From a virus: DNA of 43,921 nt. The translations under genes and the position numbers were made by a program. Under the pieces are notes generated by a model that was not told where the DNA came from, made no database searches, and was given only the letters and a program-made list of their open reading frames with translations. Within the stretch, counting starts at the first letter, position 1; each line of letters starts with the position of its first letter. Where the stretch lies: IMG/VR virus record IMGVR_UViG_3300025138_000080, positions 1-43,921 of that record; one strand, given 5' to 3'. Shown here in pieces: positions 1 through 43,921 of the stretch.

Positions 1-1
1 G

Positions 2-568
2 ATTCAAATTGGGTCGGGATTCAGAATTAATAAAGTTGTGGGATGCTTGGTAATAAATGAAGACAGTGATGGACCGCAAAGTCACGTTGGCATAAGAATA
101 ACTGGGAACTCGCCTGGTGCTTCGTTAATAGCAAACAATACGGTTACTAACATGGATATTGGAATAGAACTGGTCGAGGGAACTGTAGCAAGCCGCGTTT
201 CAACCCCTAGTATATTCTATGGTAATATTCTCTATAGTGTAGCAGACGGTATAAAAAACACACAGAATAGTAATACCGTCAATTTTGGTTTAATCGCAAT
301 TTCCAACTCCTTCGGTGCAGTTACTTCGGCACAAACAACTAACCTTGCGAGTGTTATCGATAGTGTCACGCTAACAGAAAGTCCGTTTATAGACACTACG
401 AATTTTCAACTCAATAATGCACCAGGCGGAGGAGCATTATTGAAGGGTAAGTTGGGACGAGGTTCTCGATTCGATCCATCATTATTATCAACAGATCCTC
501 GAATAGATTTTCCGACATTCGGCGGGATACTTCCGAATCCAGTCGGTGAAGTTTCTAGATCTTTCTGA
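2..568 (+). CDS. C-terminal part of a beta-helix tail or tailspike-type protein (truncated by window edge)
   Basis: The reading frame is open to the left edge of the window, so only the last 188 residues are seen; a GTG at 38 is not needed as a start. The text is rich in Asn, Ile, Gly and Ser with short repeating strands (SLIANNTVTNMDIGIEL, FYGNILYSVADGIKNTQNS). This is typical of parallel right-handed beta-helix proteins such as pectate-lyase-like phage tailspikes. The C-terminus (GGALLKGKLGRGSRFDPS) resembles the end of carbohydrate-binding beta-helix proteins. A receptor-binding or tail role is inferred from fold type and phage context. No catalytic residues can be assigned in this fragment. 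Confidence 0.6.
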   Translation: MQIGSGFRINKVVGCLVINEDSDGPQSHVGIRITGNSPGASLIANNTVTNMDIGIELVEGTVASRVSTPSIFYGNILYSVADGIKNTQNSNTVNFGLIAISNSFGAVTSAQTTNLASVIDSVTLTESPFIDTTNFQLNNAPGGGALLKGKLGRGSRFDPSLLSTDPRIDFPTFGGILPNPVGEVSRSF

Positions 569-596
569 TTGACAACTTACATTTTTAGTATATAAT
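569..596 (+). promoter_or_regulatory. Consensus sigma70-type promoter for the replication/nucleotide block
   Basis: TTGACA (569-574) and TATAAT (591-596) are both perfect consensus hexamers separated by 16 nt. The predicted start near 603 leaves a short leader with GGAG at 613-616 before the dUTPase ATG at 628. It probably drives the co-directional genes down to the terminator at 12.65 kb using unmodified host RNA polymerase. Confidence 0.85.
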
Positions 597-627
597 TACA
601 TGAAACCCTAGTGGAGATTCTATACCT

Positions 628-1197
628 ATGTCCGAAACGATGAAGATTCATAAGTTGTATCCTAATACACTTGAACTAAAACTGGGTAGTCATGAGGCTG
701 CCTGTTACGATATTCACGCACATTTGCGTGGACCAGTCACTCCCGAAGATGTTGCACCAACGATTCGTGACATTAAGTGGTTTGACTGTTATAACCAAGC
801 ACATACAACCACGCCTGATGTTGTCTTTCAAGATGACACACCCAACTGCACATTTGAACTTGGACCAAAGTGCCGTGCGTTGATCCCCACTGGTATGGTA
901 ATGAACATTCCCATCGGGTTCTCTGCTCGTCTCCATCCTCGATCAGGCCTTGCATGGAAGAATGGTGTGACTCTCATCAACGCAGAAGGTGTGATTGACT
1001 CTGACTATTGTGAGGAAGTTTTTATTCCTCTATGGAACACTACCAGCACCCCTTTTCAAATTAAGCATGGTGATCGAGTTGCACAGGTAGAAATTATTGA
1101 ACCTTCTCGCAGAGTGCAATTTATCACCTACACCGAAGCATCACCCAAGACACAAAAGACCAACCGCAAAGGCGGATTTGGTTCAACTGGAGTATAA
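628..1197 (+). CDS. dut: dUTPase (deoxyuridine triphosphatase)
   Basis: Hydrolyses dUTP to dUMP and pyrophosphate, keeping uracil out of phage DNA and supplying dUMP for thymidylate synthesis (a ThyX lies 8 kb downstream). The trimeric dUTPase motifs are visible in order: motif 2 HPRSGLAWKNGV, motif 3 NAEGVIDSDYCEE with the catalytic Asp, motif 4 GDRVAQVEI and the C-terminal P-loop-like motif 5 RKGGFGSTG. The length of 189 aa is slightly above the usual 140-160 because of an insertion near residues 40-65. It is the first gene after a consensus promoter and has GGAG 11 nt before the ATG. Motif 2 reads PRSG rather than the more common PRSS. Confidence 0.95.
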   Translation: MSETMKIHKLYPNTLELKLGSHEAACYDIHAHLRGPVTPEDVAPTIRDIKWFDCYNQAHTTTPDVVFQDDTPNCTFELGPKCRALIPTGMVMNIPIGFSARLHPRSGLAWKNGVTLINAEGVIDSDYCEEVFIPLWNTTSTPFQIKHGDRVAQVEIIEPSRRVQFITYTEASPKTQKTNRKGGFGSTGV

Positions 1198-1198
1198 T

Positions 1199-2179
1199 AT
1201 GACAACCGCATTGATTAGTGGAGTTTGCGGACAAGATGGATCATATTTGGCCGAATTTCTTTTAGATAAAGGGTATACTGTTGTTGGGTTAAAACGAAGA
1301 ACTAGTTTGATCAATACAAGCAGAGTCGATCACATATATGATCATGATAATTTTACATTAGAGTATCATGATTTGAACGATTCCAGTTCTACTTGGAGAT
1401 TGTTTAATAAATATCAACCTGATGAACTATACAATTTAGCTGCTCAGTCTCATGTTAGAGTTTCTTTTGATGTTCCGGAAGATACCATTAACGGTATTTG
1501 TGTTGGAACTCTTCATATGTTGGAGGCAATACGTTCGATTAAACCTGATTGTAAATTCTATCAAGCATCATCTTCTGAAATGTATGGTGATGCACCATGT
1601 CCAGAAACTGGTTATACAGAATCCTCAAGAATGACTCCTGCGTCACCGTATGCATGTGCAAAACTGTTTTCCCATAATCTAGTTCGCAACTATAGACACT
1701 CTTATAATTTGCATGCTTCGTGCGGTATACTTTTCAATCACGAATCTCCAAGAAGAGGAGAAACTTTTGTTACCAGAAAAATAACCCAGGCGGCCGCAAG
1801 AATAAAACTAGGATTGCAAGATAAACTTACATTGGGTAATTTAGATTCTTATAGAGATTGGGGATTCGCTGGAGATTATGTAGAAGCAATGTGGTTGATG
1901 TTACATCAAGAAACTCCTGATGATTATGTGATCTCTACCGGCACTACCACAAGAGTTCGAGACTTTTTGTCCGAAGTTTTTGACTATGCAGGTTTGGGAG
2001 ATTATGAACAATATCTAGAAATTGATCCACGATTTCTTCGACCCCATGAAGTTCCTTACTTATTGGGGGATTCATCAAAGGCAAAAACTGTCCTTGGTTG
2101 GAATCCTAAAGTAAACATAATAGAATTAGCCAGAATGATGTACAATAGCGACTATAAAGAAATTGGAGATTTAAAATGA
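1199..2179 (+). CDS. gmd: GDP-mannose 4,6-dehydratase-like extended SDR enzyme
   Basis: Predicted to convert GDP-mannose to GDP-4-keto-6-deoxymannose, the first step towards GDP-fucose, GDP-rhamnose or related sugars. The N-terminal Rossmann motif is ALISGVCGQDGSYLAEFL. AAQSHVRVSF, the catalytic-region ASSSEMYGDAP, the YxxxK motif SPYACAKLF and the substrate loop LFNHESPRRGETFVTRKIT all follow the GMD pattern. The 326 aa length suits a slightly short family member. The frame extends upstream to 1097, but the ATG at 1199 is preferred: it has GGAG 6 nt upstream and begins right at the Rossmann strand. The product could modify phage DNA precursors, virion glycans or host surface sugars; the sequence does not decide between them. 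Confidence 0.92.
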   Translation: MTTALISGVCGQDGSYLAEFLLDKGYTVVGLKRRTSLINTSRVDHIYDHDNFTLEYHDLNDSSSTWRLFNKYQPDELYNLAAQSHVRVSFDVPEDTINGICVGTLHMLEAIRSIKPDCKFYQASSSEMYGDAPCPETGYTESSRMTPASPYACAKLFSHNLVRNYRHSYNLHASCGILFNHESPRRGETFVTRKITQAAARIKLGLQDKLTLGNLDSYRDWGFAGDYVEAMWLMLHQETPDDYVISTGTTTRVRDFLSEVFDYAGLGDYEQYLEIDPRFLRPHEVPYLLGDSSKAKTVLGWNPKVNIIELARMMYNSDYKEIGDLK

Positions 2180-2574
2180 ACAGAGATGAATTACTAAAAT
2201 ATCATAGCGACATATGTAACGCGGCACAGCAATTGATGTCTCTTAAGAACAGAGATTATGCGGGTCAAGAAGGGAATGAACCTTTTGCTAATTTTACACG
2301 AGTGGAATCTATGGGAATATGTACAACCGAACAAGGCTTTATGACCAGACTTACGGATAAGATGAGTCGTTTGTCGTCTTTTTTAAATTCAGGTAAAATG
2401 CATGTTGAAGATGAGAGTTTTCGTGATACAATAGTGGATGTGATAAACTATATGGTTCTTCTTTCTGCCTATATCGAGGATAAAGGTGATACTCCGGTAG
2501 ATGACAAGGTAGAATCCCAAATGCTTTTACAGGAAGAATATAATCATGAAAACTGGAGAAATAATGGGTTCTGA
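2176..2574 (+). CDS. DUF1599/MazG-like nucleotide-modification-associated protein
   Basis: 132 aa, all-helical in appearance. The segments LKNRDYAGQEGNEPFANFTR, a central LTDKMSRLSSFLN and SFRDTIVDVINYMVLLSAYIE match the pattern of the DUF1599 (nucleotide modification associated domain 1) family. That family is related to MazG-type NTP pyrophosphohydrolases, and the acidic and Lys/Asp positions could bind Mg-nucleotide. It starts in an ATGA overlap with the preceding dehydratase (2176-2179) and overlaps the polymerase start, so it is translationally coupled. A role in dNTP pool control is inferred from family and position; its substrate is unknown. Confidence 0.75.
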   Translation: MNRDELLKYHSDICNAAQQLMSLKNRDYAGQEGNEPFANFTRVESMGICTTEQGFMTRLTDKMSRLSSFLNSGKMHVEDESFRDTIVDVINYMVLLSAYIEDKGDTPVDDKVESQMLLQEEYNHENWRNNGF

Positions 2575-5062
2575 GTTCTATACTAATGTTATAATTCGAG
2601 GAGATAACATTCTTTATAGAGGAATTAAAAATGGTAAGTCTATTAAAGGAACTATACCATATCAGCCAACTCTTTTCGTAAATACTCCTGATGTAACGGA
2701 GTGGAAGACTTTAAATGGTAAATTTGTAGACAAGTTTAAGGTTGGTGGGATATTAGAAACTAACGAATTCATTAAGCAGCATCGAGGGGTTTCTGGTTTT
2801 GAAATTCATGGAAATCTTGATCATGTATATTCTTTTATTGCAGAAGAATTTCCGGGTGAAGTTGACTATGATTTTAGTAAATTGAAGGTTGCTTACATTG
2901 ATATTGAAACCGAATGTGAGTCTGGGTTTCCTGATTATAAGTCTCCGTCAGAAAGAGTTATTGCAATAACTGTTTTTCATGATGGTACTTATTATGTTTT
3001 CGGATTGGGTAAGTTTAATATACCGGACGAGAATTGTATATGTTATGATTTTGAGCAAGAGAAAGACTTACTCAATACATTTTACGATTTTTGGAATGAA
3101 CTAAAACCGGACATAGTTACTGGTTGGAACATTCGTTTCTTCGATATTCCTTATCTCTACAACCGATCAAAGGCGGTAGTGGGGACTAAAAAGGCAAAAA
3201 CTCTGTCTCCATGGTCCTATGTCAAAGAACGAACTGTACATAGAATGAATCGGGAGCATGAGGTATATGAACCGGTTGGTATCGCTGTATTGGATTACTA
3301 CGAGTTGTATCAGACATTTACATATACAAATCAAGAATCTTATCGTCTGGATCATATTGCTTTCGTTGAATTGGGAGAGAAAAAACTTTCGTATGATGAA
3401 TTCGATAGCATTGCTGAGTTCTATAAAAAAGACTTTCAGAAATTTATTGAGTATAATGTCAAGGATGTAGAACTTGTTAAAAACTTAGACGAAAAGATGA
3501 AACTGATGGAACTGGTTGTTGCTTTATCCTATTCGGCTAAAGTAAATTTTATGGATGTTTTTTCTCAAGTCAAAACATGGGATCAAATCATATTTCATTA
3601 TCTTTATGAGAAAAACATTATCATACCTCCGAAAAACTTTTCCGAGAAAGATACTAAGTATGAAGGTGCGTATGTTAAAGATCCGATTGCAGGTAAGCAT
3701 GACTGGATTGTTTCTTATGACTTGAACAGTCTATATCCCCACCTTATTATGCAATATAATATTAGTCCAGAAACAAAGAGTGGCCTTGATAAGGACATTG
3801 ATGTTTCTCCTGATACAATTCTCAACGGAAAAATTCCTTCGGAAAATAAGTATTCTCTTGCAGCGAATGGTACACGATACACCAAAGATTATCAGGGCTT
3901 TCTTCCCTCGCTAATGGAAAAGTTGTATAAAGAACGTAAGTTGTACAAGACGAAGATGATCGACTCACAAAAAAGACAGCAAGCGGGAGAGGTGAATCTA
4001 GAAAACGAGATCGCCAAGTATGATAACTTCCAGCAAGTTCGTAAGATTCAATTGAATTCTGCTTATGGTGCTATTGGTAATGAGTGGTTTCGTTATTATG
4101 ATGTAGAGATGGCCGAAGCAATTACGCTTTCCGGACAGTTGAGTATTCGTTGGATAGCAAACAAACTCAATGAATTTTTAAATGAGCATGTAGGGACTAT
4201 AGATTATGATTATGTGGTGGCATCTGATACCGATTCTGTATATCTCCGACTTGGTAATCTGGTTGATCGTTTTATGGCTGATGGAACTGATGTGGAGAAG
4301 ATCACAGATTTCCTTGCCAAAGCGTCAGAAAAAATTATAGAACCCTTCATTGACAAAAAGTACGAAGAACTGTCTAGTTTGATGAATGCGTTCGATAACA
4401 AGATGGTGATGGAGAGAGAAGTTATCGCAAAGACTGGCGTTTGGACCGCAAAGAAGCGGTACATGCTAAGTGTTCACGATTCGGAGGGTATTCGATACAA
4501 GACACCCAAGTTGAAGATCATGGGTATTGAGACTTCTCGATCATCTACTCCTCAAGTAGTTCGTAACAAATTGAAAGAGATGATAAGTATTATATTGACT
4601 GGAAATGAGGAAGATCTTATTTCATCAGTTTCTTCTTTCAGGGATGTTTTCATGTCTTTAGAACCAGAAGATGTATCATTTCCTCGCGGGGTCTCAAATA
4701 TAAAGAAGTATAAAGATAATTCTCAAATCTATACAAAGGGAACACCTATTGCAGTCAAGGGAGCTTTGATTTATAATCATTATTTGCGTAAACTTAAATT
4801 GAAGAGGAAGTATCGAGAGATTGTCGAGGGTGATAAGATAAAATTTATTTACCTAAAGACGCCAAATCCCATGGTGGGATCATTTGGAAAAGACCATGTC
4901 TTATCTTTTCCAAATGGAATACCCAAGGAATTTGGACTTCTTAAATATATAGATTATGATAAACAGTTTACTAAGAGTTTTATAGATCCGCTTACTACAA
5001 TTCTTAACGCTGTCGGTTGGGAATACGAAAAAAGAGCTTCTCTCGACACATTTTTTGGATGA
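2564..5062 (+). CDS. 43: Family B DNA polymerase, T4 gp43 type
   Basis: Replicative DNA polymerase with proofreading exonuclease. Exo I is AYIDIETECE (Asp113, Glu115). Exo II is DIVTGWNIRFFDIPYLYNR and Exo III is YNVKDVELV. Polymerase motif A is SYDLNSLYPHLIM (Asp386), motif B is QLNSAYGAIGNEWFRYYD and motif C is ASDTDSVYLRL (Asp555, Asp557). KTGVWTAKKRYML is the following KKRY region. The 832 aa length is close to T4 gp43 (898). The frame also offers an ATG at 2546; 2564 is preferred because it has GGAGA just upstream and the protein then begins with the family-like EFYTNVIIRGDN. It overlaps the preceding gene. Confidence 0.97.
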   Translation: MGSEFYTNVIIRGDNILYRGIKNGKSIKGTIPYQPTLFVNTPDVTEWKTLNGKFVDKFKVGGILETNEFIKQHRGVSGFEIHGNLDHVYSFIAEEFPGEVDYDFSKLKVAYIDIETECESGFPDYKSPSERVIAITVFHDGTYYVFGLGKFNIPDENCICYDFEQEKDLLNTFYDFWNELKPDIVTGWNIRFFDIPYLYNRSKAVVGTKKAKTLSPWSYVKERTVHRMNREHEVYEPVGIAVLDYYELYQTFTYTNQESYRLDHIAFVELGEKKLSYDEFDSIAEFYKKDFQKFIEYNVKDVELVKNLDEKMKLMELVVALSYSAKVNFMDVFSQVKTWDQIIFHYLYEKNIIIPPKNFSEKDTKYEGAYVKDPIAGKHDWIVSYDLNSLYPHLIMQYNISPETKSGLDKDIDVSPDTILNGKIPSENKYSLAANGTRYTKDYQGFLPSLMEKLYKERKLYKTKMIDSQKRQQAGEVNLENEIAKYDNFQQVRKIQLNSAYGAIGNEWFRYYDVEMAEAITLSGQLSIRWIANKLNEFLNEHVGTIDYDYVVASDTDSVYLRLGNLVDRFMADGTDVEKITDFLAKASEKIIEPFIDKKYEELSSLMNAFDNKMVMEREVIAKTGVWTAKKRYMLSVHDSEGIRYKTPKLKIMGIETSRSSTPQVVRNKLKEMISIILTGNEEDLISSVSSFRDVFMSLEPEDVSFPRGVSNIKKYKDNSQIYTKGTPIAVKGALIYNHYLRKLKLKRKYREIVEGDKIKFIYLKTPNPMVGSFGKDHVLSFPNGIPKEFGLLKYIDYDKQFTKSFIDPLTTILNAVGWEYEKRASLDTFFG

Positions 5063-5067
5063 TAATT

Positions 5068-5283
5068 ATGAAAAAAATTACTTGCGATTTTACAATAGAT
5101 CAACTACAATTAATCTATTATCTTTTAGAAAAAGAAAAGAAAAGTACTGAGACTAATTTATCAAGTAGTATAAATGATAAAAATAGTAACCTATCTTCTT
5201 TCGAGGAACTTCTTACTAAGAAGGCCTCGCTTGAGAGTTTGAAGTGTATAATTAAGAAATATTATGGAGGCATTAATGCTTAA
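5068..5283 (+). CDS. Small charged hypothetical protein between polymerase and UvsX
   Basis: 71 aa starting [20 protein letters not shown], rich in Lys, Glu and Ser, and likely helical in its second half ([20 protein letters not shown]). I recognise no family. The ATG is 5 nt after the polymerase stop and the gene overlaps the uvsX start, so it fits the operon. Its own GGAGG-containing codons (5266-5270) supply the ribosome-binding site for uvsX. Confidence 0.65.
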
Positions 5284-6301
5284 TGATTTGATCAAGGAAA
5301 GTGGTAATAAGTATGCTAGTATTGTTAAAGACGGGATAGAAGGATCTGATGTTACCGGGTTTGTCAATACCGGATCTTATATTTTCAATGCATTACTTAG
5401 TGGTTCGATATACGGGGGCATCCCTAACAATAAAGTTATTGCACTTGCAGGAGAATCTGCGACGGGTAAAACTTATTTTGCTCTTGGTGTTGTATATAAA
5501 TTTCTGACTGATAACCCAGAGGGTGTCGTTCTTTATTTTGATACCGAGCAAGCGGTAACCTCTGATATGATTAAGGATCGTGGTATTGATCCTTCTCGTG
5601 TGGGTGTTATGCCTGTTCCTACTGTGGAAGAGTTTAGACACCAGGCAATAAAAATTGTTGATAAGTATAATGAAATGCCTGCTGCTGAAAAGAAACCAAT
5701 GATGATTGTGTTGGACTCTCTAGGTATGCTTTCGACTACTAAAGAAATGACAGATACTGCGGATGGTAAAGATACCAGAGATATGACTCGTGCTCAAGTT
5801 ATTAAGGCAACATTCCGGGTATTGACTCTCAAGTTAGGTGCTGCCGGAATTCCTATGATCATGACAAATCACACTTATGCATCAATGGGCATGTTTCCGA
5901 CCAAGGAGATGAGTGGTGGTGCCGGTTTGAAGTATGCCGCGTCTACAATCGTTTTTCTTTCAAAGAAGAAGGTAAAGGAAGGAACCGACGTTATTGGTAA
6001 TATTGTTCACTGCAAACTATACAAGTCTCGGTTGACAAAAGAGAATTCCATGGTTGACGTTCTTTTGAACTATGAGAGTGGACTGCATCCCTACTATGGA
6101 CTATTGACTCTTGCTGAAAAATATGATATAATTAAGAAGGTTTCAACCCGATACGAATTTCCTGATGGCACAAAAGTATATGAGAAGGCTGTTTATAAAA
6201 CTCCTGAAAAGTACTTTACTGAGGATATTATGAAGAAACTTGACGAAGCAGCAGCAAAAGAATTTACTTATGGATCTATAGAGGAAACCCCCAGTGAGTG
6301 A
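5276..6301 (+). CDS. uvsX: UvsX-like RecA-family recombinase
   Basis: Strand-exchange recombinase expected to form filaments on ssDNA for recombination-dependent replication and repair. Walker A is GESATGKT (residues 59-66), Walker B is [11 protein letters not shown], and the L1/L2-like region includes [20 protein letters not shown]. The 341 aa length suits phage UvsX proteins. An ATG at 5264 is in frame, but 5276 is preferred because GGAGG (5266-5270) lies 5 nt before it. It sits between polymerase and helicase as in a T4-type replication cluster, and overlaps both neighbours. Confidence 0.95.
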
Positions 6302-7667
6302 TTTAATCTTTACCGAAAAGGTAATATTAGAAAATTTAGTGTCGAATCTAGAATTTGCAAAGAAGTCTTTACCTTTTCTTAGATCTGATTATTTTCATGA
6401 GAGGGTCGATCGTTCTGTCTTTAATATCATAAAGGAGTTTTATGAAAAGTACTCGGCCGCACCCTCTAAGGATGCAGTATTAATTTCAATTAACAAGTTG
6501 CGAAACTTGAGTGATGATGAGTTTAAAACTGCAAATGAGTATGTTAGTGGTTTTAGGGATGAGAATGAAATAAATCAATCATGGTTGACAGATGAGACGG
6601 AAGTCTTTTGTAAAGACAAAGCCATCTACAATGCAATCATGGAATCAATCCAAATCATTGATGGTAAGGTAACAGAAAAGTCCGAGGGTTCAATTCCTAC
6701 TATTTTATCTGATGCTTTAGCAGTTTCTTTCGATACACATGTTGGACATGATTATATCGAAGATGCGGATGAACGATTTGATTTTTATCACAGAGTCGAA
6801 AAGAAACTCCCGTTTGATCTGCATTTTTTCAATGAAGTTACTGGTGGAGGAACTCCAACAAAAACTCTCAATGTGGTTATGGCTGGTACGGGTGTGGGTA
6901 AGTCTATGTTCTTGTGTCACCATGCCGCTAATTGTCTTTCTCAGAACAAGAAAGTCTTGTATATTACATGTGAAATGGCAGAGGAAAGAATTGCGGAAAG
7001 AATTGATGCTAACTTACTTGATACTTCAATTTCTGATTTGAAGTTACTAACCAAAGAAAGTTATGATTCCAAGATAAAGAAACTTAAAGATTCGGTCATG
7101 GGTAAACTTATTATCAAGGAATATCCAACTGCAACTGCTAGTGTCAATCACTTCAGGGCTTTACTTGATGAGTTAAAACTTAAGAAGAATTTTAAACCGG
7201 ATGTTATTTTTGTTGATTACTTAAATATATGCACATCATCCAGGCTGAAGCAAGGGAATGTTGGTTCATACTTCTTTGTTAAAGCAATAGCAGAAGAACT
7301 TAGAGGTTTGGCCGTTGAAAACGATATACCTCTTTTTACTGCAACTCAGACTAATCGTGATGGTTTCTCTAATACGGATATTAGTTTGGAGAACACCTCA
7401 GAGTCTTTTGGATTGCCTGCAACAGCAGACTTTATGTTTGCTCTTATATCCACCGAAGAATTGGAAGAGTTAGATCAGATCATGATTAAGCAATTGAAGA
7501 ACAGATACAATGATACTGCTGTCAACAAGAAATTTATATTGAAATTGAATAGATCTAAGATGAAGTTTTCTGATTCTGATCATGATCAGCAAAATATTAT
7601 TGGTGCCAATCAACAAGTAAGTGATTCTAAGTTTAACTCTGAGATGACACAGGACTGGGTATTTTGA
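6294..7667 (+). CDS. 41: Replicative DNA helicase, gp41/DnaB type
   Basis: Hexameric 5'-3' helicase of the replication fork. An N-terminal helical domain (residues 1-130) is followed by a RecA-like domain with Walker A GTGVGKS (198-204), the DnaB-type [14 protein letters not shown]-like region, Walker [10 protein letters not shown] and [10 protein letters not shown], which matches the conserved Gln-containing DnaB motif. The 457 aa length is close to T4 gp41 (475). The start is GTG at 6294, overlapping uvsX by 8 nt, with GAGGAAA upstream. It is expected to work with the adjacent primase. Confidence 0.95.
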
Positions 7668-8725
7668 GCACTTATATTGATATCAAATATATAAACTTGG
7701 TTTCCGCTCAACTTGAAAAATTTGCTTGGAAAAAAGATAATCTGGCCAACTGTAGGTGTCCTATCTGCGGAGACTCCCAGAAGAATAAAACAAAGGCCCG
7801 AGGATACTTTTATCAAAAAGGAAATGATTTTTTCTATAAGTGTCATAACTGCGGAGCAGGACATTCACTGTACCGTTTTTTAGAATCTGTATCACCTTCT
7901 TTGACTAAAGAATATTCTGTTGAGCGATGGAAAAATGGAGAAAACGGTAGATCTAATTATAGGAAACCAACCGAAGAAGCAATGTTTGATATTTTTAAAA
8001 CTAAACCTACGATTGTGCCTGATTTACTGAAGCCTTTGCTGTGTGCGAAGACTGCTCCTGCAAATCATGATATAAGAACTTTTTTGGATTACAGGAATAT
8101 CCCAAAAAAGTTCTATGATATTTTATATTACACCGATAATTTTAGGAAATATATCAACACAGTTGATCCCGAGTCATCTCAAACATTTGATCTTGGTCCA
8201 CCAGAACCTCGTTTAGTTATTCCTTTCTTCAATAAGAAAGGTGATGTTGTTGCTATTCAGGGTAGATCATTAAAACCTTCCGATGAAGCAAAAGCAAGAG
8301 TGACCGCAAAGTATATTACGGTGAAGGCCGATAAGAGTATTGACCGACTTTGGTATGGTATGTGGCGTGCAAATCCCAAGAAGACCGTTTATGTTGTTGA
8401 AGGACCTCTAGATTCTCTCTTTGTTCCTAATACCATTGCGATGGTAGGTGTAGGTGCAATCGACAACGTTCACCCTCGGTTCAAAAACTCTAAACTTGTT
8501 TATGCCCTTGACAACGAACCAAGAAATCGTCAAATCATTTACTTTAATGAAAAACTTATAGAAAAAGGTGCCTCTGTTTGTATATGGCCTCCAAATATAA
8601 AACATAAGGATATAAATGATATGATATTTGAAATGAGTTCATCTAAGATAAAACAAATAATTGATAAAAATACGTATCATGGGTTGGAAGCAACATTTAA
8701 ATTGAATGAATGGAAGAGGCTTTGA
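7664..8725 (+). CDS. 61: DNA primase, T4 gp61 / DnaG type
   Basis: Makes RNA primers for lagging-strand synthesis in partnership with the helicase encoded just upstream. An N-terminal zinc ribbon has Cys32-x2-Cys35 (CPIC) and Cys60-x2-Cys63 (CHNC). A TOPRIM domain follows with EGPLDSLF (Glu246) and YALDNEPRN (Asp283). The 353 aa length matches gp61 (342). The only start consistent with the zinc ribbon is TTG at 7664, which forms a TTGA overlap with the helicase stop, a weak start that would keep primase below helicase in amount. Confidence 0.92.
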   Translation: MSTYIDIKYINLVSAQLEKFAWKKDNLANCRCPICGDSQKNKTKARGYFYQKGNDFFYKCHNCGAGHSLYRFLESVSPSLTKEYSVERWKNGENGRSNYRKPTEEAMFDIFKTKPTIVPDLLKPLLCAKTAPANHDIRTFLDYRNIPKKFYDILYYTDNFRKYINTVDPESSQTFDLGPPEPRLVIPFFNKKGDVVAIQGRSLKPSDEAKARVTAKYITVKADKSIDRLWYGMWRANPKKTVYVVEGPLDSLFVPNTIAMVGVGAIDNVHPRFKNSKLVYALDNEPRNRQIIYFNEKLIEKGASVCIWPPNIKHKDINDMIFEMSSSKIKQIIDKNTYHGLEATFKLNEWKRL

Positions 8726-9609
8726 GTTGCTTGGTTACTGGTGGTGCTGGATTTATAGGTAATAATCTAGTACACAAACTTCTATCTGAAGGAAGAGAAG
8801 TTGTTTGTTTGGATAAGGATCTACATGGAACTTGGCACCCAGACTCTAAAAACTGTGTTGGTTCCATTAACAATGTTTCTTTACTTACCGAAATTATTGA
8901 TCGGTACAATGTAGACACAATCTTTCACATGGCAGCAGAGGCGAACATTCAAATCTCTTTGAAGGATCCTATCCATACAACTAGACAAAATATTTTAGGA
9001 ACAACTAGAGTTTTACAAACGGCAAAAGAGTGTGGAGTAGAGAGAGTTATATTTTCCTCCACTTGTGCCGTATACGAATGTGATCATCTTATTCAGAGTG
9101 AACAGTCTAAAATTAACGCCACACTAAATCCTTATGCATTAACGAAACATTGCGGTGAGCAGTTGTGTGAGTATTACAACAATTATCTAAATGTCAACAC
9201 CTTCCGTTATTTTAACGTCTATGGAAATGGTCACCGAGTTGATGGAGCATATCCTCCCGTGATCTCAATTTTCATGGACAGGTATAGGAAAGGCCTTCCA
9301 CTAGAGATTGTTGGTACTGGAAAACAGAAACGAGATTTTATTAACGTCTCTGATGTAGTTCGTGCCAATATAATGATGGCAGATTCTGATATCAAGGGTG
9401 GGATTTATAATGTTGGTTCTGGTGTAAACTATTCGGTAAAAGAAATTGCTGACATGATATCAGAAAACCAAATGCATGTGCAGGAGAGAACAGGTGAAGT
9501 TCTTTCTACTCTCGCAAATATTCACAAAATTAAAAATGAACTTAAATGGTCACCTGAAACTTCTGTCGGGGACTGGATTAATGAACAAATGGATAACTAT
9601 AAACTATGA
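8710..9609 (+). CDS. NAD-dependent sugar-nucleotide epimerase/dehydratase (GalE-like)
   Basis: Extended SDR family enzyme acting on an NDP-sugar. The N-terminal LVTGGAGFIGNNLV binds NAD; FHMAAEANIQISLKDP, SSTCAVYECD and the catalytic NPYALTKHCGEQL (YxxxK) follow the UDP-glucose 4-epimerase/dTDP-glucose dehydratase pattern. The length of 295-299 aa is typical. Two starts are possible: ATG at 8710 without a clear Shine-Dalgarno, or TTG at 8722 with GGAAGAGG upstream and a TTGA overlap with the primase stop like that used by the primase itself. The exact substrate cannot be told; together with the GDP-mannose dehydratase it suggests a dedicated sugar pathway. Confidence 0.88.
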   Translation: MEEALSCLVTGGAGFIGNNLVHKLLSEGREVVCLDKDLHGTWHPDSKNCVGSINNVSLLTEIIDRYNVDTIFHMAAEANIQISLKDPIHTTRQNILGTTRVLQTAKECGVERVIFSSTCAVYECDHLIQSEQSKINATLNPYALTKHCGEQLCEYYNNYLNVNTFRYFNVYGNGHRVDGAYPPVISIFMDRYRKGLPLEIVGTGKQKRDFINVSDVVRANIMMADSDIKGGIYNVGSGVNYSVKEIADMISENQMHVQERTGEVLSTLANIHKIKNELKWSPETSVGDWINEQMDNYKL

Positions 9610-10325
9610 AAATTTTAAATGCAGGGCACGCCGAGTTGGTAGATCACATGGGTTCGGATCTCACGGTGTGTAACGCCGCCCGGGTTTCGTTCTCTAAAGA
9701 TACTGAATGGGACATTGACGAGGAAGCAGTTGCAAGACTGGGTGAGAGTGGATCCTCGTACCACCAAGAGGATGTGCGGAAGTTGAGCGATCGTGATGCG
9801 AAATTACTTAAGTATCTTGCTAAACATCAACACTGGACTCCGTTCGCACATCCGCAGATTACTCTGCGTGTGAAGGCGCCCGTATCAATCCGCACACAAA
9901 TGTTCAAGCATAAACAGGGATTCGTGGAGAATGAAATCTCTCGCCGTTATGTTTCGTTCGAACCCGAGTTTTACAATCCTGAGTGGAGAGGTAAGCCAAA
10001 GAATGGTGCTAAACAGGGAAGTGATGATTTCATAGAAATAAAGGATGAAATCCAGCAAACTTATAATAGTATGCTTGTTGGGTGTCTCCGTAATTATTAT
10101 GATCTACTTGATGCTGGAGTAGCACCAGAACAAGCAAGGTTCATTCTCCCGCAAGCAATGTATACCGAGTGGTACTGGACTGGTTCGCTTGCTGCTTATG
10201 CTCGATTCTATAAGCAAAGAATTGACGAACATGCACAGTACGAAGTGAGAGAATATGCCAAGGCAATTGGTGTCTTAATTTCCAGACTTTTCCCGGTATC
10301 GTGGAAATGTCTAACCTGCCATTGA
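9606..10325 (+). CDS. thyX: FAD-dependent thymidylate synthase ThyX
   Basis: Makes dTMP from dUMP using methylene-tetrahydrofolate and FAD, completing the dUTPase-ThyX route. The start VELVD-like AELVDHMGSDLTVCNAARVSF, HWTPFAHPQITLRVKAP and SRRYVSF match ThyX. The signature normally written RHRx7S appears as Lys101-His-Lys103 and then Ser112 (FKHKQGFVENEISRRY), so both arginines are lysine and the spacing is one residue longer. The C-terminal QARFILPQAMYTEWYWTGS is conserved. The 239 aa length is normal. It overlaps the epimerase stop by an ATGA (9606-9609). Confidence 0.93.
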   Translation: MKILNAGHAELVDHMGSDLTVCNAARVSFSKDTEWDIDEEAVARLGESGSSYHQEDVRKLSDRDAKLLKYLAKHQHWTPFAHPQITLRVKAPVSIRTQMFKHKQGFVENEISRRYVSFEPEFYNPEWRGKPKNGAKQGSDDFIEIKDEIQQTYNSMLVGCLRNYYDLLDAGVAPEQARFILPQAMYTEWYWTGSLAAYARFYKQRIDEHAQYEVREYAKAIGVLISRLFPVSWKCLTCH

Positions 10326-10365
10326 CTACATAACTAACCAACAAGAAACAAGGAGTGCTTACATT

Positions 10366-12315
10366 ATGGAATTACCATCTTTATACCAGTCATTTATTCA
10401 TCTATCTCGATATTCTCGTTGGTTAGATGATGAAGGTAGAAGGGAAACATGGAAAGAAACAGTTTCTAGGTATTTTGATTTTTTCAAAGAACATCTCAAA
10501 GAAGAGTGTAATTATGACGTACCAGATAAACTTAGAAAAGAACTAGAAACTGCCGTAACAAATCTAGAAATTATGCCTTCCATGCGGGCGTTAATGACCG
10601 CAGGAGAGGCACTTAAGAGGGACAACGTTGCAGGGTATAATTGTTCCTATGTTAGTGCATCCAAAGTCAAGTCGTTTGATGAGATTCTGTACATTCTTAT
10701 GTGCGGAACTGGAGTTGGGTTCTCCGTAGAACGCGACCTCATCAAGACCCTGCCGACGATAGCAGAGGAGTTTGAAGACAGTGATACGACTATTGTTGTC
10801 AAAGATTCAAAAATGGGTTGGGCGAAAGCGTATCGAGAATTGTTTAGCCTTCTCATTGGAGGTCAAGTTCCAAAATGGGACACGAGCAAAGTTCGTCCTG
10901 CCGGCGCACGCCTTAAGACTTTTGGAGGTAGAGCCAGTGGGCCAGAACCGCTCGAAGATCTCTTCAGGTTCACCGTTGATACTTTCCGAAAAGCAAACGG
11001 TCGAAAACTTACTTCGATCGAATGTCACGATATCATCTGCAAGATTGCGGAGATTGTTGTTGTCGGAGGTGTTCGTCGATCCGCACTAATCTCTCTCTCA
11101 TCGCTCACTGACGAGCGTATGAGGGATGCGAAGAGTGGTGCATGGTGGGAAGCAAACACACAGAGAGCCCTTGCGAACAACTCTGTGTCCTACAAAGAAA
11201 AACCAGAGCCAGGCACATTCATGGAAGAATGGGTCGCTCTGTATAAGTCAAAGAGTGGTGAGCGTGGAATCTTCAACCGTGAAGCAGCACAGAAGCAGGT
11301 TGAAAAGGCAAACGCATTCAGAACCAAGATGAATCCAGATTACAGAACCCGCGATGCGGATCATCTGTTTGGAACCAACCCTTGTTCTGAAATCATTCTT
11401 CGTGACCGTGAGTTCTGTAACCTCACGGAAGTCATTGTACGCGAAGATGACACACCCAAGAGTCTGGCACGCAAGGTAAAACTTGCCACGATTCTCGGAA
11501 CATGGCAGTCAACTCTTCTCAACTTCCGCTTCATCTCAAGTGAGTGGAAGAAGAATTGTGAAGAAGAACGGTTGCTTGGTGTGTCCCTTACTGGTATAAT
11601 GGACGCAGAAGTAACGAGAAAGACAGATGGATTGGATTTAATTCTACAAAGACTACGCAGTGAAGCGATTAAGGTAAACAAGGAACATGCCGATACTCTC
11701 GGTATTCCCCAGTCTGCCGCAATCACCTGCGTAAAACCATCTGGCACCGTTTCTCAACTTACCGACGCAGCGTCTGGTATTCACGCTCGTCACAATGCAC
11801 AGTACATCCGTACAGTGCGTGCGGACAACAAGGATCCCCTATGTTCCTTTATGAAGGACAAAGGGTTTCCACACGAAGCAGATGTCATGAAACCAGATCA
11901 TGTCACTGTGTTCTCCTTCCCTGTTCAATCACCTTCTGGTTGTGTCACTCGCAATGACATGACAGCGATTGAACAACTCGAACTGTGGTTAGTTTACCAA
12001 CGGCACTGGTGTGAGCATAAACCATCCGTTACGATCACAGTTAAGGAAGAAGAATGGCCTACCGTGGGTGGATGGGTATATGATCATTTTGACGAGATCT
12101 CTGGAATTTCGTTCTTGCCGCATAGTGATCACTCATATCGTCAAGCACCCTATCAAGATTGTACTTGGAATGAGTACGAAGAAATGCTCAAGAAAATGCC
12201 AGTCGATGTAGACTGGAGTGGTCTCGGACAGTACGAGAAAGAAGATAATACTTCAGGGACACAAACATTTGCATGTAGTGGTAATTCCTGTGAAGTAGTT
12301 GATTTAACAAAGTAA
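10366..12315 (+). CDS. nrdJ: Adenosylcobalamin-dependent (class II) ribonucleotide reductase
   Basis: Reduces ribonucleotides to deoxyribonucleotides with a radical generated from coenzyme B12, independent of oxygen. The monomeric RTPR cysteines known from Lactobacillus leichmannii are all present in matching spacing. Cys340 (NPCSEI) is in the thiyl-radical position. Cys93 (NCSYVS) and Cys351 (FCNLTEV), 11 residues after Cys340, form the reducible pair. Cys637-x4-Cys642 lies near the C-terminus for re-reduction. SGERGIFNRE and RRSALISLS are family motifs. At 649 aa it is shorter than the 739-aa Lactobacillus enzyme. AAGGAG precedes the ATG. Dependence on host or scavenged B12 is implied. Confidence 0.93.
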   Translation: MELPSLYQSFIHLSRYSRWLDDEGRRETWKETVSRYFDFFKEHLKEECNYDVPDKLRKELETAVTNLEIMPSMRALMTAGEALKRDNVAGYNCSYVSASKVKSFDEILYILMCGTGVGFSVERDLIKTLPTIAEEFEDSDTTIVVKDSKMGWAKAYRELFSLLIGGQVPKWDTSKVRPAGARLKTFGGRASGPEPLEDLFRFTVDTFRKANGRKLTSIECHDIICKIAEIVVVGGVRRSALISLSSLTDERMRDAKSGAWWEANTQRALANNSVSYKEKPEPGTFMEEWVALYKSKSGERGIFNREAAQKQVEKANAFRTKMNPDYRTRDADHLFGTNPCSEIILRDREFCNLTEVIVREDDTPKSLARKVKLATILGTWQSTLLNFRFISSEWKKNCEEERLLGVSLTGIMDAEVTRKTDGLDLILQRLRSEAIKVNKEHADTLGIPQSAAITCVKPSGTVSQLTDAASGIHARHNAQYIRTVRADNKDPLCSFMKDKGFPHEADVMKPDHVTVFSFPVQSPSGCVTRNDMTAIEQLELWLVYQRHWCEHKPSVTITVKEEEWPTVGGWVYDHFDEISGISFLPHSDHSYRQAPYQDCTWNEYEEMLKKMPVDVDWSGLGQYEKEDNTSGTQTFACSGNSCEVVDLTK

Positions 12316-12331
12316 TTTTAAAGGAAAAAAA

Positions 12332-12643
12332 ATGACTAATAAAACAGATTGTAAAACGCATTGTACGGGCGTATGCCCTTGTGGTTGGTTTAATAAGAGA
12401 GTATTTGGAGTAACTATTGGTGTTTGGCTTATTGCCTTCGCAATTCTACCCTTCTCTGCTCGCGGTGTTTCTTGGGCTGCCAAGGGAATTTCTGGAATTT
12501 GGGACAGCGGTGCAAAGGCCGTTGGTGTTGAACGTGATGTTCGACGAAACCGGGGTCAAGCACAACATCGTCTAGATAAGGCGATGAGTGATCCAGATTG
12601 GATCGATCGGGGTAAGCGTAAGAGCGAATCCCAGAACTTCTAA
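12332..12643 (+). CDS. Small Cys-rich single-pass membrane protein
   Basis: 103 aa. The N-terminus has four cysteines in a cluster (CKTHCTGVCPCGW), followed by one hydrophobic segment at about residues 28-45 (GVTIGVWLIAFAILPFSARG) and a basic, charged C-terminal tail. No family recognised. AAAGGAA precedes the ATG. It is the last gene before the terminator at 12651. The location next to the ribonucleotide reductase does not by itself imply a redox role, though the Cys cluster could bind metal. Confidence 0.7.
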   Translation: MTNKTDCKTHCTGVCPCGWFNKRVFGVTIGVWLIAFAILPFSARGVSWAAKGISGIWDSGAKAVGVERDVRRNRGQAQHRLDKAMSDPDWIDRGKRKSESQNF

Positions 12644-12650
12644 AAAAAGG

Positions 12651-12675
12651 AACCCCCTCGATGAGGGGGTTTTTT
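12651..12675 (+). terminator. Rho-independent terminator ending the replication/nucleotide block
   Basis: Nine-bp stem AACCCCCTC / GAGGGGGTT with a 3-nt loop, followed by six T. An A-run on the other side could make it work in reverse too. Its last T is the first base of the late promoter box that follows. Confidence 0.92.
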
Positions 12676-12682
12676 ATAAATA
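12675..12682 (+). promoter_or_regulatory. T4-type late promoter (exact TATAAATA)
   Basis: Exact TATAAATA 22 nt upstream of the ATG of the 12704 structural gene, matching the T4 late consensus read by the gp55-type sigma. It abuts the upstream terminator, so no spacer separates the two transcription units. Confidence 0.85.
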
Positions 12683-12703
12683 GGTTAGCCTCTGGAGAGA
12701 AAT

Positions 12704-14254
12704 ATGCCTATTATAAGATTCGAAAATAGAGATAGAAGTAACAGAAATAATAAAATCGTTAAACCAAACGAGATTAAAAGCAGAGCTACCAATCAGAGAA
12801 TTGCTAGACAATCATCTAATTTTTATATCAAATTGAATGGTTCTTTCAAGTTAAGTAGACAACCTACTTACTGTAGATCCTTGTATATAACAAACATAGG
12901 ATATGATATGCTCGTGTCAGATACCAAATCTAGCACTGAGCGAGTCGCTGCGGATCCCAGAAATCGAAATCTTCCAGATGGATTAAAATTTACTTATAAA
13001 TGGAAGTATGGATATGATGGTATTCCAGCATTTGGCATACCGGCTAGTTTTGAAGACATCGGGGGAGTGGGTCACATTGCTAATGTTGAACTGCCAAACA
13101 ATAACAGACTTGCTTGGTACCACATGCAAAAATTATTCCCATCTCAACCAAATCTGCCGAGCGGGGAGAGAAAACCAAAATTAGGTGTTGAGATCTCAAT
13201 TGTAGATATGAACGGAGTTATCTTGGATACTAGGTTACTTGATTTGGGTATCATTCAAAATCCCGGATACAGTATGAATACATGCTTAATTACCAAGCAA
13301 GTCATCCCTACCTACGGGTCCTTCGTCCAGGACGCGATCGATATGACATATAGTTCAGTGGCTACATCGTGCGAGAGGGGCAATGCCCTTATCGCCAGAT
13401 CCGATCACTGGCCACGCCGTGGGGAGCCAGTTGATATTGAGTATGTCTGGTATAGAAAAGATGAAGGGATGTCTGATTTTGTTCCTTTGCTTGAAGGAAT
13501 AGATCCTGACTCTTTTAACTATTATCCATGGGTATATCCTTACAATAATGATACCGAAATCGCCGGCGAAGGTGCAAATCAAGCAATTGTTATACCTGAA
13601 ACTCTTTTCCCGGACAGTACTGTATTCAAAGTAGAAGCTGTCCTTACAGTTCCGAATACTGATCCAACAGAGGGTTTTACCGAAACCAACGGGGGTTCTT
13701 CTTCGAGAAGAACCCAAATAAGAGCATCATCTGATGCTGCTGGAGAAGATACTAAGGACGAGTCAATTTTTTCTGGGTATAGCAGAAATGCAACTTGGAT
13801 TGATGGATACTACCCCGTATATTTACAGAAGAAATATTCTGACAAAGCATCTCCTGAAAAATCATCCCATACACACGTATTTGATGGTGTGACATATTAT
13901 ATGCCAAACGGAGTTCCTTTCGTTCACAATTATAAAAATTCTGGAAATAAATTTGTTCCTAAAAAGGTAGAAGTATCTCCACCACAAGATCGTGATATTT
14001 TTGATGATTTTGACACTTCTTTATCATATAATAATACGGAACCAATAGATCAGGAACTTCGACCAGACGATACCCCTACATCTAATGAGAGAGATCCTGC
14101 TCCACTTCCACCACCGGGGTCTCCGGTGGATCAACGTCAAGCCCCGTCGATTCGAACTCCCACTCGAACTCCCACTCCAACTCCCCCACCGGTTTCAACT
14201 CCTCCACCTCCTCCACCGCCTTCTAGTGGATCATCATACTCTGGTGGTTATTGA
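12704..14254 (+). CDS. Virion structural protein with Pro-rich C-terminal tail
   Basis: 516 aa. Beta-rich segments with aromatic strands (VDIEYVWYRKDEG, VFKVEAVLTVPN) suggest Ig-like or fibre-type domains. The C-terminus from about residue 455 is a low-complexity Pro/Thr/Ser stretch (TRTPTPTPPPVSTPPPPP) ending in a Gly/Ser/Tyr tail. The exact late promoter TATAAATA 22 nt upstream and GGAGAGA before the ATG mark it as a late gene, so a virion or tail-appendage role is likely. No specific family is recognised. Confidence 0.6.
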   Translation: MPIIRFENRDRSNRNNKIVKPNEIKSRATNQRIARQSSNFYIKLNGSFKLSRQPTYCRSLYITNIGYDMLVSDTKSSTERVAADPRNRNLPDGLKFTYKWKYGYDGIPAFGIPASFEDIGGVGHIANVELPNNNRLAWYHMQKLFPSQPNLPSGERKPKLGVEISIVDMNGVILDTRLLDLGIIQNPGYSMNTCLITKQVIPTYGSFVQDAIDMTYSSVATSCERGNALIARSDHWPRRGEPVDIEYVWYRKDEGMSDFVPLLEGIDPDSFNYYPWVYPYNNDTEIAGEGANQAIVIPETLFPDSTVFKVEAVLTVPNTDPTEGFTETNGGSSSRRTQIRASSDAAGEDTKDESIFSGYSRNATWIDGYYPVYLQKKYSDKASPEKSSHTHVFDGVTYYMPNGVPFVHNYKNSGNKFVPKKVEVSPPQDRDIFDDFDTSLSYNNTEPIDQELRPDDTPTSNERDPAPLPPPGSPVDQRQAPSIRTPTRTPTPTPPPVSTPPPPPPPSSGSSYSGGY

Positions 14255-14257
14255 AAA

Positions 14258-14287
14258 TAAAGTAAAGTCTACATAGACTACACTTTA
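14258..14287. promoter_or_regulatory. 30-bp dyad with TAAAGT/ACTTTA arms, candidate operator
   Basis: The half-site TAAAGTNNAGTCTA is followed by a 2-nt centre and its exact inverted copy TAGACTNNACTTTA, so 24 of 30 positions are symmetric. No T-run follows, so it is not a normal terminator. Its outer arms contain the same core as the ACTTTAC array at the right end of the window. Confidence 0.5.
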
Positions 14288-14310
14288 AATATTAAGTGGA
14301 TCACACTCCA

Positions 14311-14340
14311 TATAGACACCCTCGCGGGTGTCTATATATT
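14311..14340 (+). terminator. Terminator-like hairpin before the RuvC-like gene
   Basis: Stem TATAGACACCC / GGGTGTCTATA with loop TCGC (14311-14335), followed by a T-rich but A-interrupted tail (TATTTT). It lies inside an alternative N-terminal extension of the next ORF (ATG at 14296), which argues for the start at 14344. Confidence 0.7.
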
Positions 14341-14343
14341 TTA

Positions 14344-14904
14344 ATGAATAACAGATTTATAGCAGGAATTGATTACAGCCTTTGCGGACCAGCAATTTGT
14401 ATAACAGATCTAGAAGATTCTTTTACTTTTGATAAGTGTCAGTTTTATTTCTTGACCAACAAGAAAAAGCATGCCAGAAGAGTGAAGAGTAATGTCACCG
14501 GAGAAATTTTTTCTCCGTATGATGGTGATATGCAAAGATATGAAACTATAGCCGATTGGGCGGAAGAAAAAGTCGTTGGTTGTTTTTATATTGGATTGGA
14601 AGGCTATGCATACAATGCAACCGGTAGAGTTTTTAACATAGCAGAGAATACTGGTGTTTTAAAGTATAAATTATACACTAGATCTATACCTATCGAGGTT
14701 ATATCGCCCAGTGAGGTTAAAAAGTTTGCTACTAAAAAAGGCAACGCTTCTAAGGGTTTAATGTATGAAAAATTCTTAGAGGAGACTAATGTTCCCCTTC
14801 AGGCGTTTTTTGGATCTGCTTCTAAAGAGGTGAAGAGTCCAGTATCTGATATAGTAGATGCATATTTTATCTGTAAGTATCTAAGATATGAAGTTATTAT
14901 CTAA
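14344..14904 (+). CDS. RuvC/RNase H-fold nuclease, putative Holliday-junction resolvase
   Basis: 186 aa. GIDYSLCGPAICI has the first catalytic Asp of the RNase H-like fold. IGLEGYAYNATGRVFNIAENTGVLKYKL has the second acidic residue and the RuvC-type Gly/Asn-rich helix. SPSEVKKFATKKGNASKGLM and the C-terminal SDIVDAYFICKYL with its Asp complete the pattern of phage RuvC-like resolvases. It would resolve branched DNA before packaging, a role served by gp49 in T4. The start at 14344 places MNNRFIAGIDYS directly before strand 1. The gene end overlaps the convergent lipoprotein gene by 8 nt. Confidence 0.8.
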   Translation: MNNRFIAGIDYSLCGPAICITDLEDSFTFDKCQFYFLTNKKKHARRVKSNVTGEIFSPYDGDMQRYETIADWAEEKVVGCFYIGLEGYAYNATGRVFNIAENTGVLKYKLYTRSIPIEVISPSEVKKFATKKGNASKGLMYEKFLEETNVPLQAFFGSASKEVKSPVSDIVDAYFICKYLRYEVII

Positions 14905-15151
14905 CTTTCTTATCTTTCCATAGTAAAAAACAACAAGTTAAGATGGTGATTATCCACAGTCCCCATAATATTCCTGTGGTATACTCGGATTCTGCCGTAT
15001 TAATATTCCAAGGCATCTTTTCAAACTGTACATCAGGAACTTTCTCTAACGTATTGGTTCTATTATTGTCGGTTCCTCGTAGAGTTTGCCCACCTGAACA
15101 TCCCATGAATATAAGAGAAAACATCCACCATATTTTGGTAAACTTATTCAT
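14897..15151 (-). CDS. Small lipoprotein with C-terminal membrane segment, candidate unimolecular spanin
   Basis: 84 aa. An N-terminal lipoprotein signal ends at Cys18 (SLIFMGCSGG). About 42 polar residues follow, then a hydrophobic segment (GILWGLWIITILTCCFLLW, about 60-78) and a short basic tail (KDKKVR). A lipid anchor at one end and a transmembrane helix at the other is the topology of unimolecular spanins, such as phage T1 gp11, which disrupt the outer membrane in the last lysis step. The periplasmic part is short for that family. It is the last gene of the minus operon and overlaps the holin-like gene by ATGA, which supports a lysis role. Confidence 0.55.
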   Translation of the reverse strand: MNKFTKIWWMFSLIFMGCSGGQTLRGTDNNRTNTLEKVPDVQFEKMPWNINTAESEYTTGILWGLWIITILTCCFLLWKDKKVR

Positions 15152-15600
15152 TTAGATTTTGCCGAAGCATTTCCAAAGTAAAATCCTACTATAGTGACTA
15201 AGATCTGTCTGTTTTCAGTAGTGAAAAGGTAACCGTTTATTGTTTGGAAGGATATGTAATTATTGGTACCAAAAAGACCGAAGAAATCAAGTGGAGCATA
15301 TCTAGTTTCTTCTAGTTCAACAACTGTTGGGATGGAGAAGAATGGTAGAATGAATGGGGCAATTATTGTGCCGAATAAGATGCAAAGAACAATTAATCTT
15401 CTTACAACTTTACCTGCTTCTATACTAACTCGTTTAGTTGCTGCATCAGCAACTTGAGTTCTTTTGTCTATTAGTGATAAAGTTCTTTCGAATCTTGCTT
15501 TTTCATCTAGGCGTTTTTCTGCCATAGTTTTAAATATAAAACCAGTTATACTTCCGCCAATTAACGATAGGAACTCTGGTGTTAGAAAGGAGGCGAACAT
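15148..15600 (-). CDS. Three-segment membrane protein, candidate holin
   Basis: 150 aa with three hydrophobic segments: about 8-24 (PEFLSLIGGSITGFIF), 69-89 (LIVLCILFGTIIAPFILPFF) and 131-145 (ILVTIVGFYFGNAS). A charged helix (EKRLDEKARFERTLSLIDKR) separates the first two. The arrangement resembles 3-TM holins of the kind described for gene-transfer-agent release. It overlaps the lipoprotein gene downstream, making a plausible lysis pair, but no endolysin is visible in the window. Another membrane function is possible. Confidence 0.5.
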   Translation of the reverse strand: MFASFLTPEFLSLIGGSITGFIFKTMAEKRLDEKARFERTLSLIDKRTQVADAATKRVSIEAGKVVRRLIVLCILFGTIIAPFILPFFSIPTVVELEETRYAPLDFFGLFGTNNYISFQTINGYLFTTENRQILVTIVGFYFGNASAKSK

Positions 15601-15601
15601 A

Positions 15602-16228
15602 CTATCTGTCCTTTCTTCTTATATAAAATATAGAAGGTCCCTCTTGTGATCTTATCTTAGGGTTATATTTCTTTTTTCTTTTTTTATTATTAGTAACTTT
15701 ACATTTGAAAGACTTATTAGGATCACTAGTATCGCATTTTCTATTTTGTCTTGGTTGTATTTTTAAGTTATCGGGTGGTTTAGACCCATAACCCATACCT
15801 GCTATGTTACCGCTTGATACTATGTTTGCTATTTCTTCGTTGAACTCTTCTGTCAACATCTCTGATTGTACATCTATACCTTTTTCCATCAGTACATTAA
15901 TAATACCATTCTTAACTTCTTGAGCATCTCCCCCAAGGATACGAACCTCTTCACCGAAGAGTTGAATGGTTCCCATTAGGGTTTTTAGTTGTGAACTAGT
16001 TCTTGGATCTGGTACTCGGTCGAATACACGCTTCACCATTATTATCATTTGGTGATAGGGTGAGAAGGCTTCTTTTTCAGCAGGTGACGTAGGTTCTTTT
16101 TTCTGAAAGCCTCTGGAATCTACCAAGCCTAATTTGTAAGCAGATAAGTTTGTAATGGGTTTTGATATGTCTTGAAGAAATTTATATAAAGAGAATGAGG
16201 TCACATATGATCCTAAGTTTCTGCTCAT
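15602..16228 (-). CDS. Conserved marine T4-like phage hypothetical protein
   Basis: 208 aa. The N-terminal part (SLYKFLQDISKPITNLSAYK, then AFSPYHQMIIMVKRVFDRVPDP) resembles, from memory, a conserved unnamed protein of T4-like cyanophages. The C-terminal 50 residues are strongly basic (NNKKRKKKYNPK). No enzymatic motif seen. It overlaps its upstream neighbour by 4 nt and lies 1 nt before the holin-like gene in the late minus operon. A virion-internal or assembly role is only inferred from context. Confidence 0.65.
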   Translation of the reverse strand: MSRNLGSYVTSFSLYKFLQDISKPITNLSAYKLGLVDSRGFQKKEPTSPAEKEAFSPYHQMIIMVKRVFDRVPDPRTSSQLKTLMGTIQLFGEEVRILGGDAQEVKNGIINVLMEKGIDVQSEMLTEEFNEEIANIVSSGNIAGMGYGSKPPDNLKIQPRQNRKCDTSDPNKSFKCKVTNNKKRKKKYNPKIRSQEGPSIFYIRRKDR

Positions 16229-16626
16229 CTCATCTCCTTCAGTTCTGATAAATTCTTATGTAGTCTAGAGTCTATGTTTATCAGATGTAAATTGACTTCT
16301 GGTATGGTGTAAGGTAAATATTTCAAAAAATCTAAAATTGTTTTAAGAAAGGTGTAGTGTCTTTCTTCTATGGAGTAAAATAATAGTCTAGAGGTGGCTT
16401 CACTTCCAAAAAGATTGTCTAGTATGATGACATGATTTACTAGAAGTCTTTCTTTTATTTGACCACTCTTTTCGTATTTTCCGAACAATCGTTTTATATA
16501 TTTTATTCTATTGAGATCTTCGTAGAACTCTTCAATACCATGACAATGAGGATTGTCATAGTTTTTCATAGCATAAAATATAAAATTTTCACTAGTTAGT
16601 TTCTGGTTCATTCTTTCGATAATCAT
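16225..16626 (-). CDS. Conserved marine T4-like phage hypothetical protein
   Basis: 133 aa, mostly helical. NFIFYAMKNYDNPHCHGIEE, DLNRIKYIKRLFGKYEKSG and LLVNHVIILDNLFGSEATSR resemble a short protein conserved among T4-like marine phages, whose function I do not know. The frame starts at 16626, but MNQKLTSEN at 16611 is a second possible start that better matches the remembered family start; neither has a strong Shine-Dalgarno. It overlaps the preceding gene end, consistent with coupled translation in the late operon. Confidence 0.7.
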   Translation of the reverse strand: MIIERMNQKLTSENFIFYAMKNYDNPHCHGIEEFYEDLNRIKYIKRLFGKYEKSGQIKERLLVNHVIILDNLFGSEATSRLLFYSIEERHYTFLKTILDFLKYLPYTIPEVNLHLINIDSRLHKNLSELKEMR

Positions 16627-17221
16627 TAAAAGATGTCACTTCAAAATTTTCTTTAACACTTCCGGGGATACTCGCAGATGGTGTAACACCCTGTTCTTTC
16701 TTGTGTAGTTTTTGTGAGTTATTTTCGTCTTCGGGTTTTATGGTAGCGCCTTCACCTTCCTTGATCTGAACCTCTAGTCTGTAGAGACCGTTTGGAATAT
16801 CTACTATCCTTGTCTCTAAGACATAAGATTCACCTTTGGCAAATCCGTCAGTTGTTTCGAATTCGTCAAGGGGAGTATCTACAGATTTACCAAAACTACC
16901 ACCATGACGGGAGAGTTGAAATACTGCTGTACCATCCTCCGGTAGATCTACTGTATTGTCCATAGGGAAATCATAACCTGCTATGTTCAATTTATTTCTC
17001 ATGACGTTTAGTGCTTGACGAGGATCAAGAAATTCTTTTTGGGTGAAAGCAGATAAAAATGCATTGAGTCTTTTTAGTTGCTCTGGTGCTGCAATGTTAT
17101 GCAACCCTGTATCGTTATGTGCGGATCTACCGTAACTATCTGTTGTGGGGAGTCCGAGTCCTCCACCATCAGTGGGTTCGCTTTCGTTGATCAACTGAGT
17201 TATATCTTTATAAGTCTTCAT
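16592..17221 (-). CDS. Hypothetical virion-associated protein with targeting-peptide-like N-terminus
   Basis: 209 aa. The start MKTYKDITQLINESEPTD resembles capsid-targeting sequences of T4 internal proteins (which begin MKTYQEF and are cut after a Leu/Ile-x-Glu). Here I-N-E is followed by S at residues 12-15. The middle (VFQLSRHGGSFGKSVDTPLD, YVLETRIVDIPNGLYRLEVQ) looks beta-rich. GGAGAAA precedes the ATG by 5 nt. Function is unknown; packaging into the head is a hypothesis from the N-terminus. Confidence 0.6.
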   Translation of the reverse strand: MKTYKDITQLINESEPTDGGGLGLPTTDSYGRSAHNDTGLHNIAAPEQLKRLNAFLSAFTQKEFLDPRQALNVMRNKLNIAGYDFPMDNTVDLPEDGTAVFQLSRHGGSFGKSVDTPLDEFETTDGFAKGESYVLETRIVDIPNGLYRLEVQIKEGEGATIKPEDENNSQKLHKKEQGVTPSASIPGSVKENFEVTSFNDYRKNEPETN

Positions 17222-17240
17222 TGGTTTCTCCTACTTCTAT

Positions 17241-17813
17241 TTAGCCTTTTTTCCAGCCTCCGCCACGCTTCTTATACCATTTGGCAGCCCAGCCATTAGC
17301 ATATGCACTTGGATATACATCAAATTTGCTCTTTGCTAATGATTTCGCTCTGGACCATAGACTGGGATTCGTTGGCTTGTTCTTACCTTCATTTAAACTC
17401 TGACCACAACTACTGCATGGTTTTCTATTCTCTTCCATTGATTCATTCCTTGAATTTCTGGGGACGCAGTTGGGAACTCTCTTCCCACCTTTCATCTTGT
17501 AACCTTGCTGAACATGAGTAGACCAACACTCAAGGAGAGTTTCTTCTGTTTTTAGGGAAGCAACATTGTTTTTGGGGTTGTACTTATAGTCTTTGTTCTT
17601 GTGCTTACCCTTACTTCTTCTCGCTGCTCTCTTTATTGCTCTCTTTGCAGCACCCGCTTTTTCTTGTGTCTTACCCTTTGGGGTTAGATCTCGGGTTCCT
17701 TTTTTGAATAACCCAAACTTTTGACCTTGAGCGGTTGCGATAGCATGGGCAGCATCGCTGCTTCTACCTTTGGCCTTTATCTGAGAAACCATTCTGTCGT
17801 AGAGTTTGCCCAT
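17241..17813 (-). CDS. Basic conserved phage protein with CVP and YANGWAAKWY motifs
   Basis: 190 aa, very rich in Lys/Arg (KRAIKRAARRSKGKHKNKD). Two blocks look conserved in marine phages: CWSTHVQQGYKMKGGKRVPN followed by CVPRN, and SLWSRAKSLAKSKFDVYPSA followed by YANGWAAKWYKKRGGGW. CSSCGQ may bind zinc. It shares one base (TAATG) with the gene upstream. A DNA-binding protein inside the capsid is plausible from charge, but no function is established. Confidence 0.7.
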   Translation of the reverse strand: MGKLYDRMVSQIKAKGRSSDAAHAIATAQGQKFGLFKKGTRDLTPKGKTQEKAGAAKRAIKRAARRSKGKHKNKDYKYNPKNNVASLKTEETLLECWSTHVQQGYKMKGGKRVPNCVPRNSRNESMEENRKPCSSCGQSLNEGKNKPTNPSLWSRAKSLAKSKFDVYPSAYANGWAAKWYKKRGGGWKKG

Positions 17814-18808
17814 TATTTTCTCAATTCTCCTAGTTTGGCCAAAAGATCTTCTGCGTTTTTTCTGACAAGTTTATCATCTGGTCCAGCCACTCTTCTTTCA
17901 GCGTTACCCCGGAGTTGTTCGCCCGTTCTGTTGGGTCTAATGACTCCTCTAACAAATCCTCGAATCTTTCTCACCATTCCCCGAAGAGACTCTTGGATAT
18001 CATCACCATGTTCTGGTTCATATGAACTGTTAAGAGAACCACAGTCCCACTTACGAAGTGCAAGGGCCTTCCGAGTTGGTTTGCCATTCTTATCTTTCAT
18101 CGCACCAGGCATACCACCCATACGAGCACAGAATGACTTACGTCTCTTTGCTGCTTTACCACCTTTGCTCTTCTTTGCCTGTGAGGCAGATACAGGTGCT
18201 TTCAAATCACTGCCAGGATTGTCCCGTTCGTAAGACTTACGTCCTGCTGCGTTGAGTCCGCCCTCTTTGTTTTTGCCTTCTTTACGTTGCCATGCGGCAG
18301 ACTTCTCTTCAAGATAATCTTCTTTTACATAGAATTCTTTTAAAATACTAGAGTACTCAGTGATGTAATTACCATAAGAATCTTCGAATATAACATATCG
18401 AACATTGGGTGACATTTCATGCATCTCTTTTATTTGGTAAACAAATCCATTGTTTTTGACAATGATCGCACCAACATTTATTTCTGATAGTGGTTTTTCT
18501 GTATACTCTGTCATCGCACTTTCCTTGTTAATTTTATTTGAAACCATTACTGGTTTGTTTCCTGTGCCGGGACGATCAACGTCAGAGTCTTTTCGTCTCT
18601 TTCGTCTCACGGCGGCCGCCCGATCTTTTTTCGACATTTTTGCCGCTTTTTCTTTGGAAAGGCATTTGGGTTTACCCTCTCCTTTTCCTCGGGCGCATTT
18701 ACCTATACGTTCACCTTTGGTGTTGTAACGATCCCAACCACCACCACCAACACCGCCTTTTCCTCCGGTGCCAAACCATTTTCTTAAATCTTCTTTAATC
18801 TCTGTCAT
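17813..18808 (-). CDS. Multi-block basic protein (DUF5872-like and DUF6321-like regions)
   Basis: 331 aa made of several blocks. Residues 1-90 (DLRKWFGTGGKGGVGGGGWD, then CARGKGEGKPKCLSKEKAAK) resemble the DUF5872-type phage domain. A central beta-rich section (GAIIVKNNGFVYQIKEMHEM) follows. Next comes SAAWQRKEGKNKEGGLNAAG with RRKSFCARMGGMPGAMKDKN and PTRKALALRKWDCGSL, which I recall as a DUF6321-like region. The C-terminus is basic. Domain names are from memory and uncertain. It overlaps both neighbours in the late operon. Highly basic composition suggests nucleic-acid contact. Confidence 0.7.
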   Translation of the reverse strand: MTEIKEDLRKWFGTGGKGGVGGGGWDRYNTKGERIGKCARGKGEGKPKCLSKEKAAKMSKKDRAAAVRRKRRKDSDVDRPGTGNKPVMVSNKINKESAMTEYTEKPLSEINVGAIIVKNNGFVYQIKEMHEMSPNVRYVIFEDSYGNYITEYSSILKEFYVKEDYLEEKSAAWQRKEGKNKEGGLNAAGRKSYERDNPGSDLKAPVSASQAKKSKGGKAAKRRKSFCARMGGMPGAMKDKNGKPTRKALALRKWDCGSLNSSYEPEHGDDIQESLRGMVRKIRGFVRGVIRPNRTGEQLRGNAERRVAGPDDKLVRKNAEDLLAKLGELRK

Positions 18809-19064
18809 TTTCCATCGATCTTCTTATCCAGAGTAAATCAGTTTTTATTTCTGCTAGATCTGCCATTAGAGAAACACGGAATTCCTCGCTAGAGTCTAAT
18901 CTCTCATCTAAATGCACAACTTCATTCTCTAGGTATGAGAGTCTGAATTGGGTATCTGCCTCTTTTTTACTAAAATTCCAAAGAAGTCCACCGAAAGTCA
19001 AAATCCATCCTACAAGTACTGCAAGAATTGCGGCGTTACTCTTAATTGGTTTCTCTGTAGTCAC
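18795..19064 (-). CDS. Single-pass membrane protein with coiled coil
   Basis: 89 aa from a GTG at 19064, which is preferred to the in-frame ATG at 19094 because GGAAG lies 9 nt upstream and the overlap with the preceding gene is smaller. One N-terminal membrane helix (NAAILAVLVGWILTFGGLLW) is followed by a heptad-like acidic helix (RLSYLENEVVHLDERLDSSE). This is the layout of XhlA-like holin accessory proteins and of inner-membrane spanins, so a lysis role is possible given the holin-like gene downstream. The family is not certain. Confidence 0.6.
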   Translation of the reverse strand: MTTEKPIKSNAAILAVLVGWILTFGGLLWNFSKKEADTQFRLSYLENEVVHLDERLDSSEEFRVSLMADLAEIKTDLLWIRRSMENDRD

Positions 19065-21663
19065 GTTGTTTCTTCCCTCTAGATTTAAAATCAAACTTCA
19101 TGTGGGGTGTTTGCTTTATGTAGGTTTTTAGCAACTCGTCGGTACCTTCAAACCCAGCGTGTTCATTTACTTTTTTGTGTTTTTTGCCGGCTTTCTCGCC
19201 TTTTTTATGCTTGTTCCTAGATCTATTTTTCTTCTTAGATTGAACTCTGAGATTGAAATCGCCGTTATTCAGTGCGTTTCCATCTTTGTGATCTATATCT
19301 TTCCCATCACCTTTACTGGCTTTGCCCTTTTTAATCATTTTTCTTCGAGCAAGAACGCGATTCGATCTCTTCTTTCTTTGCTCAGGTTTACCGTGGAATG
19401 TTTTATACTCATGTTTATAGTCTCTTTTTGATGGATCATCTTGCTCCATAAAATTGATAAATGATTCATCTATATCAGTGAGTGCTTCCGGTTCTGGAAC
19501 CTGACCCGTAACAGGTATTTTAATTTCTTTTTTACCTATGGTAATTATATTTGTCAATTTGTCTTCAATTACATCAGAAATATTACCACTGAGGGAGAAG
19601 TTTAATTTGTCTATTACTTGACCGATCAGAATATCCATATTATTTTTATAGAATTCTGTTAGTTTTTCCGGTGTTATCACACCTTCTTCATCTTGTGTTG
19701 TTTGTACTTCCTCTGCCTCTGTTATTTTTACTTTAGAACCTTTGAGTTCTATTCTGAGTGCTGCGTTTGTAATTCTGTCGGATCTGGATTTTGCTCTGAT
19801 ACCTATCTTAACTTTATCCATCAGGTCATCTATGAAAGGACTCTCTGGATCTCCGATCTGACTAAAACCATTGGGAGATAATATATGGGAGGCAACTGCT
19901 TCGGGATTTTCTTCACCAAACATTAACTGCCCTGTCATGGCTTCGTGAATCATTCTTCTCTTGAAGTCTTCGTTGTCATCTAAGTATTTTTGGAAATCTT
20001 CTACCATAGGTGCAACTACACCATCTTTTATCTTGTCCCAGTTTACTTCATCATTTAGTCTTCCATCTTTGAACATAGAATCAAACCAAGGTTTTCCTGA
20101 ATGTTGCTTGACTGCTCTTTCTAGATTGTTGGAGGCAATCATTTTTGGTGGCAGTTTTTCCATACTCTTTATCATTTTCTGTAGGATGTTTGTGTTAAAA
20201 TCTACATCCTGTGAAAATGCATTTGCTGCTATTGAGTTTATGGTTTTAGACGCAGTGGATGATTGTTCTGATGAAAGTTGAACGTCCCCATCTAACTTAA
20301 GTGATATTCGGTTTTCGCCACATACTAAGTCTGTCTTTGGTTCTGGGTTTCCTCTAATTCCAGCCTCAGTAGAGTGTCTTAAACCCTGTCTGCATTCTTC
20401 GGGTATAAGTTTTGATGTTCTCTTTGCCATTTCAAAGACTTTCTTCGAGAAGGCAAACAGTCTACCATTGGACATATCATTTCTTTGTTGTAGTGCTTGC
20501 TCACTAAAACCTGCTGATCTCAACGAAGTATAAAGAACCGCAAACTCAAATTGGGTTCCGTCTCCGTTTGGTATTGGTTTGGTTGGACCAGGATACTCTA
20601 CAGAGTCCATCCCTATAGGTGATTCGGTAGGAACAAAAGCCTGCTGTTGCATATTCAACGCTTGTGCTTTGTTTTCTGCTTCCTTTTCACTAAAATCAAA
20701 TGGATTGTTAGGATCTACATCTTCTTGACCAGTAGCAGTGTCTTTCTCTGCCTTTGCTTTTGCTTTTCCTGCTTTCTTTTCTTTCTTTGCACCCTTCATT
20801 TCATCCGACAGATCGCCAAAGATTTTTATAGAGGTTGGGGTTTGCTTGAACTCACCTTTAGCGATAGCATTTTTTACGTCAGTTATCGATGGTTTTTGCG
20901 ATTCAGGCCCGCCCTTAGTTACCACATCTTCATCCGGATCTGGACGAACAACCACTTCTATTTTATTAGTTTTTCTTTTCCTCACTAGATACAAATCAGG
21001 ACGGAGATACTTCGCCGCTTCTTGTATTAAGTTTTCATTCTCCATGAATTTATTAAATTCGGACGATACAAACCACTCATTGGTTACTTCTTTTTCTTCC
21101 GTATTTTCTTTGCCAGGATAATATTGTTTATATGTTTTCATAAACAAATTTTTATCCTTGACAGATAAGTTGCTAGGGAGCATTCTTCGTGCAGATCCAT
21201 GATCTCCTGCTTCCAGATGCTGTTGCATTTTTGATGAGGAGAATCCCTCTACACCTTCGGCATTTTCGTCTCGTTCGCCGCCATTTATAATGTTGACAGC
21301 ATCAAGGCCATAGTAGTCTCTAAGTTTATCTGCTTTTCCGCCCTTGGCAAACTCGTCGAACCTATCCCCACCAACTACAACGTCAACTATTTTTGGGTTA
21401 TGTTCTCTTACTGTTTGATCGATTGCGTCTCCAAGGTGGGCGGCGACACCAAAATTTTCGGCGTGCTTTGGGAATGCTCTTTTTAGTAGTTCTAATCTAT
21501 GATCTGATGGAACTCTGGCGGATTCGCTTTGTTTTGCTGTAGTGAAAATCTTATACGCAGATGCTTCAACCTTCTTAGCATGATCCGCAATTGCACTAAA
21601 GACTTTGCCGTGGCCATCATGTATTAATCTGTGCTTACCTATACTTATCGCAACTCTGCTCAT
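19042..21663 (-). CDS. Multidomain protein: HxGH nucleotidylyltransferase, nuclease-like middle, HNH-like C-terminus
   Basis: 873 aa, the first gene after an exact late promoter. Residues 1-170 look like a cytidylyltransferase-fold domain: H15-D-G-H18, DVVVGGDRFDEFAKG, GGERDENAEGVEGF and SSSKM (142-146), matching the HxGH and ISSTKIR-type positions. A middle region around Asp445-Lys456 (PKTDLVCGENRISLK) has a PD-(D/E)XK-like D...xSxK layout. The C-terminus has a basic DHEYK-like block and an HNH-like GKDIDHKDGNALNNGDFNLR near residue 790, followed by many Lys/Arg. Related pieces occur in marine T4-like phages as I recall. An internal LIQEAA could be a prohead-protease site. Substrates are unknown. 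Confidence 0.75.
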   Translation of the reverse strand: MSRVAISIGKHRLIHDGHGKVFSAIADHAKKVEASAYKIFTTAKQSESARVPSDHRLELLKRAFPKHAENFGVAAHLGDAIDQTVREHNPKIVDVVVGGDRFDEFAKGGKADKLRDYYGLDAVNIINGGERDENAEGVEGFSSSKMQQHLEAGDHGSARRMLPSNLSVKDKNLFMKTYKQYYPGKENTEEKEVTNEWFVSSEFNKFMENENLIQEAAKYLRPDLYLVRKRKTNKIEVVVRPDPDEDVVTKGGPESQKPSITDVKNAIAKGEFKQTPTSIKIFGDLSDEMKGAKKEKKAGKAKAKAEKDTATGQEDVDPNNPFDFSEKEAENKAQALNMQQQAFVPTESPIGMDSVEYPGPTKPIPNGDGTQFEFAVLYTSLRSAGFSEQALQQRNDMSNGRLFAFSKKVFEMAKRTSKLIPEECRQGLRHSTEAGIRGNPEPKTDLVCGENRISLKLDGDVQLSSEQSSTASKTINSIAANAFSQDVDFNTNILQKMIKSMEKLPPKMIASNNLERAVKQHSGKPWFDSMFKDGRLNDEVNWDKIKDGVVAPMVEDFQKYLDDNEDFKRRMIHEAMTGQLMFGEENPEAVASHILSPNGFSQIGDPESPFIDDLMDKVKIGIRAKSRSDRITNAALRIELKGSKVKITEAEEVQTTQDEEGVITPEKLTEFYKNNMDILIGQVIDKLNFSLSGNISDVIEDKLTNIITIGKKEIKIPVTGQVPEPEALTDIDESFINFMEQDDPSKRDYKHEYKTFHGKPEQRKKRSNRVLARRKMIKKGKASKGDGKDIDHKDGNALNNGDFNLRVQSKKKNRSRNKHKKGEKAGKKHKKVNEHAGFEGTDELLKTYIKQTPHMKFDFKSRGKKQRDYRETN

Positions 21664-21679
21664 GGTTTGGACTCCAAGT

Positions 21680-21687
21680 TATTTATA
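21680..21687 (-). promoter_or_regulatory. T4-type late promoter (exact TATAAATA, minus strand)
   Basis: TATAAATA reading leftwards, 16 nt before the ATG of the 873-aa gene, with GGAG between. It is expected to drive the minus operon down to 14897. It shares its first base with the T-tract of the terminator upstream. Confidence 0.85.
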
Positions 21688-21716
21688 AAAAAATAGGACG
21701 GGATGTTATCCCGTCC
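21687..21716 (-). terminator. Terminator of the exonuclease unit, fused to the next late promoter
   Basis: Perfect 9-bp stem GGACGGGAT / ATCCCGTCC with a 3-nt loop (21696-21716). On the minus strand it is followed by TA and seven T, the last of which begins the TATAAATA box. Confidence 0.88.
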
Positions 21717-21756
21717 ATTTTGGACCCTTTAAATTGTTATTGGATCACCTCCTATT

Positions 21757-22113
21757 TTAGGGTCCACTTATATTTATGTTTTTTGATTCGATGAACTCGA
21801 ATTTTTTATGATGTTTTCTATTTCCTGCTATTACTTCATATAATGCCGATTTTGTTAGATTATTGTCCCTACAGAACTTTTCTACGTTCATAACTTCCAT
21901 AAGTTCGTCATTTGGGGACTTAAATACGAATATTCTTTTTTCTTTTATGTTCTGGATCTCTTTCCATGACACATATCCTTTCCTGTGGGTATCAATAAAT
22001 TCACCGCCAAACTCCTTTAGGAAGTTATGACGGTGCTTCATTTTTCTTGAATCCTCATTTATACGGACCCACATTCTTGAATTTGTTCGGTTTATGTCCT
22101 GTGGACCATACAT
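21757..22113 (-). CDS. Small protein with NUMOD1-like C-terminal DNA-binding segment
   Basis: 118 aa. The C-terminal half (SPNDELMEVMNVEKFCRDNN, LTKSALYEVIAGNRKHHKKF) resembles the NUMOD1-type helix-turn-helix repeat found at the end of GIY-YIG or HNH homing endonucleases in phages. The N-terminal half (MKHRHNFLKEFGGEFIDTHR) shows no complete nuclease motif. It may be a remnant or a stand-alone DNA-binding module. It overlaps the exonuclease gene by 22 nt; a later Met (MWVRINEDS) is an alternative start. Confidence 0.55.
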   Translation of the reverse strand: MYGPQDINRTNSRMWVRINEDSRKMKHRHNFLKEFGGEFIDTHRKGYVSWKEIQNIKEKRIFVFKSPNDELMEVMNVEKFCRDNNLTKSALYEVIAGNRKHHKKFEFIESKNINISGP

Positions 22114-22763
22114 TCTGTTCTATAATCCTGTATTTCTTTGAATAGAGGCTGCACCCATTTTCTAGTGGATCCGGAAAAAACTTGTATCTTTCCAGTCTCG
22201 CACGAGACTAATATCTTGAACTTATCTATTTTTTGTTTCGTTACATCCTGCCACATGAGAGCGTATGCAGTTGCTTGCATCATATAATTATCAACGTGCT
22301 CTTCTTTTTTGTCTCTGGTGGATCCTTTGAAATCTATAATGGCAAGTTGTCCATCATGCTCTGCTATGCAGTCAACCCTACCAGCAAGTCCAATTTTTTT
22401 GGACCACAGGGGAACTTCTAAGGCAACAATATTGTCAATTTTGTCTAGTTCTGGTTTTAGTTGTAGGAAAAGTTCGCATTCTAGAGGGGGCAAATCAACT
22501 AACTTTATATCTTCATTGTTCAGATATGACTCAATGATTGCGTGTAGTTTATTGCCTCTTCTAGTGACTCTTCCTGATTCTTTTTTGTTTTTTGATCTCC
22601 ACTCGGCAAAAAACTTTTGTTTCTTCCAGCCAGTTACTGTAGTGACACTGGGTAATGCCTCATTTTCAATTGTGTAGAATCTACCTGAGTCGGTGGTATC
22701 TACTTCTGGCTCTATCAGAGATACTTTTTGGGATGTGTGTTTAAATATTTTCTTCACAAACAT
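22092..22763 (-). CDS. PD-(D/E)XK exonuclease, Cas4/MGME1-like
   Basis: 223 aa. GLAGRVDCIAEHDGQLAIID followed by FKGSTR gives the D-(x)n-D-x-K core of the PD-(D/E)XK fold. VDNYMMQATAYALMW carries the conserved Gln/Tyr helix of RecB/Cas4/MGME1-type exonucleases. The N-terminus (ALPSVTTVTGWKKQKFFAEW) matches that group too. It likely trims DNA ends during replication or recombination. A TTGACT-16-TATATT promoter lies directly upstream. Its -10 abuts the ATG at 22763, so translation may instead begin leaderless at GTG 22757. Confidence 0.82.
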   Translation of the reverse strand: MFVKKIFKHTSQKVSLIEPEVDTTDSGRFYTIENEALPSVTTVTGWKKQKFFAEWRSKNKKESGRVTRRGNKLHAIIESYLNNEDIKLVDLPPLECELFLQLKPELDKIDNIVALEVPLWSKKIGLAGRVDCIAEHDGQLAIIDFKGSTRDKKEEHVDNYMMQATAYALMWQDVTKQKIDKFKILVSCETGKIQVFSGSTRKWVQPLFKEIQDYRTECMVHRT

Positions 22764-22791
22764 AATATACCATATTCTTTCTAAAAGTCAA
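22764..22791 (-). promoter_or_regulatory. Sigma70-type promoter for the exonuclease gene
   Basis: On the minus strand TTGACT (22791-22786), 16-nt spacer and TATATT (22769-22764). The -10 ends 6 nt before a GTG codon at 22757, the same distance seen at the AAA+/VWA divergent pair. The -35 overlaps the end of the gene at 22788. Confidence 0.7.
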
Positions 22792-23597
22792 TAACCATCT
22801 GAACCTACATTTCGGGGATTGATCTTAGATTTTAATTTCATAAGATTAGGCTTTTGTTTTGGCTTTATTGGATTTTGATCACCGGGAATTGAGTATCGGA
22901 CGTTTAACATTTTTTTCATATCTTCTACCTGCAACTCGTTCTTTTTGACATAATTATACTTATTACCTCTTCCACTTGTTGCCACGCCGGTATTTCTACC
23001 GGATCCCATTCTTCCTCCCCCAGCACCGCCTGGTTGATTTCCGTACATTCCTCTACCTATTGCAAGACCTTGCTTGATCCCACCTCTACTTATTAGGCCT
23101 CTTCTACCACCCGGCTTTGTGCTGGCCCCTTTTCGTCCTTCAAGTCTTTTCGTAGTCATTCTATCTTGAATTCTTTTCGCTTGCTTTCCTTTTTCTATCT
23201 GCTTTGCGGTGGCTTTACTTGACTTGGCCACTTTACTTGCTTTGGTTACAGCAGTTAATCCCTTGGCACCCTGTCCGGTTGCCTTTACTGCTTTTGCTGC
23301 TGCGCCTCCAACTTTCAATGCAGTCTTCGCTGCACCACCTCCAAAGGGAATCAATCCAACTCCAGCCATTGCACCTCTAAAAGCAGCATCTTTGTATTGT
23401 CCCTGTGCAACATCAACACCTGCACTTATTGCATCTCCTATGGAGAAGGCCTTTCCGAGGACTGGTATATTACTGCCAAGTGCAGAAACCCAATCGTATC
23501 CGCCTTGGACTTTATCGATTGTTGCTTTACTCAAGAATTCATTGAGTTGTTGCTCTTGTATTTTTGCGTACAGTAGTTGTTGGTTTGACAATTCCAT
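22788..23597 (-). CDS. Basic protein with Ala/Gly-rich hydrophobic middle, hypothetical
   Basis: 269 aa. The N-terminus (MELSNQQLLYAKIQEQQLNE) is helical with an I-Q-E site. Residues 35-110 are rich in Ala/Gly (DAAFRGAMAGVGLIPFGGGA) like membrane-active or amphipathic helices. The rest is strongly basic (KQAKRIQDRMTTKRLEGRKG). No family recognised. The A/T palindrome 23613-23620 lies 15 nt upstream of its ATG with GGAG between. An internal virion protein delivered with DNA is a possibility by composition only. Confidence 0.6.
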   Translation of the reverse strand: MELSNQQLLYAKIQEQQLNEFLSKATIDKVQGGYDWVSALGSNIPVLGKAFSIGDAISAGVDVAQGQYKDAAFRGAMAGVGLIPFGGGAAKTALKVGGAAAKAVKATGQGAKGLTAVTKASKVAKSSKATAKQIEKGKQAKRIQDRMTTKRLEGRKGASTKPGGRRGLISRGGIKQGLAIGRGMYGNQPGGAGGGRMGSGRNTGVATSGRGNKYNYVKKNELQVEDMKKMLNVRYSIPGDQNPIKPKQKPNLMKLKSKINPRNVGSDGY

Positions 23598-23612
23598 ATT
23601 GATCTCCGGTAT

Positions 23613-23620
23613 TATATATA
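23613..23620. promoter_or_regulatory. Palindromic TATATATA, likely bidirectional late-type promoter
   Basis: The self-complementary octamer sits exactly midway between two divergent starts, 15 nt from each. It is one substitution from TATAAATA. Ribosome-binding sites lie on both sides. Confidence 0.5.
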
Positions 23621-23635
23621 CCCAAGAGGAATGTC

Positions 23636-23947
23636 ATGAATAAACATCAATTTACTGAACGTCTATTTTATATTATTCAGGAGAAATCATCTACTCCTGC
23701 CCCAAAGCCTGCCCCTACTCCTAAGCCAGCGGAGGGAAAACCTTCGACTAAATTGGGAAAACTTGCTCGTCTCGGAAGCACCAATCCTCTACAAACCTAT
23801 GCTTTTCTTGATATAGCAACCGGTGAAGGTAGTCTTGCGAAAGCAACTATTACTAAATTTAAAGACTTTGGTGATTTGTTTACAGGAAGAGCGACATTTA
23901 TGGGTGTAGGTCCATTCAATCCCAATGCAGGCGGCAAAAGAGTTTAG
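23636..23947 (+). CDS. Short protein with Pro/Ala/Lys linker, hypothetical
   Basis: 103 aa. MNKHQFTERLFYIIQEKSST is a short amphipathic leader with a possible I-Q-E cleavage site. A Pro-Ala-Lys repeat follows (PAPKPAPTPKPAEGKPSTK), then a compact C-terminal half (NPLQTYAFLDIATGEGSLAK). AAGAGGA precedes the ATG. It ends overlapping the convergent FmdB-like gene by 4 nt. Function unknown; a head-targeted small protein is a guess from the leader. Confidence 0.6.
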   Translation: MNKHQFTERLFYIIQEKSSTPAPKPAPTPKPAEGKPSTKLGKLARLGSTNPLQTYAFLDIATGEGSLAKATITKFKDFGDLFTGRATFMGVGPFNPNAGGKRV

Positions 23948-24243
23948 CCTTTCCACCCTCTACCGGTATCTCGTTCACTGCTTCCACCTAAACCACCGCG
24001 AACGCTTCTTGGAGCATACTTCTTTACCTGTTCCATCATTCTTGAGAACTGGCCACCTGTCTTTTTATCGGCGGTTAGAGTGGTATCTACTCCCAAACCC
24101 GGAAAGCCAGTTATAGCCTTTTTGACTTTCTTTTCTCCACAACTTGGACATTTTTTCTTGAGGGGCTTGTCCCTGTCTGATATCATGAGAGTTTCCTCCC
24201 ACAGTTCTTCACACGCTTCACATCGAAAATCATATACGGGCAT
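23944..24243 (-). CDS. FmdB-type zinc-ribbon protein
   Basis: 99 aa. MPVYDFRCEACEELWEE and later KKKCPSCGEKKVKK give two CxxC knuckles (Cys8/Cys11 and the pair near 32/35), the FmdB/CxxC_CxxC_SSSS regulatory zinc-ribbon pattern. The C-terminal tail is basic and Gly-rich. Such proteins are common in phage genomes but their role is not settled; nucleic-acid or protein binding is usual for zinc ribbons. AAGGAGAT precedes the ATG. Confidence 0.8.
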   Translation of the reverse strand: MPVYDFRCEACEELWEETLMISDRDKPLKKKCPSCGEKKVKKAITGFPGLGVDTTLTADKKTGGQFSRMMEQVKKYAPRSVRGGLGGSSERDTGRGWKG

Positions 24244-24260
24244 TCATAATCTCCTTTAGG

Positions 24261-24270
24261 GTATATATAC
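24261..24270. promoter_or_regulatory. GTATATATAC palindrome between divergent genes
   Basis: Ten-bp perfect palindrome, 17 nt from the minus start at 24243 but only 3 nt from the plus ATG at 24274. As a late-type box it would serve the minus gene normally and give the plus gene a leaderless mRNA. It also contains TATACT, a -10-like hexamer. Confidence 0.4.
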
Positions 24271-24273
24271 TGT

Positions 24274-25479
24274 ATGCGAAAACTCTCATCATTTCTACTA
24301 GAATCTGTTAAAAAACCAAAGCGTGAAGCGACTGGTCACCTTGTCCATGTATCGGATAGGTTGTTTCATGGTAACGCAGACGACGCACTCAACTCTTTGC
24401 GATCGATGTTCTCACGAATGAATAACGAAGAACAAGAAGGACATGACCACTCTGTAAAAGCGGATGGTGGTATGAGTGTAGTGTTTGGTAGGGAACCCGA
24501 ACCCGAGTCATATAGCAATTTGCTCGGCCGATCAGACCTCGCGGCCAGGTCCGCCATGGAGGCCGACACTATGAGTAAGGCCAAAGCCAGACATTTTGTC
24601 GCATACAAGGGTCTTAAAGAACTATTTTATACACACAGTGACATAGTAAAAAGTGGAAAAGATCACTATGTCAGGACACTCGGTCCTCTTCTCAAAAGAG
24701 CAAAGGGTATGGATTTAGAGCCCGGAACTGCGTATCAGGCTGACATGCTTCATACCAACAGAGGATCAGACACTTTTACTGCGAATACAACAAGATACAA
24801 GACCCCTGAACAGGGATCGATTGGTGTAGCACTACACAAAAAACTAAGAGTGTCAGGTGATGACTTTGTTTCAGAAAGAGGGACACCAGACTCATCTGAA
24901 ATTCAGCATGATGATGTCTTCACTCCTAACTTATCTCTTAGAGGTAAAAAATTCAAGAAGATGAAAAAGAGTCGGCATGAGGCAATATCCAGAGATATGG
25001 GTTTGGCTGATGAGTTGACATCGAATGATGATTTCAAGAAGTTTGCAAATGGACTCCCAGAGAACAAAAAGTTTCACACCATGCTCCAGGCTTACTCCAA
25101 CAAAGAGGCGAGGGAGAGTGGTCAATTGTCTATGGACGGTTTCAGGAAGTTCATACCAAACTACATTGACAAAAGAAAAGTGGGAATCAAGACAAAGCAT
25201 AAAGAACATATTGATCACCACAATTTAGTGAATGATAACGAGGATCATTTTGATACTCTCTTTGGCGCACACAACGCATCAACATCCGCCATGCATGGCA
25301 TGTTAGATCACTTGCGAGATAATCATCACGTTACGGAACTAGAACCTCATGAGGATCACGAACATGAAGGCTTAGTGCATACAGACGAAAAAGGTAATAT
25401 GCACAAATTTGTTCGTAGAGGACCTGAAGGATTTGCTGCAAAGAATGCAGCAAGGACAGCAGAGTTACGAGGACGCTAG
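24274..25479 (+). CDS. KxDG nucleotidyltransferase/ligase-like protein (DUF6267-like)
   Basis: 401 aa. VKADGGMSVVFGREPEPE has Lys62-x-Asp64-Gly65, the motif-I form of covalent nucleotidyltransferases (DNA and RNA ligases, capping enzymes). RHFVAYKGLKEL, GTAYQADMLHT and GSIGVALHKKL follow in the order seen in KxDG-containing T4-like cyanophage proteins I remember as DUF6267-like. The C-terminal third is helical and His-rich (HEDHEHEGLVH). The start MRKLSSFLLESVKKP looks like a capsid-targeting leader with an L-L-E site. Ligase or adenylylation activity is not proven; later ligase motifs are not clear. Confidence 0.65.
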   Translation: MRKLSSFLLESVKKPKREATGHLVHVSDRLFHGNADDALNSLRSMFSRMNNEEQEGHDHSVKADGGMSVVFGREPEPESYSNLLGRSDLAARSAMEADTMSKAKARHFVAYKGLKELFYTHSDIVKSGKDHYVRTLGPLLKRAKGMDLEPGTAYQADMLHTNRGSDTFTANTTRYKTPEQGSIGVALHKKLRVSGDDFVSERGTPDSSEIQHDDVFTPNLSLRGKKFKKMKKSRHEAISRDMGLADELTSNDDFKKFANGLPENKKFHTMLQAYSNKEARESGQLSMDGFRKFIPNYIDKRKVGIKTKHKEHIDHHNLVNDNEDHFDTLFGAHNASTSAMHGMLDHLRDNHHVTELEPHEDHEHEGLVHTDEKGNMHKFVRRGPEGFAAKNAARTAELRGR

Positions 25480-25481
25480 TA

Positions 25482-26000
25482 TCAGTTCTTTCCTATCCAC
25501 CGCTTCCAGTCGGATAGTATAGAGTCTTCTGTTACATTAACGTACAAATCACTCCATGCAGGTTTTTTCGGTTTGCATTTTAAAGGCATTCCACACTCTT
25601 TAGGTTTTTTATTAGCCTTCTTACAATTACATGATGGACATGCAGTTACGAGGTTTGTCCAAGAGGAGTCCCCTCCTCTAGATCTAGGAGTGACATGGTC
25701 GATTGTGAGATTTTTAAGGTTTTTTGATATCTTCCCGCAGTATTGACATGTGTGTCTGTCTCGCTTGAAGATATTTCTTCGAGTGGGCATGGACTTTTTA
25801 TATGGAATACGAATGTATCGCATGAGCATGATTGCTTTGGGCAAAGAATATCTTCCTCTTGTCGTGCGTAGTGTGTATATTTCTTCATAACATGCTGGTT
25901 GTATTGCTTTTCCTGATTCTATCAGGGAAACTGCCTTTTTCCAATCGATTACATTTAGAACTTCTTCTGATGCATTGAGTAGCAATACTTGTCTGTCCAT
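25482..26000 (-). CDS. HNH endonuclease
   Basis: 172 aa. DRHTCQYCGK and TACPSCNCKKANKK supply two CxxC zinc pairs around the HNH core TIDHVTPRSRGGDSSWTNLV. The N-terminus (MDRQVLLLNASEEVLNVIDW) matches the widespread free-standing bacterial/phage HNH family. It could be a homing-type nuclease or a packaging-associated nicking enzyme. It stands alone just after a terminator and 2 nt from the convergent gene end, as expected of an inserted selfish gene. GGAG precedes the ATG. Confidence 0.88.
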   Translation of the reverse strand: MDRQVLLLNASEEVLNVIDWKKAVSLIESGKAIQPACYEEIYTLRTTRGRYSLPKAIMLMRYIRIPYKKSMPTRRNIFKRDRHTCQYCGKISKNLKNLTIDHVTPRSRGGDSSWTNLVTACPSCNCKKANKKPKECGMPLKCKPKKPAWSDLYVNVTEDSILSDWKRWIGKN

Positions 26001-26010
26001 GGGTTCTCCG

Positions 26011-26041
26011 AAAAAAAACCACGAGACATGTCTCGTGGTTT
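26011..26041 (-). terminator. Strong terminator ending the fibre-protein unit
   Basis: Twenty-four-base perfect palindrome (26017-26040; 10-bp stem AACCACGAGA with CATG loop) followed on the minus strand by eight T. It terminates the minus unit starting at 29353. Confidence 0.92.
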
Positions 26042-26079
26042 AGAGTTAGGTTGTTTGTAAGTGACTGATCATATATGAT

Positions 26080-26361
26080 TCAATATAGAGCAAATGCACC
26101 GCCCGTACCAGTAGCTGAATCCATTGTTACACCTCTTGGTCTGAAAGGAAAAATTTGATAAGCACCGCCGGGGGTGATTGTCATTGTAACTCCGTTTGGC
26201 ATATGAAAGGTGTGCTCAACAGCTTGTGTTGTCATTATACCTTTTATCTGACCAAGGCCTGAACAATTTGTTTCGCCGTGACTAATAACCGGGTTATTAC
26301 TCGTATTTATTGGTGTTGCTCCGGAGTAATATTCTCTTCCGCCTAATCCTGTGAATGCCAT
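26080..26361 (-). CDS. Small hypothetical structural protein
   Basis: 93 aa, rich in Gly, Thr and beta-prone residues (VTMTITPGGAYQIFPFRPRG, VTMDSATGTGGAFALY), no charged helices. GGAGAAG precedes the ATG. It lies 37 nt after the large fibre-type gene and before the terminator, so it is probably co-transcribed with it and could be a tail accessory or chaperone. No family recognised. Confidence 0.6.
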   Translation of the reverse strand: MAFTGLGGREYYSGATPINTSNNPVISHGETNCSGLGQIKGIMTTQAVEHTFHMPNGVTMTITPGGAYQIFPFRPRGVTMDSATGTGGAFALY

Positions 26362-26398
26362 ATTTCTTCTCCTTCTCTATATGGTTTTACTTATCTAT

Positions 26399-29353
26399 TT
26401 AATTCCGGATATCGAACATCTGCTGAGACTGCCTACCATTGAGTACTGTAGGTGTATTAAATTCAATTCTTCTGTCGCTGCCTATATCACCTGGCACATC
26501 ATCAGCAATAATTCTAATATATGATAAAAAGGTCACCTCATCAGCAATCGTTGGTGCGGTGAATGAAGTATAACGATCAAAAAAGCCATCCGAGCCGATC
26601 GGCTCATGTTCATCTGTCCAGTCTGTTTCAGCCTCTGTTCCATCTTCAAAGACTAAAGTCTGTTTAATATATTTTCTTGGATGACCAGACCAACTGGTTC
26701 CTCTTGTGTCTAATTTAAGTCTATAATCTGTACCGGCGCGAAGAGTGTTTACGTTAACACCTAACTCATCGTTGATGAATGCAAACATGGAGTTTTCTCC
26801 GTTGTTTTGAAGCCAGTTGTCCTGGCCCCTAGTGTAATATTCATCTCTCAAATCTTGATCATGAATGAAGTCATAAAATCTTGGATCTGTTACCTCGTAT
26901 GATGATCTTCCAAATTCATTTATCAAACTAAATACACATTTTAATTTTGTTCCTACTGAATTAACTCTTCCAAAAGATGACATGTGTGTATCTCGAAAGT
27001 TACTAAGTTCATCCAAGAAAAATGAATCAGTTATTTTATGTTCTTTATAGTGCGGATAATATCTAAGGTCAATATCTGCTGACAGTTTCATACCTACATC
27101 AGCCACGGGTTGGATATAGTTATTACTAATTTGATACTGTAATTCGTCTTGATGAATTATTTTTCCATCACTCAATATAGATTGTGTTGCTGTATTATAG
27201 ATATTGACAGTTGTATTACCTTCATCTTGCAGAAGTTGTACATTTTTGCTTTTATACGCAGCTTTATATACAGATTTCGGGATGTATACGTGTACATCAT
27301 ATACATTAACATCGTCTTCCATCGGCACTGATTTTCTACAAGTCACACCTATGCATGGTGTTAGAGCAGTTGTACTTGTCTGAGGAGCTTGGGCCAAGTA
27401 ATCTCTCTGTCTAACTTGACCTCTACCGATATATTGCCGCAAACTCCCAATCCCATCCGTCATGATGGTCGCGTTCGGATCATCGTTATCGATTCTCATG
27501 TGTTGACCATCTTCAACTCGGTACCACTCAATTTCTGCCGTGTATGGAGCATTTGACGGATTGTTTATATTCGCCGAAGACTGATCCACATTTAACTTTA
27601 TCATGTGAGGACTACTTAGCAATAGTAGACCGTTTATACCGGTTTCTTTTTCCGAATTTGCACCGTTTTCCCGAATAGAATATGGTGGTTGTGAGTAGTC
27701 GTAATTAAATCCAGAATTAATTTTATCGTAAACAAATTCAATTGATATTGATTCATCTTTAAGTGTGGGTGGAACTTGTAAGTGTGTGTCAATTGTTTCA
27801 TCAACATCTCTAATAAGTTGTGTGGTTTCTATATTTGCTGTAATTGCTTCTGATGTTGCATCATCGATTGCATCATATTGTACACCCATTTTTTGACCAA
27901 TTCCTCTGGGTAAAGTAGCAGATGAAGATGTATAACTCAATGATGAGTTGGATGATAATATATCCCTTACGTTTTGTAGAGATCCAGATGGGACTTTTTG
28001 TACACTAAAACCTACGTAGTACGATGGTTCCGTGGTCGTCACCGGGTTGCCTCCAAATGATTCATTTGTAGGCAAAATAACTTCGCCTGCCATCGCAGAA
28101 GCTAATCCTTGTAATATGGTGTCCGTGAATGATGCACCGGCAGTGCTCATTCCGTATAAAGCCCATTCCGTATTACCTTCTATTATACTCTTAACGAACA
28201 AGGGGGATGAAGAGGATCCTCTCCAAACCGCAAGAGGTTTTCCAAAAACACCATCAACTTCAACATATTCTGCTGGGGAGTTGACAATATTATCAATTGA
28301 CGGTTTATTACTTGCACTTGCAGCCCAATATCTTTTCCTTACCTTAAAAAGTCTTCCGTTATCATCAAGACCATACAGAATTGGACTATAGAAATGTGTT
28401 CCGTCATAGTAAGAATTATCTAAAAGTTGCTGTTCAGTAACACACCACTTTAGTTTCAAATCTTCTGCTATTGTTTCAGAATCAGAGACCTGGAGCACCA
28501 TTATGTCTTTGGACATTTTTGAGTTATCCTCTACATAATCATGATTCCACATTTTGGAATGAAGTAACAAATTCTGCTGGGGGGAGCTCCCTTGTGATAG
28601 ATCTTTAATTTTAGGACTAAACCCTCCTTCTGTAAATTCGTTCAGTGCTTGGGAGTTGTTGAGACTATATTTTATAATATTTCCTGAATTGTCTAAAAAT
28701 CTTATATCGTTGGAGATTTCATCCTTCTCGCTGAAGGTATCTTCACCACCAACTTCTTTTTCTGCACCAGCCCATCCCATGAAAGCCTTGATGTGCGGTG
28801 ACCCGCCCTCATGAAAAAACCCCGGAGAGTTAATTTCAGGAATCCCGCTTTGCCTTTTTAAATGCGCCGGGCCCGGCGATGTAGAGTTACTATTGTTCCT
28901 GTTCCGTTTCATTGTTATATCCGGTCTTGTTATCGCATCTTCCAGTGCGGTTCTGGAACATAGTACTACTCTATCGCTGATTGGTATGAAGTGAACCGAT
29001 CCACTATTCCATGTATTTGCAAGGTGAAGTTCTTCGGTATTGGTGGTTGTTCTCCAATCAGAAAAATTGTTTTTGATGTATCTGTCTTTAACAGAATCAT
29101 CTAAAATATAATCTGTTGCAAGAAAATTCAATCTTCTATCAGATACTGATATTTTATGCCAGGGAGGAGAATCGGTTCCATAAGCTTCCAGAAGACAATT
29201 TGTGTTAAAACCTGTAGGTCTATTGACTTTAATTGTATTTCCGATTCCATCGAGTATATTGTAATCAAAATCTGTCCACACCGTTGAGTCGTTGGTATCA
29301 AATTCATATGAATACAAATCATGATCCGCTGGTTTATACTTGTCTAAGAACAT
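26399..29353 (-). CDS. Large fibre-type structural protein with degenerate trypsin-like region
   Basis: 984 aa. The N-terminus (PTGFNTNCLLEAYGTDSPPW, HKISVSDRR) is related to that of the 1275-aa protein on the other strand. Residues about 100-400 show a layout like PA-clan (trypsin-fold) peptidases: IPISDRVVLCSRTAL where the His loop would be, DIMVLQVSD like the Asp strand, and WRGSSSSPLFV before TEWALYGMSTAG like the Ser loop. No histidine follows the first block, so it is probably inactive. The C-terminal half is beta-rich with YRVEDGQHM and Ig-like strands. GGAGAAA and a late promoter precede it. Confidence 0.6.
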   Translation of the reverse strand: MFLDKYKPADHDLYSYEFDTNDSTVWTDFDYNILDGIGNTIKVNRPTGFNTNCLLEAYGTDSPPWHKISVSDRRLNFLATDYILDDSVKDRYIKNNFSDWRTTTNTEELHLANTWNSGSVHFIPISDRVVLCSRTALEDAITRPDITMKRNRNNSNSTSPGPAHLKRQSGIPEINSPGFFHEGGSPHIKAFMGWAGAEKEVGGEDTFSEKDEISNDIRFLDNSGNIIKYSLNNSQALNEFTEGGFSPKIKDLSQGSSPQQNLLLHSKMWNHDYVEDNSKMSKDIMVLQVSDSETIAEDLKLKWCVTEQQLLDNSYYDGTHFYSPILYGLDDNGRLFKVRKRYWAASASNKPSIDNIVNSPAEYVEVDGVFGKPLAVWRGSSSSPLFVKSIIEGNTEWALYGMSTAGASFTDTILQGLASAMAGEVILPTNESFGGNPVTTTEPSYYVGFSVQKVPSGSLQNVRDILSSNSSLSYTSSSATLPRGIGQKMGVQYDAIDDATSEAITANIETTQLIRDVDETIDTHLQVPPTLKDESISIEFVYDKINSGFNYDYSQPPYSIRENGANSEKETGINGLLLLSSPHMIKLNVDQSSANINNPSNAPYTAEIEWYRVEDGQHMRIDNDDPNATIMTDGIGSLRQYIGRGQVRQRDYLAQAPQTSTTALTPCIGVTCRKSVPMEDDVNVYDVHVYIPKSVYKAAYKSKNVQLLQDEGNTTVNIYNTATQSILSDGKIIHQDELQYQISNNYIQPVADVGMKLSADIDLRYYPHYKEHKITDSFFLDELSNFRDTHMSSFGRVNSVGTKLKCVFSLINEFGRSSYEVTDPRFYDFIHDQDLRDEYYTRGQDNWLQNNGENSMFAFINDELGVNVNTLRAGTDYRLKLDTRGTSWSGHPRKYIKQTLVFEDGTEAETDWTDEHEPIGSDGFFDRYTSFTAPTIADEVTFLSYIRIIADDVPGDIGSDRRIEFNTPTVLNGRQSQQMFDIRN

Positions 29354-29381
29354 AGTTTCTCCTACTCAGTTACTATACCTT

Positions 29382-29393
29382 TATTTATAAATA
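29382..29393. promoter_or_regulatory. Perfectly palindromic double late promoter (TATTTATAAATA)
   Basis: The 12-mer contains exact TATAAATA on both strands (plus 29386-29393, minus 29389-29382). The minus gene starts 28 nt to the left at 29353 and the plus gene starts 24 nt to the right at 29418. One site can serve both fibre-gene units. Confidence 0.85.
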
Positions 29394-29417
29394 GAAGAGA
29401 TACTAGAAAGGATTCAT

Positions 29418-30365
29418 ATGGGTCTACTAACAATTACAAGAATAGACACGGACTCCCGATTAAATCCAAAAAATCGAACTGGACAAACTTCAGTGCCGCC
29501 CGTTTCGAGTGGATGTATAGAAAATCTAGAACTTACACTCCCAGCGGTTTTTAATCCAGATCAAACAATATCTGTCAACACGCCTTTCGAGAGTGCATGT
29601 AATTATAGCAATCAATCCACAAAGTGGTATGTGACATTAGATACTTCCGCGGCCGCGAATAATCCACAGTCCCCTGATTCATTAGGAGGGGGTTCCTTCT
29701 CCCCTGTGCTTGATCCTAGAACATCTGGATCTTCTTCTACGGGTAAGGACTATTTAGATTATAATGGTAGTCTTGAAGCATATTCCCCATCAACAGAAAT
29801 TGGTAATTACTTAGACAGTCATGTACTAACATGGAAATCCAGTGCTAATCCTATGGTTTTCTCTAGATCTTTTAGAGAACTTGTATTAGACGACTCATCT
29901 GATGCGGGAGAGGACATACCAACATATCCTGGCGGATACATTTCTCCTGATGGAGATTTTTCCATCAATCTATTTCCACTTCCGCCTTACAATCCATCCG
30001 GATCTATATCCACGGTGATAACAGGAGACGTTAGCAGTCAGACGTTCAAATGGTATATCAAGACCGATTCTGCCGCGGCAGAGAATAATCCACAAAGTGG
30101 AGATGCTATTGGGGGAGGAACAAACTTTCCTGGCTTAAATCCTAGAGATGCCGTAGGAAATTCTGTTGTAATGGAAGATGGGGCAGCAGGAACATATATT
30201 CCTCGCAATGGATCTTTACAGTTGGTTCGAAGAGATGACACTTCTTCTAGTATTAATAATTGGGAATCAACTCATAATAGATATAGTGCTAGGTTTGGTT
30301 TAAATGCAAGTTCCGATGGGTCGGTAAGTCAAACATTCGCAACTAGTTATGTAACCATAACTTGA
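29418..30365 (+). CDS. Structural protein with two homologous beta-domains
   Basis: 315 aa. Two related copies are visible: about residues 50-115 (STKWYVTLDTSAAANNPQSP, DSLGGGSFSPVLDPR) and 195-265 (TFKWYIKTDSAAAENNPQSG, DAIGGGTNFPGLNPRD). Each is followed by a NGSL motif. The repeat looks like a glycan-binding or Ig-like tail module. AAAGGA precedes the ATG, and the palindromic late promoter lies 24 nt upstream. It is followed closely by the 1275-aa fibre-type gene. No named family. Confidence 0.6.
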   Translation: MGLLTITRIDTDSRLNPKNRTGQTSVPPVSSGCIENLELTLPAVFNPDQTISVNTPFESACNYSNQSTKWYVTLDTSAAANNPQSPDSLGGGSFSPVLDPRTSGSSSTGKDYLDYNGSLEAYSPSTEIGNYLDSHVLTWKSSANPMVFSRSFRELVLDDSSDAGEDIPTYPGGYISPDGDFSINLFPLPPYNPSGSISTVITGDVSSQTFKWYIKTDSAAAENNPQSGDAIGGGTNFPGLNPRDAVGNSVVMEDGAAGTYIPRNGSLQLVRRDDTSSSINNWESTHNRYSARFGLNASSDGSVSQTFATSYVTIT

Positions 30366-30373
30366 GATAAATA
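30366..30373 (+). promoter_or_regulatory. Near-consensus late promoter GATAAATA
   Basis: One mismatch from TATAAATA, 23 nt before the ATG at 30397, the same distance range as the exact boxes. It may give the 1275-aa gene its own late transcript. Confidence 0.45.
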
Positions 30374-30396
30374 AAAACAAAAAGGGTAGACACTAA

Positions 30397-33300
30397 ATGT
30401 ATATTTACGACTATTGGGATACAGGAAACAAAGATTTTTACGATGTATATGATTTTACCGGTTCTGATCCTACTGCAACCTACGTACAACATCCGTCTGG
30501 TTGGAATTCAAATTCCAAGGCGTTTTCTCCCATTGATGGTGATTCGCCTCCATGGCATGCGGTTAGTGTTAGATCTCGCAATAAAGCACCATTCCCAAAT
30601 CAACTAGTAGCGGGGGAAAACCCAGAAAATTATCCAACAGGGGATATTTGGAATGGTTATCGAGTTTCTCATAACGTCAACAATACCAAACAAAGCCAGA
30701 TAGAGGCACAATATTGTGCCAATGATTTGAACGTACGATTTTGTACTGGTGCAAATACTGTCAAGGTTGACGATATATTGTCTGATCCAAAATCATATAC
30801 TTGGGAAGGAACAGAAGAAGCGTCTTCGACGGAATCGCCAGGTCAAGAAAATCATAATGTTTGGATGTCTAATATTCCCGTTGCCTGGCCAATAACCGAA
30901 ACTGAAGTTGTTGTTCGGTTATCTGCTCTCATGGCACTTAAGAAAGAAAGTTCTGCGTCAAGTGGAAAAAACTATCGATATATGAACCCAATGGTAGAGA
31001 ATGAAGATGGATCTTTTTCTGGATTCAATTCTGTACGATTTATGAACAAGGAAGGGATGTCGATTGATTTTGAGTTGGAGCATCCATCTCTCCCAGAGGA
31101 TTTTCCAGAGCCAAGAAGTGTGTTTCAGATTGCATTTGATTTTACCGAAGGAAATACCCCAGCCGAGAGAGGCATCGAAGGCATCGAAGAGGACTACCGG
31201 ACGATTATCCCTGTCGTTCCAAGTTGGAATGATTATTTCTTAGGAATAAATGAGTTTGACGCAAAGAAGAGAGTCTTTGGAGACATGGTAGTTTTCTCTG
31301 TGAAAAATAAGGAACAGTTCCTTGGTTTTAGTAGTTATGGTATACCAATTATGGAAAATATCGGTGATCTTTTCACTCTACCAGAAAATGAACTGGTTCC
31401 TGCTTGGACACTGGATTCTCAGGGTAGATCGATAATTCAATATGTTAGTAGACTTCCGAAGACTAATTCTCCGTTTGTTGCAGATCCCGATTTTAATCCA
31501 GATAAAGAAATATACACATACTACTGGCCGATGAAAGAGCCTTTCACAGGTGAAACTGATGTATCTGGTGTGGTATTATCTGATTCTGAATCAGAATATG
31601 ATATTGATCACAATCCATTTTACTATGGCTTGTCAAAGTACATAGCACCAATGCGTCAAAAGGCTAAGACTAAAGGTGATGAACTGATTAGATGGATGTT
31701 GGGTGATACCGGTTCTCCATCTTGGGTGAAAACTGAAGATCATGGATGGGTATTTATTGGCACTTGGCGTGGAGGTATGCATAATGCTTATACTACTATT
31801 GATAGTCAAACTGCACCAGTCACTAACGGTGGTCAGGTAAACTACTTAGAGAAAAATACTAATCCATTCGGAGAAATTAATCAGATATGGGGATCTTCCC
31901 TGAAATATGTTGATTTGTCCCAGACTATAAAAACTTATGACATCTCGAAGAAAACTACAACGAATGAAACAATACTTCCTTCGCAAAGTTCATTCGAAAC
32001 TTATGAGTGTTCTGTTCAGCAGCCATGGAATAATAAGACAGAAAAAATTGCTTCGGTTGTTGGTAATGCATCTCAAGTATCAATTGGAATTTCTGCTGAT
32101 ATTCAATCTTTTTATGAAAGTAAGAATCTTGCAAACGCTAGTCTTGATTACCCTGCTCTAGAATTTGACAGAAGATCTTCTATGGGATTAATATCTGTAG
32201 GAAAAGGTTATGCAATCAGCACCGAAGGTTATATCGGCGATCAGGAGTCTGGACAGACGCCTATAGATGATAATGGAGATGGTATTGATGATAGAGTCTT
32301 TAACGAAAAAGAAACTCTAGTCGCTGCTCCTTACATTGACTATATCAGAGGAACTCCTTATGGTGGAGAACCGGCAAACAGCAGAGATTTGTATCTCGGA
32401 AATGATTCTTTTATTCAGTGGAATAATATTTTAAGTTATACTCTGAAGAATCAAACTAGAGCTACGGTCGCTCCTATACCGCCACACAAAAGAACTGTAC
32501 AGGTCCTGATAAAAAGAACCAGTGGAGAAGAAACAACATACTTCAATTACCCGATGTTTAATCAAAATAAGCATCATAGTCATAAATTAGGGGCCCTAGC
32601 GTTCAATGGTTCTGACTATAAAACAGGACAGGATATTCTTCCTTTCTTAGTAAGTACTGTATGTTGGACAACTCCCTCTTCCGAAACGAACAGTGCTCCC
32701 AAATCATACCCACTGAATGAGTTATCATCAGCTGATACATTCAATCGGCCATATAGCGAAACCGGTGCCGTGATAGACTCTACCCGATCATTTAAATATG
32801 ATACTAGAGTTGGACTCCATAATCAGACATCACCTGAATGGCAGATGAAAAATGGACCTCACGGAGCAGCAATTTACCCCATAGGTACAGGTGTTAATGC
32901 TCCGTGTGTTCGTTGGCCTTCTGTAGGTACCGAAACTGATGCTGTAGATAATGTAAGTCTTGCTGAATATAATGGTTCAGCAGATCCTTCTACAATGAAA
33001 GATCCATTTGCAACGAGCAGAATGATAACGTATCAAATAGCGACGGAACCCGTAGAAAGGGTGAGGGCAACATTAAAATCTCTATATAGTGCTGATTTAC
33101 TTAATGCATACTCTGGTTCGTTTATAACTTCGAATGCAAGAATCTACAATAACGTCGGCGGATCTATGTACTATCTGATAGAATCCAGAGAACTAAAAAC
33201 CGCTGGTTTCGCTCGTGCTACGATGTCAGGGAGATTTGTTGATTATACTGTAGACTCTGGAAACGTAATTGATATGTTTACCTCTCCTTTCGTAGGAAAA

Positions 33301-34224
33301 TGTGGATTGTATACCAGATCTCCGGCCCCGGCGAATAACTTCAGCATTGGACAACAAGGCTTTAGCCCGTTCGCCGGCACTGTAGGCATTAATATTCCTG
33401 TAGATGATTCCGCGGCACTTCATATTGGTGACGGAGAAGTGGATGGTGAGAACCCCGGCGGCACCGAGATCGGCCGCTACATTACCGAGGCAAATAGTCT
33501 ATCTTACGAGGGTATTGCAAGTCTTCCCATTGACTACTCTGCATTGTCTTGGAAAGATTCTGATCCTTCTAATGCGTGGTATGAAGATTATCAAAACTTA
33601 AATTCCGGCAGTCCCTTTGATACTGAAATAGGTGAACTTCAAGCAGGTGATCAATTAGTATTGAGAGTTAGAGTATCAGGCCTAAAGGATGCGGTAGAGA
33701 AGGAATATCTGATTTCCGACTTAAGATCATCATCTAAACCTCTATCACGAGGTTATAAAATTGGGTTATTCAGGGAGGACGAAATCTCTCCGTTTGCGGA
33801 ATGGTTCACTGATCAAGTAACGGTCGATGGAGATAACAATTCGACTATTATCGTTTCTCTTGAGGAACTTGGTTTTGATGAGACTAGCACTGATCCTGTC
33901 ATTCTTAGAACAAGAATTTCCCCACTAGACGGCGAGGAGTATGCTCCTTCTCTTGGTTACCAATTCAGTTATAAGACAAATGATTTTGATTTTGAAACGA
34001 CTGAGTTCAAACCACTAATGTTGAATCTTAGAACGTTCAATCCCCCGTCCGGGCCCGTAAGTTTCGATGAAGGTTCAAGTAGTACAACTTCTGGATTTGT
34101 ATCATTAAATGTTAGAAATGTAAATGCAGGTGATGTATTGGAAATGAGACCAAATATTGCCTATCCACATGATGACATTTCGATAAATGATCAATATCCT
34201 ATTACTATTAATTTCGCTGAGTAG
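30397..34224 (+). CDS. Very large fibre-type structural protein, paralogue of the 984-aa protein
   Basis: 1275 aa. The N-terminal HPSGWNSNSKAFSPIDGDSP, then PWHAVSVRSRN, aligns with PTGFNTN...DSPPWHKISVSDRR of the minus-strand protein. A trypsin-like layout recurs: AWPITETEVVVRLSALMAL, GDMVVFSVKN, then MLGDTGSPSWV and GWVFIGTWRGG, where GDTGSP stands in place of the GDSGGP Ser loop (Thr instead of Ser). The C-terminal third contains repeated beta modules (EIGELQAGDQLVLRVRVSGL; GFVSLNVRNVNAGDVLEMRP). Likely a tail or baseplate fibre. It ends at a strong bidirectional terminator. Confidence 0.6.
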   Translation: MYIYDYWDTGNKDFYDVYDFTGSDPTATYVQHPSGWNSNSKAFSPIDGDSPPWHAVSVRSRNKAPFPNQLVAGENPENYPTGDIWNGYRVSHNVNNTKQSQIEAQYCANDLNVRFCTGANTVKVDDILSDPKSYTWEGTEEASSTESPGQENHNVWMSNIPVAWPITETEVVVRLSALMALKKESSASSGKNYRYMNPMVENEDGSFSGFNSVRFMNKEGMSIDFELEHPSLPEDFPEPRSVFQIAFDFTEGNTPAERGIEGIEEDYRTIIPVVPSWNDYFLGINEFDAKKRVFGDMVVFSVKNKEQFLGFSSYGIPIMENIGDLFTLPENELVPAWTLDSQGRSIIQYVSRLPKTNSPFVADPDFNPDKEIYTYYWPMKEPFTGETDVSGVVLSDSESEYDIDHNPFYYGLSKYIAPMRQKAKTKGDELIRWMLGDTGSPSWVKTEDHGWVFIGTWRGGMHNAYTTIDSQTAPVTNGGQVNYLEKNTNPFGEINQIWGSSLKYVDLSQTIKTYDISKKTTTNETILPSQSSFETYECSVQQPWNNKTEKIASVVGNASQVSIGISADIQSFYESKNLANASLDYPALEFDRRSSMGLISVGKGYAISTEGYIGDQESGQTPIDDNGDGIDDRVFNEKETLVAAPYIDYIRGTPYGGEPANSRDLYLGNDSFIQWNNILSYTLKNQTRATVAPIPPHKRTVQVLIKRTSGEETTYFNYPMFNQNKHHSHKLGALAFNGSDYKTGQDILPFLVSTVCWTTPSSETNSAPKSYPLNELSSADTFNRPYSETGAVIDSTRSFKYDTRVGLHNQTSPEWQMKNGPHGAAIYPIGTGVNAPCVRWPSVGTETDAVDNVSLAEYNGSADPSTMKDPFATSRMITYQIATEPVERVRATLKSLYSADLLNAYSGSFITSNARIYNNVGGSMYYLIESRELKTAGFARATMSGRFVDYTVDSGNVIDMFTSPFVGKCGLYTRSPAPANNFSIGQQGFSPFAGTVGINIPVDDSAALHIGDGEVDGENPGGTEIGRYITEANSLSYEGIASLPIDYSALSWKDSDPSNAWYEDYQNLNSGSPFDTEIGELQAGDQLVLRVRVSGLKDAVEKEYLISDLRSSSKPLSRGYKIGLFREDEISPFAEWFTDQVTVDGDNNSTIIVSLEELGFDETSTDPVILRTRISPLDGEEYAPSLGYQFSYKTNDFDFETTEFKPLMLNLRTFNPPSGPVSFDEGSSSTTSGFVSLNVRNVNAGDVLEMRPNIAYPHDDISINDQYPITINFAE

Positions 34225-34241
34225 TTAAACGAGTACAAAAG

Positions 34242-34273
34242 AAAAACCCTCCCGCTTAAGCGGGAGGGTTTTT
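34242..34273. terminator. Bidirectional terminator between convergent structural genes
   Basis: Thirty-two-base perfect palindrome: CCCTCCCGCTT / AAGCGGGAGGG flanked by A5 on the left and T6 on the right. It serves the plus gene ending at 34224 and the minus gene ending at 34295. Confidence 0.95.
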
Positions 34274-34294
34274 TCATATCTTTAATTTTTTAGA

Positions 34295-35236
34295 TCAATT
34301 GTAGTCATTATCTGCTTTTTCGAATCTGTAGGAAATCCTAACCAGACCAGCAGATGCTCTTCCTTCTAGCGTGGTTCCCATCACTCCGAGATAACCGCCA
34401 GCGGTATTCATGCCGTTAGTTGCTCCTGGCGCAACCATCGCACCACCACCACCAGCACCGGGTGTTAGTCCTGAGTGACTTGGTACGAGAGTTAATGATC
34501 CACCAATTCCTGGTCCACCAGCAGGATTACCATCCAGATTTGGTGCGGCACGACCTCCATCACCACCTCGGGTGACGACACCGTTTTCTCCAGCAAGGCC
34601 AGGTTGTGTGAATGGGTTACCAGTCAATCCAGTAGCAGCGAATGCGCCAGTTCCACCAACACCACCTGTGGTTCCAGCAGCAACTGTTCCCTTGTGAGCG
34701 GTGATTCCCAAGATACCAGCATCCGTGTTGGTTGATTTTGCAACGTCTGCCTCAACGAATACAGTAGTGAGGTTGTAGTCAACACCACCAGATGATCCTG
34801 CTACACCTCGGTTGAATGGGAAGTCTCTTCTGACATATCCACCGGCACCACCGCCACCCATTCCGTGAGTAATCCCAGATTTGCTCGCTCCACCAGCAAG
34901 TCCTGCTTGTGCGCCTGCTGCACGACCACCCGAGCCACCAGGTCCGTAGCATTCAATTGTGATTGTGTTGTAGTCTTTAAAGTGATTTGCTGGTCGAGCA
35001 GGAACCCCGACACCCTCCGCGTGCAGGCATCCCTTCGTTATACCAGCAACACTGAATACAACTGACTGCGGAGCATCCCAACCATCATCCATATACATCA
35101 TACCCTGAGACTGGATGTTGGTAAGTTCTTGTTCTGTTAGGATATTACCGTTAAACTGGCTTACCCAATTACCTTCTTCATTCATGTAATATGGGATACC
35201 ATTCACGTTACGAAAATTTAACCATTTGGGATTCAT
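34295..35236 (-). CDS. Glycine-rich tail-fibre/adhesin-like protein
   Basis: 313 aa. After an N-terminal 80-residue region (NVNGIPYYMNEEGNWVSQFN), the protein is dominated by Gly-rich stretches (CYGPGGSGGRAAGAQAGLAG; HGMGGGGAGGYVRRDFPF; GLTPGAGGGGAMVAPGATNG). It ends in ASAGLVRISYRFEKADNDYN. Such polyglycine runs form polyglycine-II helices in phage receptor-binding adhesins such as gp38 of T-even relatives, and the C-terminal GxVRISY resembles the end of Gly-rich phage fibre proteins. A receptor-recognition role is inferred. GGAGAG precedes the ATG. Confidence 0.65.
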   Translation of the reverse strand: MNPKWLNFRNVNGIPYYMNEEGNWVSQFNGNILTEQELTNIQSQGMMYMDDGWDAPQSVVFSVAGITKGCLHAEGVGVPARPANHFKDYNTITIECYGPGGSGGRAAGAQAGLAGGASKSGITHGMGGGGAGGYVRRDFPFNRGVAGSSGGVDYNLTTVFVEADVAKSTNTDAGILGITAHKGTVAAGTTGGVGGTGAFAATGLTGNPFTQPGLAGENGVVTRGGDGGRAAPNLDGNPAGGPGIGGSLTLVPSHSGLTPGAGGGGAMVAPGATNGMNTAGGYLGVMGTTLEGRASAGLVRISYRFEKADNDYN

Positions 35237-35264
35237 TTTTAGCTCTCCGAGTTATTGCTATTTC

Positions 35265-35272
35265 TATTTATT
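35265..35272 (-). promoter_or_regulatory. Near-consensus late promoter AATAAATA (minus strand)
   Basis: One mismatch from TATAAATA, 28 nt before the start of the Gly-rich gene at 35236. It overlaps the stop of the 38-aa gene. Confidence 0.4.
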
Positions 35273-35387
35273 AATTCGTGTGCTTCACTACAGAAACCGC
35301 TTTTGGTTTCCTTATGGCAACACCATTTGTAATTCTTACCACTTTATGTGGTGCTTGACCGAAGGTATTTATCTTCAATCTTTTCAT
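35271..35387 (-). CDS. 38-residue basic small protein
   Basis: Reads MKRLKINTFGQAPHKVVRIT and ends VVKHTN; ten Lys/Arg in 38 residues. It begins inside an ATGA overlap (35384-35387) with the stop of the 145-aa gene, which supports translation. No family recognised. It fills most of the space before the Gly-rich adhesin-like gene. Confidence 0.45.
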   Translation of the reverse strand: MKRLKINTFGQAPHKVVRITNGVAIRKPKAVSVVKHTN

Positions 35388-35821
35388 CGTGTAACCTCAT
35401 CGTTTACTTCAAATCGACCATCTAATATTCTAGTAACCTCAGATCCTTTGATAAGTTCTAGATCATAAAGGTGTCTACCGGCAGGAACATTTTTCATGGT
35501 TTCACTATTGACGAAAATGAATATACCACCAGTGTAACCACCAGATCCTCCGTCTCCGCCATTCGTTGTTATACCGCCAGTTCCAGCAACACCTGCGGTG
35601 ATGTAGAAGTGTCCAGTAGATCCGCCACCAGTGACTCCACCGCCATAAGTTCCTCCTGATATTGATAGGAGAAGTTCGTCATCGCCTGAGTATCTTCTTA
35701 CCTGCATTTGTGCAGTATAACCACGAAGAGATACGGCCGTCGCCCCTTCTGTTTGATATTCGGCAAAAAACTTAAACGTCGAGCCTTGATCTGCTATGAT
35801 GTCATGTCTTCCTGCTACCAT
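35384..35821 (-). CDS. Tail-associated beta protein (BppU-like N-terminal type)
   Basis: 145 aa. ADQGSTFKFFAEYQTEGATA, then VSLRGYTAQMQVRRYSGDDE and the ending LELIKGSEVTRILDGRFEVN are the pattern of small phage tail/baseplate proteins whose fold recalls the BppU N-terminal domain. A Gly/Thr-rich loop (GGTYGGGVTGGGSTGHFYIT) sits in the middle. It is upstream of the Gly-rich adhesin-like gene, suggesting the two work in the same appendage. The A/T palindrome 35837-35844 lies 15 nt before the ATG. Confidence 0.6.
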   Translation of the reverse strand: MVAGRHDIIADQGSTFKFFAEYQTEGATAVSLRGYTAQMQVRRYSGDDELLLSISGGTYGGGVTGGGSTGHFYITAGVAGTGGITTNGGDGGSGGYTGGIFIFVNSETMKNVPAGRHLYDLELIKGSEVTRILDGRFEVNDEVTR

Positions 35822-35836
35822 TGGAATTCCTTTTCA

Positions 35837-35845
35837 ATATATATG
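35837..35845. promoter_or_regulatory. ATATATATG A/T box between divergent genes
   Basis: ATATATAT is self-complementary and lies 15 nt from the minus start (35821) and 19 nt from the plus start (35865). It matches the position of late-type boxes at the other divergent junctions but is a weaker sequence match. Confidence 0.4.
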
Positions 35846-35864
35846 ATACAGCGGAGATCATTAA

Positions 35865-36323
35865 ATGAACACAGAACGTAAAAATCTTATTAAAGAGGCT
35901 GTCAACAGAGTCCAAAGAATGTTGGCAGTTACTAAAGGCAGAACCACACAACTTTCTGATCCTACAAAACGTGAGAGGGCCCGGAAGAGTTTGGACCGAC
36001 AAGGGGACAAATCGTTCAGCACCGGGGTAGAATATTACCATAAAAGATCTTTAGGAAATATGGATAGAGAGGCCCGAGGAATAAGATTAAGACCCACTTC
36101 CTCATCGGTCAAACCGCATGAAATGATGAACAAGACGAAAGAATTACAGCAAACAGTTGATAATACTGGATTATCTTTCAAGGATCGGGCGTCGGCATTT
36201 GCTCAACAACTCAAAATCGACAAAAACGCGAAGAGAATGGATAATACGTACGAGGTCGACAAACTCCGTGCGGCTCGTACTAGAAAACGACTCGGATTGG
36301 GTCCTGAGCCTGGTAAAGTATAA
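35865..36323 (+). CDS. Basic hypothetical protein with targeting-peptide-like N-terminus
   Basis: 152 aa, strongly basic and helical (KRERARKSLDRQGDKSFSTG; KLRAARTRKRLGLGPEPGKV). The leader MNTERKNLIKEAVNRVQRM contains I-K-E followed by A at residues 9-12, like a prohead-protease site. CGGAGAT precedes the ATG by about 8 nt. No family recognised. A DNA-associated internal head protein is plausible by charge and leader. Confidence 0.6.
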   Translation: MNTERKNLIKEAVNRVQRMLAVTKGRTTQLSDPTKRERARKSLDRQGDKSFSTGVEYYHKRSLGNMDREARGIRLRPTSSSVKPHEMMNKTKELQQTVDNTGLSFKDRASAFAQQLKIDKNAKRMDNTYEVDKLRAARTRKRLGLGPEPGKV

Positions 36324-36327
36324 TAAA

Positions 36328-36362
36328 CAACCGGCGCCGCGTTGATAGTACGGAGCCGGTTG
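36328..36362. other. Hairpin at a convergent gene junction
   Basis: CAACCGGC and GCCGGTTG pair across a 19-nt loop. No T-run follows on either strand, so it is at best a weak terminator. A second possible hairpin with a T-rich tail lies at about 36390-36435. Nothing else is seen in the 86 nt between the two genes. Confidence 0.45.
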
Positions 36363-36409
36363 CAGAGAAATTAGGGTGTGTACCCCGTCTAGAGGGCCCG
36401 TCGAACACT

Positions 36410-36496
36410 TCACTTCGGCGGGTTCTCTTTCTTCTCCTGCTTCACTTTTTCGTCACGGTCACGCTGGAGTTCCGACGATTCATATCGATCTTCCAT
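36410..36496 (-). CDS. 28-residue charged micropeptide
   Basis: Reads MEDRYESSELQRDRDEKVKQ and ends ENPPK, almost entirely charged. It begins in a TGATG junction, sharing one base with the stop of the preceding gene, as the other genes of this operon do with ATGA overlaps. Last gene of the AAA+ operon. Function unknown. Confidence 0.35.
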   Translation of the reverse strand: MEDRYESSELQRDRDEKVKQEKKENPPK

Positions 36497-36648
36497 CAGC
36501 CATCCACCGTCCATTCGTCGAGATCACCATATTCGAGTTCTTCGCATTCATCGTAGAGATTGGAGAAGAAAGTCTCCTTTTCCCAATACAGATTCTTGCA
36601 CTTTACCCGTGCCTTCTCGATTGCTTCTTCTTTGGTCATATCAGACAT
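36496..36648 (-). CDS. 50-residue acidic hypothetical protein
   Basis: Starts MSDMTKEEAIEKARVKCKNL and ends in a very acidic tail (YDECEELEYGDLDEWTVDG). The frame opens further upstream, but this ATG overlaps the end of the HExxH gene by 8 nt and gives a compact helical protein. No family recognised. It is one of the small coupled genes behind the AAA+ ATPase. Confidence 0.5.
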   Translation of the reverse strand: MSDMTKEEAIEKARVKCKNLYWEKETFFSNLYDECEELEYGDLDEWTVDG

Positions 36649-37051
36649 TGCCGCATCTCCAGTATTCATCGGCCAGTTCGTATTGCAGTTTTTCCGCCTC
36701 TCGTTCACCCTCACCCTTCCACGTTCCGCGTTCCCACTGCCAGAGATGAACGCATTCGTGGAAGATCGTAGCGAGCATATCGCGTACTGATTGATCGACT
36801 GCAATGTCAATCACATAATCCACATCGTCGCTATGCTCCCACTCGTAGCATTGTCCGTAACACTTGAGATCCTTGTACTGCATTGTGTTCGTGGTGATAC
36901 CGATGTTCTCATGTTCACCATCGAAGTCGTTCAGTTGCATGTTGTATCGGTTCAGGAACCATCGAATGGCATCGACGACCATGAGGCCCTGATCCTTCGT
37001 ACAACCCGACTTGGGATACCCAATAACGTAGTTCTTCTTTTCGTACTTCAT
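36641..37051 (-). CDS. Small HExxH metallopeptidase-like protein (SprT/zincin type)
   Basis: 136 aa. VRDMLATIFHECVHLWQWER contains HECVH, the zinc-binding and catalytic motif of zincins, with EREAEKLQYELADEYW downstream offering a possible third ligand (Glu). The N-terminal half (DQGLMVVDAIRWFLNRYNMQ) is compact with two Cys nearby (KCYGQC). SprT-like domains have this helix arrangement, but a family assignment is not sure. It overlaps both neighbours by ATGA or similar, so it is co-expressed with the AAA+ ATPase. Confidence 0.65.
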   Translation of the reverse strand: MKYEKKNYVIGYPKSGCTKDQGLMVVDAIRWFLNRYNMQLNDFDGEHENIGITTNTMQYKDLKCYGQCYEWEHSDDVDYVIDIAVDQSVRDMLATIFHECVHLWQWERGTWKGEGEREAEKLQYELADEYWRCGNV

Positions 37052-37221
37052 GCATCCTCCTCTACAATATTGATGACAACGGGGGTCTCGTAGTTGGATT
37101 CATCATCGAATATTCGATTGTAGAAGTTATAGAGGGCTTCTCCGATTGCAACGCCTTCGCCACTCCAAGTGTAGGTTTCAGATGGATCGGAATCCATCTC
37201 GTATGTGATCGTGTATATCAT
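37048..37221 (-). CDS. 57-residue acidic hypothetical protein
   Basis: Reads MIYTITYEMDSDPSETYTWS, then GEGVAIGEALYNFYNRIFDD and ends VINIVEEDA. It has ATGA overlaps at both ends (37218-37221 and 37048-37051), which is strong support for translation despite its size. Mixed beta-strand then helix. No family recognised. Confidence 0.6.
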   Translation of the reverse strand: MIYTITYEMDSDPSETYTWSGEGVAIGEALYNFYNRIFDDESNYETPVVINIVEEDA

Positions 37222-37550
37222 ACAGCCACCACTTCGGTGCCGATGATCATGGTTTCGCCATCGTCAGCAGGAAGTTCGTCCTGCATACGCTGGTTATGAT
37301 AATCCGTGAGTTCTGGCAAGGAGTATGATCCCTTATCCCCTTGACGGGACTTGTCCTTGACAACCCACGCAGGCGCCCATGTCATTTCACAATACTTCGC
37401 TGACATCATCTTGAGCCATGATCGCGGATAAGAATCCATGATTGAGAGTTGTTCTCCATTATCTTCGGCTTCACGAATCATACCGTCGTAGAGACACTGA
37501 ATAAAGAGTTGCTGCTTGGACTTGAGGTTGTTGTAGGTCTTGTCATTCAT
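37218..37550 (-). CDS. Stand-alone copy of the AAA+ protein's N-terminal domain
   Basis: 110 aa. Its text LKSKQQLFIQCLYDG, DSYPRSWLKMM and TWAPAWVVKDKSRQGDKGSY followed by SLPE lines up with ISSKQQSFIDAMANTG, DSYSRSDLNEI and KYAPAWIVQDSSRRADRGFF followed by RVPE at the start of the ATPase encoded just upstream. Shared anchors are SKQQxFI, DSYxRSxL, APAWxVxDxSR and DxGxxxxPE. The ATG at 37550 is chosen because it begins close to the shared domain; the frame extends further. It could compete with or pair with the ATPase's own domain to bind a shared target. Confidence 0.7.
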   Translation of the reverse strand: MNDKTYNNLKSKQQLFIQCLYDGMIREAEDNGEQLSIMDSYPRSWLKMMSAKYCEMTWAPAWVVKDKSRQGDKGSYSLPELTDYHNQRMQDELPADDGETMIIGTEVVAV

Positions 37551-37569
37551 AGTAATAATCCTTGTACTT

Positions 37570-38994
37570 TCAGGCGTTGAGGGCGTAGTCACTGATCGAC
37601 GCACGCTTCTTGGGTTCGTAGTTGTCGAAGAACTCCGTGTTCTTCTTGTAGATTGATCCTCTCACGGTCCACGACTTGATACCGGGATCCCACTGTGCGC
37701 CGTGAGGCTTTACTTCATCCTTCTTCTCGAATGAGACATTGAGATCGAGAACGTCATTGTCCTGAATGGACGTTGGGTCAAAAGGGACGTTCTGGTTTCC
37801 CTCCTCTTCCGTCGAGGTGGACATACTCTCGTCCACCTTGTCGTAGAGGTTGCGGAACGCTTCCTGCGTCTCGTCGTCGAATCGAGCGAGTGCGAGATCG
37901 ATGGAAGTGGCACGATCCTTGAAGATCGAGAACGCCTTGCAGATGTTCTCCAGACGGCGAGTGGTGATGATCTCGTCGATCGCACCCTCGGTGAATGCCT
38001 TGCGAGTGATCTCCGCCCACGAGGTCAGGTGTTCGGCGAAGTCGGAATCGACATGTCCGAACTTCTCCATCTTCTTGATGAGGATACGCTTCTCGACTGC
38101 ACGGGTTGCGTACTCCTGCTCCATCGTCCAGTCGAAACGATCGAGGAACGCTTCGTTGAGGACATTGGTGCCGATGAAACGTCCATCGCTGTCACCCTTA
38201 CCCTTGGTGTTGGCAGTGGCCACGACGGTGAATCCCTTGGCAGGAGTGATCCACTCACCAGTCTTCTTGATGAGGATACCCTTACCTTCCAGCACCGGCT
38301 GAAGACACATGATCTTGGACGAACCGAGATCGATCTCGTCGAGGAGGAGAACAGCACCACGCTGCATCGCTTCGACGACGGGTCCGTAGACGAACTTCGT
38401 CTCACCAGCGACGAGTCGGAAACCACCCACCAGATCGTCCTCGTCGGTTTCGGAGGTGATGTTGACACGGAAGCATTCTCGCTTCGTCTTAGCACATGCC
38501 TGTTCGATCATCGTGGTCTTACCGTTACCAGACATACCAGTAATGAAGATGGGAGCGAACAGGTTGGCGGAGATGATCTGCTCCACGTTCTTGGAGTGTC
38601 CCCACGAAACGTAGTCCTTCATGCGATCAGGCACCAGACTGGTACGCTCACCAGCAGTCATGCCCATGATGGTGTTCATGACGGGAGCAGGAGTCGGATC
38701 ACCGATCGGAGCAGCGACGGGAGCAGCAGCGACGGGAGCAGCAGCGACGGGAGCAGCACCACCAGCGTACTCAGGGACACGGAAGAACCCACGATCGGCT
38801 CGGCGAGAGGAGTCCTGTACGATCCACGCAGGAGCGTACTTCATTCCGATGCTGTTGGCGATCTCGTTGAGATCGGAGCGGGAGTAAGAGTCTGCGATGG
38901 CGGTTCCAGTGTTTGCCATTGCGTCGATGAAGGACTGCTGCTTGGAACTGATGGACATGGTGGTGTCTCCGTTGTTGTGGTTCGTTTCTGTCAT
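37570..38994 (-). CDS. CobS/MoxR-like AAA+ ATPase with N- and C-terminal accessory domains
   Basis: 474 aa. Residues 15-76 form the SKQQ...APAW domain shared with the 110-aa protein. An Ala/Pro linker follows (APVAAAPVAAAPVAAP). The AAA+ core has Walker A GMSGNGKT (153-160), ETDEDDLVGGFRL, Walker B LLLDEIDLGS (about 217-226) and VVATANTKGKGDSDGRFIGT, as in phage CobS-like proteins. The C-terminus has LNVSFEKKDEVKPHGAQWDP followed by GIKSWTV, a DUF5710-like module. It starts 6 nt after a -10 box at 38994; an alternative ATG at 38958 has GGAGA. Such ATPases remodel a partner, here presumably the divergent VWA protein. Confidence 0.88.
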   Translation of the reverse strand: MTETNHNNGDTTMSISSKQQSFIDAMANTGTAIADSYSRSDLNEIANSIGMKYAPAWIVQDSSRRADRGFFRVPEYAGGAAPVAAAPVAAAPVAAPIGDPTPAPVMNTIMGMTAGERTSLVPDRMKDYVSWGHSKNVEQIISANLFAPIFITGMSGNGKTTMIEQACAKTKRECFRVNITSETDEDDLVGGFRLVAGETKFVYGPVVEAMQRGAVLLLDEIDLGSSKIMCLQPVLEGKGILIKKTGEWITPAKGFTVVATANTKGKGDSDGRFIGTNVLNEAFLDRFDWTMEQEYATRAVEKRILIKKMEKFGHVDSDFAEHLTSWAEITRKAFTEGAIDEIITTRRLENICKAFSIFKDRATSIDLALARFDDETQEAFRNLYDKVDESMSTSTEEEGNQNVPFDPTSIQDNDVLDLNVSFEKKDEVKPHGAQWDPGIKSWTVRGSIYKKNTEFFDNYEPKKRASISDYALNA

Positions 38995-39000
38995 GCGTAT

Positions 39001-39028
39001 ATTTTACCACACCTCAGACCTAATACAA
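39001..39028 (-). promoter_or_regulatory. Sigma70-type promoter of the AAA+ operon
   Basis: Minus strand TTGTAT (39028-39023), 16-nt spacer, TAAAAT (39006-39001), ending 6 nt before the ATG at 38994. The mRNA would start at or next to the ATG. Confidence 0.65.
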
Positions 39029-39156
39029 GGGCTAGGACCAGTATTTGGGGTATATTTCTCAAAAAGATCCCCTGTGGTCGTAAGTCTAGGTGGCAGTGGG
39101 GGTTAGCGTTGATAGTTCCGATAACCACAATTTGTCCACAATATGGACGAAGGGGG

Positions 39157-39184
39157 TTGACGTTGGGTGTGGATGTGGTACAAT
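39157..39184 (+). promoter_or_regulatory. Sigma70-type promoter of the VWA gene
   Basis: TTGACG (39157-39162), 16-nt spacer, TACAAT (39179-39184), ending 6 nt before the ATG at 39191. No Shine-Dalgarno is visible, so the transcript is probably leaderless. Confidence 0.72.
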
Positions 39185-39190
39185 ATACGC

Positions 39191-41449
39191 ATGAACGAAA
39201 CCCACCACGACAATTCAATCTCCGCATTCGCTCGACTCCTCGCTACCGAGAACATCGTTGTGCGACACTGCCGCCATGCACAGACTGCATCCTTCGATGT
39301 TGTCGATCGTATCCTCACCCTTCCCCGTTGGAAGAACATGTCCGACGAGGTCTACGACATGCTCGTCGGACATGAAGTCGCCCATGCACTGTGGACCGAC
39401 AGCAGCATCCACGAAGAGTCCGGTTGCCTTCAGGCTTGTGTGGACATCGACGCCGATGCCCCTGCTAACGTCATGGGTATTCTGAACGTGGTTGAGGATG
39501 CACGCATCGAACGACTCGTCAAGTCCAAGTACCCCGGCCTCAAGAGGGACTTCGCCGCTGGGTACAAGTACCTGCATGACATTGATCTCTTCGAGATCGG
39601 TGAACGTGGTGGTGTCTCCGAGATGGGATTCCTTGATCGTCTCAACCTGCACTTCAAGTTGGGTATCCTTGGCATTCTTCAGATTCCTTTCGAGAACGAC
39701 ACCGAGATCTGGTTCCGCGATCGAATCGCGGCCGCCAAGACTTGGGACGATGTTGTTGAGATCTCTCGTGATCTGTACGAGTACGAGATGGATCAGCAGT
39801 CGAAGGAAGAATCTCCTGATGCACCAACGCCCGCAGGTTCTGCCTCCGGTACTGGTAATGGACAGTCCTCCGGTAAGTCCAACGAGACGAACGACTCCGA
39901 CGAATCAGGAGATTCTGGGTCTGGTTCTGGTGATCGCAATCAGGGTGACGATGGTGATAACGATCAGGAAGGTGATGCTGGTGCATCCTCTCCCGACTCC
40001 AGTGGTGGCGAGTCTGGTTCGGACATCGGAACCAAGGAACCCACCAAGAAGAAGCCCGAGATCAACACTCAGGACGCAATGGATACGGGACTCGTCGAGA
40101 AGAGTTACGGTTATGACTCCGAAGATGTCGATACCATGCCCACTCCGATTATCGACAAGATGATCGTCACTGCCAAGTCCATTCGTGAGAGTCACGAGGA
40201 CAGTACGTACCATCACAATTGGAATGGCGAACGAACTCGCATGATGGATTCACAGATTCGACAGCGAAACGAGATTCTTGTACAGCAGTACACCAAGTGT
40301 GATGAGTTCATGTCATCCGAGAAGTCCACCGTCAACTACCTTGCCAAGCAGTTCGAGATGCGTAAGGCAGCAGACCAGCACAAGCGTACGATGACATCCA
40401 AGACTGGACGCCTTGATCCCGTCAAGATGATCAACTATCGCTGGAGCGAAGACATCTTCGCCAAGAACACCACTGTTCGTGATGGTAAGAACCACGGGTT
40501 CGTCATCGTCGTTGACTGGAGTGGTAGCATGCACGACAATCTCGTCGCCACCATCAAGCAGTCGATCACTCTTGCAATGTTCTGCCGCAAGGTGGGTATC
40601 CCGTTCGATCTCTATGCGTTCTCGGATCGCACTGGTGTCCGCATGGAGTGGGACGACCAAGGTAATCTCAAGAACAACGACCATTACGCATGGGAGGGTG
40701 ATGCTAAGGACAACAACTTCGCCGATCTCCGTATGCTCAACTTCCTCTCTTCTTCGATGAACCAGCGAGAGTTTGCGACCGCGTGCCGCGTACTCTTCTC
40801 GGTGGCATCCAACGAGGGAAGTAGTTACAAGAGTTCGGATCCCGTCACTACGATCCATCCTACACTCACTCTCGGTGGTACTCCTCTGGAGGAGACTCTG
40901 ACAGCACTGCACTGGATCGTGCCGAAGTTTCGACAGCAGTACAACCTTCAGATCGTCAACACCGTCCTGCTCAGTGATGGATGTGGATGCCAGCGATTCA
41001 ACGGTGTGATCGTCAACCCGATCACTCGCGTCTCCTACGGCGCACGTCGCCACGAAGATCGCAGCATCGACTCGACTTGTCTCCTGCTCAAGTCACTCAA
41101 GGAAACGACTGGCACCACGCTCATCGGTATGTACCTCTCCACCTCCAAGAATGCTGTTCGTGGTGTCTACGGTAGTTGGGTAGACCAGTACAACATGCAA
41201 CCCGATGAGGAGAAGAACATTCGTTCCTCATGGAAGAAGGATCGATACTACCTCGCCAATGGTTTGTACAGCAAGTACTTCGATGAAGCGTATATCATCG
41301 ACGCAAACTCCACCCCAGAGACTGACATCAACCTTCCAGACTCCGCTCAGTCCCATGCCAAGTTGCGAACTGCGTTCGTCAAGGGTATGAAGTCACGAGG
41401 TATGTCACGTAACCTCGTCAATCGGTTCGTCGAGGCAACTGCTCGATAG
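39191..41449 (+). CDS. VWA-domain protein with N-terminal HExxH metallopeptidase motif (CobT-like layout)
   Basis: 752 aa. Residues 55-110 carry His61-Glu-Val-Ala-His65 (VGHEVAHALWTD) and a downstream Glu102 in NVVEDARIERL, the gluzincin arrangement. Residues about 200-300 are an acidic Ser/Gly/Asp linker (DESGDSGSGSGDRNQGDDGD), as in CobT-like proteins. A VWA domain follows with the MIDAS start Asp442-Trp-Ser444-Gly-Ser446 (VVDWSGSMHDN), TLGGTPLEETL and VLLSDGCGC. AAA+/VWA pairs act as metal-chelatase or protein-remodelling machines. Here the peptidase motif points to a regulated protease. The frame extends to GTG 39167, but that would overlap the promoter. It ends at a strong terminator. 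Confidence 0.85.
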   Translation: MNETHHDNSISAFARLLATENIVVRHCRHAQTASFDVVDRILTLPRWKNMSDEVYDMLVGHEVAHALWTDSSIHEESGCLQACVDIDADAPANVMGILNVVEDARIERLVKSKYPGLKRDFAAGYKYLHDIDLFEIGERGGVSEMGFLDRLNLHFKLGILGILQIPFENDTEIWFRDRIAAAKTWDDVVEISRDLYEYEMDQQSKEESPDAPTPAGSASGTGNGQSSGKSNETNDSDESGDSGSGSGDRNQGDDGDNDQEGDAGASSPDSSGGESGSDIGTKEPTKKKPEINTQDAMDTGLVEKSYGYDSEDVDTMPTPIIDKMIVTAKSIRESHEDSTYHHNWNGERTRMMDSQIRQRNEILVQQYTKCDEFMSSEKSTVNYLAKQFEMRKAADQHKRTMTSKTGRLDPVKMINYRWSEDIFAKNTTVRDGKNHGFVIVVDWSGSMHDNLVATIKQSITLAMFCRKVGIPFDLYAFSDRTGVRMEWDDQGNLKNNDHYAWEGDAKDNNFADLRMLNFLSSSMNQREFATACRVLFSVASNEGSSYKSSDPVTTIHPTLTLGGTPLEETLTALHWIVPKFRQQYNLQIVNTVLLSDGCGCQRFNGVIVNPITRVSYGARRHEDRSIDSTCLLLKSLKETTGTTLIGMYLSTSKNAVRGVYGSWVDQYNMQPDEEKNIRSSWKKDRYYLANGLYSKYFDEAYIIDANSTPETDINLPDSAQSHAKLRTAFVKGMKSRGMSRNLVNRFVEATAR

Positions 41450-41475
41450 AACCAGCGTAGAGTCAGGAAGTTAGC

Positions 41476-41510
41476 GAGTGGTCCCCTTGTGGTGGGGGGA
41501 CCACTCTTTT
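41476..41510 (+). terminator. Terminator after the VWA gene
   Basis: Eleven-bp stem GAGTGGTCCCC / GGGGACCACTC with a 9-nt loop, followed by four T. Confidence 0.88.
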
Positions 41511-41521
41511 CTATATACTGC

Positions 41522-41671
41522 ATGAGTATGAATATCATAAAACGGGTTCTCGCCAAGATTGGCCTCAAGTCATCGATGAAGGATCCCGCAGAGATTCGTA
41601 GACTCGGAACAGTAGCAAGAAAGTATCAAAAACCACCGCCAATCGGCAAAAACCTAGACAGGAGAGCATGA
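41522..41671 (+). CDS. 49-residue basic hypothetical protein
   Basis: Reads MSMNIIKRVLAKIGLKSSMK and is very basic. A TATACT -10-like box ends 2 nt before this ATG (41514-41519); a second ATG at 41528 is possible. There is no clear Shine-Dalgarno and no matching -35. It overlaps the next gene by ATGA (41668-41671). No family recognised. Confidence 0.55.
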   Translation: MSMNIIKRVLAKIGLKSSMKDPAEIRRLGTVARKYQKPPPIGKNLDRRA

Positions 41672-43260
41672 TGAAGAAAGGCAAGAAGATCACCAAACTG
41701 CACGGCAAGGAATACCCCAAGGGTACTCATATGTGTGCCACTCACGTTGAACATGCAGAGTGGGGGCAAGGTAAGCCTATTCACTCCCAGCACGCCGCTC
41801 CTGATGAGAACGGACACATCGACTGGTACGATGTCATGTTCGAGCACGGTATCGAGAAGAATGTACCCACTGCCAATATGAATATTCTTGCCGAAGCAGG
41901 CCACATGGAACATGCACACCATGCGTCTGACGGTGAAGATCTTGCCGAGAAGATGGACCCAACCGATCACGTTAAGAAGAAGAAGAACGGCAACTTCTGC
42001 GTCTACAACAAGGACGGCAAGATTGTCAAGGAGTTTGACAACAAGAAGGAAGCAGACGCATACGCCATCAAGAACCACAAGAAATTGATGACGGAAGGTG
42101 TCAAGTCTTTGTTCAAGATGGCAGGGGTCAAAAAGCCTCTGACGCGGGAACAAAGAAGAAAGATTGAGAAACTCCTGAAGGATGGTGATGTTCGTGGTGC
42201 AAGGGAAGCAGCAAAGAAACAAGTACCACCGAAACCAATTTCCGACTCAGTAGAGAATGATGTAGAGTCACTCATCTCTGAGTACTTCTCCATGTACTTC
42301 CAAGCAGATCTCACAGAATCAATGGATAGTATCTCAGGAGATGACGTACTGACTGCCATTGCTGAACTCAACACGTTTACCGTCACACTAAATGAGGCAA
42401 TGGATCGTAAATTTAGTAGTGCGAAGATCGGCACACTCGGATACTACTACAACCAGCATCGAAAGAGAGGACTTGATCCAAATCAAGCGTACGCAAAGGC
42501 TAAGGATCAGGCAAGCAGATCTAGTTCAGACACTGGTGATAGAAGAACCGCATCCGTGAAACAATTCAGGGGTATCAGAGCAGGGGAAAATGCCAGGAGG
42601 GACTACATGGATGATATCAGAAAGCGTGGAGGATCAAGGATTCCCGGTATGACCGAGACTTATGATAAACTTACACCCAGCCAGGCAAGGGATGCAGCAC
42701 GCAGACTCAAGCCAACTCGTGCCACGGTTGCGAATGTGAAACTACCTTCCACAGATGCAGAGCGTGAGAGATATGCTAAAAAGGCCATGACGAGTAGAAC
42801 AGGTAGAAATCCAAGTAGTACCAAGCAGAGAAGACTAAACGATCTTCAACTCAGAAGCCACGTAGAGCATGATGGACCAGTACTCGATGAAGGTTCGTTG
42901 GGAGTTAAGAGAATGGCAAGGAAACTTCAAGGTGAGAGAAAAGCCGCTACAAGGGCAGGTACCATTGCCCAAGCGGCAGGTATAAAACTTAATAACAATC
43001 CACTTCATACGGCAGCAACCCGAACTGAACGTATAGGTGGAGTAGTTCACGGCGGGAACTCAGCCCTCAGAACGCAGCGGAACCGGAAGCTTACTCCAAT
43101 AGAGTCTCGCCATCCAAATGTAAGAAGGGCATCGCCGGATCAGGTCAAGGACAGAGCAACTGATGCGGTAGTTGCTGGAGCAAGAGGGAAGACGCCAGTA
43201 GCAGATGCAATTAGAAGAGCCAAATCTATAATCAATAGTAAGAAGCCCTTCGCTGGGTAA
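41668..43260 (+). CDS. Large basic protein with His/Cys-rich N-terminal domain, hypothetical
   Basis: 530 aa. The first 90 residues form a distinct His-rich domain (THMCATHVEHAEWGQGKPIH, IDWYDVMFEHGIEKNVPTAN, HMEHAHHA) that could bind metal and that I recall from marine phage proteins without a name. A short NFCVYNKDGKIVKEFDNKKE segment follows. Then comes a helical region with acidic LISEYFSMYFQADLTES and TLNEAMDRK (possible L-N-E site). The C-terminal 270 residues are strongly basic and helical (REAAKKQVPPKP, DAARRLKPTRATVANVKLPS). It may be a DNA-associated virion protein. It ends before a terminator. Confidence 0.6.
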   Translation: MMKKGKKITKLHGKEYPKGTHMCATHVEHAEWGQGKPIHSQHAAPDENGHIDWYDVMFEHGIEKNVPTANMNILAEAGHMEHAHHASDGEDLAEKMDPTDHVKKKKNGNFCVYNKDGKIVKEFDNKKEADAYAIKNHKKLMTEGVKSLFKMAGVKKPLTREQRRKIEKLLKDGDVRGAREAAKKQVPPKPISDSVENDVESLISEYFSMYFQADLTESMDSISGDDVLTAIAELNTFTVTLNEAMDRKFSSAKIGTLGYYYNQHRKRGLDPNQAYAKAKDQASRSSSDTGDRRTASVKQFRGIRAGENARRDYMDDIRKRGGSRIPGMTETYDKLTPSQARDAARRLKPTRATVANVKLPSTDAERERYAKKAMTSRTGRNPSSTKQRRLNDLQLRSHVEHDGPVLDEGSLGVKRMARKLQGERKAATRAGTIAQAAGIKLNNNPLHTAATRTERIGGVVHGGNSALRTQRNRKLTPIESRHPNVRRASPDQVKDRATDAVVAGARGKTPVADAIRRAKSIINSKKPFAG

Positions 43261-43298
43261 GAGTCTGTGGCGTAACTGATAGAATCAAATAGACCAAG

Positions 43299-43333
43299 AC
43301 ACCCTCGGTATAGACCACGCCGGGGGTGTTTTT
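43299..43333 (+). terminator. Terminator after the 530-aa gene
   Basis: Stem ACACCC / GGGTGT (43299-43304 with 43324-43329), extended by CGG/CCG pairs, followed by five T. The rest of 43334-43425 shows no gene. Confidence 0.75.
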
Positions 43334-43425
43334 GTATAGATTGTGGACGGAATTGGGTAGGTATGCCGCTTTACGGGTACGGGAAGTAAATGGTAGGAAA
43401 TATCAGAGGGAAAGTGGGACTAAAC

Positions 43426-43710
43426 TTACGCCCCATCTCGCTCGCCTGTGAGATATTTTACCTCTAACAGAAATGCCGTAGGGATTTTATCTAACCGAGA
43501 ACTCTCAGAGGTACCGAGAGTATTCACTACGCTTATATGTGAGTCACCGTGGTACACACAGTAGCCTACCGTACGCATGGTAGGACAGGGTTTCTTCGCT
43601 GCTCTCAGTATATCTGAGCGTACGTTCCACCCTATGTCGCCAATCTCTTCGGCGTCTACCCACGTCACTTCGACAATCGGAAACACTGCGTCTACTTTAC
43701 GTTTGGCCAT
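43426..43710 (-). CDS. Conserved small phage protein, function unknown
   Basis: 94 aa from ATG 43710, which has GGAG 9 nt upstream; the frame continues to a GTG at 43743 inside the repeat array. VFPIVEVTWVDAEEIGDIGW, then KKPCPTMRTVGYCVYHGDSH and KIPTAFLLEVKYL is a pattern I recall from many phage genomes without a known role. Upstream on the minus strand is TATACT (43731-43726), and in place of a -35 there are GTAAAG repeats. This gene is the likely target of the array if the array regulates transcription leftwards. Confidence 0.7.
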   Translation of the reverse strand: MAKRKVDAVFPIVEVTWVDAEEIGDIGWNVRSDILRAAKKPCPTMRTVGYCVYHGDSHISVVNTLGTSESSRLDKIPTAFLLEVKYLTGERDGA

Positions 43711-43741
43711 GGTCAATATCTCCGAAGTATATAGGGGGGCC

Positions 43742-43907
43742 ACTTTACTTTACGTAGTCTACTTTACAAATGGACCGTGCTACTTTACAAACCGGGGGGG
43801 TGTACCTTACACTTTACACGGGTGCTACTTTACACCCTGCGTACTTTACAAGATGGCACCCGTACTTTACAGAGTACCCCGCGTACTTTACAGGGGTGCT
43901 ACTTTAC
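43742..43907. repeat. Array of ACTTTAC direct repeats
   Basis: Ten exact ACTTTAC copies start at 43742, 43747, 43761, 43782, 43811, 43827, 43843, 43864, 43885 and 43901, with one variant ACCTTAC at 43804. Most are extended to TACTTTACA. Spacing in the right half is 16, 16, 21, 21 and 16 nt. All copies point the same way, and the spacers are G/C-rich. Nothing coding is seen here. Confidence 0.9.
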
Positions 43908-43921
43908 ACGCATCGGTTGAT

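Follow-up and report, generated by a model that had tools for sequence, protein, structure and literature searches.

An array of same-direction 9-bp boxes upstream of a conserved 94-aa gene at the contig end of a marine T4-type phage is a candidate multi-site control region

What is the function of a series of identically oriented heptamers that precedes a small conserved gene in a marine phage? We examined this question in a virus record without end repeats, which was analyzed over all of its 43,921 nucleotides (the window). The window encodes a T4-type DNA polymerase, UvsX, a gp41-like helicase, a primase, a RuvC-like resolvase, a ribonucleotide reductase, CobS and a cyanophage-type peptidase, and on this gene set we assign it, as a genome fragment, to a Kyanoviridae-like T4-type phage of marine origin. 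The plus strand between 43742 and 43907 contains ten exact copies of ACTTTAC and one variant, ACCTTAC, with identical orientation throughout, which agrees with the original prediction except that two of the ten overlap. The exact copies start at 43742, 43747, 43761, 43782, 43811, 43827, 43843, 43864, 43885 and 43901; those at 43742 and 43747 share 2 bases, which leaves nine independent exact copies. An extra ACTTTAC was found at 43694-43700, within the 94-aa gene. The whole window contains 19 copies against 5.95 expected, a number attained in 0 of 100 shuffles. When the 187-bp array segment was shuffled 3,000 times with its dinucleotides preserved, the copy number of a 7-mer never exceeded 7 and the usual maximum was 2. 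The array was also the strongest 7-mer cluster of the window, with every other 187-bp stretch containing at most five copies. The array is thus genuine and chance is excluded.

In the minus-strand direction, which leads to the 94-aa gene, the repeats reduce to an asymmetric box of 9 bp, TGTAAAGTA (Table 1). The GTAAAGT core is constant in the array except for one A to G change, and the outer T, like the outer A, occurs in 9 of the 11 copies. The columns flanking the box carried little information, except for one T/C column at the linker end. All seven occurrences of TGTAAAGTA in the window fall within the array. The linkers between the boxes each differ in sequence and also vary in length, and their G+C content is 43-67% (nearly all 50-67%) as compared to 41.6% for the window, so the predicted differing and G/C-rich spacers were indeed present. 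Since only the box is kept while the linkers vary, the pattern argues for protein sites rather than a duplicated coding, RNA or satellite unit. On the basis of this conservation pattern, the array is most likely a series of tandem sites to which one sequence-specific DNA-binding protein binds.

Table 1. Positions of the array, its boxes and the neighboring features in the window
Feature	Position	Strand	Basis
Whole array, ten exact (nine non-overlapping) GTAAAGT and one GTAAGGT, consensus TGTAAAGTA	43742..43908	-	motif counts, shuffles, column conservation
Box 1 (outermost), TGTAAAGTA; next box 16 bp away	43900..43908	-	
Box 2, TGTAAAGTA; next box 21 bp away	43884..43892	-	
Box 3, TGTAAAGTA; next box 21 bp away	43863..43871	-	
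Box 4, TGTAAAGTA; next box 16 bp away	43842..43850	-	
Box 5, TGTAAAGTA; next box 16 bp away	43826..43834	-	
Box 6, TGTAAAGTG	43810..43818	-	
Box 7, variant GTAAGGT (ACCTTAC on the plus strand)	43804..43810	-	
Box 8, TGTAAAGTA; next box 21 bp away	43781..43789	-	
Box 9, TGTAAAGTA; next box 14 bp away	43760..43768	-	
Boxes 10 and 11, overlapping, GTAAAGTAAAGT	43742..43753	-	
Leader of the 94-aa gene, TATATACTTCGGAGAT, limits approximate	43719..43734	-	read by eye
94-aa gene, ATG at 43710, GGAG ribosome-binding site just 5'	43429..43710	-	
Kyanoviridae-type peptidase gene, phrog_459, convergent with the 94-aa gene	39173..41446	+	

The successive distances between copies were 5, 14, 21, 22, 7, 16, 16, 21, 21 and 16 nt. 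The spacing had been described as mainly 16 or 21 nt, and this was true for six of the ten steps; if the variant ACCTTAC is skipped, the distance between the exact copies on its two sides becomes 29. It is notable that two distances, 16 and 21 bp, recur. A helical phasing of the repeats had also been proposed, and while the arithmetic (16 and 21 nt as about 1.5 and 2 turns) is correct, phasing itself was no better than that of random placement. The vector strength at 10.5 bp was 0.31, which 33% of random placements equalled, and the best helical period over all tried gave a p-value of 0.25. A 16-bp step sets adjacent boxes on opposite faces of the DNA.

The gene that had been placed at the left edge of the array exists and is encoded on the minus strand, so the array lies upstream of it, at a distance of 32-198 nt. 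Its product belongs to a conserved marine-phage family and had no Pfam or PHROG match. The AlphaFold model is a small beta-barrel of modest confidence (pLDDT 68) with weak Sm/Hfq-like matches only (E 0.13), and no helix-turn-helix was seen in profile searches or in the predicted structure. By eye, the leader of the gene resembles TATATACTAGGAGAA, the leader of a homologue (L002), and TATATACT..GGAGA is common to the two. Since the leader is shared, the part that was replaced would be what lies further upstream, which suggests that the leader is ancestral and that the promoter may lie further upstream, inside the array. No good sigma-70 promoter directed at the 94-aa gene was found upstream of it, making a regulator-dependent promoter plausible. 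At the other end of the window (569-600), a textbook sigma-70-like TTGACA-TATAAT precedes the dUTPase gene (seen by eye), indicating that the phage uses host-type early promoters.

The convergent order of the peptidase and 94-aa genes is identical in the nearest relative, G011, indicating that the contig can be trusted as far as the 94-aa gene and that its end is tied to the phage. The window carries between these two genes an extra 530-aa gene (41668-43257) that is absent there in G011; it is mosaic in relatives, where separate pieces match at different places. A perfect 15-bp tandem repeat, AGCAGCGACGGGAGC, is also present at 38710-38758 (3.3 copies) in an ORF region.

We searched for the array in relatives and in other phages. 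Absence from close relatives had been named in advance as evidence against a functional element, and absence was the result in every relative that could be checked, including every 94-aa homologue whose upstream region is sequenced; the closest relative, G011 (39,991 bp; L473:3-260), begins inside the 94-aa gene, which places its upstream region outside the comparison. Two independent contigs, that of the window and that of G011, therefore break near the same place, and this may be chance or the effect of an assembly-hostile feature. A spaced-triple pattern of the box was found in 0 of 39 related records and a spaced-pair pattern in 0 of 10 (49 records in all). Clusters of at least six equal 7-mers within 190 bp were likewise missing from the related loci (1.57 Mb), from Pelagibacter phage HTVC008M, which is complete, and from Synechococcus phage Sf-CH5, of which the first 150 kb (~85%) was scanned, and single TGTAAAGTA words occurred in relatives at the control level. 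The exact extended form of the array was found in no other viral contig, and a distant blastn search of the array against 50,697 phage records returned nothing similar, in collections that may lack near-identical records. Among the matches listed for the spaced-triple pattern in viral and genome contigs, most were simple satellites, while the version with GC linkers matched only unrelated phages and coding repeats.

Judged from their upstream DNA, the 94-aa homologues lack an array and seem to rely on ordinary promoters of the T4 late or sigma-70-like type. By eye, we noted T4 late-promoter words, TATAAATA, upstream of the homologue in four loci (L004-L006 and L472) and a sigma-70-like promoter in L002. 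Two of these loci also carry upstream of the gene a nearly identical 122-nt element (L004:2709-2830 and L472:1339-1460). The two versions differ by three substitutions (by eye), two of which change a U-A to a C-G pair, so that the closing stem GUUCU/AGAAC becomes GUUCC/GGAAC. The element folds at about -36 kcal/mol, had no credible Rfam match and is possibly a structured RNA.

The box itself was found elsewhere. Direct pairs of TGTAAAGTA 20-21 bp apart were present at 59 other viral loci, and at 27 of these, in a family of phage contigs unrelated to the window, a pair with a 21-bp period ends 24-26 nt before a P22-Cro/YdaS-like gene (e.g. L008, L064 and L053), the downstream gene matching Pfam P22_Cro/YdaS above both cut-offs. 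Given this position, the pairs likely serve as the operator at those loci. Three such 21-bp direct pairs are contained in the array (boxes 2-3, 3-4 and 8-9). No helix-turn-helix gene lies directly downstream of the array, no Cro homologue was found in the window, and no helix-turn-helix family that could mark a regulator gene was detected among the window ORFs scanned with Pfam. For the TGTAAAGTAGCA loci (L034, L057 and L062) we also considered an IS21 element, and this was rejected since no transposase was visible and phage genes were present.

An origin, a packaging site and a multi-site operator had been offered as explanations, and among these the operator fits best: the array is promoter-proximal, its asymmetric 9-bp box is combined with free spacers, and the same box precedes Cro-like genes. 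Control of transcription is what we infer from these features, and we give an even chance to the reading that the array is a lineage-specific multi-site control region of the 94-aa gene and/or of an unseen right-hand gene, bound by an unseen regulator. The putative binding unit would be the asymmetric TGTAAAGTA directed towards the 94-aa gene, with the free GC-rich linkers setting the distances (16 or 21 bp in most cases). Encoded by the phage or the host, and probably outside the contig, a small regulator would load cooperatively and head-to-tail along the upstream region. Once bound, it could either lower or raise the leftward transcription of the 94-aa gene, and it might also affect rightward transcription of a gene past the contig end. 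Against an operator, ten sites are many for a phage, as the Cro pairs have two; moreover, the 94-aa homologues do without the array, which is present in one record only. The category of the feature, a tandem binding-site array, is probably already known.

The main rival is an iteron-type replication origin similar to T4 oriE, at which an initiator would bind the repeats and open the adjacent DNA, or a local transcript would prime replication. This reading lacks independent support and we consider it possible but rather unlikely. The array does reside in a T4-type phage and consists of a short site in several copies with the same direction, and iteron arrays can comprise about ten repeats in one direction. 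Replication in T4-type phages is believed to start mainly from transcript-primed R-loops. The part of the predicted iteron resemblance that held was the same-direction short repeats; the spacing is uneven (16, 21, 22, 14, 7 and 5 bp) rather than regular and on one face, and no marked AT-rich stretch is present on the sequenced side, where the lowest 50-bp G+C (36%) occurs ~290 bp off, in the 94-aa gene. In addition, no initiator gene was recognized among the window ORFs scanned, the genome being incomplete, and no comparable array was found in two Kyanoviridae-type records (one complete, one ~85%) or at homologous places. The neighbors on the sequenced side (peptidase, CobS and the 94-aa gene) also do not match the gene 5/repEA/repEB setting of oriE. 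The oriE iterons (Vaiskunaite et al. 1999, as reviewed in PMC3016281) are 12-nt repeats that follow one another at even distances within that region. In T4 near oriE (L479:5403-5570), the sole direct-repeat family that we found has a 24-nt period and lies inside the gene 5 coding sequence; should they be the iterons that were reported, their even spacing could be accounted for by the structure of the protein.

The remaining readings were less probable. It is unlikely that a small protein polymerises along ten one-way 9-bp boxes 16/21 bp apart, the array then serving control or initiation in this lineage, possibly as an origin with a dedicated initiator. Neutral amplification of a short word at this place, with no function at present, or the decay of an earlier site cluster, would suit a feature that is known from a single record and that relatives manage without; neutral duplication would leave boxes and linkers equally similar, whereas the box is near-invariant and the linkers have diverged, and we therefore consider this quite unlikely. 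The several direct repeats and a box that starts with TGT recall the ends of mobile elements of the Mu/Tn7/IS21 kind, which have several same-direction transposase sites and a 5'-TG start; IS21, Tn7 and Mu ends contain multiple direct repeats (PMC10122671). Such an end is very unlikely here, as its orientation would put the body of the element leftward, in conserved phage sequence with the gene order of G011. No inverted array was found in the window, where plus-strand GTAAAGT occurs singly at 14262, 27910 and 36313, and no transposase was found among the window ORFs scanned. The ends of IS21 usually have about two repeats versus ten here.

That the array acts at the RNA level, as part of the leader of the 94-aa mRNA, or is a site for a host response regulator (e.g. 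a Pho box) was judged highly improbable. The GCACCC/GGGTGC linkers are able to pair, but folding was no better than that of shuffled sequences on either strand (z of -0.19 and -0.79), and no Rfam match and no tRNA were found. Cyanophages use host Pho boxes, in which the repeats are spaced by 11 bp, but this spacing is absent from the array. Hardly credible is an assembly artefact, which the original prediction had named as grounds for rejection: the array does fall within the final 180 bp, no more than 14 bp of contig follow the last box and two records end near the 94-aa gene, but the longest exact repeat (16 nt) is too short to cause looping at the usual assembly k-mers, the linkers all differ and the gene order through the 94-aa gene matches that of G011. 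We also rejected a CRISPR-like array, for which the units are too short, coding repeats, since steps of 16 bp disrupt the frame, and a MotA-type middle promoter (TACTTTA resembles TGCTTTA, yet no -10 element follows in the linkers), and nothing was found in support of a packaging site.

For T4-type phages, what repeat arrays do is an acknowledged open question, as with the T4 oriE iterons (PMC3016281). In a marine T4 relative, a strong array in noncoding DNA would separate repeat function from coding constraint. Should the array be an operator, it would imply a regulator that falls outside the known early/middle/late scheme of T4. At present it is a single instance that is cut off by the contig end. 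Among known systems, the ends of Mu, Tn7 and IS21 resemble the array in having multiple direct sites that begin with TG, while the array has no inverted partner or transposase and too many copies. T4 oriE also belongs to a T4-type phage and has clustered same-direction short repeats whose role is unproved, but the array is noncoding, with a 9-bp box at uneven 16/21-bp distances, beside peptidase and 94-aa genes. BldC occupies 9 bp per protomer and loads cooperatively and head-to-tail on direct repeats of varying number (PMC5859096), and PimR binds cooperatively to heptameric direct repeats with 3-4-nt spacers and variable copy number (PMC5930380). The array shares with these operators a variable number of short direct repeats, cooperative binding and transcription control being properties of the known systems; their repeats are shorter and tighter, and the proteins are actinobacterial with no homologue seen here. 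The Cro/YdaS loci differ in having two sites, AT-rich linkers and a helix-turn-helix gene 24-26 nt on, as compared to ten to eleven sites and an adjoining gene for a predicted small beta-barrel protein in the window. The likeness to these loci comprises an identical 9-bp box, a direct orientation, a 21-bp spacing and a promoter-proximal position.
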